From Bacillus sp. OxB-1 (GTDB taxonomy: Bacteria > Bacillota > Bacilli > Bacillales_A > Planococcaceae): a stretch of 64,000 nucleotides of DNA. This document shows, piece after piece, positions 1 through 64,000 of the stretch. Positions within the stretch are counted from its first letter, which is position 1; each line of letters starts with the position of its first letter. The translations under genes were made by a program, and so were the position numbers. Under the pieces are notes generated by a model. It ran no database searches. It was not told where the DNA came from and was given only the letters and a program-made list of their open reading frames with translations. Where the stretch lies: assembly GCF_000829195.1 (NCBI RefSeq), contig NZ_AP013294.1:2057001-2121000 (forward strand), given 5' to 3'.

Positions 1-910
1 CTCCATCACAATCCGCGAAGCGGGGAAAGAACGGACTAACTTGGCTGAACTGAAAAAGCATGGTGCGTTTGCTTTCACCGACGATGGGGTGGGTGTCCAG
101 CAGGCCGGCATGATGTATGAGGCAATGCAAGACGCGGCTCAAATCGGTATGGCGATTGTCGCGCATTGCGAAGACAATACCCTCATCTATGGAGGCGCGA
201 TGCACGAAGGGAAGCGCAATAAGGAATTGGGACTTCCGGGCATTCCATCCATTGCGGAATCTGTACATATCGCGCGTGATATCCTCCTTGCCGAGGCGGC
301 GGGAGCCCATTATCACGTATGCCATGTCAGCACGAAAGAATCCGTCCGGACGATCAGGGACGCGAAGAAAGCAGGGATCCATGTAACAGCGGAAGTAAGC
401 CCACATCATTTGCTTCTATGCGAAGATGATATTCCGGGAGATGACGCAGACTGGAAAATGAATCCTCCATTGCGAGGAAAAGAGGATTTGCTGGCGCTCC
501 GCGAAGGATTGCTCGACGGCACGATCGACTGCATTGCGACCGACCATGCCCCGCATACAGCGGAAGAGAAAAGCGTCGGAATGGAAAAAGCCCCTTTTGG
601 CATCACGGGATTCGAAACGGCATTCCCGCTCCTATACACGAATTTCGTCAAGGAGGGGAAATGGACGCTGCAGCAATTGATCGATTGGATGACCGCAAAA
701 CCGGCCGAAGTATTCGGATTGCCATATGGGAAGCTGGAAGTCGGGGCACAAGCAGACCTAGTCCTGATCGATCTGGAAAAAGAACAAGAAATCGACCGCA
801 AGACCTTCCTATCCAAAGGGAAGAATACACCATTCGATGGCCAGCAATGTACGGGTTGGCCGGTAAAAACGATTTACGGCGGAAAAGTCGTCTGGGAGGA
901 TGCTGAATGA
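1..910 (+). CDS. pyrC: Dihydroorotase PyrC (5' end outside window)
   Basis: Dihydroorotase cyclises N-carbamoyl-L-aspartate to dihydroorotate, the third step of UMP synthesis, in the cytoplasm. The open frame runs in from the left edge (frame starting at base 2), so the N-terminus with the first metal-binding motif is missing. About 300 residues remain. Visible zinc-site motifs are AHCEDN, CHVST and ATDHAPH, in the order expected for a class I (bacterial PyrC) enzyme, and the C-terminus is complete. The stop overlaps the carA start as ATGA, so the two genes are probably translationally coupled. The order pyrC-carA-carB-pyrK-pyrD-pyrF-pyrE is that of the B. subtilis operon. Confidence 0.96.
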
Positions 911-2010
911 TGAAAAAACGATTACTCATTTTAGAAGATGGCTCTATTTTTGAAGGGACCGCTTTCGGTTCCGATGAAGCTTCCATCGGTGAAACAACGT
1001 TTTCCACAGGAATGACAGGTTACCAGGAAGTCATTTCCAACCCATCAGCATGTGGACAAATCATTGTCATGACGTATCCATTGATCGGAAATTACGGCAT
1101 CAATCGCGATGATTATGAATCGATCGATTTGGCCATAAACGGACTGGTCGTACGTGAACTGGCGGATGAGCCTTCCAACTTCAGAAGCAGCATGACGTTA
1201 GATGAATTATTATCCATCAAAGGAATTCCGGGAATCCAAGGGATTGATACACGGAAATTGACTCGCCTCTTGCGGGATAAAGGCTCCTTGAAAGGGATCT
1301 TGACAGCGGCGGGAGAAGAACCGAACATCGAGGAAAAAATTGCGGAAGTACAAGCAACAACATTACCGACCGACCTAGTGGCACGGGTTTCGACAAGAAA
1401 ATCCTATCCAAGCCCAGGCCGCGGCAAGCGGGTTGTCTTGATCGACTACGGTATGAAACATGGCATCCTTCGTGAATTGAATAACAAGGACTGTGACGTC
1501 GTAGTCGTGCCGTATAATACTTCATCTGAAGAAATATTGGCCCTCAGCCCGGATGGCATCGTCCTTTCCAACGGTCCCGGCAATCCGGAAGACGTGGAAG
1601 GCGCAGTGGATATCATCAAGGAATTGCTTGGCAAAGCGCCGATCTTCGGCATCGGACTTGGCCATCAACTGTTCGCATTAGCTTGCGGGGCAAAAACCGT
1701 GAAGCTGAAAAACGGACATAACGGAGGGAACCATCCGGTGAAAGAATTGGCAACCGGCCGGACTGAACTGACAGCCCAATGTCACAGCTACGCAGTGGAT
1801 GAAGCATCGCTCGCGGGAACAGGTCTGGAAGTGACCCATATCGCATTGAATGATGGCTCGATCGAAGGATTGAAAAGCGAACAATACCAAGCATTCTCGG
1901 TCCAGTTCCATCCGGAAGCATCGCCGGGCCCTGAAGATTCGATTCATCTATTCGGAAGATTTACCGATTTCATGAAAACGAGCAACGGAAAGGAGCATAC
2001 CAATGCCTAA
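907..2010 (+). CDS. carA: Carbamoyl-phosphate synthase small subunit, glutaminase site degenerate
   Basis: CarA (PyrAA, 367 aa) normally hydrolyses glutamine and channels ammonia to CarB. The N-terminal domain (about 1-150) and the class I amidotransferase domain (about 175-355) are both full length and in frame. The nucleophile elbow, normally GICLGHQ, reads GIGLGHQ here: codon 250 is GGA, so the catalytic cysteine is glycine. Nearby pocket motifs also differ from the family: NGHNGGNH at 269-276 where FGHRG/HG is usual, and QCHSY at 291-295 where QNHGY is usual. The HPE motif (H335, E337) is kept. I infer that the subunit is structurally required but cannot hydrolyse glutamine. A GGGAGG ribosome site lies 6 bases upstream of the chosen ATG, and ATG910 is an alternative start. 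It overlaps carB by 8 bases. Confidence 0.95.
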
Positions 2011-5000
2011 ACGTCAAGATATAGAAACGATCCTCGTCATCGGGTCCGGCCCGATCGTCATCGGCCAAGCGGCAGAATTCGACTATGCCGGAACGCAAGC
2101 CTGCCTTTCATTAAAAGAGGAAGGATACCGCGTTATTCTCATCAACTCGAACCCGGCTACGATCATGACCGACACGGAAATTGCGGATAAAGTGTATATC
2201 GAACCGATTTCACTCGAATTTGTCAGCCGTATCATCCGTAAAGAACGTCCGGATGCCATCTTACCGACACTCGGAGGTCAGACAGGCCTGAATATGGCGA
2301 TTGAGCTGCATGAATCAGGCATTTTGGATGAACTAGATGTGGAAATCCTAGGTACGAAACTGGATGCCATCCACCAAGCGGAAGACCGCGACCTGTTCCG
2401 AACGCTGATGAATGAATTAGGTGAACCGGTGCCTGAAAGTGAAATTATCCACAACATCGAAGAAGCGCGTGCTTTTGTCGCAGAAATCGGCTATCCGGTC
2501 ATCGTCCGTCCAGCTTTTACGCTCGGCGGAACAGGCGGCGGAATTTGCTATGACGACGAAGATCTCGAAGAAATAGTTGCAAGCGGATTGAAATATAGCC
2601 CGGTTACACAATGCCTGCTCGAAAAATCGATAGCCGGCTTCAAGGAAATCGAATATGAAGTGATGCGGGACTCAGCGGATAATGCGATTGTCGTTTGTAA
2701 TATGGAAAATGTCGACGCGGTCGGCATCCACACTGGGGACTCGATCGTCGCAGCTCCATGCCAAACATTATCCGATAGGGAAAATCAAATGCTGCGCAAT
2801 GTATCCTTGAAAATCATCCGCGCTTTGAAAATCGAAGGCGGCTGTAACGTCCAGCTTGCTTTGGATCCGCACAGCTTCGATTACTACATCATCGAGGTGA
2901 ATCCGCGGGTCAGCCGTTCATCCGCCCTTGCCTCAAAAGCGACCGGCTACCCGATCGCCAAGCTTGCGGCAAAAATCGCGGTCGGCTTGACGCTAGATGA
3001 AATGATGAACCCTGTTACAGGCACGACATACGCTTGTTTCGAACCGACGCTGGATTATATCGTAACAAAAATTCCACGTTGGCCGTTTGATAAATTCGAA
3101 TCTGCCAAACGGAATCTTGGAACGCAAATGAAAGCGACCGGCGAAGTGATGGCGATCGGCCGGACATTCGAAGAGTCCATCTTGAAAGCCGTCCGTTCCC
3201 TAGAAACCGGTCAATTCGGACTATCCCTGAAAAACGGCTCCGAATTGTCAGATGAGTGGATCGAACAACGAATCCGACGTGCGGGAGACGAGCGCCTGTT
3301 CTTCATCGGCGAAGCGCTGCGCAGAGGGGTGACAGTCGAAACGATCCATGACTGGAGCATGATTGACGTGTTCTTCCTTCGGAAATTGGAGAATATCGTC
3401 AAATTCGAAGCTATCTTGAAAGAACATCCATTTGATGAAGCTGCATTATATAAAGCGAAACGGATGGGGTTCGCAGATGTGACAATCGCCGAATTATGGA
3501 ATACGGATGAGCGATCGGTTTACGACTTCCGTAAGGAGCGAGACATCATTCCTGTCTACAAAAAAGTGGATACGTGCGCAGGAGAGTTTGAATCTGATAC
3601 ACCTTACTTCTACGGAACATATGAAGAGGAAAACGAATCCATCCAATCCGAGAAGAAAAGTGTCCTCGTCCTCGGTTCGGGTCCGATCCGCATTGGACAA
3701 GGGGTGGAGTTCGACTATGCGACCGTTCACTCGGTTTGGGCGATTCAACAAGCGGGGTATGAAGCGATCATCGTCAATAATAACCCAGAGACGGTATCGA
3801 CGGACTTCTCGATTTCCGACAAATTGTACTTTGAACCACTGACGATTGAAGATGTCATGCACATCATCGACCTGGAACAGCCGGAAGGCGTCATCGTCCA
3901 ATTCGGCGGGCAAACGGCCATCAACTTGGCGGCTGGTTTGGAAGCACGCGGTGTGAAAATCCTCGGGACTACCTTGGAAGATATCGACCGTGCGGAAAAT
4001 CGCGATAAATTCGAACGTGCTTTGCATGAAATCGGCATTCCGCAGCCGCTTGGGAAAACAGCAGTTTCCGTGCCGGAAGCAGTGGTGATTGCCAACGAAA
4101 TCGGCTATCCAGTCCTTGTCCGTCCATCTTACGTTCTTGGGGGCCGTGCGATGGAAATCGTTTACCGCGAAGAAGAATTGCTCCATTATATGGAACATGC
4201 GGTGGAAGCAAGCCCAGAGCATCCGGTATTGATCGACCGCTATTTGACAGGAACAGAAATTGAAGTCGACGCAATCAGCGACGGAGCGAACGTCGTCATT
4301 CCGGGAATCATGGAACATATCGAGCGTGCAGGTGTCCACTCCGGAGACTCCATTGCCGTATTCCCTCCACAAAACTTGACAGAGCGCCAAGTGGAAACGT
4401 TGGTCGATTACACGACAAGATTGGCTAGAGGATTAAATATCGTCGGCTTGCTGAACATCCAATATGTCATCTCGGACGGCGAAGTGTATGTCATCGAAGT
4501 GAACCCGCGTTCCAGCCGGACAGTTCCATTCCTAAGCAAAATTACGAATATCCCGATGGCTAACGTCGCGACGAAAGCCATCATGGGACAATCCATCGCG
4601 GATCAAGGCTTTAAAACAGGATTGGCTCCTGTACCGGAAGGCGTCTACGTGAAAGTTCCTGTTTTCTCCTTCGCAAAATTGCGCCGCGTCGATATCACAC
4701 TCGGACCTGAGATGAAATCGACCGGGGAAGTCATGGGGAAAGATACGACACTCGAGAAAGCATTGTATAAAGGCCTGGTCGCAGCCGGCATGGAGATCAA
4801 AGGCCACGGTTCCGTCCTGATGACCGTTGCGGATAAAGACAAAGAAGAAACAATCGGCTTGGCAAAACGCTTCCGGAATATCGGCTATCATATTTTGGCG
4901 ACGGAAGGAACGGCAAAAGCATTGAAAAAAGCCGGAATCTCTGTGGAAACCGTCGAGAAAATCGGTTCGGAAGGACCAGATTTGCTCGATGTCATTCAAA

Positions 5001-5196
5001 AAGGGGAAGCGCAATTCATCATCAATACGTTAACGAAAGGGAAACAACCGGAACGTGACGGCTTCCGGATCCGCCGGGAAGCGGTGGAAAACGGCGTTCC
5101 ATGTTTCACTTCCTTGGATACTGCGGAAGCGACTCTCCAAGTAATCGAATCGATGACATTCCAAATGGAGGAAATGCCGAAGCAGGAGGTACCAGT

Positions 5197-5200
<4 letters not shown>
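2003..5200 (+). CDS. carB: Carbamoyl-phosphate synthase large subunit
   Basis: CarB (PyrAB, 1065 aa) makes carbamoyl phosphate from bicarbonate, ammonia and two ATP. The two homologous halves are visible. Each begins with a VIGSGP/VLGSGP-type dinucleotide-binding loop (about residues 10 and 555) followed by an ATP-grasp domain with the expected glycine-rich and metal-binding stretches ([12 protein letters not shown] and [11 protein letters not shown]). The C-terminal MGS-like allosteric domain (about 930-1060) is present; it is the usual site of UMP/PRPP control. Length matches the family and no key motif looks damaged, in contrast to its partner carA. It starts at ATG2003 inside the end of carA, and its stop overlaps the pyrK start. 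Confidence 0.97.
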
Positions 5201-7591
<2,391 letters not shown>

Positions 7592-7594
7592 TAT

Positions 7595-8224
7595 ATGGAA
7601 AAGAAAGATATAGCGAAAATTCTCTTGAATGTCGGGGCGGTGGCGTTAAGTCCCCAAGATCCATTCACTTGGGCTTCGGGAATCAAGTCTCCTATCTATT
7701 GTGATAATCGGTTGACGATGTCCGATCCGGTTGGCCGGAAACAGATTGCGGAAGGCCTGGCCAACCTTGTTCGAGAAAATTATCCGGAGACAACGGTCAT
7801 TGCAGGAACGGCAACGGCCGGTATTCCGCATGCCGCATGGGTCGCCGATATTCTCGGATTGCCGATGGTATATATCCGTTCCAAAGCGAAAGGCCACGGA
7901 CGCAGTCGGCAGATTGAAGGGAAAATCGCGGATACGGACAAAGCCGTCATTATTGAAGATTTGATTTCCACTGGCGGCAGCAGCTTGAATGCAGCCGAAG
8001 CCCTTCGTTCGGAAGGGGTCGAGGTGACAGGCATCGTATCGATTTTCACTTACGAACTGCAGAAGGCGGATGAAGCGTTTGCATCTGCTGGTTTGACGTA
8101 CAACAGTTTGACAGATTTCGGTGCGTTGACCGAGGCTGCCTCGGAAAGCGGTGCCATCAGCGAGGATTCGATTGGAGAGTTGCTCGAATGGCATGGGAAA
8201 TTGAAACAAGGATTATTGCAATAA
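7595..8224 (+). CDS. pyrE: Orotate phosphoribosyltransferase
   Basis: PyrE (209 aa) joins orotate to PRPP to give OMP. The PRPP-binding signature VIIEDLISTGGSS lies at about residues 115-127, and a GTATAGI stretch and a RSKAKGHG flexible-loop region precede it. ATG7595 is preceded by an AAAGGGA site inside the end of pyrF. It is the last gene of the operon and is followed directly by a strong hairpin terminator. Confidence 0.96.
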   Translation: MEKKDIAKILLNVGAVALSPQDPFTWASGIKSPIYCDNRLTMSDPVGRKQIAEGLANLVRENYPETTVIAGTATAGIPHAAWVADILGLPMVYIRSKAKGHGRSRQIEGKIADTDKAVIIEDLISTGGSSLNAAEALRSEGVEVTGIVSIFTYELQKADEAFASAGLTYNSLTDFGALTEAASESGAISEDSIGELLEWHGKLKQGLLQ

Positions 8225-8228
8225 AAAG

Positions 8229-8270
8229 AAGTCATTCCGCCAAGGAGAAGCCGGGCGGAATGGCTTTTTT
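8229..8270 (+). terminator. Rho-independent terminator of the pyr operon
   Basis: The stem CATTCCGCC / GGCGGAATG, with an 11-12 base loop, is followed by six T residues. It lies immediately after the pyrE stop and closes the pyrimidine operon. Confidence 0.9.
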
Positions 8271-8302
8271 ATATCGATGAAATATTACAGATTTTAGGGT
8301 AA

Positions 8303-8527
8303 GTGATTTTTTATTGTAAGATATACTCCGTCTTGGAACTGAAGCAATGGAACAACTTAAAAGAGGACAAAGATGAAGATGGATATTATGATGCAGAAAT
8401 TGCAATATTCTTTGACGTGTGGTGGAGCGGGCCGCATGAAAAAATATTTGGTGAAACGCTTGAAGAGGTTGCAAAGATGACCAATGGAATTAAGCAGGCT
8501 GCCCTCTCAATAAATCCCAATGTATGA
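8303..8527 (+). CDS. Small hypothetical or relic ORF
   Basis: This is an open frame of 74 codons beginning with GTG; TTG8333 is an alternative start. The product is acidic and tryptophan-rich in the middle (DVWWSGPHEK), with a predicted helix near the end. I do not recognise it. No good Shine-Dalgarno sequence precedes either start, base composition is lower in GC than its neighbours, and it sits between a terminator and an unrelated gene. It could be the 3' remnant of a lost gene or a small accessory protein. Confidence 0.3.
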   Translation: MIFYCKIYSVLELKQWNNLKEDKDEDGYYDAEIAIFFDVWWSGPHEKIFGETLEEVAKMTNGIKQAALSINPNV

Positions 8528-8572
8528 TATTATGAAAATAATAGGTAATTCGATATGGGAGGATGGATTTAG

Positions 8573-10603
8573 ATGAAGAAGGCGGTAACGGTTCAGGCGA
8601 ATACGGTGGAAGAAGCTATTCAACAAGCATTGGATATTATTGGCCTGCCAGTCGAGCAAGTTCATGTGGAAGTGATTACGAATCCGGGGCGGCGGTTGAT
8701 GGGGTTTCGTAAGGTGATGGCGAAAGTGACGGTCACGGAATTGGAAGCCGGCCCGACGGATGAGTCATATGCCGAATTGGCTGCCATCGTGGATGACGTG
8801 TTAGCCACCGATCACTCAGGTGGCGACAATCACCGCCCCACCCCGATCGTGCAGTCGGCTAAATCTTCATTCGGCGTGAAACTGAACGACGGCGAACTGC
8901 AATTTCTTTTCGATGAAGCACAGTATCCCGTCCTCGTTCCGGATGATTCCGTCCAGCTTTTCGTGAATGGGGAACAGAAGAAGGAGAAGACAGTCATTTC
9001 GCCGACGGATGCAGTCACTGTCACATTATGCGATGAACTCATCCCTCCGCAATATTCCATCCAACTGATCGAACAGGAGATGATTGCTCTCTTGCATTTT
9101 ACGCCGGGGAAACGGGTTCGGCGTACGTTAGCCGACACTGATTGGCAGGCTCAATTACATATTAAAGCGGAGGAAGAGATCGAGTATTACAATAATGTGG
9201 AACCCCAAGAGATCGTAGATGAACTGAAGGAATTGGGCATCCAGCAGGGGCTTTTATTCCCGGCTATCAAAAAAGTGACAGCTGTGAATAAATCTTATGA
9301 ACTCATCGTGGCGAAAGGTACCTTGCCCGTCGAAGGGACGGATGGAGATCTGGAGGTCCATATCCAATACGAGGAATACGATCCAGATAGCGAGGAGAAG
9401 GTCGATTTCCGTGAAATGAACGCCATCATGAATGTCCGGGAAGGGCAAGTCATCGCGACCCATATTCCGCCAGTTCCCGGAACGGAAGGCCGGAATCTGC
9501 TGGGGAAACCGATTCCCGTCAAGCCGGTCCGCGATATCCATCTGAGACTCGGAAAAAATGTCAAACAAGTGGGCCAAGATATTGTTGCGGCCGTTTCAGG
9601 GAAGCCGTCGCTGGATTGGCGAGAGAAGTTGGTGAAAATTGATGTCCATCACGAGTTCCATCACCCGGGAGAAGTCGATTTGGAGAGTGGGAACATTCGG
9701 TTTGAAGGGGATGTTCGAATCGGTGGAAATGTGATGCCGTCCATGTTTGTCAGAGCGACGGGGACGATTTATATCGGGGGGACTGTCACTAAAGCGACGG
9801 TCCATGCCATTCAATCCGCTTTTATCCGAGGAAATGTGCTCTCTTCCACAATCAGTGTCGGGGAACAGGAAGTCGTGATCAGTGAACTTGTCGCCGACTT
9901 GAAACATGTTGTAACGATGATGGAACAGATCCGGATGGCGATCCAACAAGTCTTGATTATCCGCGGGAATGAAGAGGGGGAGATAAACCCGTCCGAGGTA
10001 AAGCGTCTCATTTATTTATTGATGGAAAAGAAATACTCGCGCTTCGAGGAACTGAATAAGCGGTTCATCCAAAATGTCAAAGAGCATGCAGATCATTTGA
10101 CGGAGGAATGGACGAGCATAGCAAATCGTTTCTATGATGCTTTCGTCAATCCGTTGAAAGAGAGTTTGGAAGGCTTGGCGGGATTCGGAATGCTGATCGA
10201 GGATGCACAACTGCTCATTGAAATTTATGGTGCCGAGGCTTCACCCCAAAATGAGCTAGTGCTTCCATATGCCATTAACAGCACTTTATTCAGCAACGGA
10301 AATATCAAGGTCACTTCGAAAGGGGTCTATCATAGTTCGTTGAAGGCGAAACGTGATATTACAATTAAAGGGGTCTGCCGAGGGGGCGAAATTATAGCAG
10401 AGAATCTGATCACCTTGCAGGAAACGGGTTCCGAAACGCCTGTCAAGACGGTCGTTAAAACGGGCAGGACCGGAAGGATTAAAATCGGTCTCGCCTATGC
10501 AGGGACCGAAATTCAAGTGGGACCTAGAAAGCATATATTCTCTAAAAATGGACATTCGATAGTTGCCCGCTTGAATGGAGAGGATGAACTGGTGTTATAT
10601 TAA
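8573..10603 (+). CDS. FapA/DUF342 family protein with N-terminal Jag_N domain
   Basis: A 676-residue protein. Residues 1-60 resemble the Jag_N domain of the KhpB/Jag family (repeated VEEAI..AL...G and the RRLMGFRK turn). The rest is a FapA (DUF342) polymer-type protein: an N-terminal FapA domain (about 95-265), a right-handed beta-helix region rich in short G/V-IGG repeats (about 330-430, FEGDVRIGGNV and TIYIGGTVTKA), a helical insert (about 435-560) and a second beta-helix stretch (about 570-676). There is no signal peptide or membrane segment. FapA proteins have been linked to flagellar assembly and polar localisation in Vibrio; a role here is unproven. A GGGAGG site lies 9 bases before the ATG. 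It appears monocistronic. Confidence 0.85.
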   Translation: MKKAVTVQANTVEEAIQQALDIIGLPVEQVHVEVITNPGRRLMGFRKVMAKVTVTELEAGPTDESYAELAAIVDDVLATDHSGGDNHRPTPIVQSAKSSFGVKLNDGELQFLFDEAQYPVLVPDDSVQLFVNGEQKKEKTVISPTDAVTVTLCDELIPPQYSIQLIEQEMIALLHFTPGKRVRRTLADTDWQAQLHIKAEEEIEYYNNVEPQEIVDELKELGIQQGLLFPAIKKVTAVNKSYELIVAKGTLPVEGTDGDLEVHIQYEEYDPDSEEKVDFREMNAIMNVREGQVIATHIPPVPGTEGRNLLGKPIPVKPVRDIHLRLGKNVKQVGQDIVAAVSGKPSLDWREKLVKIDVHHEFHHPGEVDLESGNIRFEGDVRIGGNVMPSMFVRATGTIYIGGTVTKATVHAIQSAFIRGNVLSSTISVGEQEVVISELVADLKHVVTMMEQIRMAIQQVLIIRGNEEGEINPSEVKRLIYLLMEKKYSRFEELNKRFIQNVKEHADHLTEEWTSIANRFYDAFVNPLKESLEGLAGFGMLIEDAQLLIEIYGAEASPQNELVLPYAINSTLFSNGNIKVTSKGVYHSSLKAKRDITIKGVCRGGEIIAENLITLQETGSETPVKTVVKTGRTGRIKIGLAYAGTEIQVGPRKHIFSKNGHSIVARLNGEDELVLY

Positions 10604-10635
10604 CCGCTAGCCATACTATTTACACCGTCCAGCGA

Positions 10636-10893
10636 TCATGGATGCAGCGAAAAAGCATGGGCGGGATGTTTAATTCCGTCCCGCTTTCGCTCCTCTGAAA
10701 TCTTATGGGCGTATGTCTTGACCAGTCCGAAGTATGGATCTTTTTTGTCATCATCCAACCGGCTCATCGGAAAATAGATTCCGATCGTAGTCGCAGGTTC
10801 TGTTCCATGATCCCAAATAGGTGCTGCTACCCCACCGGCATCGGACGTCCGTTCCCCATGACTGATGGAAAAGCCTGCATCCTGCATCCTGAC
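10636..10893 (-). pseudogene. IclR-family regulator, C-terminal remnant
   Basis: Translation of the minus strand gives about 85 residues that read like the end of an IclR effector-binding domain (DAGFSISHGE, then GGVAAPIWDHG, TTIGIYFPMSRL and a C-terminal helix KTYAHKISEERKR). The helix-turn-helix half and most of the sensor domain are absent. The upstream end of the frame runs straight into the rqcH terminator, so the gene was truncated by deletion. The open frame continues to 10938, but that part is terminator sequence. I call it a relic; the fold assignment is by motif resemblance only. Confidence 0.6.
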
Positions 10894-10904
10894 TCCATGA
10901 TAAA

Positions 10905-10946
10905 ATGAAAAAACAGGGGAGTGAAGCAGTACCATCACTCCCCCGT
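10905..10946 (-). terminator. Rho-independent terminator of rqcH
   Basis: Read on the minus strand, the perfect stem GGGGAGTGA / TCACTCCCC is followed by a T-rich run (plus-strand A run 10907-10913). It sits just below the rqcH stop. Confidence 0.88.
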
Positions 10947-10954
10947 TATGATTC

Positions 10955-12646
10955 TCACTTCTTCAACCTTCGCACGACATCCTCGTCAGGCGTCACAAAC
11001 ATCGTATTTTGTTCGAAATAAATGACAAATCCCGGCTTCGCCCCGCTCGGCTTTTTGACGTGCCGGATCTGTGTAAAGTCGACGGGCACCGAGGAGGATT
11101 CCCGGGCTTTGCTGAAATAGGCGGCTAATATCGCGGCTTCCTGGATCGTCTGTTCATCCGGTTCGCTAGTATGGACGACAACATGGGATCCGGGGATATC
11201 CTTCGTATGGAGCCAGAGATGGTCCCGTGCAGCCAATTTGAATGTCACATGATCATTTTGCTTATTGTTCTTCCCGACGGAAATCGGGATACCGGTTGAA
11301 GACATATAGGCTTCCGGGGCAGGTTTTTTCGGTTTAGCCTTCTTTTTCAACTTGCGGGCCCGCATGAATCCAAGTTCCGCGAGCTCTTCACGTATTTCTT
11401 CGATATCTTCTGGGGATGCTTGCAATACTTGCTGTTTGACCATTTCGAAGTAATCGATGTCTTCCTTCGCTTTTTCCAATTGCTCGGCAATCATGACCAA
11501 TGCTGTCTTCGCTTTCGTATAGCGTGCGTAATAGCGTTGGGCATTGTCGATCGGTGATTTTCGCGGGTCGAGCGGAATGGTGACCGTCGTCCCTTCCTCG
11601 TAGTAATTTTCGACTGTCGCTTCCGTCGCACCTTTTTGGATGGCGTAGCTATTGGCTGTCAACAGTTCGCCGAATAGCTGGAATTTGTCTAGTTGGCCCG
11701 CTGCATCTTGTTCTTTCTGAAGCTTTTTCATCTTCAGTGTCAATTTCGCGATTTCATTATCGAGCCAGCGTTCCAGATCGGCGGCCTGTGACTTCACCCG
11801 TTCTCTTTCAGCCCGGGCGAAATACACTTTGTCGAGCAAGTCGCCGAGCGTATTGAATTCCGCAACGGTCCGATCGGCATAGGTGAGTGCTACGGCAGAA
11901 AAGACTGTTTTAGCTCCGGTTTCCGAAATGTTCGGCGAGCCGTTTTGATTGGTGAACGATTCCAGAAATTCCGTGAACACCTCATATTTTTCACTGGCTG
12001 CAACAGCATTCAGACGGTGAAGCAATTCTGTCGCAGTGACGGGGGAGAACCCGGCCAAAGCGCCGACAATATCCCGTGCGTTTTCGAATTTCGGAAGCGA
12101 GGATAGGAATTCTTCCTGTGAGACAGCAAACGGATCCGCCTTGTCCTGGGACGGCGCCGGGATGTAAGGCTGCCCGGGCAATACGGTCCGGTAGCTATTT
12201 ACGGATGGCGGCAGATGCTTCATACTGTCAATGATCAAATCGCGGTCCGGATCGACCAACAGCAGATTGCTGTGCCGCCCCATGATTTCGATGACGAGTT
12301 TCCGATTGATATCGTCTCCGATTTCATTTTTCGCCCGGATATCAAACGAGATGATACGGTCGTTCCCGAATTGTTCGATGGAGCGGATCATCCCGCCTTC
12401 CAGATGTTTGCGCAACACCATGCAGAACATCGGCGGTTCGGCTGGATTGGAGATGACTTCGTCAGTCAATTGGATACGGGAATAGGAAGGGTGGATCGAA
12501 ATCAGGAGCTTATGATTCTGCCCATCGGCGCGGATGAGAAGGACAATTTCTTGCGTGTTCGGTTGGTGGACTTTGGAAATGCGGCCGTTATTCAGCACCT
12601 GCAGTTCCCCGGCCATCGCTTTTGTGAATAAACCATCAAATGCCAT
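10955..12646 (-). CDS. rqcH: Ribosome quality control factor RqcH (NFACT/FbpA family)
   Basis: RqcH (563 aa; YloA, once called fibronectin-binding protein) binds obstructed 50S subunits and recruits tRNA-Ala to add C-terminal alanine tails that mark stalled chains for degradation. The NFACT-N domain spans about 1-200 with the key Asp-Arg pair in FGNDRIISF. Coiled-coil arms lie at about 270-430. The C-terminal NFACT-R domain (about 445-555) shows GKNNKQND and HLWLHTKDIPGSHVV. An AGAGGA site lies 7 bases before ATG12646. It is transcribed divergently from gmk. The B. subtilis neighbours yloB, yicC/yloC and remA are not present on this side. Confidence 0.93.
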   Translation of the reverse strand: MAFDGLFTKAMAGELQVLNNGRISKVHQPNTQEIVLLIRADGQNHKLLISIHPSYSRIQLTDEVISNPAEPPMFCMVLRKHLEGGMIRSIEQFGNDRIISFDIRAKNEIGDDINRKLVIEIMGRHSNLLLVDPDRDLIIDSMKHLPPSVNSYRTVLPGQPYIPAPSQDKADPFAVSQEEFLSSLPKFENARDIVGALAGFSPVTATELLHRLNAVAASEKYEVFTEFLESFTNQNGSPNISETGAKTVFSAVALTYADRTVAEFNTLGDLLDKVYFARAERERVKSQAADLERWLDNEIAKLTLKMKKLQKEQDAAGQLDKFQLFGELLTANSYAIQKGATEATVENYYEEGTTVTIPLDPRKSPIDNAQRYYARYTKAKTALVMIAEQLEKAKEDIDYFEMVKQQVLQASPEDIEEIREELAELGFMRARKLKKKAKPKKPAPEAYMSSTGIPISVGKNNKQNDHVTFKLAARDHLWLHTKDIPGSHVVVHTSEPDEQTIQEAAILAAYFSKARESSSVPVDFTQIRHVKKPSGAKPGFVIYFEQNTMFVTPDEDVVRRLKK

Positions 12647-12683
12647 GTGGATTCCTCTTTCAATTCATTTTCTCCATTTTAGC

Positions 12684-12709
12684 ATTATAGGTGGGAGTTA
12701 TGGTACAAT
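12684..12709. promoter_or_regulatory. Divergent rqcH/gmk promoter elements
   Basis: On the minus strand a perfect TATAAT (plus coordinates 12684-12689) faces rqcH, but its -35 is poor. On the plus strand an extended -10, TGgTACAAT (-10 at 12704-12709), faces gmk. The two -10 boxes are only 14 bases apart, so the two polymerases could compete. Confidence 0.45.
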
Positions 12710-12766
12710 ATGAACAGATTAGGTGGATTCAAATAGCGTCATCCATTGAAAATCAGAACAGGATAG

Positions 12767-13623
<857 letters not shown>

Positions 13624-13639
13624 CCTGCACCATTCATAA

Positions 13640-13697
13640 TGTAGCGTGACACTCCCTTAGAAACGAGTTTTTCTTGGGGAGTTTGTCATTTTTAGAA
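13640..13697 (+). terminator. Possible hairpin between rpoZ and coaBC
   Basis: An imperfect stem (TGACA-CTCCC pairing with GGGGAG-TTTGTCA) ends in a T-rich tract just before the coaBC ribosome site. It could act as a partial terminator or processing site between gmk-rpoZ and coaBC. Confidence 0.45.
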
Positions 13698-13709
13698 AGG
13701 AAGAGAAGG

Positions 13710-14930
13710 ATGCTGGATAATAAAAAAATTCTTCTATGTGTGACGGGGGGGATCGCTGTCTACAAGGCGGTGGCGCTCGTCAGCAAACTGTCACAGGCAG
13801 GAGCGGATGTGAGAGTGATGATGACCGGATCCGCAATGGAATTTGTGACGCCGCTTTCATTCCAGGCGATGTCCCGCAATGATGTTTATTTCGATACGTT
13901 TGATGAAAAGGATTCCCGGGTGATTGCCCATATCGATCTTGCGGATTGGGCTGATCTAGTCATCGTTGCACCCGCTACAGCCAACGTCATCGGAAAGCTC
14001 GCACACGGCATAGCGGATAATATGGTGACGACGACCTTGCTAGCGACGACCGCGGAAGTGTGGATCGCACCCGCGATGAATGTCCATATGTATGAAAATA
14101 AAGCAGTCGTCCGAAATATCGCCCGTCTTCATGAGGACGGATATCGGTTCATCGAGCCGTCGGAAGGATTCCTTGCTTGCGGTTACGTCGGAAAAGGCCG
14201 CTTGGAAGAGCCTGAGAAAATCGTTGCTCTCGTCGAGGAGAGATTCCAATCGAAGCGCGCCCCCCTTCCGCTTTCCGGTAAAAAGGTCGTCATCACAGCC
14301 GGGCCGACCCGGGAACGGATCGATCCGGTCCGCTACGTATCCAACTTCTCCACCGGCAAGATGGGCTATGCGATGGCGGAAGCGGCGGCCGCACTCGGGG
14401 CCGATACGGTACTCATTTCCGGCCCGGTCGGTTTGCCGAAACCCACGGGAGTGCGGGTGATTGACATCGAGAGCGCCGCGGAAATGTTCAAAGCGGTGAA
14501 ATCGGAATACGATGACGCTTATATGGTCATCAAATCGGCAGCCGTTGCGGATTATCGTCCGAAAGAAATCCACCCTCAGAAAATGAAAAAGCAATCGGGC
14601 GATTCGAATATCGAGTTGGAACGAACAGTCGATATTTTAAAAACGCTCGGTGAAATGAAAACGGATCAGCTGTTGGTCGGCTTTGCGGCAGAAACCCAGC
14701 GAGCGGTGGAGTATGGGAAAGGAAAACTGGAAAGCAAGAACTTGGATTATATCATCGTCAACGATGTGACGGATCCTGATGCCGGATTCGGAAAAGATAC
14801 GAACGTCGTCACTCTCCTCTCCAAGAACGGTTTGCATCAGCCATTCCAGGCGATGCCGAAAAAAGAACTGGCTACATTGTTACTTGAAACGATCATACGC
14901 GAAGAAAGTGAAACGATCCATGATCGCTGA
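13710..14930 (+). CDS. coaBC: Phosphopantothenoylcysteine synthetase/decarboxylase
   Basis: CoaBC (406 aa) couples 4'-phosphopantothenate to cysteine and decarboxylates the product, two steps of coenzyme A synthesis. The N-terminal CoaC flavoprotein half has TGGIAVYKA, the PAMNVHMYEN loop and the active-site cysteine in FLACGYVGKGRL (about residue 157). The CoaB half begins near 190 with ITAGPTRERIDPVR and SNFSTGKMGYA. I chose ATG13710 after an AGGAAGAGAAGG site; the frame remains open a further 12 codons upstream from TTG13674. It overlaps priA by 11 bases. Confidence 0.95.
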   Translation: MLDNKKILLCVTGGIAVYKAVALVSKLSQAGADVRVMMTGSAMEFVTPLSFQAMSRNDVYFDTFDEKDSRVIAHIDLADWADLVIVAPATANVIGKLAHGIADNMVTTTLLATTAEVWIAPAMNVHMYENKAVVRNIARLHEDGYRFIEPSEGFLACGYVGKGRLEEPEKIVALVEERFQSKRAPLPLSGKKVVITAGPTRERIDPVRYVSNFSTGKMGYAMAEAAAALGADTVLISGPVGLPKPTGVRVIDIESAAEMFKAVKSEYDDAYMVIKSAAVADYRPKEIHPQKMKKQSGDSNIELERTVDILKTLGEMKTDQLLVGFAAETQRAVEYGKGKLESKNLDYIIVNDVTDPDAGFGKDTNVVTLLSKNGLHQPFQAMPKKELATLLLETIIREESETIHDR

Positions 14931-17331
14931 AGTGATTGTCGATGTGGCAGCGTATCCGATCGATCGTCCTTTCGATTATTTGGTACCTCCGAATTGGGAA
15001 TCGGTGATTGAACCGGGTTCCCGGGTTAAAGTGCCGTTCGGTCCACGGAAGGTGCTTGGCTATATAACCGGATTGAAGGCGGAAAGTGATCTGGATATGG
15101 CTAAGCTGAAGCCGATCGATGAATTGATCGATTTGGAACCGGTCATTTCAAAAGAAATGCTCCATTTGGCAAAATGGCTGGCGAATGAAACACTTTCTTA
15201 TGAAATCGATGCTCTTCAAGTGATGATGCCCGCTGCAATGCGAGCGAAATATGAAAAATTCATCGTCGTCAAACGGGAAGAGTTCATTGACGATGAAGGA
15301 TTTCTGAATCTCATTGCGGGGCGGAAGAGGGTTCCGATGAAAGAGGCGGTGTCATCCGGATTTGTGAATCTATTAAAGAGGTACGTAGAGTCAGGTGCTA
15401 TTGTAGTCGACACGATTGTCCGCCAGCAGACTGCGATGAAAAAAGAGCGTGCCATCCGGATAGCGGATGCCGAAACGCTCTTGAAAATACGGGAGACCAT
15501 CCATGCGAACGCAAAGAAACAAGCCGAACTGCTAGATTGGATGCTGACGCATGCCGGGGAAACGGTATGGGCGAAAGACCTTGTTGAGAAATCGGGCATC
15601 GAGCCGGCCGTACTGAAAGCGGTCATCGAAAAAGGGGCGGCGACGGAAAAGTTGGAAGAAGTATACCGGGAACCGGCCGCCCCCCAGTTGAAAGATACTC
15701 CTGCGCCGCTCTCCTTGACGGAGGAACAGCGCCATGCCGTCAATACAGTGACGGCCTCCATGGATAGAGGACAATCGAAAACCTTCCTTCTCCATGGTGT
15801 GACGGGCAGCGGGAAAACGGAAGTCTATTTGCAGGCGATCAAGCGGGTGTTGGAAAAAGGGCAGGAAGCGATCGTCCTCGTTCCCGAAATTTCATTGACC
15901 CCACAAATGACATCCCGCTTCATCGAGCGATTCGGTTCATTGGTCGCCGTCATGCACAGCGGATTGTCCGCAGGGGAAAAATATGATGAATGGCGGAAAA
16001 TCAGCCGGGGCGAAGTGAAAGTCGTAGTCGGGGCGAGATCCGCCATTTTCGCCCCTTTTGAGAACTTGGGCATCATCATTCTGGATGAAGAACATGAATC
16101 GACCTACAAACAGGAAGAGCCGCCCCGTTACCATGCGAGAGACGTAGCGATCAAACGGGCGGAATATTACGGCTGTCCAGTGATTTTGGGCAGTGCGACG
16201 CCTTCCTTGGAATCATACGCCCGGGCATCGAAAGGGGTCTATACTTTATTGAAATTGTCCCATCGCGCCAAGCGGCAGGCGATGCCGACTGTAACGGTCG
16301 TCGATATGCGGGAAGAGCTGAAGACCGGGAACCGCTCCATGTTCTCCGTCCCATTGGCGGAAGCGATCCGGCAACGTTTGGAAAGGCGCGAGCAGATCGT
16401 CCTGTTTTTAAATAAACGCGGATTTTCGTCATTCGTCCTGTGCAGAGATTGCGGAACAGTGGTCGAATGCCCGAATTGCGATATTTCGCTCACGTACCAT
16501 CGGGCGCATGAACAGCTGAAATGCCATTATTGCGGTCATGAAGAGCGGGTTCCGCTCCAATGTCCGCAATGTGAAAGTGAACATATCCGCTTTTTCGGGA
16601 CGGGCACCCAGAAAGCGGAGGAGGAGATTGCGAAGCTGTTCCCCGAAGCCCGTGTCTTGCGGATGGATGTCGATACGACCCGGCAAAAGGGCTCCCATGA
16701 GAGATTGCTCCGGCAATTCAGTGAGGGGAAGGCGGATATTCTCCTTGGCACGCAGATGATCGCCAAAGGTCTTGATTTCCCAAGGATCACGCTCGTTGGT
16801 GTCCTGGCAGCTGATACGACGCTCCACTTGGCGGATTTCCGAGCGGCGGAAAAGACGTTCCAGTTGATGACGCAAGTGAGCGGTCGGGCGGGGCGCCATG
16901 ATTTGCCCGGTGAAGTGTTAATCCAGACGTATTCGCCTGAGCATTATGCGATCGATTTATCGAAGACGCAAAAATACGAGCCGTTTTACCAATTGGAGAT
17001 GACGGCCAGGAAACAGTACGGCTACCCGCCGTTCTATTACATCACCCTTGTGCAATTCAGCCACGAGGACGTATTGAAAGTGGCCGATTTTGCGGATAAA
17101 GGGGCGAGGTTCCTGCGGGATAATCTGTCGCCCGAAACGGCCATCATCGGTCCGACCGCCGCCGCAATCAGCCGGGTGAACAATAGATATCGCTATCAAT
17201 GTTTGATAAAATACAAAAAAGAACCGAAGCTGATCGAAACCTTACAACAGCTCATCAGATATTACCGGACCGATTGGATCAAATCGGGGCTGACGATGAC
17301 GGTCGACGTAGAACCGACCTCCATCTTTTGA
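14920..17331 (+). CDS. priA: Primosomal protein N' (replication restart helicase PriA)
   Basis: PriA (803 aa from ATG14920) binds stalled forks and loads the replicative helicase. An N-terminal fork-binding domain (about 1-105) and winged helix precede the helicase core, with Walker A GVTGSGKTEVY and the DEEHESTYKQ box. Four pairs of zinc-binding cysteines lie in the CRDCGTVVECPNC to CPQC region (about 510-550). Motifs V-VI are around DFPRITLVG and QVSGRAGR. The frame is open well upstream inside coaBC, but the conserved start MIAEVIVDV matches the family and gives the usual length. Confidence 0.95.
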   Translation: MIAEVIVDVAAYPIDRPFDYLVPPNWESVIEPGSRVKVPFGPRKVLGYITGLKAESDLDMAKLKPIDELIDLEPVISKEMLHLAKWLANETLSYEIDALQVMMPAAMRAKYEKFIVVKREEFIDDEGFLNLIAGRKRVPMKEAVSSGFVNLLKRYVESGAIVVDTIVRQQTAMKKERAIRIADAETLLKIRETIHANAKKQAELLDWMLTHAGETVWAKDLVEKSGIEPAVLKAVIEKGAATEKLEEVYREPAAPQLKDTPAPLSLTEEQRHAVNTVTASMDRGQSKTFLLHGVTGSGKTEVYLQAIKRVLEKGQEAIVLVPEISLTPQMTSRFIERFGSLVAVMHSGLSAGEKYDEWRKISRGEVKVVVGARSAIFAPFENLGIIILDEEHESTYKQEEPPRYHARDVAIKRAEYYGCPVILGSATPSLESYARASKGVYTLLKLSHRAKRQAMPTVTVVDMREELKTGNRSMFSVPLAEAIRQRLERREQIVLFLNKRGFSSFVLCRDCGTVVECPNCDISLTYHRAHEQLKCHYCGHEERVPLQCPQCESEHIRFFGTGTQKAEEEIAKLFPEARVLRMDVDTTRQKGSHERLLRQFSEGKADILLGTQMIAKGLDFPRITLVGVLAADTTLHLADFRAAEKTFQLMTQVSGRAGRHDLPGEVLIQTYSPEHYAIDLSKTQKYEPFYQLEMTARKQYGYPPFYYITLVQFSHEDVLKVADFADKGARFLRDNLSPETAIIGPTAAAISRVNNRYRYQCLIKYKKEPKLIETLQQLIRYYRTDWIKSGLTMTVDVEPTSIF

Positions 17332-17398
17332 CGTCAAATGAAGACACCGGTCTGCCGGAATAATTGTTGTGGACTAGATCTAGAAATGAGGAATTGAA

Positions 17399-17911
17399 TT
17401 GGCAATCTTGGAAATTGTGAAACACCCTGCTCCCATCCTTCAACAGAAATGTGAAGAGGTCGTGAAATTTGATAAAGAGCTGGGCAAGTTATTGGACGAT
17501 ATGTATGAAACGATGGTGGCGGCGGACGGAATCGGCTTGGCTGCGCCTCAAGTCGGCAAGGCGGTACGTGTTGCCATCGTCGATATGGGGGAAGGACAAG
17601 ACGTCATCGAAATGGTGAACCCGGTCGTGACGGCCATCGGCGGATCCGAAATCGAAGTGGAAGGCTGCCTCAGTTTCCCGGGATTGTACGGGGAAGTGGA
17701 ACGCCCGTTTTTTGTGCGGGTGGAAGCGCAGGAGCGGGACGGCTCCCTCTATGAAATTGAAGCGGAAGACTATGAAGCAAGAGCGATCCTCCATGAAATC
17801 GATCATTTGAACGGTATTTTGTTTGATTCGAAAATTATTCGGGTCGTCGATCCTTCCGAATTCGAGGAGGATCCGGCCGATGAAGAGGACGGAGAGGGGG
17901 AAGTGCTTTGA
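17399..17911 (+). CDS. def: Peptide deformylase
   Basis: Deformylase (170 aa) removes the N-formyl group from nascent proteins using a metal ion. The three motifs are intact: [18 protein letters not shown] with the metal-binding Cys, and HEIDHLNG with the two His ligands and the catalytic Glu. The start is TTG17399, placed after an ATGAGGA-like site; no in-frame ATG precedes the conserved [10 protein letters not shown]. The C-terminal tail of about 20 residues is very acidic ([12 protein letters not shown]). Its stop overlaps the TTG start of fmt. Confidence 0.95.
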
Positions 17912-18849
17912 CGAATATCGTATTCATGGGAACACCGGATTTCTCCGTCCCTGTTTTAACGATGCTACATGACGAAGGGCATACGATTTTGGCTGTCGTG
18001 ACACAGCCCGATCGTCCGGTCGGAAGAAAAAAAGTACTGACGCCTCCGCCTGTCAAGGAAGAAGCGCTTCGCCTCGGATTGCCGGTGATCCAGCCGGAAA
18101 GGTTGAAGGGCTCTACAGAATTGGAGGAAATCATCGCTCTGGCCCCCGACTTGATCGTCACGGCGGCATTCGGCCAACTTTTGCCGAAGGAATTGCTGGA
18201 AGCTCCGCGCCTCGGCTGCATCAATGTCCATGCTTCTTTGCTGCCTAAATACAGAGGGGGCGCACCGATCCATCAAGCGATCATCGATGGGGAGACGGAA
18301 ACGGGGGTGACGATCATGTATATGGTGGAGAAGTTGGATGCAGGAGATATCATCTCCCAAGTGCGTGTTCCGATTGCGGAAACCGACCATACCGGAAGCC
18401 TGTTCGAATCGCTTTCCAAAGCGGGGACGGCTTTGTTGAAAGAGACGCTTCCTTCTATTATAGAAGGGACGAATAAAAGGACTCCTCAAGACGAGGAACA
18501 AGTGACATTCGCACGTAATATTTCACGTGAACAGGAAAAAATCGATTGGTCGAATGGCGGTAAGGCAATCTACGATCAAATCCGTGGCCTTCATCCATGG
18601 CCCGTCGCTTACACGACATTCGGCGGAGAGAACGTGAAAATCTGGTGGGCGGAAAAAGGGAAGTCCACTGCTGACGCAGCACCGGGAACGATCCTGGCGA
18701 TTCAACAAGATCGAATCATCGTCAAAACGGGCGATGATACATCGATTGCCATCACGGATCTGCAGCCTGCCGGAAAGAAGCGGATGCCGGCAGATGTATT
18801 CGTCCGTGGCATCGGTTCGAAATGGAGTGAAGGAGACCGGTTCGAATGA
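17908..18849 (+). CDS. fmt: Methionyl-tRNA formyltransferase
   Basis: Fmt (313 aa) formylates initiator Met-tRNA with 10-formyltetrahydrofolate, the counterpart of def. The N-terminal [10 protein letters not shown], the folate-binding stretch [18 protein letters not shown] and the catalytic Asp in EKLDAGDI are visible. The C-terminal OB-like domain covers about 205-310. The start is TTG17908 overlapping the def stop as TTGA, with a GAGAGGGGG site upstream. Confidence 0.95.
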
Positions 18850-20216
18850 TGAAACCGAGACAGAAGATCTGGAACGGAAATGTTAGGGATGCCGCCCTTT
18901 CGATTTTAATGGAAATCAATCAACATCAAGCGTACAGCAACTTGCTGCTGAACCGCACGATCAAGAAATACCGGATAGAGGCGAAGGATCGAGGTTTATT
19001 GACCGAGTTGACGTATGGCACCTTGCAGCATCGGATGGCACTTGACTATTATTTGGAGCCGTTTGTCCGTGGGAAGCTGGATGATTGGGTGCGGGAGCTT
19101 CTTCGGCTTTCCCTATATCAGATTGTTTATTTGACCAAGATTCCACCCCATGCCGTCGTTCACGAAGCGGTGGAAATCGCGAAAAGGCGGGGGCATAAAC
19201 GGATTGCGCCGACCGTCAATGGCATCTTGCGCAACGTGATGCGCCAAGGGGTGCGTTCCTTGGACGAACTGCCGGAGGGGACGCGGAAGACGGCACTCGA
19301 GACGAGCCATCCCGAGTGGCTGATCCAAAGATGGACCGAGCAATACGGCGAGGCGGAAGCAGTGGCGATGGCGCATGAAAACAACAATCCAGCCGCCATT
19401 ACACTTCGGGTGAACCGAACGAAAGCGACTGTGGAAGAAGTGATCGGGATGCTTCAATCGGAAGGAGTCGAAGTGAGACATGGGGAAGTGGCTCCTGCTG
19501 CGCTCATTCCGCTGAAAGGAAATCCGATCCAGACCGAGGCGTTCCGGAAAGGGTATGTCACGATTCAAGATGAAAGTTCGATGCTGCCCGCTTTGGCGCT
19601 CGATGTGTCACCAGGGATGCGGGTGCTCGATATGTGTGCAGCCCCGGGAGGAAAAACGACTCATATTGCAGAATTAATGAATGATGAGGGGGAGGTTTTT
19701 GCGCATGACCTCCACGAACACAAACTGTCCCTCATCCGAGAGAATGCCGATCGTCTAGGACTGACATCCATCCAAGCGAAAAGTGGAGATAGCCGCAAGT
19801 TGGCCGAACTCTATGGACCGGCGTCGTTTGACCGGATCTTGGTGGATGCCCCTTGCAGTGGCTTCGGCGTAATTCGGCGCAAACCGGAAATCAAATACAA
19901 TAAGACAGAAGAAGATTTGGCGGGTTTGCCGATCATCCAGTCGGAACTTCTGGATACAGCATACGAACTGATCAAGCCGGATGGAGTCATTGTCTACAGC
20001 ACCTGTACGGTCGATGCGGCGGAAAATCAGGAAGTGGCGGAACAATTCCTGCAAAAGCATGCGGATATGGAAAGGGTTCCGTTGGGCCGTCTGGAAGAAT
20101 TTAAGAAGCTGGACAATGAAGAAGATATGCTCCAAGTGCTGCCTCAGCATTTTGGCGGCGATGGTTTTTTTGTCGCAGCATTCCGTAAAACCGGTAATGG
20201 GAGAATTGAGTTGTAA
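18846..20216 (+). CDS. rsmB: 16S rRNA (cytosine-967-C5)-methyltransferase RsmB
   Basis: RsmB (Sun, YloM; 456 aa) methylates C967 of 16S rRNA. An N-terminal NusB-like helical RNA-binding domain (about 8-140) is followed by the SAM-binding Rossmann domain: motif [16 protein letters not shown], motif [10 protein letters not shown] with a conserved Cys, and motif [12 protein letters not shown] with the catalytic Cys. The start overlaps the fmt stop. In B. subtilis rlmN follows, but here prpC comes next directly. Confidence 0.95.
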
Positions 20217-20235
20217 TTTGGAAATGAGGGGAAGA

Positions 20236-20997
20236 ATGGTGCAGTACGAAGTCTTGACCGACATCGGAAGGAAAAGGACGATCAATGAAGACAGCGCTGC
20301 TGTTTATACGCTTCCGGAAGGGATTCTCCTGGCGGTGATCGCAGACGGCATGGGAGGCCATCGCGGCGGTGATTTTGCCAGTTCCACAGCAATCCGGGTT
20401 TTAGGGGAGCGCTTCAAAGAGCTCGGAGCAGCGCAAGTGGATGCAGCATTTCCATGGGACGAGTGGCTGCAGGAATCAGTCATCCACGTCAATGGTCTCA
20501 TTTATGAACATGCCAAGGACCATGAAGAGTATTCCGGAATGGGAACGACTTTGGAGGCGGTTCTCGTCCAAGGGAATACGTGCCTCGTGTCACATATCGG
20601 GGACAGCCGTGTCTATGTGCTGAATGAACATGGCATCGAGCAAGTGACAAGGGACCATTCCTACGTCAATATCCTGCTGGAGAGCGGTGAGATCACGGAA
20701 GAAGAGGCCGCCGTCCATCCCCAGCGGAATTGGATCATGCGGGCGGTCGGTTCTGAGAAGACGATCCAACCCGATTTTTACACAGTAGAACTAACCGACG
20801 TCTCCTACTTGCTGCTTTGTACGGATGGGCTGAGCAATAAACTTTGCAAAGACTCCATCCATGAAATCGTATGGACGGATGCGTCTCTTCATGACAAAGC
20901 GAGAACTTTGATCGACTTGGCGAATCAAAGAGGTGGCGAAGATAATATTTCCGTTATTCTGGTCGACTTGTCCGATAGGGAGGTGGATTTCCCATGA
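20236..20997 (+). CDS. prpC: PP2C-type Ser/Thr phosphatase PrpC
   Basis: PrpC (Stp, 253 aa) dephosphorylates PrkC and its targets. PP2C metal motifs are visible: DGMGGHRGGDFAS, GDSRVYVLNEHG, CTDGLSN and GGEDNISVI. I chose ATG20236 because GAGGGGA precedes it and MVQYEVLTDIG is the conserved start; the frame stays open far upstream inside rsmB without a ribosome site. The stop overlaps the prkC start by ATGA, so the phosphatase and kinase should be made together. Confidence 0.94.
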   Translation: MVQYEVLTDIGRKRTINEDSAAVYTLPEGILLAVIADGMGGHRGGDFASSTAIRVLGERFKELGAAQVDAAFPWDEWLQESVIHVNGLIYEHAKDHEEYSGMGTTLEAVLVQGNTCLVSHIGDSRVYVLNEHGIEQVTRDHSYVNILLESGEITEEEAAVHPQRNWIMRAVGSEKTIQPDFYTVELTDVSYLLLCTDGLSNKLCKDSIHEIVWTDASLHDKARTLIDLANQRGGEDNISVILVDLSDREVDFP

Positions 20998-22979
20998 TCG
21001 GAAGCAGAATCGGCGGTCGCTATGAGATTTTGAAAGAGATCGGTGCTGGGGGGATGTCAAAGGTTTATCTAGCCCATGACATCATCCTGAAGCGGGATGT
21101 CGCCATCAAAGTGCTTAATTATGACTTTGCCAACGAAGATGAGCTGAAACGGAGATTCAAGCGGGAGGCGTTATCCGCAACGAGCCTTACCCATCCGAAC
21201 ATCGTCGATATATTCGATGTCGGGGAGGAAGGGGAACTTCATTACCTCGTCATGGAATATGTCGAGGGGCAAACCTTGAAAAAATTCATCCAAACGAATG
21301 GTCCTTTGCGGCCGGAAGAGGCTGTGCCCATCATGCGCCAGCTCGTATCGGCCATCTCGAATGCCCATCATAACGGTATCATCCATCGGGATATCAAGCC
21401 GCAGAACATTTTGATGGGTACCGATGGAAACGTGAAAATAACCGATTTCGGAATTGCAATGGCGCTGAGCGCGACAGTCCATACGAAAACCAATTCGGTC
21501 ATCGGAACCGTCCATTATTTATCACCCGAACAGGCAAGAGGCGGCATGGCTACGAAAAAATCGGATATTTATTCACTCGGAATCGTGTTCTATGAACTGC
21601 TGACAGGGGAAGTGCCATTTTCAGCGGAGACGGCAGTGGCCATCGCCTTGAAGCATTTGCAGGAAGAGACGCCTTCTGCACGGGCTTTATTTCCGGAGAT
21701 TCCGCAAAGCGTGGAAAACGTCATCTTGAAAGCGACGGCGAAGGATGCTTCGTACCGATACCAGTCGGCGGATGAGATGTACGATGACCTGCTGACGGTA
21801 TTATCACCGGAACGCCAGCACGAAGAGAAGTTCACGATCCCTTTCGATGATGATAAAACCCTTGCCATCCCGATTGTCAGGGATAGTGCAAATTTCGAGC
21901 ACGTCGAAGGGACGAAGAAGATCGAACCGGTCGCCCCTGCGACTCCCGAACCTCCTCCCCAAAAGAAAAAGAGGAAGAAATGGCCGATCATCGTTGGATC
22001 CGTCATAGGGGCACTCGTTATTTTGCTCCTAATCTTCCTGCTGCCCGGCTTGATCGGACCAAAGCAAAAGGAAATCCCGAAAGTGGAAGACATGGAAGTG
22101 AAAGAAGCGGAGGATCTCTTGGCGGAGGAAGGGTTTACGGTGGAAAAGCAGGAGGAGGAACCTTCGGAGACAATCGAAAAAGGACGAGTCACCCGCACGA
22201 TGCCGGAAGCCGGCGAGAAACAGGATGTGGGGACAGCTGTCATAATCTACGTCAGTTCCGGTAAAGAGACAATCGAGATGAAAAGCTATATAGGGCATGA
22301 CTATGATCGGATCGTGGACGTGTTGGAGGAATACGGATTCAAATCCATCACGCCTAAGGAAGAGTTTTCCGATGAACCACCCGGCACAATCATCGGCCAA
22401 GACCCTGAAACGGGGGAGGAAATTGTCCCGGAGCATACTGACCTCGTCTTCACTGTGAGCAAAGGGATTGAAAAGAGATCGGTAGCCGGGCTGAGTGGTT
22501 TCACGGATAGCGAGCTAAGGGACTATGCCGAAGATTCAGGGTTTGAAATCTCAGTCGTCGGTGAGCAGTATCATGGCACGGTGCCTGCAGGCCGGGTCAT
22601 TTCCCAAACACCGAAAGCCGGCACCGAACTGCCGAAAGGTGGAAAGATCGAAGTCGTCCTATCGAAAGGGCCTGAAAAGAAGCCGGTTAAGCATTATATT
22701 CAAACGGTGACGATCGAATATGCTCCACAAGAGCCCGAATGGAATGAAGAGTACGGAAATTGGGATGGCAATGAGGAACGGGTTCCGCAGACAATCCGCA
22801 TCTACATCCAGGACCGGAAGCATACCATGGACGAACCTGCCGAAGAGTTCGAAATCACCGAAACAATGAGTAAGAAAATTTCCATCGAACTGGAAGAGGG
22901 GCAGGTCGGCGCGTATCGGATCATGCGGGATTCGACCGAGATTGCGGCAGAGAGAATCGACTATAATGATGCTCAATAG
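20994..22979 (+). CDS. prkC: PASTA-domain Ser/Thr protein kinase PrkC
   Basis: PrkC (661 aa) is a membrane kinase that senses peptidoglycan fragments. In spore formers it signals germination and controls cell-wall and translation targets. The Hanks kinase domain fills about 10-270, with the catalytic HRDIKPQN, the DFG motif and an activation loop rich in Thr. A Lys/Arg cluster (about 322-330) precedes one transmembrane helix (about 330-350). Three PASTA repeats follow (about 360-427, 428-496, 497-563), with a C-terminal beta-rich domain of about 95 residues as in Bacillus PrkC. Confidence 0.94.
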   Translation: MIGSRIGGRYEILKEIGAGGMSKVYLAHDIILKRDVAIKVLNYDFANEDELKRRFKREALSATSLTHPNIVDIFDVGEEGELHYLVMEYVEGQTLKKFIQTNGPLRPEEAVPIMRQLVSAISNAHHNGIIHRDIKPQNILMGTDGNVKITDFGIAMALSATVHTKTNSVIGTVHYLSPEQARGGMATKKSDIYSLGIVFYELLTGEVPFSAETAVAIALKHLQEETPSARALFPEIPQSVENVILKATAKDASYRYQSADEMYDDLLTVLSPERQHEEKFTIPFDDDKTLAIPIVRDSANFEHVEGTKKIEPVAPATPEPPPQKKKRKKWPIIVGSVIGALVILLLIFLLPGLIGPKQKEIPKVEDMEVKEAEDLLAEEGFTVEKQEEEPSETIEKGRVTRTMPEAGEKQDVGTAVIIYVSSGKETIEMKSYIGHDYDRIVDVLEEYGFKSITPKEEFSDEPPGTIIGQDPETGEEIVPEHTDLVFTVSKGIEKRSVAGLSGFTDSELRDYAEDSGFEISVVGEQYHGTVPAGRVISQTPKAGTELPKGGKIEVVLSKGPEKKPVKHYIQTVTIEYAPQEPEWNEEYGNWDGNEERVPQTIRIYIQDRKHTMDEPAEEFEITETMSKKISIELEEGQVGAYRIMRDSTEIAAERIDYNDAQ

Positions 22980-22992
22980 AAAGAGGGATAGG

Positions 22993-23886
22993 ATGGCGGA
23001 AGGACAAATCAGGAAGGCGATCAGCGGATTTTATTACGTGGAAGCGGATGGAGAATTGATTCAATGCAAGGGAAGGGGCGTGTTCCGCAATCGCGGCATT
23101 TCCCCTCTCGTCGGCGATTTTGTCACATACGTTCCGGACGGGGAGAATGATGCGACCATTACGGTGGTCCATGAGCGGCGTAATGAACTCGTCCGTCCGC
23201 CAATCGCGAATGTCGATCAGGCATTGCTCGTGTTTTCCATGGTGGAGCCGGCATTCAGCCTGCATTTGCTGGATCGGTTTCTTGTCGTAGTCGAATCGTT
23301 CGGCATCGAGCCGGTCATTTGCTTGACGAAAAAGGACTTGGCACAGGAATCGGAACGTAGTATCGTCGAAGAAGCCGCAGCCTATTATGAGCAAATGGGA
23401 TACGACGTCATCCGGACGTTCATCAAGGATGAATCGTTGTTCGAGACGCTAAAGCCTTACTTGAAAGAGAAAACGACGGTTTTGGCCGGCCAATCCGGCG
23501 TCGGGAAATCGACGTTGTTGAATACGATGTTGCCCGAATTGGAACTGAGGACGGGCGAGATATCCGATGCCTTGGGGCGTGGAAGACATACGACGCGCCA
23601 TGTGGAACTGCATGAAGTGGCAGGGGGCTTGGTGGCGGACACGCCCGGGTTCAGCTCCCTTGATTTCAATCATATTGAAAAAGAGGAACTGCCCCATTAT
23701 TTCCTTGATTTTGATGAGGTGTCCGCGGATTGCAAGTTCCGCGGCTGCCTGCATTTGAAAGAGCCGAAGTGTGCAGTGAAAGACAAGGTGGACGCCGGGG
23801 ATATCCCGCGCCATCGTTATGACCATTATTTGCAGTTCATGCAGGAAATTACCGACCGAAAGCCGAGGTATGATAAAAATGATTAA
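22993..23886 (+). CDS. rsgA: Ribosome small-subunit GTPase RsgA
   Basis: RsgA (CpgA, YloQ; 297 aa) is a late 30S maturation GTPase. It has an N-terminal OB domain, a circularly permuted GTPase domain with G4 LTKKDLA preceding the P-loop GQSGVGKST, and a C-terminal zinc knuckle (CKFRGCLHLKEPKC). ATG22993 is chosen because AGAGGG lies just upstream and MAEGQIRKAISGF is the family start; an upstream in-frame start would overlap prkC. In Firmicutes this protein is a known PrkC substrate, which fits its place after prkC. Confidence 0.94.
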   Translation: MAEGQIRKAISGFYYVEADGELIQCKGRGVFRNRGISPLVGDFVTYVPDGENDATITVVHERRNELVRPPIANVDQALLVFSMVEPAFSLHLLDRFLVVVESFGIEPVICLTKKDLAQESERSIVEEAAAYYEQMGYDVIRTFIKDESLFETLKPYLKEKTTVLAGQSGVGKSTLLNTMLPELELRTGEISDALGRGRHTTRHVELHEVAGGLVADTPGFSSLDFNHIEKEELPHYFLDFDEVSADCKFRGCLHLKEPKCAVKDKVDAGDIPRHRYDHYLQFMQEITDRKPRYDKND

Positions 23887-24547
23887 AATAGCACCTTCCA
23901 TTTTATCCGCAGATTTTTCAAAACTAGCCGAAGAAGTGAAAGAAGTGGAGGCGGCCGGTGCCGAACTGATCCACATTGATGTCATGGACGGCCATTTCGT
24001 TCCGAACATCACCATGGGTCCGATCGTTGTAGAAGCACTGCGTCCCGTGACGAAGCTACCGCTTGATGTGCATTTGATGATTGAAAATCCCGATGCGTAT
24101 ATTGAGGCTTTTGCCGATGCAGGCGCAGATTACATCACCGTCCATGTGGAGGCTTGTCGACATCTGCACCGCACCTTGCAATTGATCCGGTCGAAAGGGG
24201 TCAAATCGGGTGTCGTCCTTAATCCGCATACACCGGTCGAAACGATTTTGCATGTTCTCGATGAAGTGGATATGGTACTGTTCATGACGGTCAATCCGGG
24301 GTTCGGTGGCCAAAAGTTCATCCATTCCGTCATTCCGAAAGTGAAGCAACTGGCGGACATCATCAAGGAGCGGGAGCTGTCGATTGAGATTGAAATCGAT
24401 GGCGGGATCAATGAAGAAACGATCATCCCTTGTGTAGAGGCAGGAGCCACCATTTTTGTCGCCGGTTCCGCCATCTACAATGCGCCAGATCGGGCAGAAG
24501 CCTTGCAGAAGATCAAATCCGCTGGTGAAGGGGCGCTGATTAGATGA
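23879..24547 (+). CDS. rpe: Ribulose-phosphate 3-epimerase
   Basis: Rpe (222 aa) interconverts ribulose 5-phosphate and xylulose 5-phosphate in the pentose phosphate pathway. TIM-barrel motifs are intact: APSILSADF, HIDVMDGHFVPN, HLMIENPD, MTVNPGFGGQ and EIDGGINEET with the catalytic Asp. ATG23879 is preferred over ATG23870, because the GAGG site at 23865-23868 is 10 bases away from the former but only 1 from the latter. It overlaps rsgA by 8 bases and thiN by 4. Confidence 0.95.
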   Translation: MIKIAPSILSADFSKLAEEVKEVEAAGAELIHIDVMDGHFVPNITMGPIVVEALRPVTKLPLDVHLMIENPDAYIEAFADAGADYITVHVEACRHLHRTLQLIRSKGVKSGVVLNPHTPVETILHVLDEVDMVLFMTVNPGFGGQKFIHSVIPKVKQLADIIKERELSIEIEIDGGINEETIIPCVEAGATIFVAGSAIYNAPDRAEALQKIKSAGEGALIR

Positions 24548-25197
24548 AACTCGCAATAATCTGTGCCGGAGGACCGGAAGCCGATGTCTTGGATTTGAAG
24601 GTGTTCGCCGAAGAAGATGTCATGTACGTCGGAGCGGATCGCGGAGCGGTTCATCTGTTGAGCAGCGGAATTATCCCGGACGCGGCGATAGGGGATTTCG
24701 ATTCCGTGACGGATGCGGAATATAATCAAATATTGGAGTCGGTCAGTTATATTGAAAAAGCTGACTCCGAGAAGGATCAGACCGATACGGAGCTGGCGGT
24801 GCTGCATGCCCTTTCCTTTAAACCGGACCGTGTCATCTTGACAGGGGTGACGGGGGGAAGATTGGATCATATGGAAGCTGCCCTTCATCTCATGCATCGC
24901 TTGCAAGAAGAACATAAGCACATCAAATTCATGATATCCAATCAAACGAATGAAATATCCATCCTCCGGGCGGGCGTCCATCGGATAAACCGGGATGAAA
25001 GATATCCGTTCATCTCGTTCTTCTCCTTCGTCGGCCCAGTGAAAAAACTGACGCTGACCGGGTTCAAATACGAAACGGTCGATGCAACATTAGAAATCGG
25101 CACTACGAAATTCACGAGCAATGAAACCGCCTCAGAAGTTTGTACTATCTCTTTCCGGGAAGGCATATGCTTAATGGTAAGGAGTTCAGATTCCTGA
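24544..25197 (+). CDS. thiN: Thiamine diphosphokinase
   Basis: ThiN (YloS, 217 aa) transfers pyrophosphate from ATP to thiamine. The N-terminal catalytic domain shows GADRGA, IGDFDSV and the acidic EKDQTDTELA motif; the C-terminal beta-sandwich thiamine-binding domain covers about 135-215. Its start overlaps the rpe stop by ATGA. spoVM follows 13 bases downstream. Confidence 0.93.
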   Translation: MKLAIICAGGPEADVLDLKVFAEEDVMYVGADRGAVHLLSSGIIPDAAIGDFDSVTDAEYNQILESVSYIEKADSEKDQTDTELAVLHALSFKPDRVILTGVTGGRLDHMEAALHLMHRLQEEHKHIKFMISNQTNEISILRAGVHRINRDERYPFISFFSFVGPVKKLTLTGFKYETVDATLEIGTTKFTSNETASEVCTISFREGICLMVRSSDS

Positions 25198-25210
25198 AAG
25201 GGGTGGGGAT

Positions 25211-25351
25211 TTGCGAGTTTATACATTTACGCTGCCGAAATTCGTGAGTGGCTTTGTGAGGAAATGTATGGTCGCTTTCCAGAAAGACGAGAAACCGAAA
25301 GCGACCGCTGCGAAAAGCAAGAAGAGGAAGAAAGAAAAAGCGCAAGGCTGA
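25211..25351 (+). CDS. spoVM: Stage V sporulation protein SpoVM, C-terminally extended
   Basis: A 46-codon gene with a TTG start preceded by AAAGGGGTGGGG at 6 bases. Its first 26 residues align without gaps to B. subtilis SpoVM, the amphipathic peptide that recognises the convex forespore membrane and anchors SpoIVA to start coat assembly. Identical positions include Y4, T5, L8, P9, K10, F11, G14, V16, R17, F23, K25 and D26; Pro9 is the residue known to be needed for curvature sensing. The B. subtilis protein stops at residue 26. This one continues for 20 mostly charged residues rich in Lys (KSKKRKKEKAQG at the end). Position between thiN and rpmB is the same as in Bacillus. Confidence 0.88.
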   Translation: MRVYTFTLPKFVSGFVRKCMVAFQKDEKPKATAAKSKKRKKEKAQG

Positions 25352-25375
25352 CTCGACCCAGCCTTGCGTTTTTTT
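25341..25375 (+). terminator. Terminator overlapping the end of spoVM
   Basis: A perfect 10-bp stem CGCAAGGCTG / CAGCCTTGCG, with an 8-base loop and a run of seven T residues, follows the last sense codons. The TGA stop (25349-25351) lies at the top of the 5' arm, so the end of spoVM is read through the terminator stem. It ends the gmk-spoVM transcription unit. Confidence 0.93.
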
Positions 25376-25460
25376 CTAAGTCGGCTAGTTTGCGAGCGTC
25401 TGTTTTTACTTTAGGAAGCTGGAAATCGGATTTGTGCTTGTCTGGAGTGTTGAAGAACGG

Positions 25461-25640
25461 CTGATAGGTTGTCCCGAGTGCTGGTATCCCTGGAGAACGG
25501 CTGATATTTTGACGCAAGTGCCGATATCTTCGGGGAGCGGCTGATAAGTTGTCCTGAGTGCTGATATCTTCGAAGAACGGCTGATAAGATATCCCAAATG
25601 CTGACATCTGCAAGAAACCGCAGATAACTATTCCGCCCTT
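25461..25640. repeat. Tandem array of nine alternating 20-bp half-units
   Basis: Four and a half copies of a 40-bp unit in exact register (starting at 25461, 25501, 25541, 25581, 25621). Each 40-bp unit splits into two 20-bp halves that both begin CTGATA or a close variant. The A half is like CTGATAAGTTGTCCTGAGTG and the B half like CTGATATCTTCGAAGAACGG. The first and last copies are the most diverged. No unique spacers are present, so it is not a CRISPR array. Function unknown. Confidence 0.85.
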
Positions 25641-25659
25641 CACCCTAATCCACTACATG

Positions 25660-25706
25660 AAAAAAAGCTAATGACCCATCCTATATGGATCATTAGCTTT
25701 TTCTTC
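25660..25706 (-). terminator. Terminator of rpmB (bidirectional)
   Basis: AAAAAGCTAATGA and TCATTAGCTTTTT pair around a loop containing CCAT/ATGG. The minus-strand T run follows the stem about 45 bases below the rpmB stop. The A/T-symmetrical ends mean it could also stop plus-strand transcripts. Confidence 0.88.
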
Positions 25707-25748
25707 GTGTGCGGAAATCCGCTCACATATGCAGAAAGCGTCCTTCGC

Positions 25749-25937
25749 TTATACGCGTTGAACTTTTCCTGATTTAAGTGCACGTGCAGAAACCCATACA
25801 CGCTTCGGTTTACCGTTTACAAGAATACGGACTTTTTGAAGGTTCGCACCCCATGTGCGTCGGTTAGCGTTCATCGCGTGGGAACGAGCATTCCCTGCAC
25901 GGGCTTTGCGTCCTGTGATAACACATTCTTTAGCCAT
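25749..25937 (-). CDS. rpmB: 50S ribosomal protein L28
   Basis: L28 (62 aa) is a small basic 50S protein. The sequence has the family core [19 protein letters not shown] and the C-terminal [13 protein letters not shown]. It is encoded opposite to its neighbours, as in B. subtilis, with a full AAGGAGGT ribosome site about 7 bases before the ATG (plus coordinates 25945-25952), as expected for a highly expressed gene. Confidence 0.97.
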
Positions 25938-25997
25938 TTTCAGTACCTCCTTGCGAATGATGATTAAGCGATCTACTTGTTATTCGCATACCATAGT

Positions 25998-26026
25998 ACT
26001 TTATCATATAGGATGGAGGGTTGCAA
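25998..26026 (-). promoter_or_regulatory. rpmB promoter
   Basis: On the minus strand TTGCAA (26021-26026) and TAAAGT (25998-26003) are separated by 17 bases, about 60 bases before the rpmB start. Confidence 0.55.
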
Positions 26027-26160
26027 CCATTTTCGCGACATCTTTCAAGTGAATTGCCTTGACGCGAATTCAGGCATCCGGCTAGGAATGCTTTCTTTTA
26101 TTATGGAGACGGGTATAGTACAATGAGTAAAGTTAATCAGGATGCAAGGGGGATCTACTC

Positions 26161-26523
26161 ATGTCAATCGAAGTGAAGAACGAATTCGGTAAGATCGATA
26201 TCACCAATGACGTCATCGCTCAAGTGGTCGGGGAAGCGGCAATCGAATGTTATGGGATTGTCGGGATGGCTTCAAGACATCAGATCCGGGACGGCCTCAC
26301 TGAAATCCTTCGGAAAGAGAATTTTGGACGAGGCGTCATCGTCCGTACAATCGGTGACGACATTCACATCGATATGTATATTATTGTCGGATACGGAACG
26401 AAAATTTCCGAAGTCGCCTATCAAGTTCAATCCAAAGTGAAGTATACCTTGAAAAAGACGCTGGGCATGACCGTTACATCCGTTAATATTTTTGTTCAAG
26501 GAGTTCGGGTGACGAACTTGTAA
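26161..26523 (+). CDS. Asp23/YloU family protein
   Basis: A 120-residue Asp23 (DUF322) family protein, the YloU type found next to fakA in most Bacillales. Family members coat the membrane or help envelope homeostasis in staphylococci; the role of the YloU branch is less clear. Typical stretches are GKIDITNDVIAQVVGEAA, ECYGIVGMA and VNIFVQGVRV at the C-terminus. No signal peptide or membrane helix. A GCAAGGGG site precedes the ATG, and fakA follows after 18 bases with its own AAAGGAGG site. Confidence 0.9.
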   Translation: MSIEVKNEFGKIDITNDVIAQVVGEAAIECYGIVGMASRHQIRDGLTEILRKENFGRGVIVRTIGDDIHIDMYIIVGYGTKISEVAYQVQSKVKYTLKKTLGMTVTSVNIFVQGVRVTNL

Positions 26524-26541
26524 AAGGAGGATACAGTTTCA

Positions 26542-28203
26542 ATGAAATTTATCGATGGTTTGAAATTTGCGGAAATGGTGGAGATGGGTGCCCACCATCT
26601 ATACCAGAACGCCGACTACGTTGACTCGCTCAATGTCTTTCCGGTACCGGACGGGGATACCGGGACGAATATGAATTTATCGATGTCCTCCGGGGCGAAA
26701 GAAACGAAAGCAAATGCGGTGTCCGATATCGGCCAAACAGCTCAAGCCCTGTCGAAAGGTCTGTTGATGGGGGCCCGTGGAAATTCGGGGGTAATCCTCT
26801 CACAATTATTCCGTGGTTTCGGCAAAGCGATTGAAGGGGAAGCGTCCCTCGATAGCGTCAAGTTTGCGTCGGCTTTGCAGTATGGGGTGGATACCGCGTA
26901 TAAAGCGGTAATGAAGCCAGTGGAAGGGACCATTCTGACGGTTGCGAAAGATGCTGCACGTCATGCTGTGGAAGTGGCCGGTACGACGGATGATGTGGTC
27001 GCTGTCATGGAGGCGGTCGTGCAAGAGGCGAAGGCATCGTTGGATCGGACGCCCGATTTGCTGCCCGTCTTGAAGGAAGTCGGTGTCGTCGATAGCGGCG
27101 GACAAGGTCTCGTCTATGTTTACGAGGGCTTTTTGGCATGTTTGAAAGGGGAAGCGCTTCCCGAAAAAACACAGATCCAATCAATGGAGGACCTGGTAAA
27201 TGCAGAGCATCACCGCAGCGTGCAAGGGTTCATGAATACGGAAGATATCGTCTACGGATACTGCACGGAATTCATGGTGAAATTCGAAGACCGGAAACTG
27301 CAGGACAATCCATACGACGAGACGGAATTCCGCCAAACGCTGAGCAATTTCGGAGATTCTTTGCTTGTCATCTCGGACGAGGAAGTCGCGAAAGTACATA
27401 TCCATACCGAAGAACCGGGAGATGCCTTGAACTACGGCCAAACATTCGGATCCTTGATTAAAATAAAAATTGAGAACATGCGCGAACAGCATAGTGAAAT
27501 CGTCGGAGAGAGTCATGTCGCCACAGCGCTGCCAAAACCCGAACGCCATCCGTATGCCGTCATTACAGTCGCCATGGGGTCTGGCATCGCTGATTTATTG
27601 AGAAGTGTCGGAGCTTCTGCAGTCATCGAAGGCGGCCAGACGATGAATCCATCTACGGAAGATATCGTCAAGGCGATTAAAGAGGTCGGTGCAGAACGGG
27701 CACTCATTTTGCCGAATAATAAAAATATCATCATGGCGGCGGAGCAAGCCGCGGAAGTGGCCGGCATCGAAGCGGCAGTCGTACCGACCCGATCTGTGCC
27801 CCAAGGATTGGCTGCCATCCTCGCATTCAATCCGGAAGCCGATGTCAACGATAATGCGTCCGCCATGTCGGACGCAGCATCCGATGTCAAAACAGGTCAA
27901 GTGACATATGCGGTGCGGGACACATCGATTGACGGGGTCGATATCAAAAAAGACCATTTCATGGGCATTTCGGAGAGCAAAATCATCACCTCCGCCCCGG
28001 CCGTCGAGGAAGTGATGAAAACGCTGCTTGCTTCGATGATCGACGAAGAAGATGAAATTGTCACCTTGCTTTATGGTGAGGATGTCAGCGAAGAAGATGC
28101 CAATGTTTTCAAGGATTATATAGAAGAAACGTACGATCATGTAGAGGTGGAGCTTTACGACGGCAAACAGCCGTTGTATCCGTATATCATTTCAGTAGAA
28201 TAA
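26542..28203 (+). CDS. fakA: Fatty acid kinase subunit FakA (YloV; DAK phosphatase/DegV-like)
   Basis: FakA (553 aa) is the ATP-binding subunit that, with a FakB lipid-binding protein, phosphorylates exogenous fatty acids for PlsX/PlsY. The N-terminal DhaL-type nucleotide domain (about 1-200) carries the Mg-binding PVPDGDTGTNM motif and MGARGNSGVILSQ. A middle domain (about 205-310) is followed by a DegV-like C-terminal domain (about 335-553). Its pairing with asp23/yloU is conserved. Its product feeds the same acyl-phosphate pool as plsX at 32798. Confidence 0.9.
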   Translation: MKFIDGLKFAEMVEMGAHHLYQNADYVDSLNVFPVPDGDTGTNMNLSMSSGAKETKANAVSDIGQTAQALSKGLLMGARGNSGVILSQLFRGFGKAIEGEASLDSVKFASALQYGVDTAYKAVMKPVEGTILTVAKDAARHAVEVAGTTDDVVAVMEAVVQEAKASLDRTPDLLPVLKEVGVVDSGGQGLVYVYEGFLACLKGEALPEKTQIQSMEDLVNAEHHRSVQGFMNTEDIVYGYCTEFMVKFEDRKLQDNPYDETEFRQTLSNFGDSLLVISDEEVAKVHIHTEEPGDALNYGQTFGSLIKIKIENMREQHSEIVGESHVATALPKPERHPYAVITVAMGSGIADLLRSVGASAVIEGGQTMNPSTEDIVKAIKEVGAERALILPNNKNIIMAAEQAAEVAGIEAAVVPTRSVPQGLAAILAFNPEADVNDNASAMSDAASDVKTGQVTYAVRDTSIDGVDIKKDHFMGISESKIITSAPAVEEVMKTLLASMIDEEDEIVTLLYGEDVSEEDANVFKDYIEETYDHVEVELYDGKQPLYPYIISVE

Positions 28204-28212
28204 AAAACGAGC

Positions 28213-28245
28213 ACAGGCAGAGAAATCTTTGCCTGTTTTTTTAAT
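28213..28245 (+). terminator. Terminator of asp23-fakA
   Basis: The stem ACAGGCA / TGCCTGT with flanking A/T pairs is followed by a run of T residues, 10 bases after the fakA stop. Confidence 0.88.
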
Positions 28246-28400
28246 TAGAAAATCCCGAATGGATTGGATTGAACGAAGCTATTCTGAAACCGTGAACCTA
28301 ATAGAAAAGGTCACCGACCGACCATATATAATCCAATATCGTTCCAATTATAATGATAGAGGTGGGGGCTGACGGCAACGAATTACAACAGCCTACAATT

Positions 28401-28429
28401 TTGTTTTTCTATCATTTCTTGTGTAAAAT
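28401..28429 (+). promoter_or_regulatory. sdaAB promoter
   Basis: TTGTTT (28401-28406), a 17-base spacer and TAAAAT (28424-28429) lie about 40 bases before the sdaAB start. A second TATAAT occurs upstream near 28352 without a matching -35. Confidence 0.6.
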
Positions 28430-28470
28430 AGTTACTAGAACAGAACATATGAACGGAAGGAGCCTGGAGT

Positions 28471-29133
28471 ATGAAATTCAGATCAGTGTTTGAAATCATC
28501 GGTCCTGTCATGGTCGGACCTTCCTCTTCCCATACCGCCGGTGCCGCCAGGATTGGCCGAGTGGCACGTTCCTTGTACGGCCGGCAGCCGGAATGGGCGA
28601 AGATTCATCTATACGGTTCATTTGCGGAAACGTATAAAGGGCATGGCACTGATTTGGCCATCATCGGCGGGCTGCTCGATTACGATACATTCGATGAACG
28701 CATTAAAACCGCATTTGACGATGCGGATCGTCTCGGGATGAAGTTTGAATTCATTCCGGAGACGGAAGAAGCGGAGCATCCGAATACTGCTAAGATTGTC
28801 ATCGGTGACCAAAAAGGCATGATGGAACTGGTCGGGATTTCTATTGGCGGGGGAACGATTGAAGTGGTTGAGCTGAACGGTTTCCCGCTCCGCCTGTCCG
28901 GACATTATCCTGCGCTTCTCGTCGTCCATGATGATCGTGCTGGCGTCATAGCCAGTGTCTGTAACGCCATTGCTGCGCGCGGTGTGAATATCGCTCATAT
29001 GGAAGTGGGCCGTAAAGAAAAAGGTGAAATGGCCTTGATGGTCATCGAAGTCGATCAAATGATTACGGAAGAGCTGACCAACAACCTGGAAGCTCTTTCT
29101 CACATATCACAAATATCAATTTTGGCCAACTAA
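28471..29133 (+). CDS. sdaAB: L-serine dehydratase, beta subunit
   Basis: SdaAB (220 aa) pairs with SdaAA to deaminate L-serine to pyruvate and ammonia with a [4Fe-4S] cluster. The N-terminal domain has the GPSSSHTAGAARIG motif, and the C-terminal ACT domain (about 145-220; ALLVVHDDRAGVIASVC) probably binds serine for allostery. GGAAGGAG precedes the ATG. sdaAA follows after 12 bases. Confidence 0.94.
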   Translation: MKFRSVFEIIGPVMVGPSSSHTAGAARIGRVARSLYGRQPEWAKIHLYGSFAETYKGHGTDLAIIGGLLDYDTFDERIKTAFDDADRLGMKFEFIPETEEAEHPNTAKIVIGDQKGMMELVGISIGGGTIEVVELNGFPLRLSGHYPALLVVHDDRAGVIASVCNAIAARGVNIAHMEVGRKEKGEMALMVIEVDQMITEELTNNLEALSHISQISILAN

Positions 29134-29145
29134 GGGGGGAGCGGC

Positions 29146-30054
29146 ATGGAGGTTTTATTCGGAACCGTAAAAGAGCTCGTAGCGCTTGCAGAGACGCAAA
29201 ATAAGCCAATATCGGAAATCATGATCGAACAAGAAATACTCATGACGAAACGCTCGCGGGAAGACATTATCGCACAGATGGACCAAAACTTGACGGTGAT
29301 GGAACAAGCTGTCGAGCGCGGTCTGCAAGGTGTCCGATCTCCGTCCGGTCTGACAGGCGGGGACGCGGTTCTCCTTCAGAATTATATGGCAACCGGTAAA
29401 TCCTTGAGCGGGAATTTGATTTTGGATGCGGTCAGCAAAGCAGTCGCGACGAATGAAGTGAATGCCGCGATGGGTTTGATCTGTGCCACGCCGACAGCCG
29501 GTGCGGCGGGAATCGTACCCGGTACGTTATTTGCGGTAAAGCATAAATTGAATCCGACCCGCCAAGAGATGTTGAATTACCTCTTTACGTCAGGCGCTTT
29601 CGGTTTTATCGTCGCGAACAATGCGTCAATTTCGGGCGCAGCGGGGGGCTGTCAGGCGGAGACGGGATCCGCGGCTTCGATGGCGGCGGCTGCCATCGTG
29701 GAAATGGCCGGGGGGACACCGCAGCAAAGCGCGGAGGCGTTCTCCATTGTCATGAAAAACATGCTCGGACTCGTGTGCGATCCAGTTGCCGGCCTGGTGG
29801 AAGTGCCATGTGTCAAACGGAATGCCATGGGAGCGGCAAAAGCACTCGTCGGAGCGGATATGGCACTTGCCGGGATCGTGAGCCGGATCCCGACCGATGA
29901 AGTGATCGAAGCGATGCACCGAATCGGGCAAACGTTGCCGTCTTCGCTGCGGGAAACGGCAAAAGGCGGTCTGGCTGCGACTCCGACCGGAAAGGCGCTG
30001 CAAGAAAAAATATTTGGGAATGAAACAAACCATCATGATACTATCCATCCATGA
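29146..30054 (+). CDS. sdaAA: L-serine dehydratase, alpha subunit
   Basis: SdaAA (302 aa) is the iron-sulfur subunit. Cysteines expected to hold the cluster are visible in AAGGCQAETG, LVCDPVAG and VEVPCVKRN. The conserved SPSGLTGGDA and ATPTAGAAGIVPG motifs lie in the first half. It starts after a GGGGGAG site, and its last 20 bases overlap the recG coding region. Confidence 0.94.
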   Translation: MEVLFGTVKELVALAETQNKPISEIMIEQEILMTKRSREDIIAQMDQNLTVMEQAVERGLQGVRSPSGLTGGDAVLLQNYMATGKSLSGNLILDAVSKAVATNEVNAAMGLICATPTAGAAGIVPGTLFAVKHKLNPTRQEMLNYLFTSGAFGFIVANNASISGAAGGCQAETGSAASMAAAAIVEMAGGTPQQSAEAFSIVMKNMLGLVCDPVAGLVEVPCVKRNAMGAAKALVGADMALAGIVSRIPTDEVIEAMHRIGQTLPSSLRETAKGGLAATPTGKALQEKIFGNETNHHDTIHP

Positions 30055-32083
30055 TTCAATCTCCAATTTGAAAGGGGTCGGGAAAGTTGCGAAAGAACAA
30101 TTCGGATCGCTCGGAATCTCGACCATTGAAGATCTCGTCTTAACTTTCCCGTATCGTCACGAGGATTTCCGGCTGAAGGATTTATCTGAAACACCGCATA
30201 ACGAGCGGGTGACGATTGAAGGAAGGGTGGAGAGCGAGCCGACCGTATTGTACCTGGGCAAGAAACGGTCCCGTCTGCAATTACGGCTCCTTACCGGACG
30301 TCATCTGATTAAAGCGGTGTTCTTCAATCAGCATTATTTGAGGGAACGGCTGGCGCCCGGCATGATTGTCACTGTCACAGGCAAGTGGGACCGCGGCCGT
30401 CAAGTGATCAATGTCAGCAATTTCAAGGACGGACCGAAAACCGAACAGGCGGATTTTGAACCGGTTTATAGCTTGAAAGCGGTCATGCAGCAAAAGACAT
30501 TCCGTCGTTTCATGCGTTCGGCGCTGGATCTGGTGGCGGGACAAATGGAAGAATCGTTGCCAGCTGACATCCGGGAAGCATACAAATTGCCAAGCATAGG
30601 GGAAGCGCTGGAGATGATTCATTTCCCGACGAGCCCTGCGGATGTCAAACAGGCAAGAAGGCGCTTTGCTTATGAAGAGCTGCTCCTCTTCCAACTGAAA
30701 ATGCAAGGCATGAAAAGGGCGAGGAAAGAGGCCGAAAAGGGGCAAGTGATCGAATACGACCTGCCCCGGTTGAAGCGGTTCATCGAGACCTTGCCGTTTG
30801 AATTGACGAATGCCCAGAAAAGAGTCGTCAATGAACTATGCGCCGAACTGAAAAGTCCGATCCGGATGAATCGGCTGTTGCAAGGGGACGTCGGATCCGG
30901 AAAAACCGTAGTGGCGGCGATTGCACTCTTTTCCGTTATTACGGCGGGATATCAGGGAGCATTAATGGCACCTACGGAAATTCTAGCCGAACAGCATGCC
31001 TCCTCCTTGGCCGAATGGCTGGAACCGCATGGGGTCACGGTTGCGTTTCTGGCAGGTTCGACGAAAGGGAAAGCGAGAAGAACGATATTGGAGAAACTGG
31101 AAAAGGGTGAAATCGACCTGCTGATCGGCACACACGCTTTGATCCAGCCGGATGTCACATTCCATCGTCTCGGACTCGTCATAACAGATGAACAGCACCG
31201 TTTCGGAGTCGAACAGCGGCGGGTTTTGCGGGATAAAGGCATAAACCCCGATGTCCTGTTCATGACAGCAACGCCGATTCCGCGGACGCTTGCCATCACT
31301 GCTTTCGGAGAGATGGATATTTCCATATTGGATGAATTGCCGGCAGGTCGGAAAAAAATTGAAACCCATTGGCTGAAAGAGGATTCCCTCTTGCCCGTCT
31401 TGCGCAAGATGGACCAGGAACTGCGGGCGGGACGCCAAGCTTACGTCATCTGCCCGCTGATCGAGGAGTCCGACAAATTGGATGTGCAGAACGCGGTCGA
31501 TGTCCATGCCCAGTTGTCCCAGCATTTTGCCGGCCGCTTCCAAGTCGGACTGATGCACGGCCGCTTGCCGACTGATGAAAAAGATGCCATCATGCGGGAG
31601 TTCAGCACGGGGCAGATTGATGTACTTGTTTCCACGACAGTTGTCGAAGTCGGCGTCAATGTACCGAATGCGACGTTCATGCTCATTTACGACGCGACGC
31701 GCTTCGGTCTTGCTCAGCTTCATCAGTTGCGGGGCCGAGTCGGACGCGGTACCGAACAATCGTATTGTGTCCTTCTGGCCGATCCGAAAACGGAGGAGGG
31801 GAAGGAACGGATGCAGACGATGACAGAAACGAATGATGGATTTCTATTGGCGGAAAAAGACTTGGAACTCCGAGGTGCCGGGGATGTCTTCGGCAAGAAG
31901 CAAAGCGGGATGCCTGAATTCAAAGTGGCGGATTTGGTCCACGATTACCGCGTCCTGAACACTGCCAAAGCAGATGCGGAACGGCTGCTGGAGTCCCCCC
32001 GATTCTGGAAAGACGCGGAATACACTTATCTTCGCGGACAATTGGAACAGTCAGGTGCATTGGATGGGGAACGGATCGATTGA
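30035..32083 (+). CDS. recG: ATP-dependent DNA helicase RecG
   Basis: RecG (682 aa) remodels stalled forks and branched recombination intermediates. The N-terminal wedge/OB domain (about 1-150) is followed by helicase motifs: GDVGSGKT (motif I), the TDEQHRFG box (motif II), TATPIPRT (motif III) and QLRGRVGRG (motif VI). ATG30035 gives the same length as the B. subtilis protein. TTG30014 and ATG30020 are possible alternatives further inside sdaAA; no strong ribosome site marks any of them, so it probably depends on coupling to sdaAA. Confidence 0.94.
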   Translation: MILSIHDSISNLKGVGKVAKEQFGSLGISTIEDLVLTFPYRHEDFRLKDLSETPHNERVTIEGRVESEPTVLYLGKKRSRLQLRLLTGRHLIKAVFFNQHYLRERLAPGMIVTVTGKWDRGRQVINVSNFKDGPKTEQADFEPVYSLKAVMQQKTFRRFMRSALDLVAGQMEESLPADIREAYKLPSIGEALEMIHFPTSPADVKQARRRFAYEELLLFQLKMQGMKRARKEAEKGQVIEYDLPRLKRFIETLPFELTNAQKRVVNELCAELKSPIRMNRLLQGDVGSGKTVVAAIALFSVITAGYQGALMAPTEILAEQHASSLAEWLEPHGVTVAFLAGSTKGKARRTILEKLEKGEIDLLIGTHALIQPDVTFHRLGLVITDEQHRFGVEQRRVLRDKGINPDVLFMTATPIPRTLAITAFGEMDISILDELPAGRKKIETHWLKEDSLLPVLRKMDQELRAGRQAYVICPLIEESDKLDVQNAVDVHAQLSQHFAGRFQVGLMHGRLPTDEKDAIMREFSTGQIDVLVSTTVVEVGVNVPNATFMLIYDATRFGLAQLHQLRGRVGRGTEQSYCVLLADPKTEEGKERMQTMTETNDGFLLAEKDLELRGAGDVFGKKQSGMPEFKVADLVHDYRVLNTAKADAERLLESPRFWKDAEYTYLRGQLEQSGALDGERID

Positions 32084-32097
32084 AAATCTGCTCATTG

Positions 32098-32135
32098 CCT
32101 GTCGATCGTGCTGGATCGGCAGGTTTCTTTAACTC
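32098..32135 (+). terminator. Terminator of recG
   Basis: The stem CCTGTCGATC / GATCGGCAGG (one G-T pair) with a T-rich tail lies just after the recG stop and before the fapR promoter. Confidence 0.82.
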
Positions 32136-32149
32136 TTTCTTTTCTAGGG

Positions 32150-32178
32150 TTGCAATCCGATAACAATATTTATATACT
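32150..32178 (+). promoter_or_regulatory. fapR operon promoter
   Basis: TTGCAA (32150-32155), a 17-base spacer and TATACT (32173-32178) form a good sigma-A promoter. The FapR operator begins 5 bases downstream of the -10 box. Confidence 0.8.
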
Positions 32179-32182
32179 GGTG

Positions 32183-32199
32183 TTAGTACCAAGTGCTAA
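32183..32199 (+). promoter_or_regulatory. FapR operator
   Basis: TTAGTACCAAGTGCTAA is a 17-bp inverted repeat matching the known FapR box (TTAGTACC-type half sites). It overlaps the expected transcription start, so bound FapR should block initiation, with malonyl-CoA relieving repression. Confidence 0.88.
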
Positions 32200-32216
32200 T
32201 CCGGAAGGTGAATTTA

Positions 32217-32801
32217 TTGAGAATACCGAAGCAGGAAAGACAACGCCGTCTTGGAGAGTTGCTTGAAGAAAACCCTTTTATGACTGATGAGGAGCTGTCG
32301 GATCATTTTTCTGTAAGTGTTCAAACAATCCGGTTGGACCGGCTTGAGCTTGGGATTCCGGAACTTCGGGAGCGCTTGAAAACCGTCGCATCCCGGACGA
32401 TGCAAGGGGAAGTGAAGTCCCTTCATTCCGATGAAATCATCGGTGACATCGTCGATATCGAACTGGATAAGAGGGCTTTGTCCATTTTTGACGTGACTAC
32501 CGATCATGTCTTCCAAAGAAATGGGATTGCACGGGGGCACCATCTATTCGCCCAGGCGAATTCCCTCGCGGTGGCCGTGCTGGATGAAGACCTGGCATTG
32601 ACCGCGAAATCCACATTGAATTTCATAAAACCCGTCAAAGCGGGAGACCGGGTCGTGGCCCGTGCCGAAGTGAAGGAGGAAAGTCCGGAGAAAAAACGGA
32701 CTTTGGTCGAGGTCGTCTCGACAGTCGGTGAGGAGACCGTCTTCATCGGGCAATTTTACATGTATCGGACGCGGGACGGGAAGCAGGAGGAATCGACATG
32801 A
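32217..32801 (+). CDS. fapR: Fatty acid and phospholipid biosynthesis regulator FapR
   Basis: FapR (194 aa) represses lipid synthesis genes and is released by malonyl-CoA. The N-terminal helix-turn-helix covers about 5-45 ([31 protein letters not shown]). A linker helix is followed by a hot-dog fold effector domain (about 75-185) that includes [20 protein letters not shown] chose TTG32217 because GGAAGGTG lies about 8 bases upstream and the alignment with B. subtilis FapR starts there; the longer frame from 32193 would begin inside the operator. Overlaps plsX by ATGA. Confidence 0.93.
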
Positions 32802-33790
32802 TCATAGCAGTTGATGGGATGGGCGGAGACAATGCCCCCGCTGAAATCGTTGCAGGAGCTCTGAGAAGCTTGGACGCATTTCAGGACATTCAAATACATA
32901 TTTATGGTGATGAGGCGGCGATCGCCCCGCATGTGCAACAAAACGAGCGGTTGAAAATCATTCATTGCAGCGAGAAAATCGAGCCGGATGACGAACCGGT
33001 CCGCGCCATCCGCAGGAAGAAAGACGCCTCTATGGTAAGAATGGCGCAAGCGGTGCATGACGGTGCGGCGGATGTGGGTGTTTCCGCGGGAAATACAGGT
33101 GCGCTCGTAGCCGCGGGATTATTCCTCGTCGGGCGGATGGAAGGGATTGAACGCCCGGCGCTGGCCCCGACCTTGCCGACAGTCGACGGACAAGGGTTCC
33201 TCCTGCTCGACGTCGGTGCCAATGCCGATTCAAAGCCGGTTCATTTAAAACAATTTGCCATCATGGGAAGCATCTACGCGGAAAAGGTGCGCGGTGTTGA
33301 AAAACCCCGAGTCGGCCTGTTGAACATCGGAACTGAAGAGGGGAAAGGGAACGAGCTGACAAAAGGGGCGTATGAGCTCTTGTCGGATGCGCCGATCCAT
33401 TTCATCGGTAACGTGGAGGCCCGGGATTTATTGACCGGCGCAGCGGATGTTGTCGTAACGGATGGTTTCACGGGGAATATGGTCTTGAAGACGATCGAAG
33501 GAACCGCTCTCGGATTCTTTTCGATGCTGAAGGAAGTGTATACCGCTTCCATGAAAACGAAATTATCGGCAGCCCTCGTCAAAAACGAATTGGGCGGGCT
33601 GAAAGGGAAATTGGATTATACAGAGTACGGCGGCGCCGGGCTGTTCGGTTTGCGGTCGCCGGTCATCAAAGCGCATGGTTCCTCCAACGCGAACGCCATT
33701 TTGAATGCGATTCGCCAGGCTAGGACGATGGTGCAATATGATGTCAGCGGGACAATCCGCGAAACAATCGGAAAGGCGGAGACGGAATGA
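32798..33790 (+). CDS. plsX: Phosphate acyltransferase PlsX
   Basis: PlsX (330 aa) converts acyl-ACP to acyl-phosphate for phospholipid synthesis. The N-terminal [10 protein letters not shown], the central [12 protein letters not shown] and the LLDVGANAD and VTDGFTGN motifs are typical. A GCAGGAGG site precedes the ATG. It overlaps fapR and fabD by 4 bases each. Confidence 0.95.
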
Positions 33791-34731
33791 CGAAAGTGGC
33801 ATTTGTGTTCCCAGGACAAGGATCGCAGTCGGTCGGCATGGGAAAAGAGTTGGCTGAAACAAACGAAAAGAGTAAGCGGTATTTGGAACAAGCAGATGAA
33901 GTTCTCGGGTTCGGACTGAGTCAATTGATCCTGGAAGGCCCTCAGGAAGAGCTCACGTTGACCTATCATGCGCAGCCGGCACTTCTGACGGTCGGTTCGA
34001 TGATTGCATCACGCCTGATGGAGGAAGGCGTAGCGCCCGATTATACGGCGGGGCACAGCCTCGGTGAATATACCGCATTGGTCGCTTCGGGGACCCTCTC
34101 CTTTGAAGACGGGGTTTCATTGGTCCATAAACGCGGATTGTATATGAATGAAGCGGTTCCGGCGGGGGAAGGCGCAATGGCCGCCATCCTGGGACTGGAC
34201 GGCCAAAAGTTGAAAGAAGTGACGGATGCAATCACGGCGGAAGGAAATCCGGTCCAGCCGGCGAATATGAACTGCCCGGGGCAAATTGTCATTTCAGGTT
34301 CCAAAGAGGGCGTTGCGCAGGCGTGCGTTCAATTGAAGGAGGCAGGAGCGAAGCGAACGATCCCTCTCGATGTGAGCGGTCCTTTCCACTCTTCCCTCAT
34401 GGAGCCCGCAGCTTCCAAACTGGGCGCTGCGCTAGCTGAAGTGGACATGTCCGATGCAACAATTCCGGTCATCGCGAATGTCAACGCTTCTCCTGTCCAA
34501 GATGAGGATACAATCAAAAGCTTGCTTGTCGAGCAGCTGTATTCCCCTGTCTTATGGGAAGATTCGGTCCGGACGCTGCTGGAACTAGGCGTTACTCATT
34601 TCGTTGAATGCGGTCCAGGGAAAGTGTTGAGCGGGCTGATAAAGAAGATTGATAGAAGTGCTACAGTTTTATCAGCGTATGATGAAGAAACAGTGCAAGC
34701 CGTTGTGGAAGCGGCGAAAGGGTGGTCGTGA
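33787..34731 (+). CDS. fabD: Malonyl-CoA:ACP transacylase
   Basis: FabD (314 aa) loads malonate on ACP and also removes malonyl-CoA, the FapR ligand. FPGQGSQ lies at the N-terminus, the active-site GHSLGEY serine near residue 89, the conserved Arg in HKRGLYM and the catalytic His in GPFHSSLM near 200. It overlaps plsX and directly abuts fabG. Confidence 0.95.
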
Positions 34732-35478
34732 ATGGCTAGATTTGAAGGGAAAGCAGCGATCGTCACGGGTGCATCCCGTGGGATTGGAAGGGAAATTGCT
34801 CTTCTGTTAGGGAAAGAAGGGGCCCGGGTAGCGGTCAATTATAGCGGCAGCAAAGAGAAAGCCGATGAGGTTGTCGGGTTGATTCGAGAAGCGGGAGGCG
34901 AAGCGTTTGCCATCCAGGCGGATGTATCCGATGCTGACAGTGTCAAAAATATGATCGATGAAACATTGAAAACCTTCGGCTCCATTGATATCCTAGTCAA
35001 CAATGCGGGTATCACTAAGGACAACCTTCTCATGCGGATGAAGGAAGATGAATGGGATGACGTCATCAATATTAATATGAAAGGCGTGTTCCTCTGCACG
35101 AAAGGGGTTACGCGCCAAATGATGAAGCAGCGGGCTGGGAAGATTGTCAATGTGGCATCGATCGTCGGGGTGTCGGGCAATCCGGGCCAAGCGAATTACG
35201 TCGCTGCCAAAGCGGGGGTCATCGGCTTCACGAAAACGGCCGCCAAAGAACTGGCTTCACGGAACATCAACGTCAACGCGGTCGCACCGGGCTTCATTAC
35301 GACGGATATGACCGAAGTGCTGACGGACGAAGTGAAAGAGCAGATGCTTTCGGTCATTCCGCTCGGAAAACTCGGCAGCCCGCAAGACGTGGCACGCTCG
35401 GTCCTCTTCCTGCTATCCGACGATGCAGCTTATATTACAGGTCAGACGATCCATGTTGATGGTGGAATGGTGATGTAA
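34732..35478 (+). CDS. fabG: 3-oxoacyl-ACP reductase
   Basis: FabG (248 aa) is the NADPH-dependent reductase of fatty acid elongation. The short-chain dehydrogenase motifs are complete: [17 protein letters not shown], the catalytic Ser in VASIVG, the YVAAK (Tyr-Lys) pair and the C-terminal [10 protein letters not shown]. It starts immediately after the fabD stop. A repeat of about 140 bases separates it from acpP. Confidence 0.96.
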
Positions 35479-35509
35479 GAAAATATAGTATGTGCTTTCT
35501 TTTTATTTC

Positions 35510-35650
35510 AAAGTCAAGTTGCTTGGAGCGGAGGGCGGTGACTCCGGCGGGAATAGCATGAGCTGAAGACCCCGCAGGAGCAAAGCGACGAGGAGGCTGA
35601 GGCCATGCCCGCGGAAAGCGTCCGCCCGCAGTGGAAAGCGACGACTTCCT
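35510..35650. repeat. Palindromic dispersed repeat, family 1 copy A
   Basis: A foldback sequence whose core (about 35548-35583) shares the string GGGAATAGCAT-AGCTGAAGACCCCGCA with the copy at 43223-43463. CTCC-GCGGG pairs with CCCGC-GGAG, and the outer GGGCGG (35533-35538) pairs with CCGCCC (35621-35626). It lies between fabG and acpP inside the lipid operon. From memory, similar elements recur in many Planococcaceae and Bacillus genomes. Confidence 0.8.
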
Positions 35651-35684
35651 GTTTATAGCTTTCCTTTGAGAGGAGGTGACAGAT

Positions 35685-35918
35685 TTGTCAGTACTTGAAC
35701 GTGTAACGAAAGTTGTCGTCGACCGTCTTGGTGTCGATGAGAGCGAAGTGAAACCGGAAGCTTCTTTCCGTGAAGATCTTGGGGCGGACTCTTTGGACGT
35801 CGTGGAACTTGTTATGGAATTGGAAGATGAGTTCGATATGGAAATCTCCGATGACGATGCCGAGAAAATCGGAACAGTCGGCGATGCCGTAACGTATATC
35901 GAAGCTAAAGTAAATTAA
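35685..35918 (+). CDS. acpP: Acyl carrier protein
   Basis: ACP (77 aa) carries growing acyl chains on a 4'-phosphopantetheine attached to Ser in the DSL motif ([15 protein letters not shown], about Ser36). The protein is acidic, as usual. I place the start at TTG35685, 8 bases after a perfect AGGAGG (35671-35676); the upstream in-frame GTG35676 overlaps that site. The length equals that of B. subtilis ACP. Confidence 0.95.
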
Positions 35919-35933
35919 CGGGTGAAACCGGCG

Positions 35934-35990
35934 GAGACTCTTTCATCCTTTCATTCATTGAAAGGATCGGAAGCGTCTCTTTTCGCTTTT
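35934..35990 (+). terminator. Terminator after acpP
   Basis: A long hairpin with GAGAC / GTCTC at the base and ATCCTTTCA / TGAAAGGAT at the top, then a T-rich tract, lies between acpP and rnc. Confidence 0.85.
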
Positions 35991-36056
35991 GCACTAACCG
36001 TCCCAAAGGAGTAAAATCAGAAGTAGATTAACTTAGTGAAGAAAGGCAGAATTGTA

Positions 36057-36821
36057 ATGACCAATAGACGACATCAGCAAAGATCAACGAATGGTACGTT
36101 GCCTGCAACCATCCGACATAAATTCGAGGAGCTGGAGGCGGAGCTGGATATCCACTTTTCCGACCGCACTCTCTTGTATAACGCGTTCACCCACTCCTCT
36201 TATGTCAATGAACACCGGAAACGGAATTATACCGATAATGAACGATTGGAATTTTTAGGGGATGCGGTTCTGGAGCTCGGCGTCTCCCGCTTTTTATACG
36301 CCACGGAACCTAACATGTCCGAAGGGGAATTGACGAAACTCCGGGCTGCGATCGTCTGCGAACCGTCATTGGAGAAATTTTCAAATGAACTCGGGTTCGG
36401 GCGATATATCCTTTTAGGGAAAGGGGAAGAGCAGACAGGAGGTCGCATGCGCCCTGCATTGTTGGCGGATGTTTTTGAAGCATTTGTCGGGGCTCTTTAT
36501 CTGGATCAAGGTTTAGAAGCCGTCACGTCCTTTTTAGAGAAGATTGTTTTTCCGAAAATTAGCGTCGGTGCTTTTTCGCATATGATGGATTATAAAAGCC
36601 GTCTGCAGGAAATCGTCCAGCAGACGAATAACGGTTCTCTTCATTATGAAATCATCGAAGAGAAGGGTCCAGCACATGCGAAAAAGTTTGTCACAGTCGT
36701 GCGCCTCGGGGATGAGGAGATGGGGACCGGCATTGGAAAATCTAAAAAGGAAGCCGAGCAGGAAGCGGCCCGGCATGCCATCGGAAAACTGGAAAGCCGA
36801 CAAGTCGAAGGAGAGAACTGA
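36057..36821 (+). CDS. rnc: Ribonuclease III
   Basis: RNase III (254 aa) cleaves double-stranded RNA in rRNA processing and mRNA turnover. The signature [17 protein letters not shown] holds catalytic acidic residues, a second Asp/Glu pair lies in [16 protein letters not shown], and the C-terminal dsRNA-binding domain covers about 180-250. ATG36057 is chosen after a GAAAGG site; GTG36036 would add 7 residues. The order rnc-smc-ftsY is conserved. Confidence 0.94.
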
Positions 36822-36823
36822 AC

Positions 36824-39800
36824 GTGTTTCTTAAAAGACTGGAAATCATCGGCTTCAAATCGTTTGCAGAGCGGATCGGCATCGACTTTGTCCCTGGCGT
36901 CACGGCGGTCGTCGGTCCGAATGGCAGTGGGAAAAGCAATATAACGGACGCCATCCGTTGGGTCCTTGGCGAACAGTCGGCAAAATCGTTGCGCGGCTCG
37001 AAAATGGAAGACGTCATCTTTGCCGGAAGTGATTCCAGAAAGCCGTTGAATTTTGCGGAAGTGACTTTGGTTTTGGATAATAGCCAAAATCGGTTTCCGC
37101 TCGATTATACGGAAATTAGCGTCAGCCGCCGCGTGTTCCGTTCGGGGGAGAGCGCTTATCTCCTGAACGGCCAACAATGCCGGTTGAAAGATATTACCGA
37201 TGTCTTTATGGATTCCGGCCTGGGAAAAGAAGCATTCTCCATCATCTCCCAAGGCCGGATCGATGAAATCTTGAACAGTCGGCCCGAAGAACGCCGGACC
37301 ATCTTTGATGAGGCGGCCGGTGTTTTGAAATATCGGACAAGGAAACGGAAAGCGGAGCATAAGCTGTTTGAAACCGAGGATAATTTGGATCGGGTCCTGG
37401 ATATCCTGAAGGAGCTTGACACCCGGATCGGCCCGTTGGAAAAAAGCGCGCAAGCCGCCAAAACGTATAATGTCCTATCGGAAGAAATCCGGGAGTTGGA
37501 CGTTCGTCTGCTCAATCTGGATACAGGAAAACTGAGAGAGGAGATCCTTCAAACTTCCCGTGAAGCCGAACGGTTACAACAGGAAAAGAATCGGTATGAA
37601 AACGATGTTCGGCAAATGGAACAACAAAGCACGGTTTTCAACGCGCAACTGGCCCAAGTGGACGAAGAGATGGAAAAGTTGCAAAAAAAACTCGTCACGG
37701 TCAGTGCCGAAGCGGAAAAGTGGGAAGGCCGCCGTCTCCTTTCCCTTGAAAAAAAGCGCAACGCTGAACAACAGATTCTACGTCTGCAGACGGAGCTGGA
37801 GAGCGCAGTGGCCGAACAAGGGGCGCTTGCCGGGAAAATCGGTCCGGCGATCGAGCAATTGGAACAGACGGAGCAGGAGTATGCCGGCATCGCGGGTGAA
37901 TTGGATGCCATTTCGCAAGTATTGAAGCGCTCGGCGAAAGAGACGGAGGCGGAAATCGAGGAGCTGAAATCGCTTTACATCGAACGTCTGAACGAAGAAG
38001 CCACGCTGCGCAATGATTTGAAGCATCTGGAGGAACGGTTGGAAGGAGAGCGGACGTCCTCCGAGCGGATATTGCAACAGACGGCTCTCTTACGTGAAAA
38101 ACTACGAGAATTGAAGGAGGAGCGAAAAGCGAAGGCGTCCTCCCTTTCCCGTCTGGAACAGCAATATGAGGCTGAAGAAGCGGCGTATCAACAGGCCCTT
38201 GAAGCTCTCCACATCGCCGAAAAGGAGCTTGCTTCCCAGCAGGAGATGATGCAGAAAGCGCTCAACCGTCAACATGAAATGAGTGGGCGGGTCCGTGCAT
38301 TGGAAAGCATGGAGGCCGATTTCTCGGGTTTTTATTCGGGCGTCAAAGAAGTGCTCTTGGCGAAGCGGGCCGGTAAACTTTCCGGCATTGACGGAGCGGT
38401 CGCCGAATTGATTTCCGTCGATCCTGAATTTGTGAAAGCCGTGGAAACAGCATTGGGCGGAGCGCTCCAACATTTGGTGACGACGACGGAAGCCGAGGCG
38501 CGAAAAGCGATCGGTTACTTGAAATCAAAAAATGCAGGGAGAGCCACATTCCTTCCGAGAGATGTCATGAAGCCGCGGACGATTCCAACGACCAGCCTCT
38601 ATGCAGTGAAACAGCATCCGGAATTCATCGCCACGGCAGATCGGCTTGTCCAAACGAACGAGGCGTATCGAGGGGTCACGGAAAACCTTCTCGGGAATAC
38701 CCTGGTCGCCCAAACACTCACCGGAGCGTCGGCGATTGCGAAATTGATGAATTATCGGTTCCGGGTCGTGACAATCGACGGGGATATCGTCAATGCCGGC
38801 GGGTCCCTCACAGGAGGGGGCGTCAAAGGCCAAGCTTCCGTATTCACTCGCAAGGCTGAATTGGAGACGTTGAAAAAGCAATTGCACCGCATGGAAGAAT
38901 CCTTGAAAACCGCCAATCGGAAACTAAGCGACACGAAGATGGATGTCGCCAAGTGGATGCAAGAGACCGGACGGCTGCGAGAAGAAATGGAAAAACACCA
39001 TGTCGGATTAGCCGCTGCACAATCGGGGATCCGTGAGGTGGACATCACCATCAAATCGATCGAACAGGAAATAGCCGTCACGGAAAGAGGCAGACAAGGG
39101 GCGGAACATTCCGGTTCGGAGCTGATGGGACAGAAAAGCGAATTGCAGAACAAGCATCTTCATGTAAAAGAAGAGCTGGAGTCCATCCAATCTGAAGTCC
39201 AGACATTGGAACGGCTCGCGTCTGACCGGCGCAATGAAGAATCGGCGCTTATCGCCAAGCAGAGCAATTTGCGGGAACGATCCGCCGTGCTCCGGGAACA
39301 GAGAACGTACCAGCAGGCTTCCATCGCGGCCATGGAGGAATCGGCAAAGCGGTTAGCGGAAAAAATTCTGCGACTGCAGGAAGAATTGCAGTTTTTCCAT
39401 GGGTCGGATGAAGGCGGCGAGTTGACGGCAGATGAAATCCAAAAGCGGATTGAAGGAGCGGTGCAGGAAAAATCCACCGTCGAGCAGGAATTGATTCAGA
39501 AAAGGGAATCGAGGGTGCTATTATCCCAGCAACTTGAGGAGAAAGGGGCAGAGCTTCGGCAACTGCGCGATCAGGCCGGACAAGCAGTTTCCGCGTTGAA
39601 TACGATCAACGTGGCCCTATCCCGCCTAGAAGTGAAGTATGAAGGTGTAACCCAGCGTCTCTTGGACGACTATGGACTGTATCCCGAAGCTGATTTCACC
39701 GCTGATTTCGATGAACAGCAAGCGCGGGAAAGGGTCGAAATGCTGAAAAGTGAATTGGAAGCATTGGGTCCTGTCAATCAAGGTGCTATCCCGGAATTCG

Positions 39801-40381
39801 AGGAAGTGACAGAACGCCACCGTTTCCTAAGCGAGCAGCGCAACGATCTGCTTGAAGCGAAAGGTACCTTGCAAGAAGCGATGTCCGAAATGGATCGGGA
39901 GATGAAGACCCGTTTCTCGACAACCTTTGCTGCAGTCCGGCAACGGTTCCGCCATGTATTCCGTGAAATGTTCGGAGGCGGCGAGGCGGACTTGCTCTTG
40001 ACGGATCCCGATGATCTGCTTGAAACAGGAGTCGATATTATGGCCCGGCCGCCCGGAAAGAAATTGCAGAATCTCAGTTTATTATCCGGCGGCGAACGGG
40101 CGTTGACCGCCATCGCATTGCTATTCTCGATCATCGAAGTCCGTCCTGTTCCGTTCTGCATCTTGGATGAAGTGGAAGCGGCGCTCGACGAGGCGAACGT
40201 CATCCGCTATAGTAAGTATTTGAAAAAATTCTCGGAAAAAACGCAGTTCATCGTCATCACGCACCGGAAAGGGACGATGGAAGGCGCGGACGTATTATAC
40301 GGTGTGACGATGCAGGAATCCGGCGTATCCCGTCTCATCTCCGTCAAACTATCCGAAGTGCCGGAAGGGGCTATCATGTAA
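36824..40381 (+). CDS. smc: Chromosome partition protein Smc
   Basis: Smc (1185 aa) is the condensin ATPase that organises the chromosome with ScpA and ScpB. It has an N-terminal head with Walker A GPNGSGKSN, long coiled-coil arms (about 170-500 and 680-1010), a hinge (about 505-670) with glycine turns such as NAGGSLTGGG, and a C-terminal head with the signature LSGGERALTAIALL and Walker B CILDEVEAALDEAN. The start is GTG36824, with GAAGGAG upstream and only 2 bases between it and the rnc stop. Confidence 0.96.
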   Translation: MFLKRLEIIGFKSFAERIGIDFVPGVTAVVGPNGSGKSNITDAIRWVLGEQSAKSLRGSKMEDVIFAGSDSRKPLNFAEVTLVLDNSQNRFPLDYTEISVSRRVFRSGESAYLLNGQQCRLKDITDVFMDSGLGKEAFSIISQGRIDEILNSRPEERRTIFDEAAGVLKYRTRKRKAEHKLFETEDNLDRVLDILKELDTRIGPLEKSAQAAKTYNVLSEEIRELDVRLLNLDTGKLREEILQTSREAERLQQEKNRYENDVRQMEQQSTVFNAQLAQVDEEMEKLQKKLVTVSAEAEKWEGRRLLSLEKKRNAEQQILRLQTELESAVAEQGALAGKIGPAIEQLEQTEQEYAGIAGELDAISQVLKRSAKETEAEIEELKSLYIERLNEEATLRNDLKHLEERLEGERTSSERILQQTALLREKLRELKEERKAKASSLSRLEQQYEAEEAAYQQALEALHIAEKELASQQEMMQKALNRQHEMSGRVRALESMEADFSGFYSGVKEVLLAKRAGKLSGIDGAVAELISVDPEFVKAVETALGGALQHLVTTTEAEARKAIGYLKSKNAGRATFLPRDVMKPRTIPTTSLYAVKQHPEFIATADRLVQTNEAYRGVTENLLGNTLVAQTLTGASAIAKLMNYRFRVVTIDGDIVNAGGSLTGGGVKGQASVFTRKAELETLKKQLHRMEESLKTANRKLSDTKMDVAKWMQETGRLREEMEKHHVGLAAAQSGIREVDITIKSIEQEIAVTERGRQGAEHSGSELMGQKSELQNKHLHVKEELESIQSEVQTLERLASDRRNEESALIAKQSNLRERSAVLREQRTYQQASIAAMEESAKRLAEKILRLQEELQFFHGSDEGGELTADEIQKRIEGAVQEKSTVEQELIQKRESRVLLSQQLEEKGAELRQLRDQAGQAVSALNTINVALSRLEVKYEGVTQRLLDDYGLYPEADFTADFDEQQARERVEMLKSELEALGPVNQGAIPEFEEVTERHRFLSEQRNDLLEAKGTLQEAMSEMDREMKTRFSTTFAAVRQRFRHVFREMFGGGEADLLLTDPDDLLETGVDIMARPPGKKLQNLSLLSGGERALTAIALLFSIIEVRPVPFCILDEVEAALDEANVIRYSKYLKKFSEKTQFIVITHRKGTMEGADVLYGVTMQESGVSRLISVKLSEVPEGAIM

Positions 40382-40396
40382 AGGAGTCGATCGACA

Positions 40397-41398
40397 ATGT
40401 CTTTTTTTAGAAAGCTAAAAGAGAAAATAACAGGGACGAATGAAGCGGTAACAGAAAAATTCAAGGATGGTTTATCGAAAACACGCAATCAGTTCACTTC
40501 CAAAGTGAATGACCTCGTCGCCCGTTTCCGGGAAGTGGACGAGGAGTTTTTCGAAGAACTGGAGGAACTGCTTTTACAAGCGGACGTCGGTTTCGAAACG
40601 GTCATGGAATTGATCGACGAATTGAAATTGGAAGTGAAACGAAAAAATATCAAAGATACATCGGGCATCCAATCCGTCATATCCGAGAAATTGGTCGATA
40701 TCTACAAAGCGGGCGAAGAACTGGACAATAGCCTGAATATCCAAGAAGATGGCTTGACGGTCGTATTGATGGTCGGAGTCAATGGCGTCGGGAAAACAAC
40801 GACAATCGGAAAACTGGCGGCACGTCTCATGGCAGAAGGGAAAACGGTCATGCTGGCGGCAGGTGACACGTTCCGAGCGGGCGCCATCGATCAGCTCGTC
40901 GTCTGGGGGGAACGGGCCGGCGTGGAAGTGATCCGACAATCTGAAGGGTCCGATCCGGCAGCGGTCATGTATGATGCGATCCGGGCGGCAAAGAAACGGA
41001 ATGTCGATGTCCTCATCTGCGATACCGCAGGCCGTTTGCAAAACAAAGTCAACTTGATGAATGAGCTGGAAAAGGTCCATCGCGTCATCGGCAAGGAAGT
41101 GGAAGGGGCGCCGCATGAAGTGCTCCTCGCGCTCGATGCGACGACCGGACAGAACGCACTCATCCAAGCGGAAACATTCAAGGAGGCAACCGATGTGACG
41201 GGCATCGTCCTGACGAAGTTGGACGGGACAGCAAAAGGCGGGATCGTCCTTGCCATCCGCAGCAAGCTGCATATCCCGGTCAAGTTCGTCGGTTTGGGCG
41301 AAGGTGTCGACGATCTGCAGCCATTCGACCCGGAGAAGTACGTCTACGGCCTTTTTGCCGATGGGTTGGAAGCGGAGCCGGAAGAAGAGGACAAGTAA
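40397..41398 (+). CDS. ftsY: Signal recognition particle receptor FtsY
   Basis: FtsY (333 aa) is the membrane-associated SRP receptor GTPase. A short amphipathic N-terminus (MSFFRKLKEKITG) replaces the long acidic A domain of enterobacteria. The four-helix N domain and the G domain follow, with GVNGVGKTTTIGKLA, DTFRAGA, DTAGRLQNK, TKLDGTAKGG and GLGEGVDDLQPF. It follows smc after 15 bases with an AAGGAG site. Confidence 0.96.
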   Translation: MSFFRKLKEKITGTNEAVTEKFKDGLSKTRNQFTSKVNDLVARFREVDEEFFEELEELLLQADVGFETVMELIDELKLEVKRKNIKDTSGIQSVISEKLVDIYKAGEELDNSLNIQEDGLTVVLMVGVNGVGKTTTIGKLAARLMAEGKTVMLAAGDTFRAGAIDQLVVWGERAGVEVIRQSEGSDPAAVMYDAIRAAKKRNVDVLICDTAGRLQNKVNLMNELEKVHRVIGKEVEGAPHEVLLALDATTGQNALIQAETFKEATDVTGIVLTKLDGTAKGGIVLAIRSKLHIPVKFVGLGEGVDDLQPFDPEKYVYGLFADGLEAEPEEEDK

Positions 41399-41404
41399 AT
41401 TTCC

Positions 41405-41433
41405 TTGACAGTGTTTCATTGTCATACTATGAT
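41405..41433 (+). promoter_or_regulatory. ylxM-ffh promoter
   Basis: TTGACA (41405-41410), a 17-base spacer and TATGAT (41428-41433) make an almost consensus promoter right after the ftsY stop, so ylxM-ffh can be transcribed apart from rnc-smc-ftsY. Confidence 0.82.
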
Positions 41434-41462
41434 GACAGGTGAAGAAGCGGGAGGCATGGCCG

Positions 41463-41798
41463 ATGGTGCTTGAAAAAATGACACGCATTAACTTTCTCTT
41501 CGATTTCTATCAATCATTGTTGACAGAGAAACAGAGACATTATATGGAATTATATTATCTGGATGATCTTTCACTCGGTGAAATCGCCGAGGAATTTGGA
41601 GTGTCGCGCCAAGCGGTCTATGATAATGTACGACGGACCGAAGCGATGCTTGAAGATTATGAAACGAAATTGAATTTATTTGCTAAATTCCAGAAACGGG
41701 TGGACATCGTTGAACAGATCGAATTGCTGCTCGATGGCGAGGATGATCGCATGAATGCCATCCGGAAACTGGTGAGCGCGTTAAAAGAACATGAGTAG
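41463..41798 (+). CDS. ylxM: YlxM-family DNA-binding protein linked to SRP
   Basis: A 111-residue helix-turn-helix protein of the YlxM/p13 family. It resembles sigma factor region 4 ([32 protein letters not shown]) and always accompanies ffh. A stimulatory role on SRP GTPases has been reported in streptococci, and a regulatory role is also possible. ATG41463 lies 8 bases after GGGAGG; the upstream GTG would place the ribosome site inside the gene. Confidence 0.88.
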
Positions 41799-41810
41799 GA
41801 GGCCGCCTGC

Positions 41811-43166
41811 ATGGCATTTGAAGGATTAGCCCAGCGCCTGCAAGGGACGCTTCAAAAGATAACGGGCAAGGGGAAAATTAGCGAAGCTGACGTCAAAGAG
41901 ATGATGCGGGAAGTCCGATTTGCATTGATCGAAGCGGACGTCAACTTGAAAGTGGTAAAAGAATTCGTTAAAACGGTCAGTGAGCGGGCTGTCGGCCAGG
42001 ATGTCATGAAAAGCCTGACACCCGGTCAGCAAGTCGTAAAGATAGTTAAAGATGAACTGACCAGCCTGATGGGGGGAGAACAGAATCCCATCCAATTTTC
42101 ACGGAAATCACCGACGGTCATTATGATGGTCGGTCTGCAAGGTGCGGGTAAAACGACGACGACTGGTAAGTTGGCAACTGTTTTACGCAAACGCCATAAC
42201 AAAAAACCGCTCCTCGTGGCGGCAGACGTCTACCGGCCGGCTGCCATTCAGCAGTTGGAAACTCTTGGGAAACAGCTGACTATGCCGGTATTCGCACTCG
42301 GAACCGATGTATCGCCGGTCGAAATCGTCCGTCAGGCATTGGAAGAGGCGGAAAAGGAACATAACGACGTCGTCATCATCGATACGGCGGGACGCCTCCA
42401 TGTCGATGAGGCGCTGATGCAGGAATTGAAGGATATCCGTGAACTGAGCAATCCGGATGAAGTTTTCCTCGTCGTCGATGCCATGACCGGGCAAGACGCA
42501 GTCAATGTCGCCCAAAGTTTCAATGAAACGATCGGCATCACGGGTGTCGTCCTGACAAAGCTGGACGGGGACACTCGGGGCGGGGCGGCCCTCTCCATCC
42601 GTTCCGTCACCCAGAAACCGATCAAATTCGTCGGGATGGGCGAGAAAATGGATGCTTTGGAGGCATTCCATCCAGAGCGGATGGCTTCCCGGATCCTCGG
42701 CATGGGCGATGTCATGTCCCTCATCGAGAAAGCGCAGGAAAATGTCGATGAAGAGAAGGCGAAAGAGCTGGAGCAGAAATTTCGCACCCAGACGTTCACG
42801 CTCGACGACTTCCTCGATCAGCTTCAGCAAGTCAAAAAGATGGGGCCGCTCGATGAACTGCTGAAAATGATGCCCGGCGCCAATAAGATCAAAGGGCTGG
42901 AAAACGCCAAAGTCGATGAAAGCCAGATGGGACGCGTCGAAGCGGTCATCCGCTCCATGACGATCCCGGAACGGACCACTCCGGAAATCATCAACGCCAG
43001 CCGGAAAAAGCGGATCGCCAAAGGCTCCGGAACATCCATCCAGGAAGTCAACCGGCTGTTGAAGCAATTCGACGAAATGAAAAAAATGGTCAAACAAATG
43101 ACCAACATGCAGCAAAAAGGGAAAAAGAAGATGAAAATGCCAGGGTTTGATTCGTTTTTTAAATAA
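41811..43166 (+). CDS. ffh: Signal recognition particle protein Ffh
   Basis: Ffh (451 aa) binds signal peptides and SRP RNA. The NG domain has GLQGAGKTTTTGKLA, DVYRPAAI, DTAGRLHVDE and TKLDGDTRGGAAL. The C-terminal M domain (about 300-440) is rich in methionine (KMMPGANKIKGL, MKKMVKQMTNMQQKGKKKMKM) and includes the SGTSIQEVNRLLKQF RNA-binding helix-turn-helix. It is the partner of ftsY upstream. Confidence 0.96.
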   Translation: MAFEGLAQRLQGTLQKITGKGKISEADVKEMMREVRFALIEADVNLKVVKEFVKTVSERAVGQDVMKSLTPGQQVVKIVKDELTSLMGGEQNPIQFSRKSPTVIMMVGLQGAGKTTTTGKLATVLRKRHNKKPLLVAADVYRPAAIQQLETLGKQLTMPVFALGTDVSPVEIVRQALEEAEKEHNDVVIIDTAGRLHVDEALMQELKDIRELSNPDEVFLVVDAMTGQDAVNVAQSFNETIGITGVVLTKLDGDTRGGAALSIRSVTQKPIKFVGMGEKMDALEAFHPERMASRILGMGDVMSLIEKAQENVDEEKAKELEQKFRTQTFTLDDFLDQLQQVKKMGPLDELLKMMPGANKIKGLENAKVDESQMGRVEAVIRSMTIPERTTPEIINASRKKRIAKGSGTSIQEVNRLLKQFDEMKKMVKQMTNMQQKGKKKMKMPGFDSFFK

Positions 43167-43222
43167 ATCTCGGACTTCTGCGGTTGCCTGGGAAAGTTCT
43201 GTATCTTTATTGATTCAGAAGA

Positions 43223-43463
43223 GCAGTTGATGGGAACGCAGGTGCGACACTCCTGCGGGAATAGCATCAGCTGAAGACCCCGCACGAGCGAAGCGAAAGC
43301 CGTTACGAAGAACGACTTTTGCGCCAAAAAGCGTAGCGTTTGGCAGCACAGGATGCCTTAATTTCTGCAAATTGCACAGAAATACGGCAAATCGGACCCT
43401 TCGTTGTCCGATTGGCTGAAGCGATGCCCGCGGAAAGGGAGCACCGGAGTTCCCATCAACTGC
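43223..43463. repeat. Palindromic dispersed repeat, family 1 copy B, with 15-bp terminal inverted repeats
   Basis: It is bounded by the perfect inverted repeat GCAGTTGATGGGAAC (43223-43237) and GTTCCCATCAACTGC (43449-43463). Its left part (about 43243-43295) and right part (about 43414-43440) match the family 1 copy at 35510-35650. The middle is interrupted by about 115 bases that include the family 2 element at 43352-43416. No open frame of note, so it resembles a non-autonomous, MITE-like or foldback element. Confidence 0.8.
43352..43416. repeat. Two-hairpin dispersed repeat, family 2 copy 1
   Basis: A 65-base element shared with 47587-47652 and 56797-56860. Hairpin 1 forms from ATTTCTG and CAGAAAT; hairpin 2 from AATCGGAC (43390-43397) and GTCCGATT (43406-43413) with an 8-base loop. 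It is nested within the larger family 1 repeat. Confidence 0.82.
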
Positions 43464-43505
43464 GGATTCGTTTCTAAAGAAATTTCGGCTGTTAAGAAAA
43501 AACAC

Positions 43506-43534
43506 TTTACAAACATCGGAAACCTTGATAATAT
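43506..43534 (+). promoter_or_regulatory. rpsP promoter
   Basis: TTTACA (43506-43511), a 17-base spacer and TAATAT (43529-43534) lie about 40 bases before the rpsP start. Confidence 0.7.
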
Positions 43535-43548
43535 ACTATCTTGTGTGA

Positions 43549-43845
<297 letters not shown>

Positions 43846-43860
43846 TCAGGAGGGGTGTAC

Positions 43861-44094
43861 ATGGAGCAGCTGATTGAAACAATCGTCAAACCGTTAGTCG
43901 ATTATCCCGAAGATGTCCAAGTCGTAATGGATGAGCAGGATACCCGCATCATCTATAAACTTTCCGTGAATCCGGAAGACATGGGGAAAGTGATCGGAAA
44001 GCAGGGACGTGTGGCGAAAGCGATACGTACAATTGTTTATTCAGCGGCGAGCAGTCACCACGGTAAAAAGGTTTTTGTCGATATTATCGATTGA
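43861..44094 (+). CDS. khpA: KH-domain RNA-binding protein KhpA (YlqC)
   Basis: KhpA (77 aa) is a single KH domain that pairs with KhpB/Jag in several Firmicutes and affects cell elongation and RNA metabolism. The GxxG loop reads IGKQGRVAKAIR. A strong AGGAGGGG site lies 6 bases before ATG43861. In Bacillus ylqD usually sits between this gene and rimM; it is absent here, replaced by a short leader ORF. Confidence 0.92.
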   Translation: MEQLIETIVKPLVDYPEDVQVVMDEQDTRIIYKLSVNPEDMGKVIGKQGRVAKAIRTIVYSAASSHHGKKVFVDIID

Positions 44095-44134
44095 CCGCAA
44101 CATCATATGCTTGGATATCGAAAGGGAGGAGCCT

Positions 44135-44194
44135 ATGTTCCTTCCTTTTTTGTCCAACAGCCTCCACATTATTAGAGGATGGTGTAAGAGATGA
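44135..44194 (+). CDS. Possible 19-residue leader peptide upstream of rimM
   Basis: A small frame with a strong AAAGGGAGGAG ribosome site about 4 bases before its ATG encodes [19 protein letters not shown]. Its TGA overlaps the rimM ATG (ATGA), as in translational coupling. The peptide is hydrophobic at the start and basic at the end, and is not recognised. The stronger site belongs to this ORF rather than to rimM. Confidence 0.4.
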
Positions 44195-44706
44195 ACTATT
44201 TCAATGTAGGCAAAATCGTCAACACCCATGGCATCCGAGGGGAAGTCCGCGTTATCTCCCGTACCGATTTTCCAGAGGAACGCTATGCGCCCGGCAATGA
44301 GCTGGCGCTCTTCATGCCGGGCAGTAAAACTCCAATTCCTCTCATTGTCGCAAGCCATCGCCAACACAAGAACTTCGACCTGCTGACGTTCGAGAACCAC
44401 CCGAACATCAACGACGTCGAGAAATACCGGGACGGTATATTGAAAGTATCTGATGAGCAGCTCGGCGACCTGGAAGAAGGGGAATTTTATTACCACGAAG
44501 TGATCGGCTGCACCGTCTTTACGACGGAAGGGGTGGAAATCGGGACAGTGACCGAGATTTTGGAAACCGGGGCGAACGACGTCTGGACGGTCACTCCCGC
44601 TCAAGGCAAGCCGCATTACATCCCGTATATCGAGGACGTCGTCAAGGAAGTTGATGTCGATGAGAAGAGAATCGTCATCGAACCGATGGAAGGACTGTTG
44701 TCTTGA
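44191..44706 (+). CDS. rimM: 16S rRNA processing protein RimM
   Basis: RimM (171 aa) assists maturation of the 30S head by binding S19. The N-terminal beta-barrel has [16 protein letters not shown], and the C-terminal PRC-barrel has [15 protein letters not shown] and [16 protein letters not shown]44191 overlaps the stop of a short upstream ORF. The stop shares one base with the trmD start. Confidence 0.95.
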
Positions 44707-45440
44707 TGAAAATCGATGTGTTGTCGCTGTTTCCGGAAATGTTCGAAGGCGTGCTGCACTCGTCGATCTTAAAAAAGGCGCAAGCGAACGATGCGGTATC
44801 GTTTTCAGTGACGGATTTCCGCGATTACTCAACGGACAAGCATCGCAAAGTGGATGATTATCCATACGGCGGCGGTGCGGGGATGGTATTGAAGCCTGAG
44901 CCCCTATTCGGTGCGGTAGATGCGCTCACGGCAGGTCTCGATAAGGCGCCGCGTGTCATCCTCATGTGTCCGCAAGGCGAGCGCTTCACCCAGAAGAAAG
45001 CGGAAGAACTCTCTGCCGAAGATCATCTGATCCTCCTCTGCGGCCATTATGAAGGCTACGATGAGCGGATTCGCCAGCATCTTATTACAGATGAGATATC
45101 ACTCGGGGATTTCGTTTTGACTGGCGGAGAAATTGCGGCTATGGCGATCATCGACAGCGTCGTCCGCCTTTTACCGAATGTGCTTGGAAATTCGGAATCG
45201 CCGGTTCTAGATTCCTTCTCGACGGGATTGTTGGAACATCCGCAATATACACGGCCTGCCAATTTCAATGGCATGGAAGTGCCGGAAGTCCTACTGTCGG
45301 GCAATCATGCCGAAATCGACAAATGGCGGGAAGCACAGTCGCTGCTCCGGACGTACCAGCGCCGGCCGGATCTTCTGAAAAATGCGCCGCTGACCGATCA
45401 TCAACGGAAATTGCTGGAACAACTGAAAGATGAAAAATAA
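44706..45440 (+). CDS. trmD: tRNA (guanine37-N1)-methyltransferase
   Basis: TrmD (244 aa) makes m1G37 in tRNAs for Leu, Pro and Arg, preventing frameshifts. It has the SPOUT trefoil-knot motifs [23 protein letters not shown] and [11 protein letters not shown]. The start is the ATG at 44706, sharing its first base with the rimM stop. The C-terminal helical domain (about 170-244) includes [19 protein letters not shown]. Confidence 0.96.
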
Positions 45441-45453
45441 TGAACAGAGAACC

Positions 45454-45482
45454 TTGCGCGCCCTTGCCCTGTATGGTATTAT
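45454..45482 (+). promoter_or_regulatory. rplS promoter
   Basis: TTGCGC (45454-45459), a 17-base spacer and TATTAT (45477-45482) lie about 95 bases before rplS, leaving a structured leader. Confidence 0.6.
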
Positions 45483-45488
45483 CTACTA

Positions 45489-45574
45489 TGTACTTCTACG
45501 CGAAGTACATACTGACTGATGTTCCGCTGCAAAGGCAAGAGATGCAAGAGCGTCTGTGGAGAAGGAGAGAAAAT
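45489..45574 (+). promoter_or_regulatory. Candidate L19 (rplS) mRNA leader
   Basis: The leader begins with a perfect 9-bp hairpin ATGTACTTC / GAAGTACAT (loop TACGC) and continues with a conserved-looking TTCCGCTGC...GTCTGTGGAG region into the ribosome site. An L19 leader motif is known in low-GC Gram-positives, where L19 is thought to control its own synthesis. Placement here rests on position and general shape, not on a covariance search. Confidence 0.5.
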
Positions 45575-45575
45575 C

Positions 45576-45920
45576 ATGCAAAGTCTTATTGCAGAAATCA
45601 CAAAAGATCAGCTTCGCACTGATCACCCGACTTTCCGTGCGGGAGACACAGTCCGCTTGCACGTGAAAATCGTAGAGGGCACGCGCGAGCGTATCCAAAT
45701 TTTCGAAGGTGTCGTTATCAAGCGTCGTGGTGGCGGAATCAGTGAAACATTCACAGTCCGTAAGATCTCCAACGGTGTAGGTGTGGAACGTACATTCCCT
45801 GTACACACGCCGAAAATCGCAAAACTTGAAGTGACACGCCGTGGTAAAGTACGCCGTGCGAAATTGTACTACCTTCGCAGTCTGCGCGGAAAAGCTGCAC
45901 GTATCAAAGAAATCCGCTAA
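45576..45920 (+). CDS. rplS: 50S ribosomal protein L19
   Basis: L19 (114 aa) sits at the subunit interface. Hallmarks are the [36 protein letters not shown] and C-terminal [16 protein letters not shown] stretches. ATG45576 follows AAGGAG; the longer frame from 45519 is leader sequence. It ends in a strong terminator. Confidence 0.97.
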
Positions 45921-45939
45921 TAGCAAACATAAGAATTCG

Positions 45940-45970
45940 GGAGCCGGATATTCGGCTCCCTTTCTTTTTG
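45940..45970 (+). terminator. Terminator of rplS
   Basis: A perfect stem GGGAGCCG / CGGCTCCC with a 6-base loop and a T-rich tail. Confidence 0.92.
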
Positions 45971-45997
45971 CCTCTGAAAAGGATAGATTGTACAATA
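45969..45997 (+). promoter_or_regulatory. lepB-rbgA promoter
   Basis: TTGCCT (45969-45974), a 17-base spacer and TACAAT (45992-45997). The -35 box overlaps the T tail of the rplS terminator. Confidence 0.6.
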
Positions 45998-46026
45998 GGT
46001 ATAGAAGGATGCGGGAGGCTTTGGCT

Positions 46027-46593
46027 ATGAATGAAAACCAAGAGAAAAAGAAGAAAAACGAAACATGGGAATGGATGAAAGCATTACTGATCGCGTTCGG
46101 TTTGGCGGCCATCATCCGAATTTTCCTCTTCACCCCAATCGTCGTGGACGGGGAATCGATGATGCCGACATTGGAGGACGGCGATCGGATGATTGTCAAT
46201 AAAATCGGTTATACGATCGGAGAGCCGGACCGGTTTGACATCGTCGTATTCCATGCGCCGGAACAGAAAGACTATATCAAGCGGGTGATCGGCCTGCCTG
46301 GCGATACGGTGGAGTATCGGGATGATGTCCTCTATATCAACGGGGAGCCTTACGATGAACCGTATTTGGATCAAAACAAATCAGAAGTGCCCAATCCTCC
46401 TTTGACGGAAGATTTTACACTGGAAGAGAAAATCCAAAGCACGACCGTGCCGGAGGGCCATGTTTTCGTCATGGGGGATAACCGAAGGAGAAGCAAGGAC
46501 TCCCGTCATATCGGGGCCGTGGCGATTGATGAAATCATCGGCAGCACCAAATTTGTCTTCTGGCCGATCAGTGATTTTGGCGCGGTGAAATAA
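46027..46593 (+). CDS. lepB: Type I signal peptidase
   Basis: A 188-residue membrane protease (SipS/SipT class) that cleaves signal peptides outside the membrane. A charged N-terminus is followed by one transmembrane helix (about 16-36, [17 protein letters not shown]). The catalytic Ser lies in [10 protein letters not shown] and the Lys in [12 protein letters not shown]. The C-terminal [14 protein letters not shown] box is complete. ATG46027 follows GGGAGG at about 9 bases. rbgA follows 13 bases later. Confidence 0.94.
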
Positions 46594-46606
46594 GGAGGCA
46601 GAAATT

Positions 46607-47458
46607 GTGACAATCCAATGGTTTCCAGGTCATATGGCGAAAGCTCGCCGGGAAGTGACCGAACAATTGAAGTTGGTGGACATCGTATTTGAATTGATCG
46701 ATGCCCGGCTTCCGTTATCTTCCCGGAACCCGATGATCGATGAAGTGATTCACCAAAAACCGCGATTGCTTATCTTGAACAAGATGGACCTTGCGGATGA
46801 GGCGGAGACATCCCGCTGGATCCGCCATTTTGAAGAGCAGGGCATCCGCGCCGTGGCCATCAATTCATTCGAAGGAAAAGGGTTGCAAACCGTCACGAAG
46901 GCGGCAAAAGAGGTCATCGCACCGAAGTTGGAACGGATGCGGAAGCGGGGGATTCGCCCAGGCGCTATCCGCGCGATGATCGTCGGCATCCCGAACGTCG
47001 GCAAATCGACGCTGATCAATCGGCTGGCCAGGAAGAACATAGCCAAGACCGGTGATAAGCCGGGGGTGACCAAGGCCCAACAATGGATCAAATTCGGCAA
47101 GGAATTGGAATTGCTGGATACGCCGGGCATCCTATGGCCGAAGTTCGAGGATCAGGAAGTCGGGTACAAACTGGCACTGACAGGGGCCATCAAGGACTCC
47201 ATCGTCAATATGGAAGATTTGGCGGTGTATGGGCTCCGTTTCCTTGAGGCGCATTACCCGAATCGGTTGGCCGAACGGTATGGCTTGTCAACCGTCGGAG
47301 AGGACATCCTGGCTGTCTTCGAACAAATCGGGGAACTCCGGAAAGTGTACGCAGCCGGCGGTGAAATCGATTATGACAAAGTCGCCGAGTTGATCGTCCG
47401 CGATATTCGAAATGAGCAGCTCGGTAAGTTGACCTTCGACTTTATCGCAAATAAATAA
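46607..47458 (+). CDS. rbgA: Ribosome biogenesis GTPase RbgA (YlqF)
   Basis: RbgA (283 aa) is needed for late 50S assembly. The GTPase is circularly permuted: G4 LNKMDLAD precedes G1 [14 protein letters not shown] and G3 [10 protein letters not shown]-terminal ANTAR-like helical domain binds rRNA. The start is GTG46607, about 9 bases after AAGGAGG. N-terminal [11 protein letters not shown] is the family start. Confidence 0.95.
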
Positions 47459-47463
47459 CACAC

Positions 47464-47500
47464 AAAGGCCGTTGCCGACCCGGGCAAACGGCCTTTTTCG
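47464..47500 (+). terminator. Terminator of lepB-rbgA
   Basis: AAAGGCCGTT / AACGGCCTTT, extended by GCC / GGC with a bulged A, with T residues following. Confidence 0.9.
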
Positions 47501-47559
47501 CCGCTTAGGAAATTGTGAAATCCGGGCATGTGGATAACTTTCCAAACCTTGTATTATCT

Positions 47560-47755
47560 ACGTCCAGCTACGGGCGCTAGAGGGAGGACGCCTTAATTTC
47601 TGCAAAATACGCAGAAATACGGCAAATCGAACCCTTTGCTGTTCGATTGGCTCAGGGTCATAAGCCAAAGCTGCTCTGTGGCCAAAAGCGCCGCCGCATC
47701 TTCGTCTTATGCCCGTCGCCTCTGGGCAAGCGCCCTGCGCTTTTGTTCCTGTTCC
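47560..47755. repeat. Palindromic dispersed repeat, family 3, interrupted by family 2
   Basis: The outer arms GGGCGCT-AGAGG (47572-47583) and CCTCT-GGGCA-AGCGCCC (47719-47735) pair with one bulge. The right part (TCTTATGCCCGTCG..., GCGCTTTTGTTCC) resembles a repeat I recall from many Bacillaceae genomes beginning GTCCAGCT. A family 2 element is inserted after the left arm. Confidence 0.65.
47587..47652. repeat. Two-hairpin dispersed repeat, family 2 copy 2
   Basis: ATTTCTGC / GCAGAAAT forms hairpin 1 (about 47595-47618); AATCGAAC (47625-47632) / GTTCGATT (47641-47648) forms hairpin 2. Compared with copy 1, the GG-CC part of hairpin 2 is GA-TC here, with both arms changed together so that pairing is kept. 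Confidence 0.82.
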
Positions 47756-47825
47756 GGTCGAAATAACGTATAGAGTGCCGATATAATAGAGTAAAGAGGG
47801 ACGGCAGATGGAAAGGGGATTGGCA

Positions 47826-48683
47826 ATGAGCACCGTAAGAGAAATAGTGGAACAGCTACAGGCTGCGGAGCAACCTGAAGAGTGGATGGAAGAGCTCCGT
47901 GCGGATCCGCGTGCTGGGGTGAAAGCCGCCCTAAGCCGTTGGAATCGTCAGTATGAGAAAAAAAAGAAGATTCGGGAGGAATTTGAGAAGAAATGTATCT
48001 TCGATTTGACATATGCCCCGTTTGAAGGTGCATTGATTGCCGGTGTAGATGAAGCGGGAAGGGGGCCGCTCGCAGGTCCTGTCGTCAGCGCAGTCGTCAT
48101 ATTGCCGAAGGAAACACCTGACTTAATCGGACTGGACGATTCCAAAGCGATTCCGAAAGAGGAGAGAGGACGGCTTGCACGGGTGATCCGCAAAACGGCT
48201 GTCGCCTATTCAGTCCACGTCCAATCGGTGGAAAAAATCGATGAAATGAATATTTACGCGGCAACCCGGGATTCGATGGAACAAGCGGTGAATGCCTTGC
48301 CGATTCAGCCGGACATCGTTCTTGCCGATGCTATGACCTTATCCGTTGCCTGCCGTACCGAGTCGATCATTAAAGGGGATGCACAAAGTTTAGCGATCGC
48401 CGCCGCATCCATTTTGGCGAAAACGACAAGGGATGCGTTGATGGAAGAACTGCATGAAAAATATCCTGTTTACCAATTCGCAAAGAACGCAGGCTATGGG
48501 ACGAGTGAACATTTGGATGCGTTGCGGTTGTACGGTCCGTGCAAACACCACCGGACCACCTTCGAACCGATCAAGACAATGCTTGGAGAGAGGGGGCAGG
48601 AAATTGGATTACCCGATCATGACGCCATTGACCACCCGATCAGCAACGGGCATCAGTCAAAACAGGCCGCTTACTCTAAATGA
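47826..48683 (+). CDS. rnhB: Ribonuclease HII
   Basis: RNase HII (285 aa) removes ribonucleotides from DNA. The catalytic motif GVDEAGRGPLAGPVV lies at about 72-86, with further acidic residues in LDDSK and LADAM. An N-terminal helical extension, common in Bacillales, is present. The C-terminus runs about 30 residues beyond the B. subtilis protein and overlaps the ylqG start by 80 bases. ATG47826 aligns with the family start and has an AAGGGG site; ATG47808 is an alternative with its own AGAGGG. Confidence 0.93.
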   Translation: MSTVREIVEQLQAAEQPEEWMEELRADPRAGVKAALSRWNRQYEKKKKIREEFEKKCIFDLTYAPFEGALIAGVDEAGRGPLAGPVVSAVVILPKETPDLIGLDDSKAIPKEERGRLARVIRKTAVAYSVHVQSVEKIDEMNIYAATRDSMEQAVNALPIQPDIVLADAMTLSVACRTESIIKGDAQSLAIAAASILAKTTRDALMEELHEKYPVYQFAKNAGYGTSEHLDALRLYGPCKHHRTTFEPIKTMLGERGQEIGLPDHDAIDHPISNGHQSKQAAYSK

Positions 48684-50673
48684 AGGGCAATTATTCCATG
48701 GTCAAGTGAAGCAATTATTCCCAGGGCAAATGGCAGAAGTGCAAATCGGGTCCCACAAACTTGTCGCCAAGCTGGAAGTGCCGATGAAAGCGGGTGACGC
48801 CTACTATTTCCAAGTGAGTGCAGTGAAGCCTGAACTGCAGCTGAAAATCATTTCAGGCCCCCTCCAAGGCGCGGAAGGGCAAGGTCGCCAGCTAGGTAGC
48901 TTGCTCGAGGCGATGCAGTTGCCGAAAAACGCGGAAATGCAATCCCTCGTCGCTTTTGCCATGAAACAGAAATTGCCGATGACCCGGGAGCAGTTACTAG
49001 CCGCTGAGCAGTTGATGAAACTGGTCCCTCGCGCTCAATTCCCGGAGGCGTTGACGACCATCCAAAAGCTGATTGACGTGAAGTTGCCGCTTACAGAAAC
49101 TCATTTCCGTTCGGTCTTTGGGGTTCAAGCGAAGGAAGGCTTACAAACATTGTTCCAATCATTCAGCACTGCACTTTCCGCGGAACAGGCCATCTCTCCG
49201 CAGGCAAAAGAGGCCATCCTGGCATCGCTTGGAAGAATGGCGCAGCCGTTCGGACAAGCGACGGGAGGGGTTATCCTCGGGCAAGCCATACTTACTTTGC
49301 TAAATCCGGGAGAGACGATGGAAACAAAATTCAATATCCTACAGTTGTTGAAAAGCGCAGATATGCTTCCTGCCCGCACCTCCTTGGCGAACATTCAGCA
49401 AGTGCTCACTTCCTTATCGGCGGAGGGAAGGTCAGAGCGCCCATCGCCGCCACTAGCCGGCGCATCTCAGACGTTGCAAGCAACAGCTCAGAATCGGGAG
49501 ATGTCCCAAGCGTCGCCGGCTGTCCAACTGACTGCAGAATCGAAAGCGCCCCCTGCCCAGACAGCCCCAGCGGAGAGCCCGAAAGCGCCCATCGCCCCGG
49601 CGCCAAACCAACCCGCTGCGCTAGGACAATCATCACCCTCCGTCCTACAGCAACTCGTTGGACTGGTGAGACAAACGGTCGCATCATCTCCCGATCAGGC
49701 GGCCGTCCAGTTTGAAAGGGCGAAGGCGCTTCTAGCCAATGAAAATACGTTGACCGGGCCACAGAGGAGCGAGTTGACCGCTATCATCGATCGAGCAGCC
49801 CAAACTCAAGCGTCCCCCGGGAATGCGGCTAATTTCGTCCAACAACTAAGCCAAGCCGTTTACCGCATCGCCGCGCAGCAGGCCGTCGCAGAACCATTCT
49901 CACCAGTTGCTGGACAACAACTTGTCTCCTTGACGGGGCTCCAAGGGACGGAACGCCTTGAATCCGTCCTCCGGCTTGCGGAGCGTTCCGACAACCCGGC
50001 AATTCAAAAGATGGTACAAAATGCGGAAGCATCGATTGCCAATGTGATTGACGGAAAAGCTGTGAAAGAGGCGATCCAAAGTATCACCCGGTCGTTCGGC
50101 CTCCAGTATGAAGCCGAATTGCTGTCGAAAGAGCCGGACATCGCGCGGCTGGCAGAGTCTTTAAAACCTCAATTGATTGCATTAATGAGGGACGCTTCGA
50201 TGTCTCCAGCACTTCGTGAGACGGCAGAAGCGATCGTCATGCGCATGAACGGTCCGCTAATCCAATCGGGCGAGACGGGCATTCAACACCAGCTCGTCAT
50301 GCAAGTGCCGCTTGAACTATTCGGCAGGAAAATCGATTCGACTTTGCAATGGTCCGGCAGAATGAAAGAGGATGGGAAAATCGATCCGGATTATGCCAGG
50401 ATTTTATTCTACCTCGATTTGGAATCGATTGAGAAGACGGTTATCGATATGCAGGTTCAGAACCGAGTCGTGTCCGTTACGGTTTTCAATGATGAGGCCG
50501 GCTTGAGAGCGATCGGAGCGCCGCTGCAGGCGAGGTTGAAGAATGGGCTTTCAGAAGCGGGCTATACATTATCCGGCGTTTTCTTCAAGCCGCTTGCCGA
50601 AGAAGTGAAGCCGGAGGCCAAAAAAGCAAGCCCGATCCAAACGGATGGCCAAGGAGTTGACTTCCGCATATGA
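48604..50673 (+). CDS. ylqG: YlqG-like protein with FliK-like C-terminal domain
   Basis: A long protein (689 aa) at the ylqG position. It is rich in Gln, Ala and Pro, with a low-complexity Pro/Ala linker (about 280-350) typical of hook-length proteins. The last 130 residues (about 545-655) resemble the FliK C-terminal fold: a strand-strand-helix pattern in LFYLDLESIEKT, VVSVTVFNDEAGLRAI and LQARLKNGLSEAGYTLSGVFF. No signal peptide. TTG48604 lies 7 bases after AGGGGG; ATG48619 is an alternative. It is paired with ylqH, an FlhB-tail homologue, which supports a FliK-FlhB type partnership. Function is not established. Confidence 0.75.
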   Translation: MDYPIMTPLTTRSATGISQNRPLTLNEGQLFHGQVKQLFPGQMAEVQIGSHKLVAKLEVPMKAGDAYYFQVSAVKPELQLKIISGPLQGAEGQGRQLGSLLEAMQLPKNAEMQSLVAFAMKQKLPMTREQLLAAEQLMKLVPRAQFPEALTTIQKLIDVKLPLTETHFRSVFGVQAKEGLQTLFQSFSTALSAEQAISPQAKEAILASLGRMAQPFGQATGGVILGQAILTLLNPGETMETKFNILQLLKSADMLPARTSLANIQQVLTSLSAEGRSERPSPPLAGASQTLQATAQNREMSQASPAVQLTAESKAPPAQTAPAESPKAPIAPAPNQPAALGQSSPSVLQQLVGLVRQTVASSPDQAAVQFERAKALLANENTLTGPQRSELTAIIDRAAQTQASPGNAANFVQQLSQAVYRIAAQQAVAEPFSPVAGQQLVSLTGLQGTERLESVLRLAERSDNPAIQKMVQNAEASIANVIDGKAVKEAIQSITRSFGLQYEAELLSKEPDIARLAESLKPQLIALMRDASMSPALRETAEAIVMRMNGPLIQSGETGIQHQLVMQVPLELFGRKIDSTLQWSGRMKEDGKIDPDYARILFYLDLESIEKTVIDMQVQNRVVSVTVFNDEAGLRAIGAPLQARLKNGLSEAGYTLSGVFFKPLAEEVKPEAKKASPIQTDGQGVDFRI

Positions 50674-50978
50674 GCGACGAACGTCATGTTCGAAAGGAGG
50701 CGGTGGCCCTTTCCTATGATCCGAATACCGGGGATGCGCCGAAAGTGGTCGCGAAAGGGAAAGGGAAAATCGCCGAAACTATTTTAGAGAAGGCAAAGGA
50801 ACACAACGTACCGATTCAAGAGGACCCGAGTCTGGTAGAGATTTTAGGTCAGCTGCAATTGGATCAATCCATCCCGGAAGAACTGTATTTGGCGGTCTCC
50901 GAAGTGTTCGCCTATATCTATCATATTGACAGGGAACATGGGTTGACCAAGAAGGATCCCGATGGGGGAAAGAAGTAA
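50670..50978 (+). CDS. ylqH: YlqH, FlhB C-terminal-domain homologue
   Basis: A 102-residue protein equivalent to the cytoplasmic tail of FlhB/EscU export proteins (VALSYDPNTGDAPKVVAKGKGKIAETIL, VPIQEDPSL, IPEELYLAVSEVFAYIY). There is no membrane domain. The NPTH autocleavage motif, which in FlhB would precede AVAL, is missing, so the protein corresponds to the post-cleavage fragment only. It overlaps ylqG by ATGA. It may act with YlqG or modulate flagellar export; this is inference. Confidence 0.85.
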   Translation: MSDERHVRKEAVALSYDPNTGDAPKVVAKGKGKIAETILEKAKEHNVPIQEDPSLVEILGQLQLDQSIPEELYLAVSEVFAYIYHIDREHGLTKKDPDGGKK

Positions 50979-51025
50979 AAGTTGTGAACATTTTTCGCCA
51001 AACCTATACATTCAGCATTCAATTG

Positions 51026-51054
51026 TGGACATTATTTGACATGTTTACTACAAT
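51026..51054 (+). promoter_or_regulatory. sucCD promoter
   Basis: TGGACA (51026-51031), a 17-base spacer and TACAAT (51049-51054), about 50 bases before sucC. Confidence 0.7.
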
Positions 51055-51102
51055 AGATAAGGCAGTAAATTATGAGATAGTAGTTCGATGGGAGGATTTA
51101 AG

Positions 51103-52263
51103 ATGAATATCCATGAATATCAAGGTAAACAGCTACTTCGAGAATATGGTGTAGCAGTTTCAAACGGCCTTGTTGCTTTTTCACCGGAAGAAGCGGTAAA
51201 AGCAGCGAAGGAACTCGGTACGGACGTCATCGTTGTTAAAGCACAGATCCACGCAGGTGGACGAGGAAAAGCGGGCGGAGTCAAGATTGCAAAATCTCTT
51301 GACGAAGTGCGCGCGTACGCAAAGGAATTGCTCGGCAAAACATTGGTGACTCACCAAACAGGTCCGGAAGGTAAAGAAGTCAAACGTCTTCTGATCGAAG
51401 AAGGTTCTGACATCAAGAAAGAGTACTACCTTGGACTCGTCCTTGACCGTGCAACTGACCGTGTAACACTTATGGGTTCAGAAGAAGGCGGTATGGACAT
51501 CGAGGAAGTTGCAGAAGCGACTCCTGAAAAAATCTTCAAAGAAGTGATCGATCCAGTTGTGGGTCTGACAGGCTTCCAAGCGCGTCGTATGGCTTTCAAC
51601 ATGAATATTCCAAGTCACCTCGTAAACAAGGCTGCGAAGTTCATGCTTGGCCTGTACCAAGTATTCGCGGAAAAAGATGCTTCCATCGTTGAAATCAACC
51701 CACTTGTTGTAACAGGCGATGACAATGTACTTGCTCTTGACGCAAAGTTCAACTTTGATGCAAACGCATTGTACCGACACAAAGATATTTTGGAACTTCG
51801 TGACTATGACGAAGAAGATCCGAAGGAAATCGAAGCTTCGAAGTATGATCTTAGCTATATTTCCCTTGATGGAAATATCGGCTGCATGGTTAACGGCGCA
51901 GGTCTTGCGATGGCGACTATGGATACGATCAACTACTACGGCGGATCACCGGCCAACTTCCTTGACGTTGGGGGCGGCGCGACTGCTGAAAAAGTTACAG
52001 AAGCATTCAAAATCATCCTTTCCGACGAAGCGGTCAAAGGAATCTTCGTTAACATCTTCGGTGGTATCATGAAATGTGATGTCATCGCAGAAGGTGTTAT
52101 CGCTGCTGCGAAAGAAGTCGGTCTTCAAGTGCCTCTAGTCGTTCGTCTGGAAGGGACAAACGTCGACAAAGGTAAACAGCTATTGAACGAATCCGGATTG
52201 AATATCATCGCTGCCGATTCTATGGCGGACGGTGCTCAAAAAATTGTTGAACTCGTAGGCTAA
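51103..52263 (+). CDS. sucC: Succinyl-CoA synthetase, beta subunit
   Basis: SucC (386 aa) with SucD makes succinate and ATP/GTP from succinyl-CoA in the TCA cycle. The N-terminal [17 protein letters not shown] and ATP-grasp domain, [23 protein letters not shown] and the C-terminal ligase domain with LDVGGGAT and VNIFGGI are all present. ATG51103 follows GGGAGG. Codon use shifts to U/A-ending codons such as GGT, GAA and CGT, as expected for high expression. Confidence 0.96.
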
Positions 52264-52281
52264 GAAAGGCAGGGACAAACG

Positions 52282-53184
52282 ATGAGTATTTATATTAACA
52301 AAGATACAAAAGTTATCGTACAAGGAATCACAGGCTCTACAGCACTTTTCCATACGGAACAAATGCTGGAGTACGGAACAAAAATCGTCGGCGGTGTAAC
52401 ACCTGGTAAAGGTGGTACAGAAGCTGCAGGCGTACCTGTATTCAACACGGTTGAAGAAGCGGTAAAAGCGACAGGTGCAAACGTTTCGGTCATTTATGTA
52501 CCAGCTCCATTCGCAGCGGACGCAATCATGGAAGCTGTTGACGCAGAGCTTGATATGACAATCTGTATTACAGAGCATATCCCTGTTCTTGACATGGTCA
52601 AAGTGAAGCGTTACATGGAAGGCAAGAAAACACGTCTAGTCGGACCGAACTGCCCAGGTGTCATCACAGCGGACGAATGTAAAATCGGAATCATGCCTGG
52701 ATACATTCATACAAAAGGCCATGTAGGCGTTGTATCTCGTTCTGGAACTTTGACATACGAAGCGGTTCACCAACTGTCACAAGCCGGCATCGGTCAAACG
52801 ACAGCTGTTGGAATCGGTGGAGACCCTGTAAACGGAACAAACTTCATCGACGTCTTGAAAGAATTCAATGAAGACCCTGAAACATATGCAGTCGTCATGA
52901 TCGGTGAAATCGGTGGTACTGCTGAAGAAGAAGCTGCTGAATGGATCGCTGCTAACATGAAGAAACCAGTTGTCGGCTTCATCGGCGGGCAAACGGCGCC
53001 AGAAGGTAAACGTATGGGTCACGCAGGTGCAATCATTTCCGGCGGAAAAGGAACAGCTGCTGAGAAAATCAAAGCACTTAACGCTGCTGGCGTTGAAACT
53101 GCGGACACGCCATCTGTCATCGGCGAAACGTTGATCAAAGTAATTAAAGAAAAAGGTCTGTACGAAAAGTGTAAAACACATTAA
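52282..53184 (+). CDS. sucD: Succinyl-CoA synthetase, alpha subunit
   Basis: SucD (300 aa) binds CoA and carries the phosphohistidine. [32 protein letters not shown] covers the CoA-binding Rossmann region (shown here in part only by its hallmarks), GPNCPGVI is the next loop, and the catalytic His lies in [15 protein letters not shown] near residue 246. An AGAAAGGCAGGG site precedes the ATG 18 bases after sucC. Confidence 0.95.
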
Positions 53185-53189
53185 GATGA

Positions 53190-53225
53190 AGATGCAGCGT
53201 ATTCCATGCGCTGCATCTTTTTATA
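53190..53225 (+). terminator. Terminator of sucCD
   Basis: A perfect stem GATGCAGCG / CGCTGCATC, loop of 9 and T run, directly after sucD. Confidence 0.93.
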
Positions 53226-53301
53226 CTTGGCATACGGCCCGCCAGCCTCATTCCCATGCCGGACTGCAAGGTATAAAGGAATGCTGAATAGGAGGGTTTC
53301 C

Positions 53302-54204
53302 ATGGACATTGTCGAACAGGAAAGGCGTCTGTTGGCGCTCCATTACGTTTATCCCGTCCCATTGAACAGATTGGGATATCTTTTCGAGAACGATCCCACA
53401 CTCGAAAAATTGTATGCGTACCGATCAAGTCAGTTGGCTGATTTATTGAACATCCCATTTCGAAAAGCGGACCGCTTGCGGGAAAAGCTGCAGCAACAAA
53501 AGACCATCCCCTTTGTACAGCTCTATGAACGGGAAAAGATCATCCCCATATCGTTCACACACCCATATTACCCTGATTCCCTACACCACTTGATTGACCC
53601 GCCTGTCGTCCTGTATGCGAGGGGCGATTGTACAATTTTAACGAAATCGCATAAGATTGCGATTATTGGCTCCAGGAAAGCGACTCCCTACTCTTTGGAA
53701 GCGCTTTCCCTCATCGTACCCCCGCTTGTGGAGCACGGGATGGTCGTCGTTTCGGGCTTGGCCAAAGGAGCGGACGCCATGGCCCATGAAGCAGCATTGA
53801 CGTATGGAGGCCGTACCATCGCCGTTTTGGGACATGGTTTATTCCATTTGTATCCGAAAGAAAATGAGAAATTGGCCGGAAGGATGGGCGAAGAACAATT
53901 GTTGATCACCGAGTATCCGCCCTATGTCCGACCAGCCAAATGGACTTTTCCGATGCGGAACCGGATCATCAGTGGATTATCCGACGCCGTCATAGTCACA
54001 GAATCGACAGAAAAGAGCGGGACGATGAGCACAGTCATCCATGCTTTAGACCACGGAAAAGACGTGTTTGCAGTACCGGGGCCGATTACATCCGCTGTAT
54101 CCACAGGGCCAAATAAATTGATTGATGAAGGGGCGCGACCAGTTTGGAATGGATTCCAAGTGGTAGGATCACTAGTCCCGGTTGATCAAAAACCAGTCAT
54201 CTGA
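53302..54204 (+). CDS. dprA: DNA-processing protein DprA (Smf)
   Basis: DprA (300 aa) loads RecA on incoming single strands in natural transformation and also occurs in non-competent bacteria. An N-terminal helical SAM-like region is followed by the Rossmann-fold core with IAIIGSRKAT, VSGLAKGADAMAHEAAL, TIAVLGHG and SGTMSTVIHALDHGK. It has no C-terminal winged helix, as is usual in Bacillus. ATG53302 follows AGGAGGG; the frame is open upstream into the terminator region. Confidence 0.94.
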   Translation: MDIVEQERRLLALHYVYPVPLNRLGYLFENDPTLEKLYAYRSSQLADLLNIPFRKADRLREKLQQQKTIPFVQLYEREKIIPISFTHPYYPDSLHHLIDPPVVLYARGDCTILTKSHKIAIIGSRKATPYSLEALSLIVPPLVEHGMVVVSGLAKGADAMAHEAALTYGGRTIAVLGHGLFHLYPKENEKLAGRMGEEQLLITEYPPYVRPAKWTFPMRNRIISGLSDAVIVTESTEKSGTMSTVIHALDHGKDVFAVPGPITSAVSTGPNKLIDEGARPVWNGFQVVGSLVPVDQKPVI

Positions 54205-54363
54205 ATTTTTTGATAAAAAGATGCAAATCGCTCGCAAACGGCGGAAGCCTAATTAGAAATTTTGCCCGAACCGAAGAAACAGTGGGGCGGATTTGTTGCA
54301 ATTTCCGGGGTTTTGTATAAAAATAAGGCCGACATCCATCGGCGAGAAATTAATGACAAACGC

Positions 54364-54400
54364 AGACGATGTATTCCTGACCGGATACATCGTCTTTCAT
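54364..54400 (+). terminator. Probable terminator of dprA
   Basis: A perfect 11-bp stem AGACGATGTAT / ATACATCGTCT is followed by TTTC. The T run is short and the hairpin is 160 bases after the stop. Confidence 0.6.
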
Positions 54401-54515
54401 TGCCTGGGCGAAAAAAAGGGGCAAAAATGCGGATAGTGCATATTCTTTAAACAATTATGAAATGCTAAGAAAATACGTGGATAAATGAAGCCAACTTCAT
54501 ACCAAACTTTATCAG

Positions 54516-54582
54516 GTATACACATTTTGTTACAGTAAGCCTTGCAATTAACTTAAATCTAGTATACATTTTGCAACAGATA
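54516..54582. repeat. Imperfect direct repeat flanking the topA promoter
   Basis: GTATACACATTTTGTTACAG (54516-54535) and GTATACATTTTGCAACAG (54562-54579) differ by a 2-base deletion and a few substitutions. The second copy covers the -10 box of the topA promoter. Could be binding sites for one regulator. Confidence 0.6.
54542..54570 (+). promoter_or_regulatory. topA promoter
   Basis: TTGCAA (54542-54547), a 17-base spacer and TACATT (54565-54570). Confidence 0.65.
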
Positions 54583-54622
54583 TTCTTTTAAGTCCTTGTT
54601 CCAAGAGGAGGAATTGAAATCC

Positions 54623-54664
54623 GTGGCGAAACACATGCAGATGAAAACCCTCTTTGAAGAATAA
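54623..54664 (+). CDS. Possible 13-residue leader peptide upstream of topA
   Basis: GTG start 11 bases after a perfect AGGAGG encodes MAKHMQMKTLFEE, then TAA. It lies between the topA promoter and the topA ribosome site. Not recognised; could be a leader peptide or a relic. Confidence 0.3.
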   Translation: MAKHMQMKTLFEE

Positions 54665-54697
54665 ATATATGGAACCTCTATAAGGAGGCAGATGTCA

Positions 54698-56773
54698 ATG
54701 GCAGACTACTTAGTGATTGTGGAATCGCCGGCAAAAGCGAAAACGATCGAGCGTTATCTCGGGAAAAAATATAAAGTGCGGGCATCGCTCGGGCACTTGC
54801 GCGACCTCCCACGCAGTCAAATGGGAATCGATACGGAAAATAATTATGAACCAAAATATATTACAATCCGCGGGAAGGGACCTATCCTGCAAGAATTAAA
54901 AAAAGATGCGAAAAAAGCGAAGAAAATCTTTCTCGCAGCTGACCCCGACAGGGAAGGGGAAGCAATCGCATGGCATTTAGCTCATCAGCTTGGCGTCGAT
55001 ACCAAGTCGGATTGCAGGGTCGTATTCAATGAAATTACGAAAGATGCCATCAAGGAATCTTTCAAAAACCCGCGGCCGATCGATATGGACTTGGTGGATG
55101 CCCAACAGGCACGTAGAATATTGGACCGGCTCGTCGGATATAACATCAGCCCGATACTATGGAAGAAAGTGAAGAAGGGATTGTCTGCGGGAAGAGTCCA
55201 ATCCGTAGCGCTCCGCTTGATCATCGACCGGGAAAATGAAATCAAGAACTTTGTCCCGGAAGAATACTGGAGCATCACCGGTTTGTTTGAAAAGAACAAG
55301 AAAGAGTTCGAAGCGACGTTTTATGGGGATTCCAAGAAAAAAGTGAAGCTGACGAACAAAGAACAAGTCGATGAGATTTTGGAAAGCCTCGAGGGAGATT
55401 CGTTCACGATTCAAAATGTCGTCAAGAAAGAACGGAAGCGGAACCCTGCACTACCGTTCACGACCTCTTCCCTGCAGCAGGAAGCCGCAAGGAAATTGAA
55501 TTTCCGGGCGAGGAAGACAATGATGCTTGCCCAGCAGCTTTACGAGGGGATCAATCTCGGCAAAGAGGGGAATGTCGGTTTGATCACGTACATGCGTACC
55601 GATTCAACCCGGATTTCCGATACGGCGAAAACAGAAGTGAAATCCTTCATTGAGAATACGTATGGCAATGAATATGTTTCAAAATCAGCTCCTGCTGCCA
55701 AAAAAGAGTCAGGAAACACGCAGGACGCCCACGAAGCGGTCCGGCCGACATCCGCCTTGCGAACACCATCGGAATTGAAGGAAGTGCTCTCACGGGACCA
55801 ATTGCGGCTTTACAAGCTGATCTGGGAGCGGTTCGTTGCGAGTCAGATGGCTCCCGCGGTTCTGGATACGGTATCCGTCGACTTGGTCAATGGGGATGTC
55901 CGATTCCGTGCGAACGGCTCACAAGTGAAGTTCCAAGGTTTCATGAAAGTGTATGTGGAAGGCGATGACGATCAGACGGAAGAGAAGGATCGGATCCTTC
56001 CTCCTTTGGAAGAAGGGGAACAGATCAAGCATAATAAGATCGATCCGAAGCAGCATTTCACACAGCCGCCTCCGCGATATTCCGAGGCGCGCCTCGTCAA
56101 GACATTGGAAGAACTCGGAATCGGCCGTCCTTCCACATATGCACCAACTTTGGATACGATTCAGAAACGGGGTTATGTCACATTGGATGCCAAGCGATTT
56201 GTCCCGACTGAGCTTGGCGAAATCGTCCATCAAGCGATGAATGAATACTTTCGTGATATAATAGATGTCGAGTTTACAGCGCAAATGGAAAAAGGGCTCG
56301 ACAATGTCGAGGAAGGCAACGTCAAATGGGTGCAAGTCATCGATGACTTCTACCGGGATTTTGAAAAGCATGTGCAAGTTGCAGATGCTGAAATGGAAAA
56401 AATCGAAATCAAAGACGAGCCGGCTGGCGAAGATTGTGAGAAATGCGGCTCACCGATGGTATACAAATTGGGCCGTTACGGTAAGTTCATGGCCTGCTCC
56501 AATTTCCCTGATTGCCGGAATACAAAGACGATCATGAAACCGATCGGTGTCACTTGTCCAACTTGTAAGGAAGGGCAGGTCGTGGAGCGGAAGGGGAAAA
56601 CGAAGCGCGTCTTTTATGGGTGTGACCGGTATCCGGACTGCGACTATGTATCGTGGGATAAGCCGATTGCCCGTCCTTGCCCGAAATGCGAAAGCACACT
56701 TATTGAAAAGCGGTTGAAAAAAGGTGTTCAGATTCAATGTACGAAGTGTGATTATAAGGAAGATGAACAGTAA
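54698..56773 (+). CDS. topA: DNA topoisomerase I
   Basis: TopA (691 aa) relaxes negative supercoils through a Tyr-DNA intermediate. The N-terminal TOPRIM domain has [16 protein letters not shown] and [15 protein letters not shown]. The catalytic Tyr lies in [14 protein letters not shown] (about residue 298). Three C-terminal zinc ribbons are seen (CEKCGSPM...CSNFPDC, CPTCKEG...CDRYPDC, CPKCEST...CTKC). ATG54698 is 9 bases after AAGGAGG; the upstream ATG54692 is only 3 bases away. Length equals that of the B. subtilis enzyme. Confidence 0.96.
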
Positions 56774-56796
56774 CTAAGGAAAAGCAGAGGGGAACG

Positions 56797-56860
56797 GTGC
56801 CTTGATTTCTGTAATGAACGCAGAAATTAAGGCAAATCGATCCCTTCACTGTTCGACTGT
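56797..56860. repeat. Two-hairpin dispersed repeat, family 2 copy 3
   Basis: The most diverged copy. Hairpin 1 is longer here (CCTTGATTTCTG / CAGAAATTAAGG with one G-T pair); hairpin 2 (AATCGATC / GTTCGACT) is partly broken. It fills the gap between topA and trmFO and is not nested in another repeat. Confidence 0.75.
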
Positions 56861-56901
56861 GGAAAAGAACCATAAATTATATTGTTGAAGAAGGTGACGG
56901 G

Positions 56902-58212
56902 ATGACACCCATCGTAAATGTCATAGGAGCTGGACTTGCAGGAAGTGAGGCGGCGTGGCAGATTGCCAGCCGTGGAGTGAAGGTCCGCTTGTTTGAAATG
57001 AGACCGGTTAAACAGACGCCGGCCCACCATACGGATAAATTTGCTGAACTTGTTTGCAGCAACTCGTTGCGTGCCAATACACTGACGAATGCTGTCGGGG
57101 TCATAAAAGAGGAGATGAGGCGGCTGGATTCCCTCATCATCAAGGCGGCTGATACTTGTGCAGTGCCGGCAGGGGGAGCCTTGGCGGTGGATCGCCATGA
57201 ATTTGCAGGGAATGTGACCGAAGCGATTCGCAACCATCCGCTGATCGAGGTGATCGAAGGGGAAGTGACTGCCATTCCGGAGGGGATCACGGTCATCGCC
57301 ACCGGCCCACTGACATCACCTGCACTGGCGGAGCAAATCCGCGGCCTGACCGGTGAGGAATATTTGTATTTTTATGATGCGGCGGCTCCAATCATCGAAA
57401 AAGATTCGATCGATATGTCGAAGGTTTACTTGAAATCCCGGTACGATAAAGGGGAAGCGGCTTATCTGAATTGTCCGATGGACGAAGAGGAGTTCGAGCG
57501 GTTCCATGATGCCCTCGTTTCTGCAGAAGTCGTCCCGTTGAAAGAGTTCGAGAAGGAGATTTACTTCGAAGGCTGCATGCCGATTGAAGTGCTTGCATCC
57601 CGTGGAGAAAAAACGTTGCTGTTCGGAGCCCTGAAACCGGTTGGACTGGAACATCCTGAAACCGGGAAGCGGCCGAAAGCGGTCGTCCAGCTGCGCCAAG
57701 ATGACGCGGCGGGCACGTTGTACAATATTGTCGGTTTCCAGACCCATATGAAATGGGGAGATCAAAAAGAAGTGATCAAACTCATCCCTGGACTGGAAAA
57801 TGTTGAAATTGTCCGCTATGGCGTCATGCACCGTAACACGTTCATCAACTCGCCGCGTGTGATGGATGCGACGTATCAGTTGAAGTCCAATCACCAATTG
57901 TTCTTCGCGGGTCAAATGACAGGCGTGGAAGGCTATGTGGAATCGGCCGGCTCCGGCTTAATTGCCGGCATCAATGCAGCCCGTCTTGCGCTCGGTGAGG
58001 AGCCGATCGTTTTCCCTGCGGAAACGGCATTGGGAAGCATGGCACGCTATATCACGGAAGCAGATCCGAAAAACTTCCAACCGATGAATATCAACTTCGG
58101 ACTCTTCCCGGATTTAGGGGAACGCATCAAATCTAAAGTAGAACGTGCAGAAAAACATGCAGATCGGGCATTGGCGGCATTAGCTTCCTTCCGGGCAACC
58201 GTCGTCCAATGA
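56902..58212 (+). CDS. trmFO: Methylenetetrahydrofolate-tRNA (uracil-5-)-methyltransferase
   Basis: TrmFO (Gid, 436 aa) makes m5U54 in tRNA using folate and FADH2. The N-terminal FAD loop is [16 protein letters not shown]. Family stretches [35 protein letters not shown] and the C-terminal [15 protein letters not shown] are present. An AAGGTGACGGG site precedes the ATG. Order topA-trmFO-xerC is conserved in Bacillales. Confidence 0.96.
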
Positions 58213-58213
58213 A

Positions 58214-58254
58214 AAAAAGAAGTCCAGGTCATCGACCGATGGACTTCTTTTTAT
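58214..58254 (+). terminator. Terminator of trmFO
   Basis: AAAAAGAAGTCCA / TGGACTTCTTTTT perfect stem, nearly symmetrical, so it could act in both directions. Confidence 0.92.
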
Positions 58255-58484
58255 GTGAAAACGTTTACTGGCAAACTGGGAATAAACGGCGCAGTGACGG
58301 GATTTATGGAAAAACCCCTTTGAATTGTGTCTGAAAAACGACAACGTTGACGGATGTCGGACATCTTGATATCCGAGAGTTGCCTGTTGTCCGTCAATTA
58401 TTGTATAGTGATTCGTGGATGACTTTCGAATTTCTAGATTAGTCTTCATTTTCGTGTTATTGAGAATTATTTGAACTAAAATCT

Positions 58485-58513
58485 TTCCATTCTGAACTCC
58501 CATCTGTTATAAT
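58485..58513 (+). promoter_or_regulatory. xerC-hslVU promoter
   Basis: TATAAT (58508-58513) preceded by TG (extended -10, TGtTATAAT), with a weak -35 TTCCAT 17 bases upstream. Confidence 0.65.
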
Positions 58514-58545
58514 TCTCTAGGCGTTTCTATACGGAGGTGGCGAAG

Positions 58546-59445
58546 ATGACATTACAGCCGGCGAGCATCCGGGATGAGTATCTCTCATTTGTACGTTTGG
58601 AAAAGAATTATTCTTCATACACCGTTTCAGAATATGAAAAAGACGTAAACGAATTTCTTGAATTTTTGAAAGTTGAAGGCCTGGAAAGTTTGGAGGAGGT
58701 TACGTATCCGGTAGCCCGACTGTATGTAACCCGGCTCTATGACAAACATCTTTCCCGGTCCACCATTTCCAGAAAAATCTCTTCTGTACGCTCGTATTTC
58801 AAATTTGCCAATGCCCGGTATGATATTTCAGATATCGCTTTCCGGTCTTTGCATCACCCAAAGAAGGAAGAGCGGCTTCCGGCTTTTTTTTATGAAGAAG
58901 AATTGAAGTCATTGTTTGATGCTTGTGACGGAAGGGATAAGAAATCCTTGCGGGATCGTGCGCTGCTCGAGTTGTTATACGCGACGGGTATCAGGGTAAG
59001 TGAACTAACAGGGATCCGTCTGAAAGACTTGGATGATCAGCTCGGCATCGTCATGGTGATGGGGAAAGGCCGCAAGGAGCGCTATGTTCCTTACGGGGAG
59101 TTTGCACAGTCGGCACTGAGTGCGTATCTGGAAGAGAGCAGGCCGCTATTAGTGAAACAAAAAGTGCATGATGCCCTGTTTGTCAATTTACGGGGCGACC
59201 CTCTGACCGATGGCGGAGTGCGCCATATTTTAAAAATGCTTATGGAACGTGCGTCGATTCATTCCAAAATCTATCCGCATATGATCCGGCATACATTTGC
59301 GACGCATCTATTGTCGAATGGTGCCGATATGAGGACAGTGCAGGAATTGTTAGGCCATAGTCATCTTTCATCGACTCAGGTCTACACTCATATTACGAAA
59401 GAGCATTTGAGGAAAACCTATATGAACACGCATCCGCGTGCATAG
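58546..59445 (+). CDS. xerC: Tyrosine recombinase XerC (CodV)
   Basis: XerC (299 aa) resolves chromosome dimers at dif with XerD. An N-terminal SAM-like core-binding domain (about 5-90) precedes the catalytic domain with Arg in ATGIRVSELTG, Lys in MGKGRKERYVP, HMIRHTFATHLL, GHSHLSSTQVYTH and the nucleophile Tyr within the latter. ATG58546 follows GGAGGTGG; GTG58537 lies inside that site. The order xerC-hslV-hslU-codY matches B. subtilis. Confidence 0.95.
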   Translation: MTLQPASIRDEYLSFVRLEKNYSSYTVSEYEKDVNEFLEFLKVEGLESLEEVTYPVARLYVTRLYDKHLSRSTISRKISSVRSYFKFANARYDISDIAFRSLHHPKKEERLPAFFYEEELKSLFDACDGRDKKSLRDRALLELLYATGIRVSELTGIRLKDLDDQLGIVMVMGKGRKERYVPYGEFAQSALSAYLEESRPLLVKQKVHDALFVNLRGDPLTDGGVRHILKMLMERASIHSKIYPHMIRHTFATHLLSNGADMRTVQELLGHSHLSSTQVYTHITKEHLRKTYMNTHPRA

Positions 59446-59457
59446 GAGGATGAATGA

Positions 59458-60000
59458 ATGGAATTCCACGCTACGACGATATTCGCCGTCCGCCACCATG
59501 GTTCTTGTGCAATGTCCGGGGATGGACAGGTAACGGTCGGCAATCAGGTCGTCATGAAGCATACCGCCAAAAAAGTCCGCCGCATCTTCGGGGGCAAAGT
59601 ATTGGCCGGATTTGCAGGATCGGTAGCTGACGCTTTCACGCTATTCGAGTTATTCGAAGGGAAATTGACCGAGTATAATGGCAATCTCCAAAGGGCTTCC
59701 GTTGAACTCGCAAAGGAGTGGCGAGGCGACCGGATTCTAAGGAAGCTGGAAGCGATGTTGATTGTGATGGATAAAGAACGTCTGCTGCTCGTTTCAGGCA
59801 CGGGTGAAGTGATCGAGCCGGACGATGGGATACTGGCAATCGGATCGGGCGGCAACTACGCACTGGCGGCGGGCCGTGCTTTAAAGAAATACGGCGGCGA
59901 TCGGATGACCGCGGCTGAAATTGCACAGGCGGCATTGGAGACGGCTGCGGAAATATGCGTCTATACAAACGATCAGATCATTGTGGAGGTGCTGGAATGA
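59458..60000 (+). CDS. hslV: ATP-dependent protease subunit HslV (ClpQ)
   Basis: HslV (180 aa) is the proteasome-like peptidase of the HslUV complex. [37 protein letters not shown] and [16 protein letters not shown] are typical. The N-terminus reads [11 protein letters not shown]. The B. subtilis protein has Ser directly after Met as nucleophile, and proteobacterial enzymes start the mature chain at TT. Here neither Ser nor Thr follows the initiator Met, so a TT at residues 6-7 would need processing. ATG59458 is preceded by GGAGG at a usable distance; ATG59450 and 59454 are out of frame. Confidence 0.94.
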
Positions 60001-61400
60001 GCGCTAAACAAGAACTCACCCCGAAGCAATTGACCGCTTATCTCGATCGTTATATCGTGGGACAGGACCAGGCCAAACGGGCGGTCGCTGTGGCAATCAG
60101 GAACCGCTACAGACGCAGTCTTTTGACAGATGAGGAAAAAAGCGAAATCATCCCGAAAAACATTTTAATGATTGGACCGACGGGCGTTGGGAAGACTGAA
60201 ATTGCAAGAAGGATTGCCAAACTCGTCAAGGCTCCGTTTGTCAAAGTGGAAGCGACGAAATTTACGGAAGTGGGATACGTCGGGCGCGACGTGGAATCCA
60301 TGGTCAGGGATTTGACAGAGGCTGCCGTCCGGATTGTCCGTGAAGAGAAGCGCGAGGCGGTGAAGGAACAAGCCGCCAAGTTGGCCGAAGAACGGCTTGT
60401 TGAATTGCTCGTGCCTAGCCGCAAGAAAAACGGGGGTATGCAAAATCCTTTTGAAATGCTCTTCGGGGGGCAAAAGAACGCACAAGACGAACCGGACCAA
60501 GCTGAACTGGCAGAATTGAATCGGAAACGGTCCGATATTAAGGCGAGCCTCATCGCAGGCCATCTGGAAGAAGAGATGATCACAGTTGAGGTCACTGCGC
60601 AACAACCGTCGCTGTACGATGCCCTGCAAGGGTCCGGCATGGAACAGATGGGTGCCAATATGCAGGATGCGCTGTCTTCTTTGATGCCGAAGAAAACAGT
60701 GAACCGCAAGATGAAAGTGAAAGATGCCCGTAAAGTGCTGGAGGCGGAAGAGGCCGATAAATTGATTGACCAAGACGAAATCGCCCGGCACGCCGTCGAG
60801 CTGACCGAACAATCCGGCATGATCTTCATCGATGAAATCGATAAGATCGCAAGCCGCGGCGGAGCGGGTTCCTCGGCCGATGTGTCGAGGGAGGGCGTTC
60901 AGCGGGATATCCTTCCGATTGTGGAAGGTTCGTCCGTTTCGACGAAATACGGCACGGTAAAAACGGACTTCATCCTTTTCATCGCTGCTGGGGCATTCCA
61001 TATTGCAAAGCCTTCGGACATCATCCCGGAATTGCAAGGGAGATTTCCAATCCGCGTAGAACTCGAAAAACTCTCGAAAGAGGATTTTACACGTATTTTG
61101 AAAGAGCCTGATTTCTCCTTGATTCGTCAATATGAAAAATTATTGGAGACGGAGAATGTCATTCTTGAATTTACGGACGACGCAATCGACCGGATTGCGG
61201 AGATCGCTTTCGAAGTGAATGATAATACCGAAAATATCGGGGCGAGGCGCTTACATACCATCCTGGAGAAGCTCCTCGAAGAATTGTCGTATGAAGCGGC
61301 AGACATCGGCCCTGCTACTATCAAGATTACCCCTGCATATGTCGATGGAAAGTTGGATAATATCGCAAAAGATAAAGATTTGTCACAATTTATCTTATAA
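59997..61400 (+). CDS. hslU: ATP-dependent protease ATPase subunit HslU (ClpY)
   Basis: HslU (467 aa) unfolds substrates for HslV. The AAA+ module has Walker [14 protein letters not shown], Walker [14 protein letters not shown] and sensor motifs ([13 protein letters not shown]). The intermediate domain (about 110-240) that grips substrate is present, and the C-terminal LSQFIL tail is the sort that docks into HslV. ATG59997 overlaps the hslV stop (ATGA) with GGAGGTG upstream. Confidence 0.96.
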
Positions 61401-61414
61401 AAAAGTCGAAACAG

Positions 61415-61443
61415 TTTATTTAATGATTGAAAACCTTTAGAAT
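61415..61443 (+). promoter_or_regulatory. Candidate codY promoter
   Basis: TTTATT (61415-61420), a 17-base spacer and TAGAAT (61438-61443). A sequence overlapping the -10, AATATTCTATAAACT (about 61441-61455), matches the 15-base CodY consensus at 11 positions, so self-control is possible. Confidence 0.45.
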
Positions 61444-61481
61444 ATTCTATAAACTAGACAACCTTAAGGAGGAAAATTAAA

Positions 61482-62258
61482 ATGACTTTATTAGCAAAAA
61501 CACGTGAAATCAATGCCATGTTGCAAGAGTCTGCAGGGAATCCGGTCAATTTTAAAGAAATGGCGGAAGAATTGAGCAAAGTGATCGAGTGCAACGCATT
61601 CATCGTGAGCCGCAGAGGTAAATTGTTGGGACTTCAAATTCATCAGCAAATCGAGAACGAACGCATGAAGAAAATGTTCCAAGAACGCCAGTTCCCGGAA
61701 GAGTATACGAACGGCCTTTTTGAAGTGCGGGAAACATCACCGAACCTTGATGTCTATAGCCAGCATAGCGTGTTCCCGAATGAAAACCGCGACCTATTCA
61801 AAGAAGGGCTCACGACCATCGTTCCAATCATCGGTGGAGGAGAACGCCTTGGTACGCTCATTTTGGCAAGACTGCAAGAAGAATTTACAGAGGACGACCT
61901 GATCCTTGCGGAGTACGGCGCCACAGTCGTCGGGATGGAAATCCTTAGAGAAAAAACGGAGCAAATCGAAATCGAGGCACGGAGCAAAGCGGTCGTTCAA
62001 ATGGCAATCAATTCACTATCCTATAGTGAGCATGAAGCGATTGAGCATATTTTCAATGAATTGGACGGAAGCGAAGGTTTGCTCGTCGCATCCAAAATTG
62101 CGGATCGCGTTGGGATTACAAGATCGGTTATCGTCAATGCGTTGCGTAAACTGGAAAGTGCCGGCGTTATCGAATCCCGTTCGCTCGGTATGAAAGGTAC
62201 TTATATTAAAGTATTGAACAGTAAATTCCTTGAAGAATTGGAAAAGCAAAAATCATAA
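61482..62258 (+). CDS. codY: GTP-sensing transcriptional regulator CodY
   Basis: CodY (258 aa) represses nutrient-stress genes when branched-chain amino acids and GTP are high. The N-terminal GAF domain (about 1-155) has the BCAA-binding region [15 protein letters not shown], a linker helix follows, and the C-terminal winged helix includes [40 protein letters not shown] with the recognition helix. An AAGGAGG site precedes the ATG. In B. subtilis the fla/che operon follows; here an insertion sequence follows. Confidence 0.97.
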
Positions 62259-62388
62259 AACTGCCCGGATTCGGCTAAGGCAGACCAACTGCCCAGCCGT
62301 TCTCTGAAAATAAATTACTTCTTCCTAATTAGAGGCCACTGAAAAACTCACTTTTTAATTTGCAAGGTACCCCGAAATCTAAAAAGAC

Positions 62389-62434
62389 ACCATCTCGTTC
62401 ATTTTTTCGAACGAAATGGTGTCTTTTTCTTTGG
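62389..62434. terminator. Bidirectional terminator below the transposase
   Basis: AAAAAGACACCAT-TCGTTC pairs with GAACGA-ATGGTGTCTTTTT across a T-rich loop. T runs occur on both strands, so it ends the transposase message and probably also codY read-through. Confidence 0.88.
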
Positions 62435-62440
62435 TTTTTC

Positions 62441-63901
62441 TTACTTTGCTTCTTTCATTAAGGTTATGATTCGTTTGAGATTAACAGCGAAAATGGTCAT
62501 GGCTCCCTGCATCTGCATGCCAAATAGACCCGTGGATGTGGCTACATCGTACCCGTGTCTTTGTTTTAATTCACTATTCTTCGCTTCGATCTTATAGCGG
62601 GATTTGGCTTTCATCTTAAACCCATCGCTATTTTGAAACGCTTCCTGCTCCTTGTGTTCTGTCGATTTTATCGAGATGGAATACGTTTTACTCTTGGCAC
62701 CCTCTTTATAACAGCCCTCGCGGAGGGGACATACCTTACATTTTTCAATGTCAAAATAGTAAGTGTGCTTTTGGTTCTTTCCTTGGTTTTTCTTGCCTGT
62801 CCGCGCTTTGCGAATAGCCAAATGACCAGCTTTACACACATACATTACGGCATCCTTATTGAATTCAAATTCATCTTCTTTCGTGCGGCCACCATGTGTA
62901 ATTTGGGGATTTAATTTCGATATCAATTCAAGCTCATTTTCTTTTGTGTAGAGGATATTATCTTTTTCCGAATAAGCGGTATCTCCGATTACCGTTTCAA
63001 TCTCCATACCCGTTTTTTGGCTTTTTTCAATCAATTCTTGTAGATATTTACCGTCGCTTTTTTCACCAGTCGTCACAATTGCGGCGGTAATGAGTCGCTC
63101 ATCGCTCATTGCGATATGTGTTTTATAGCCGAAGAAAGAGGAGTCAGCCGTTTTATGACCGACACGTGCGTCTGGATCTGTTGAGTAATTAAGCTGTTCT
63201 GTATAATCTTCGACTACTTCTTTTAACACATTTAATTTTTCCTGGACAGCTGGAATTCGGGCAATGTGAACTTCGCCTTCAACGACGGAGATGACCTTCC
63301 GACAGTAGGCAATTTCATCTGTCACTTCGTTAGAAGTGGTTTTAGGCGGGAATTTCTCTTTCATGGACTCATCGATTTGATAGACCGCTTTTCGTACATT
63401 TTTGGATTTCTCCATTAAAAATTCCTTGGGTGACTTTTGGTTGTATCGAGATTTTGTATGCGTCGCGTCCACGATGATGGTTTTACTTTTGATCAGATTT
63501 TCTTCCAGTGCGATCTCAACTGTTTTATCAATAAGCATGTCTACTAAACCTGCATCTTGAAGACGCAATTTACGGCATTTCGTTAATGAACTTGGATTGA
63601 TGACGGGATCTTCCGGAGCCATGTCCAAGAAATACTTAAAGGACATGTCATATTTTGAACGTTCAACTACATCAACATCTGATAAGTCGAAGATTGACTT
63701 CAGCAGCAGATATTTAAACATGCGAATCGGAGGCACCGCGTTGCGGCCATTATCCAAGCAATATTTACTTTTCAACTCCTCGAGAATGAATGTGAAATCA
63801 ACAAGTTCATTAATTTGACGCAGCATATTATCCTTTGGGACGACGATATCGTAAATTGCCATATATGGACTGAGGTTCAGAGATTCTTGATTGGAGATCA
63901 T
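62441..63901 (-). CDS. IS1182-family transposase
   Basis: A 486-residue transposase that looks intact. The N-terminal DUF772 domain (about 30-115; RMFKYLLLKSIFDLSDVDVVERS, PINPSSL-like) is followed by a DDE nuclease: Asp in IIVDATHTKSRY, Asp in VIGDTAYSEKDN and Glu in YKIEAKNSELKQRHG. A zinc-like cysteine cluster (CKVCPLREGC) lies in the insert at about 385-395. I chose ATG63901, 9 bases after AGGTGG; GTG63913 is in frame upstream. Lower GC than the host genes, consistent with transfer. Confidence 0.92.
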   Translation of the reverse strand: MISNQESLNLSPYMAIYDIVVPKDNMLRQINELVDFTFILEELKSKYCLDNGRNAVPPIRMFKYLLLKSIFDLSDVDVVERSKYDMSFKYFLDMAPEDPVINPSSLTKCRKLRLQDAGLVDMLIDKTVEIALEENLIKSKTIIVDATHTKSRYNQKSPKEFLMEKSKNVRKAVYQIDESMKEKFPPKTTSNEVTDEIAYCRKVISVVEGEVHIARIPAVQEKLNVLKEVVEDYTEQLNYSTDPDARVGHKTADSSFFGYKTHIAMSDERLITAAIVTTGEKSDGKYLQELIEKSQKTGMEIETVIGDTAYSEKDNILYTKENELELISKLNPQITHGGRTKEDEFEFNKDAVMYVCKAGHLAIRKARTGKKNQGKNQKHTYYFDIEKCKVCPLREGCYKEGAKSKTYSISIKSTEHKEQEAFQNSDGFKMKAKSRYKIEAKNSELKQRHGYDVATSTGLFGMQMQGAMTIFAVNLKRIITLMKEAK

Positions 63902-63943
63902 CAGGGACACCACCTGGATTTAATAGGTTGATTATACAATAAA

Positions 63944-63990
63944 AACGGCGATCCATTCCTCGATGAAAGGAATTGGATCGCTGTTTTTTT
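63944..63990. terminator. Hairpin upstream of the transposase
   Basis: GGCGATCCA-TTCCT pairs with AGGAATTGGATCGC (one bulge), with A/T runs at both ends. In insertion sequences such hairpins often shield the transposase from outside transcription. Confidence 0.7.
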
Positions 63991-64000
63991 ACTTTATATG

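Follow-up and report, generated by a model that had tools for sequence, protein, structure and literature searches.

At 26 residues, SpoVM is the textbook example of a curvature-sensing peptide; in Bacillus subtilis it is expressed in the mother cell under SigE and SpoIIID. In that species, its helix is embedded in the outer forespore membrane, a convex surface, where it anchors SpoIVA (PMC4396682; PMC5607322). Pro9 kinks this helix and is required for recognition of convex membrane, while Ile6 is needed for SpoIVA binding (PMC5607322). The protein has been described as under 30 amino acids long (PMC3533761), and a search of titles and abstracts for SpoVM with a C-terminal extension, Sporosarcina or Lysinibacillus, covering open-licence papers without their supplements, returned no description of a tail. 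Here, we describe a SpoVM that continues for 20 residues past the canonical peptide and whose last codons are shared with a transcription terminator.

The spoVM gene and its canonical head

The window, by which we mean the whole 64,000-nucleotide stretch of DNA that was analysed, carries on its forward strand an open reading frame at 25211–25351 that begins with TTG, ends with TGA and encodes 46 amino acids, translating as (M)RVYTFTLPKFVSGFVRKCMVAFQKD followed by EKPKATAAKSKKRKKEKAQG. The product matches the curated models NCBIfam NF033436 (SpoVM_broad; E 1.4e-11, 44.2 bits against a cut-off of 31) and Pfam PF08183 (SpoV; 32.7 bits against a cut-off of 20.6). As in B. subtilis, the gene sits after thiN and before rpmB in a genome that also encodes a SpoIVA partner (537 bits in host genome G000; cut-off 459.9). 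Upstream, the thiamine diphosphokinase gene thiN (24544–25197, forward strand; TIGR01378, 166.6 bits) ends 13 bases before the spoVM start; downstream, rpmB, for ribosomal protein L28 (25749–25937, reverse strand; TIGR00009), is convergent and has its own hairpin at 25662–25702. The host genome is a single contig of 3.59 Mb, the closest named loci for the region are those of Sporosarcina, and an orthologous reading frame is present in all 68 genomes of that genus. An RNA family search at the locus gave a lone match to a snoRNA model, far under its gathering score. The curated models, the thiN/rpmB synteny and the genus-wide conservation bear out the SpoVM identity proposed in a sequence-only reading of this DNA, and 25211–25351 is almost certainly a Sporosarcina spoVM whose tail is translated, the two statements being taken together.

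Residues 1–26 (25211–25288) form the canonical head. The gapless alignment to the 26-residue B. subtilis peptide claimed in the same reading was recovered end to end against chain 2mvh, with Pro9 and Arg17 in place; Lys10, Tyr4 and Thr5 are likewise shared with the B. subtilis protein (PDB 2mvh, 2mvj), and Pro9 occurs in 68 of 68 Sporosarcina. The head departs from its B. subtilis counterpart in Ile6 to Phe, Lys7 to Thr and the presence of Cys19. Position 6 is Phe in all Planococcaceae examined, and Lys7, found in 72 of 72 SpoVMs outside the family, is Thr in all Sporosarcina. Cys19 (25265–25267) occurs in 66 of the 68 Sporosarcina proteins and in all other Planococcaceae examined, as well as in 5 of 72 SpoVMs elsewhere.

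Unlike in B. subtilis, the start codon is not ATG. The TTG start at 25211, also part of the sequence-only reading, is supported by the codon at the same position across Sporosarcina, TTG in 62 and ATG in 6 of 68 genomes, and by a Shine-Dalgarno-like AAAGGGGTGG (25197–25206, forward strand) directly 5′ of it that is conserved within the genus. That such a gene is easily missed holds for de novo gene finders but not for the curated model NF033436, which detects it over cut-off. The start is apparently CTG in nine of ten genomes of genus g14 (L050–L054, L056, L139, L156, L157). Genome G154 has two identical spoVM reading frames 1.1 kb apart (L120:1601-1735 and L120:2713-2847), which stem from tandem duplication or else from an error of assembly.

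Within the 3′ end of thiN, TACTATC and CATATGCT, 14 nt apart (25143–25171, forward strand), make up a tentative SigE-like putative promoter, judged by eye. The element is near-invariant in Sporosarcina, and its GGCATATG core is kept family-wide, synonymous sites too. More broadly, the last thiN codons (25143–25183; GGCATATGYTTAATGGTAAG) have near-invariant nucleotides, synonymous sites included, which suggests that spoVM is served by a promoter or some other signal there. Between spoVM and rpmB, positions 25455–25614 hold a tandem repeat of period 40 with GAACGGCTGATAAGTTGTCC-like units about 75% alike, and the repeat is matched at ten more places in the genome.

A polybasic tail and the terminator at its end

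The C-terminal tail comprises residues 27–46 (25289–25348), nine of which are Lys or Arg (45%). Among 53 longer open reading frames in the window, the last 20 residues average 14% Lys or Arg with a maximum of 35%, so that the spoVM tail exceeds them all. It lies outside both curated models, NF033436 and PF08183, which span 26 and 25 positions, respectively. SpoVM is expected to be about 26 residues long, as against 46 in the window and 45–53 across the genus; since the curated models do not include length, the extra residues define a variant and are no bar to SpoVM membership. A congener whose protein stopped after residue 26 would have spoken against the extension, but there is none among the 68 Sporosarcina: every reading frame continues past that point. 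The tail there starts with acidic or polar residues, passes through a linker of variable length rich in Ala, Thr, Ser and Asn, and leads into a basic block (K.KKRKK) before ending in E/D-K-x-x-G/S. Its net charge ranges from +6 to +9 across Sporosarcina and is roughly +7 in the window, and hydrophobic residues are nearly absent. AlphaFold modelled the window SpoVM at low overall confidence, with a helix over residues 10–26 at moderate confidence and a weak helix drawn in the tail at a pLDDT of about 51; the tail is probably flexible or disordered.

Also setting the window gene apart from B. subtilis spoVM, a terminator overlaps its coding end. This intrinsic terminator (25341–25375, forward strand) has a 5′ arm at 25341–25351, a 3′ arm at 25358–25368 and a T tract at 25369–25375, and the 5′ arm of its 11-pair stem consists of the last spoVM codons and the stop. 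The predicted RNA fold is −26 kcal/mol (z −6.4); being A-rich on its other side, the terminator may act on both strands. Stem and coding end overlap in 68 of 68 Sporosarcina, 8 of 8 genomes of g3, 3 of 3 of g5, 4 of 4 of g17 and 6 of 8 of g11, and also in 9 of 10 of g14, where the stem sequence is different. In g4, g13, g15, g18 and the Bacillaceae loci the stem lies 3′ of the stop, and what follows the g4 stop is a stem of the type that, in the long forms, encodes KMPG. Of eight other reading frames in the window that have a hairpin resembling a terminator, none showed such an overlap. A stop codon inside a terminator can function where transcription outruns translation. In B. subtilis, transcription-translation coupling is reported to be much rarer or absent and transcripts end unusually close to the upstream coding sequence (PMC12207403), while in E. 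coli a terminator that lies too close to the gene is itself repressed (PMC4824070).

This arrangement raises the prospect that the tail is a tolerated by-product: lysine codons would arise by chance from the A-rich sequence leading into the hairpin, and the resulting peptide would be inert. The last codons are terminator 5′ arm throughout Sporosarcina, and in locus L041 (g11) a nonsense change has removed the end of the tail while the stem persists; the stem is therefore maintained in its own right. Stem codons also show a pN/pS of 0.61, with a wide interval, so that RNA constraint explains the end of the tail. Upstream of the stem, however, selection acts at the level of protein. From 34 independent pairs, the head had a pN/pS of 0.08 and the tail, read in frame, one of 0.34, against 1.19 and 1.16 for the same tail DNA read in the two shifted frames; leaving out the stem codons, the in-frame value was 0.33 (bootstrap 0.25–0.44). 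The basic block KSKKRKK (residues 35–41; 25313–25333, forward strand) is the most constrained part of the tail, at 0.22 (bootstrap 0.15–0.33). Exchanges between Lys and Arg account for 4482 of 7271 pairwise amino-acid differences in the block, and CGN arginine codons, which break up the A tract, occur there in 42 of 68 genomes; charge is therefore kept, not A-richness alone. Changes in tail length, of which at least 17 are needed on a tree of Rpe and ThiN, are every one in frame. Given this balance, we consider an inert by-product unlikely. As an account of the whole tail, the terminator A tract alone fails for the codons 5′ of the stem, on frame-specific pN/pS and on codon choice. On these selection statistics, the tail is maintained as protein in Sporosarcina, and the lysine-rich extension of the earlier reading stands as 20 in-frame residues under purifying selection.

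Tail length across Planococcaceae

Tails span 3–27 residues among the sporulating Planococcaceae sampled, a gradation that, like the terminator overlap, only comparison of many genomes could reveal. SpoVM measures 29–31 amino acids in g4, g13, g15, g18 and g19 and 32–35 in g10 and g14, rising to 34–40 in g11, 43–46 in g3 and 46–52 in g5 and g17. The short-tailed proteins (g4, g10, g13, g14, g15, g18, g19) share Phe6 and Cys19 with the window SpoVM and carry a Lys-rich stub of 3–9 residues, but they are without its long linker and KKRKK block; their hairpin is mostly 3′ of the stop, with g14 as the exception, whereas the window stem overlaps it. Outside the family, the 72 SpoVMs sampled from the class were all 25–27 amino acids long, 20 of them having been picked for a long-looking open frame; some weak-scoring families lay outside this set. 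The tail appears to be lineage-specific and, within this sampling, restricted to Planococcaceae.

In the Rpe and ThiN tree, which has several weak nodes and a non-monophyletic Sporosarcina, long-tailed lineages are basal in Planococcaceae; on that topology, short tails would be secondary losses. Among tested genomes lacking a SpoVM match, seven also lacked a SpoIVA match and one (G086) had SpoIVA over cut-off. Another retained a broken spoIVA remnant (G068:C1:393099-393350), consistent with loss of sporulation.

Proposed role of the tail

We propose that the tail acts as an electrostatic anchor on anionic lipid and possibly on the SpoIVA shell, a role to which we give roughly even chances. The canonical helix would insert in the outer forespore membrane as it does in B. 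subtilis, leaving the polybasic tail on the membrane surface that faces the mother cell, where its charge of about +7 could clamp anionic phospholipid and possibly the acidic SpoIVA shell. A SpoVM-GFP fusion has served as the sole source of SpoVM in B. subtilis (PMC7769602), so additions to the peptide can be tolerated. Head charge is lower in genera with longer tails (Spearman −0.61, p 0.03, for 12 related genera with no phylogenetic correction), and the tail may compensate for charge lost from the helix. Its origin may lie in the overlap of reading frame and terminator, the A-rich hairpin lead having supplied lysines that were later kept and tuned.

An alternative would have the tail serve as an arm that docks a partner protein, SpoIVA being the likeliest. 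Across 23 Planococcaceae genomes with long and short tails (loci L234–L256, the host's own being L249), SpoIVA is 40–44% identical to that of Bacillus, compared with 78% for Paenibacillus, so the Planococcaceae copy has moved; the residue that contacts SpoIVA in B. subtilis, Ile6 (PMC5607322), is the one replaced by Phe in every Planococcaceae SpoVM examined; and SpoIVA is acidic overall, with a net charge of −15 to −28 in Planococcaceae. Yet the divergence of SpoIVA is equal in short- and long-tailed genera, its net charge does not go with tail length, and neither the linker nor the basic block keeps a fixed length or order, as a specific docking motif would be expected to. A docking arm is in our estimate improbable. 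An acidic SpoIVA patch co-evolving with tail length found no support. It is very unlikely that the tail binds nucleic acid or governs SpoVM turnover by FtsH or ClpXP: a flexible tail rich in Lys and Arg is compatible with either, and turnover may differ in that the B. subtilis checkpoint protein CmpA (NF033225) was over cut-off in 0 of 16 Planococcaceae genomes (G000 and 15 others) versus 3 of 3 Bacillaceae, but the tail has no hydrophobic degron-like end and we know of no nucleic-acid partner in the basement layer.

Against the anchor role, some relatives sporulate with just 3–5 extra SpoVM residues, so not every member of Planococcaceae requires a long tail. What is new, as judged from these comparisons, is a real, lineage-specific and selected extension of the well-studied SpoVM, with a terminator folded into its last codons. 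The gene clearly illustrates how coding sequence can lie within a terminator while the adjoining peptide is selected as protein. The graded cationic tails of the family are natural variants for probing the capacity of the bare helix, and they let one ask whether membrane binding or coat recruitment responds to charge beyond the helix.
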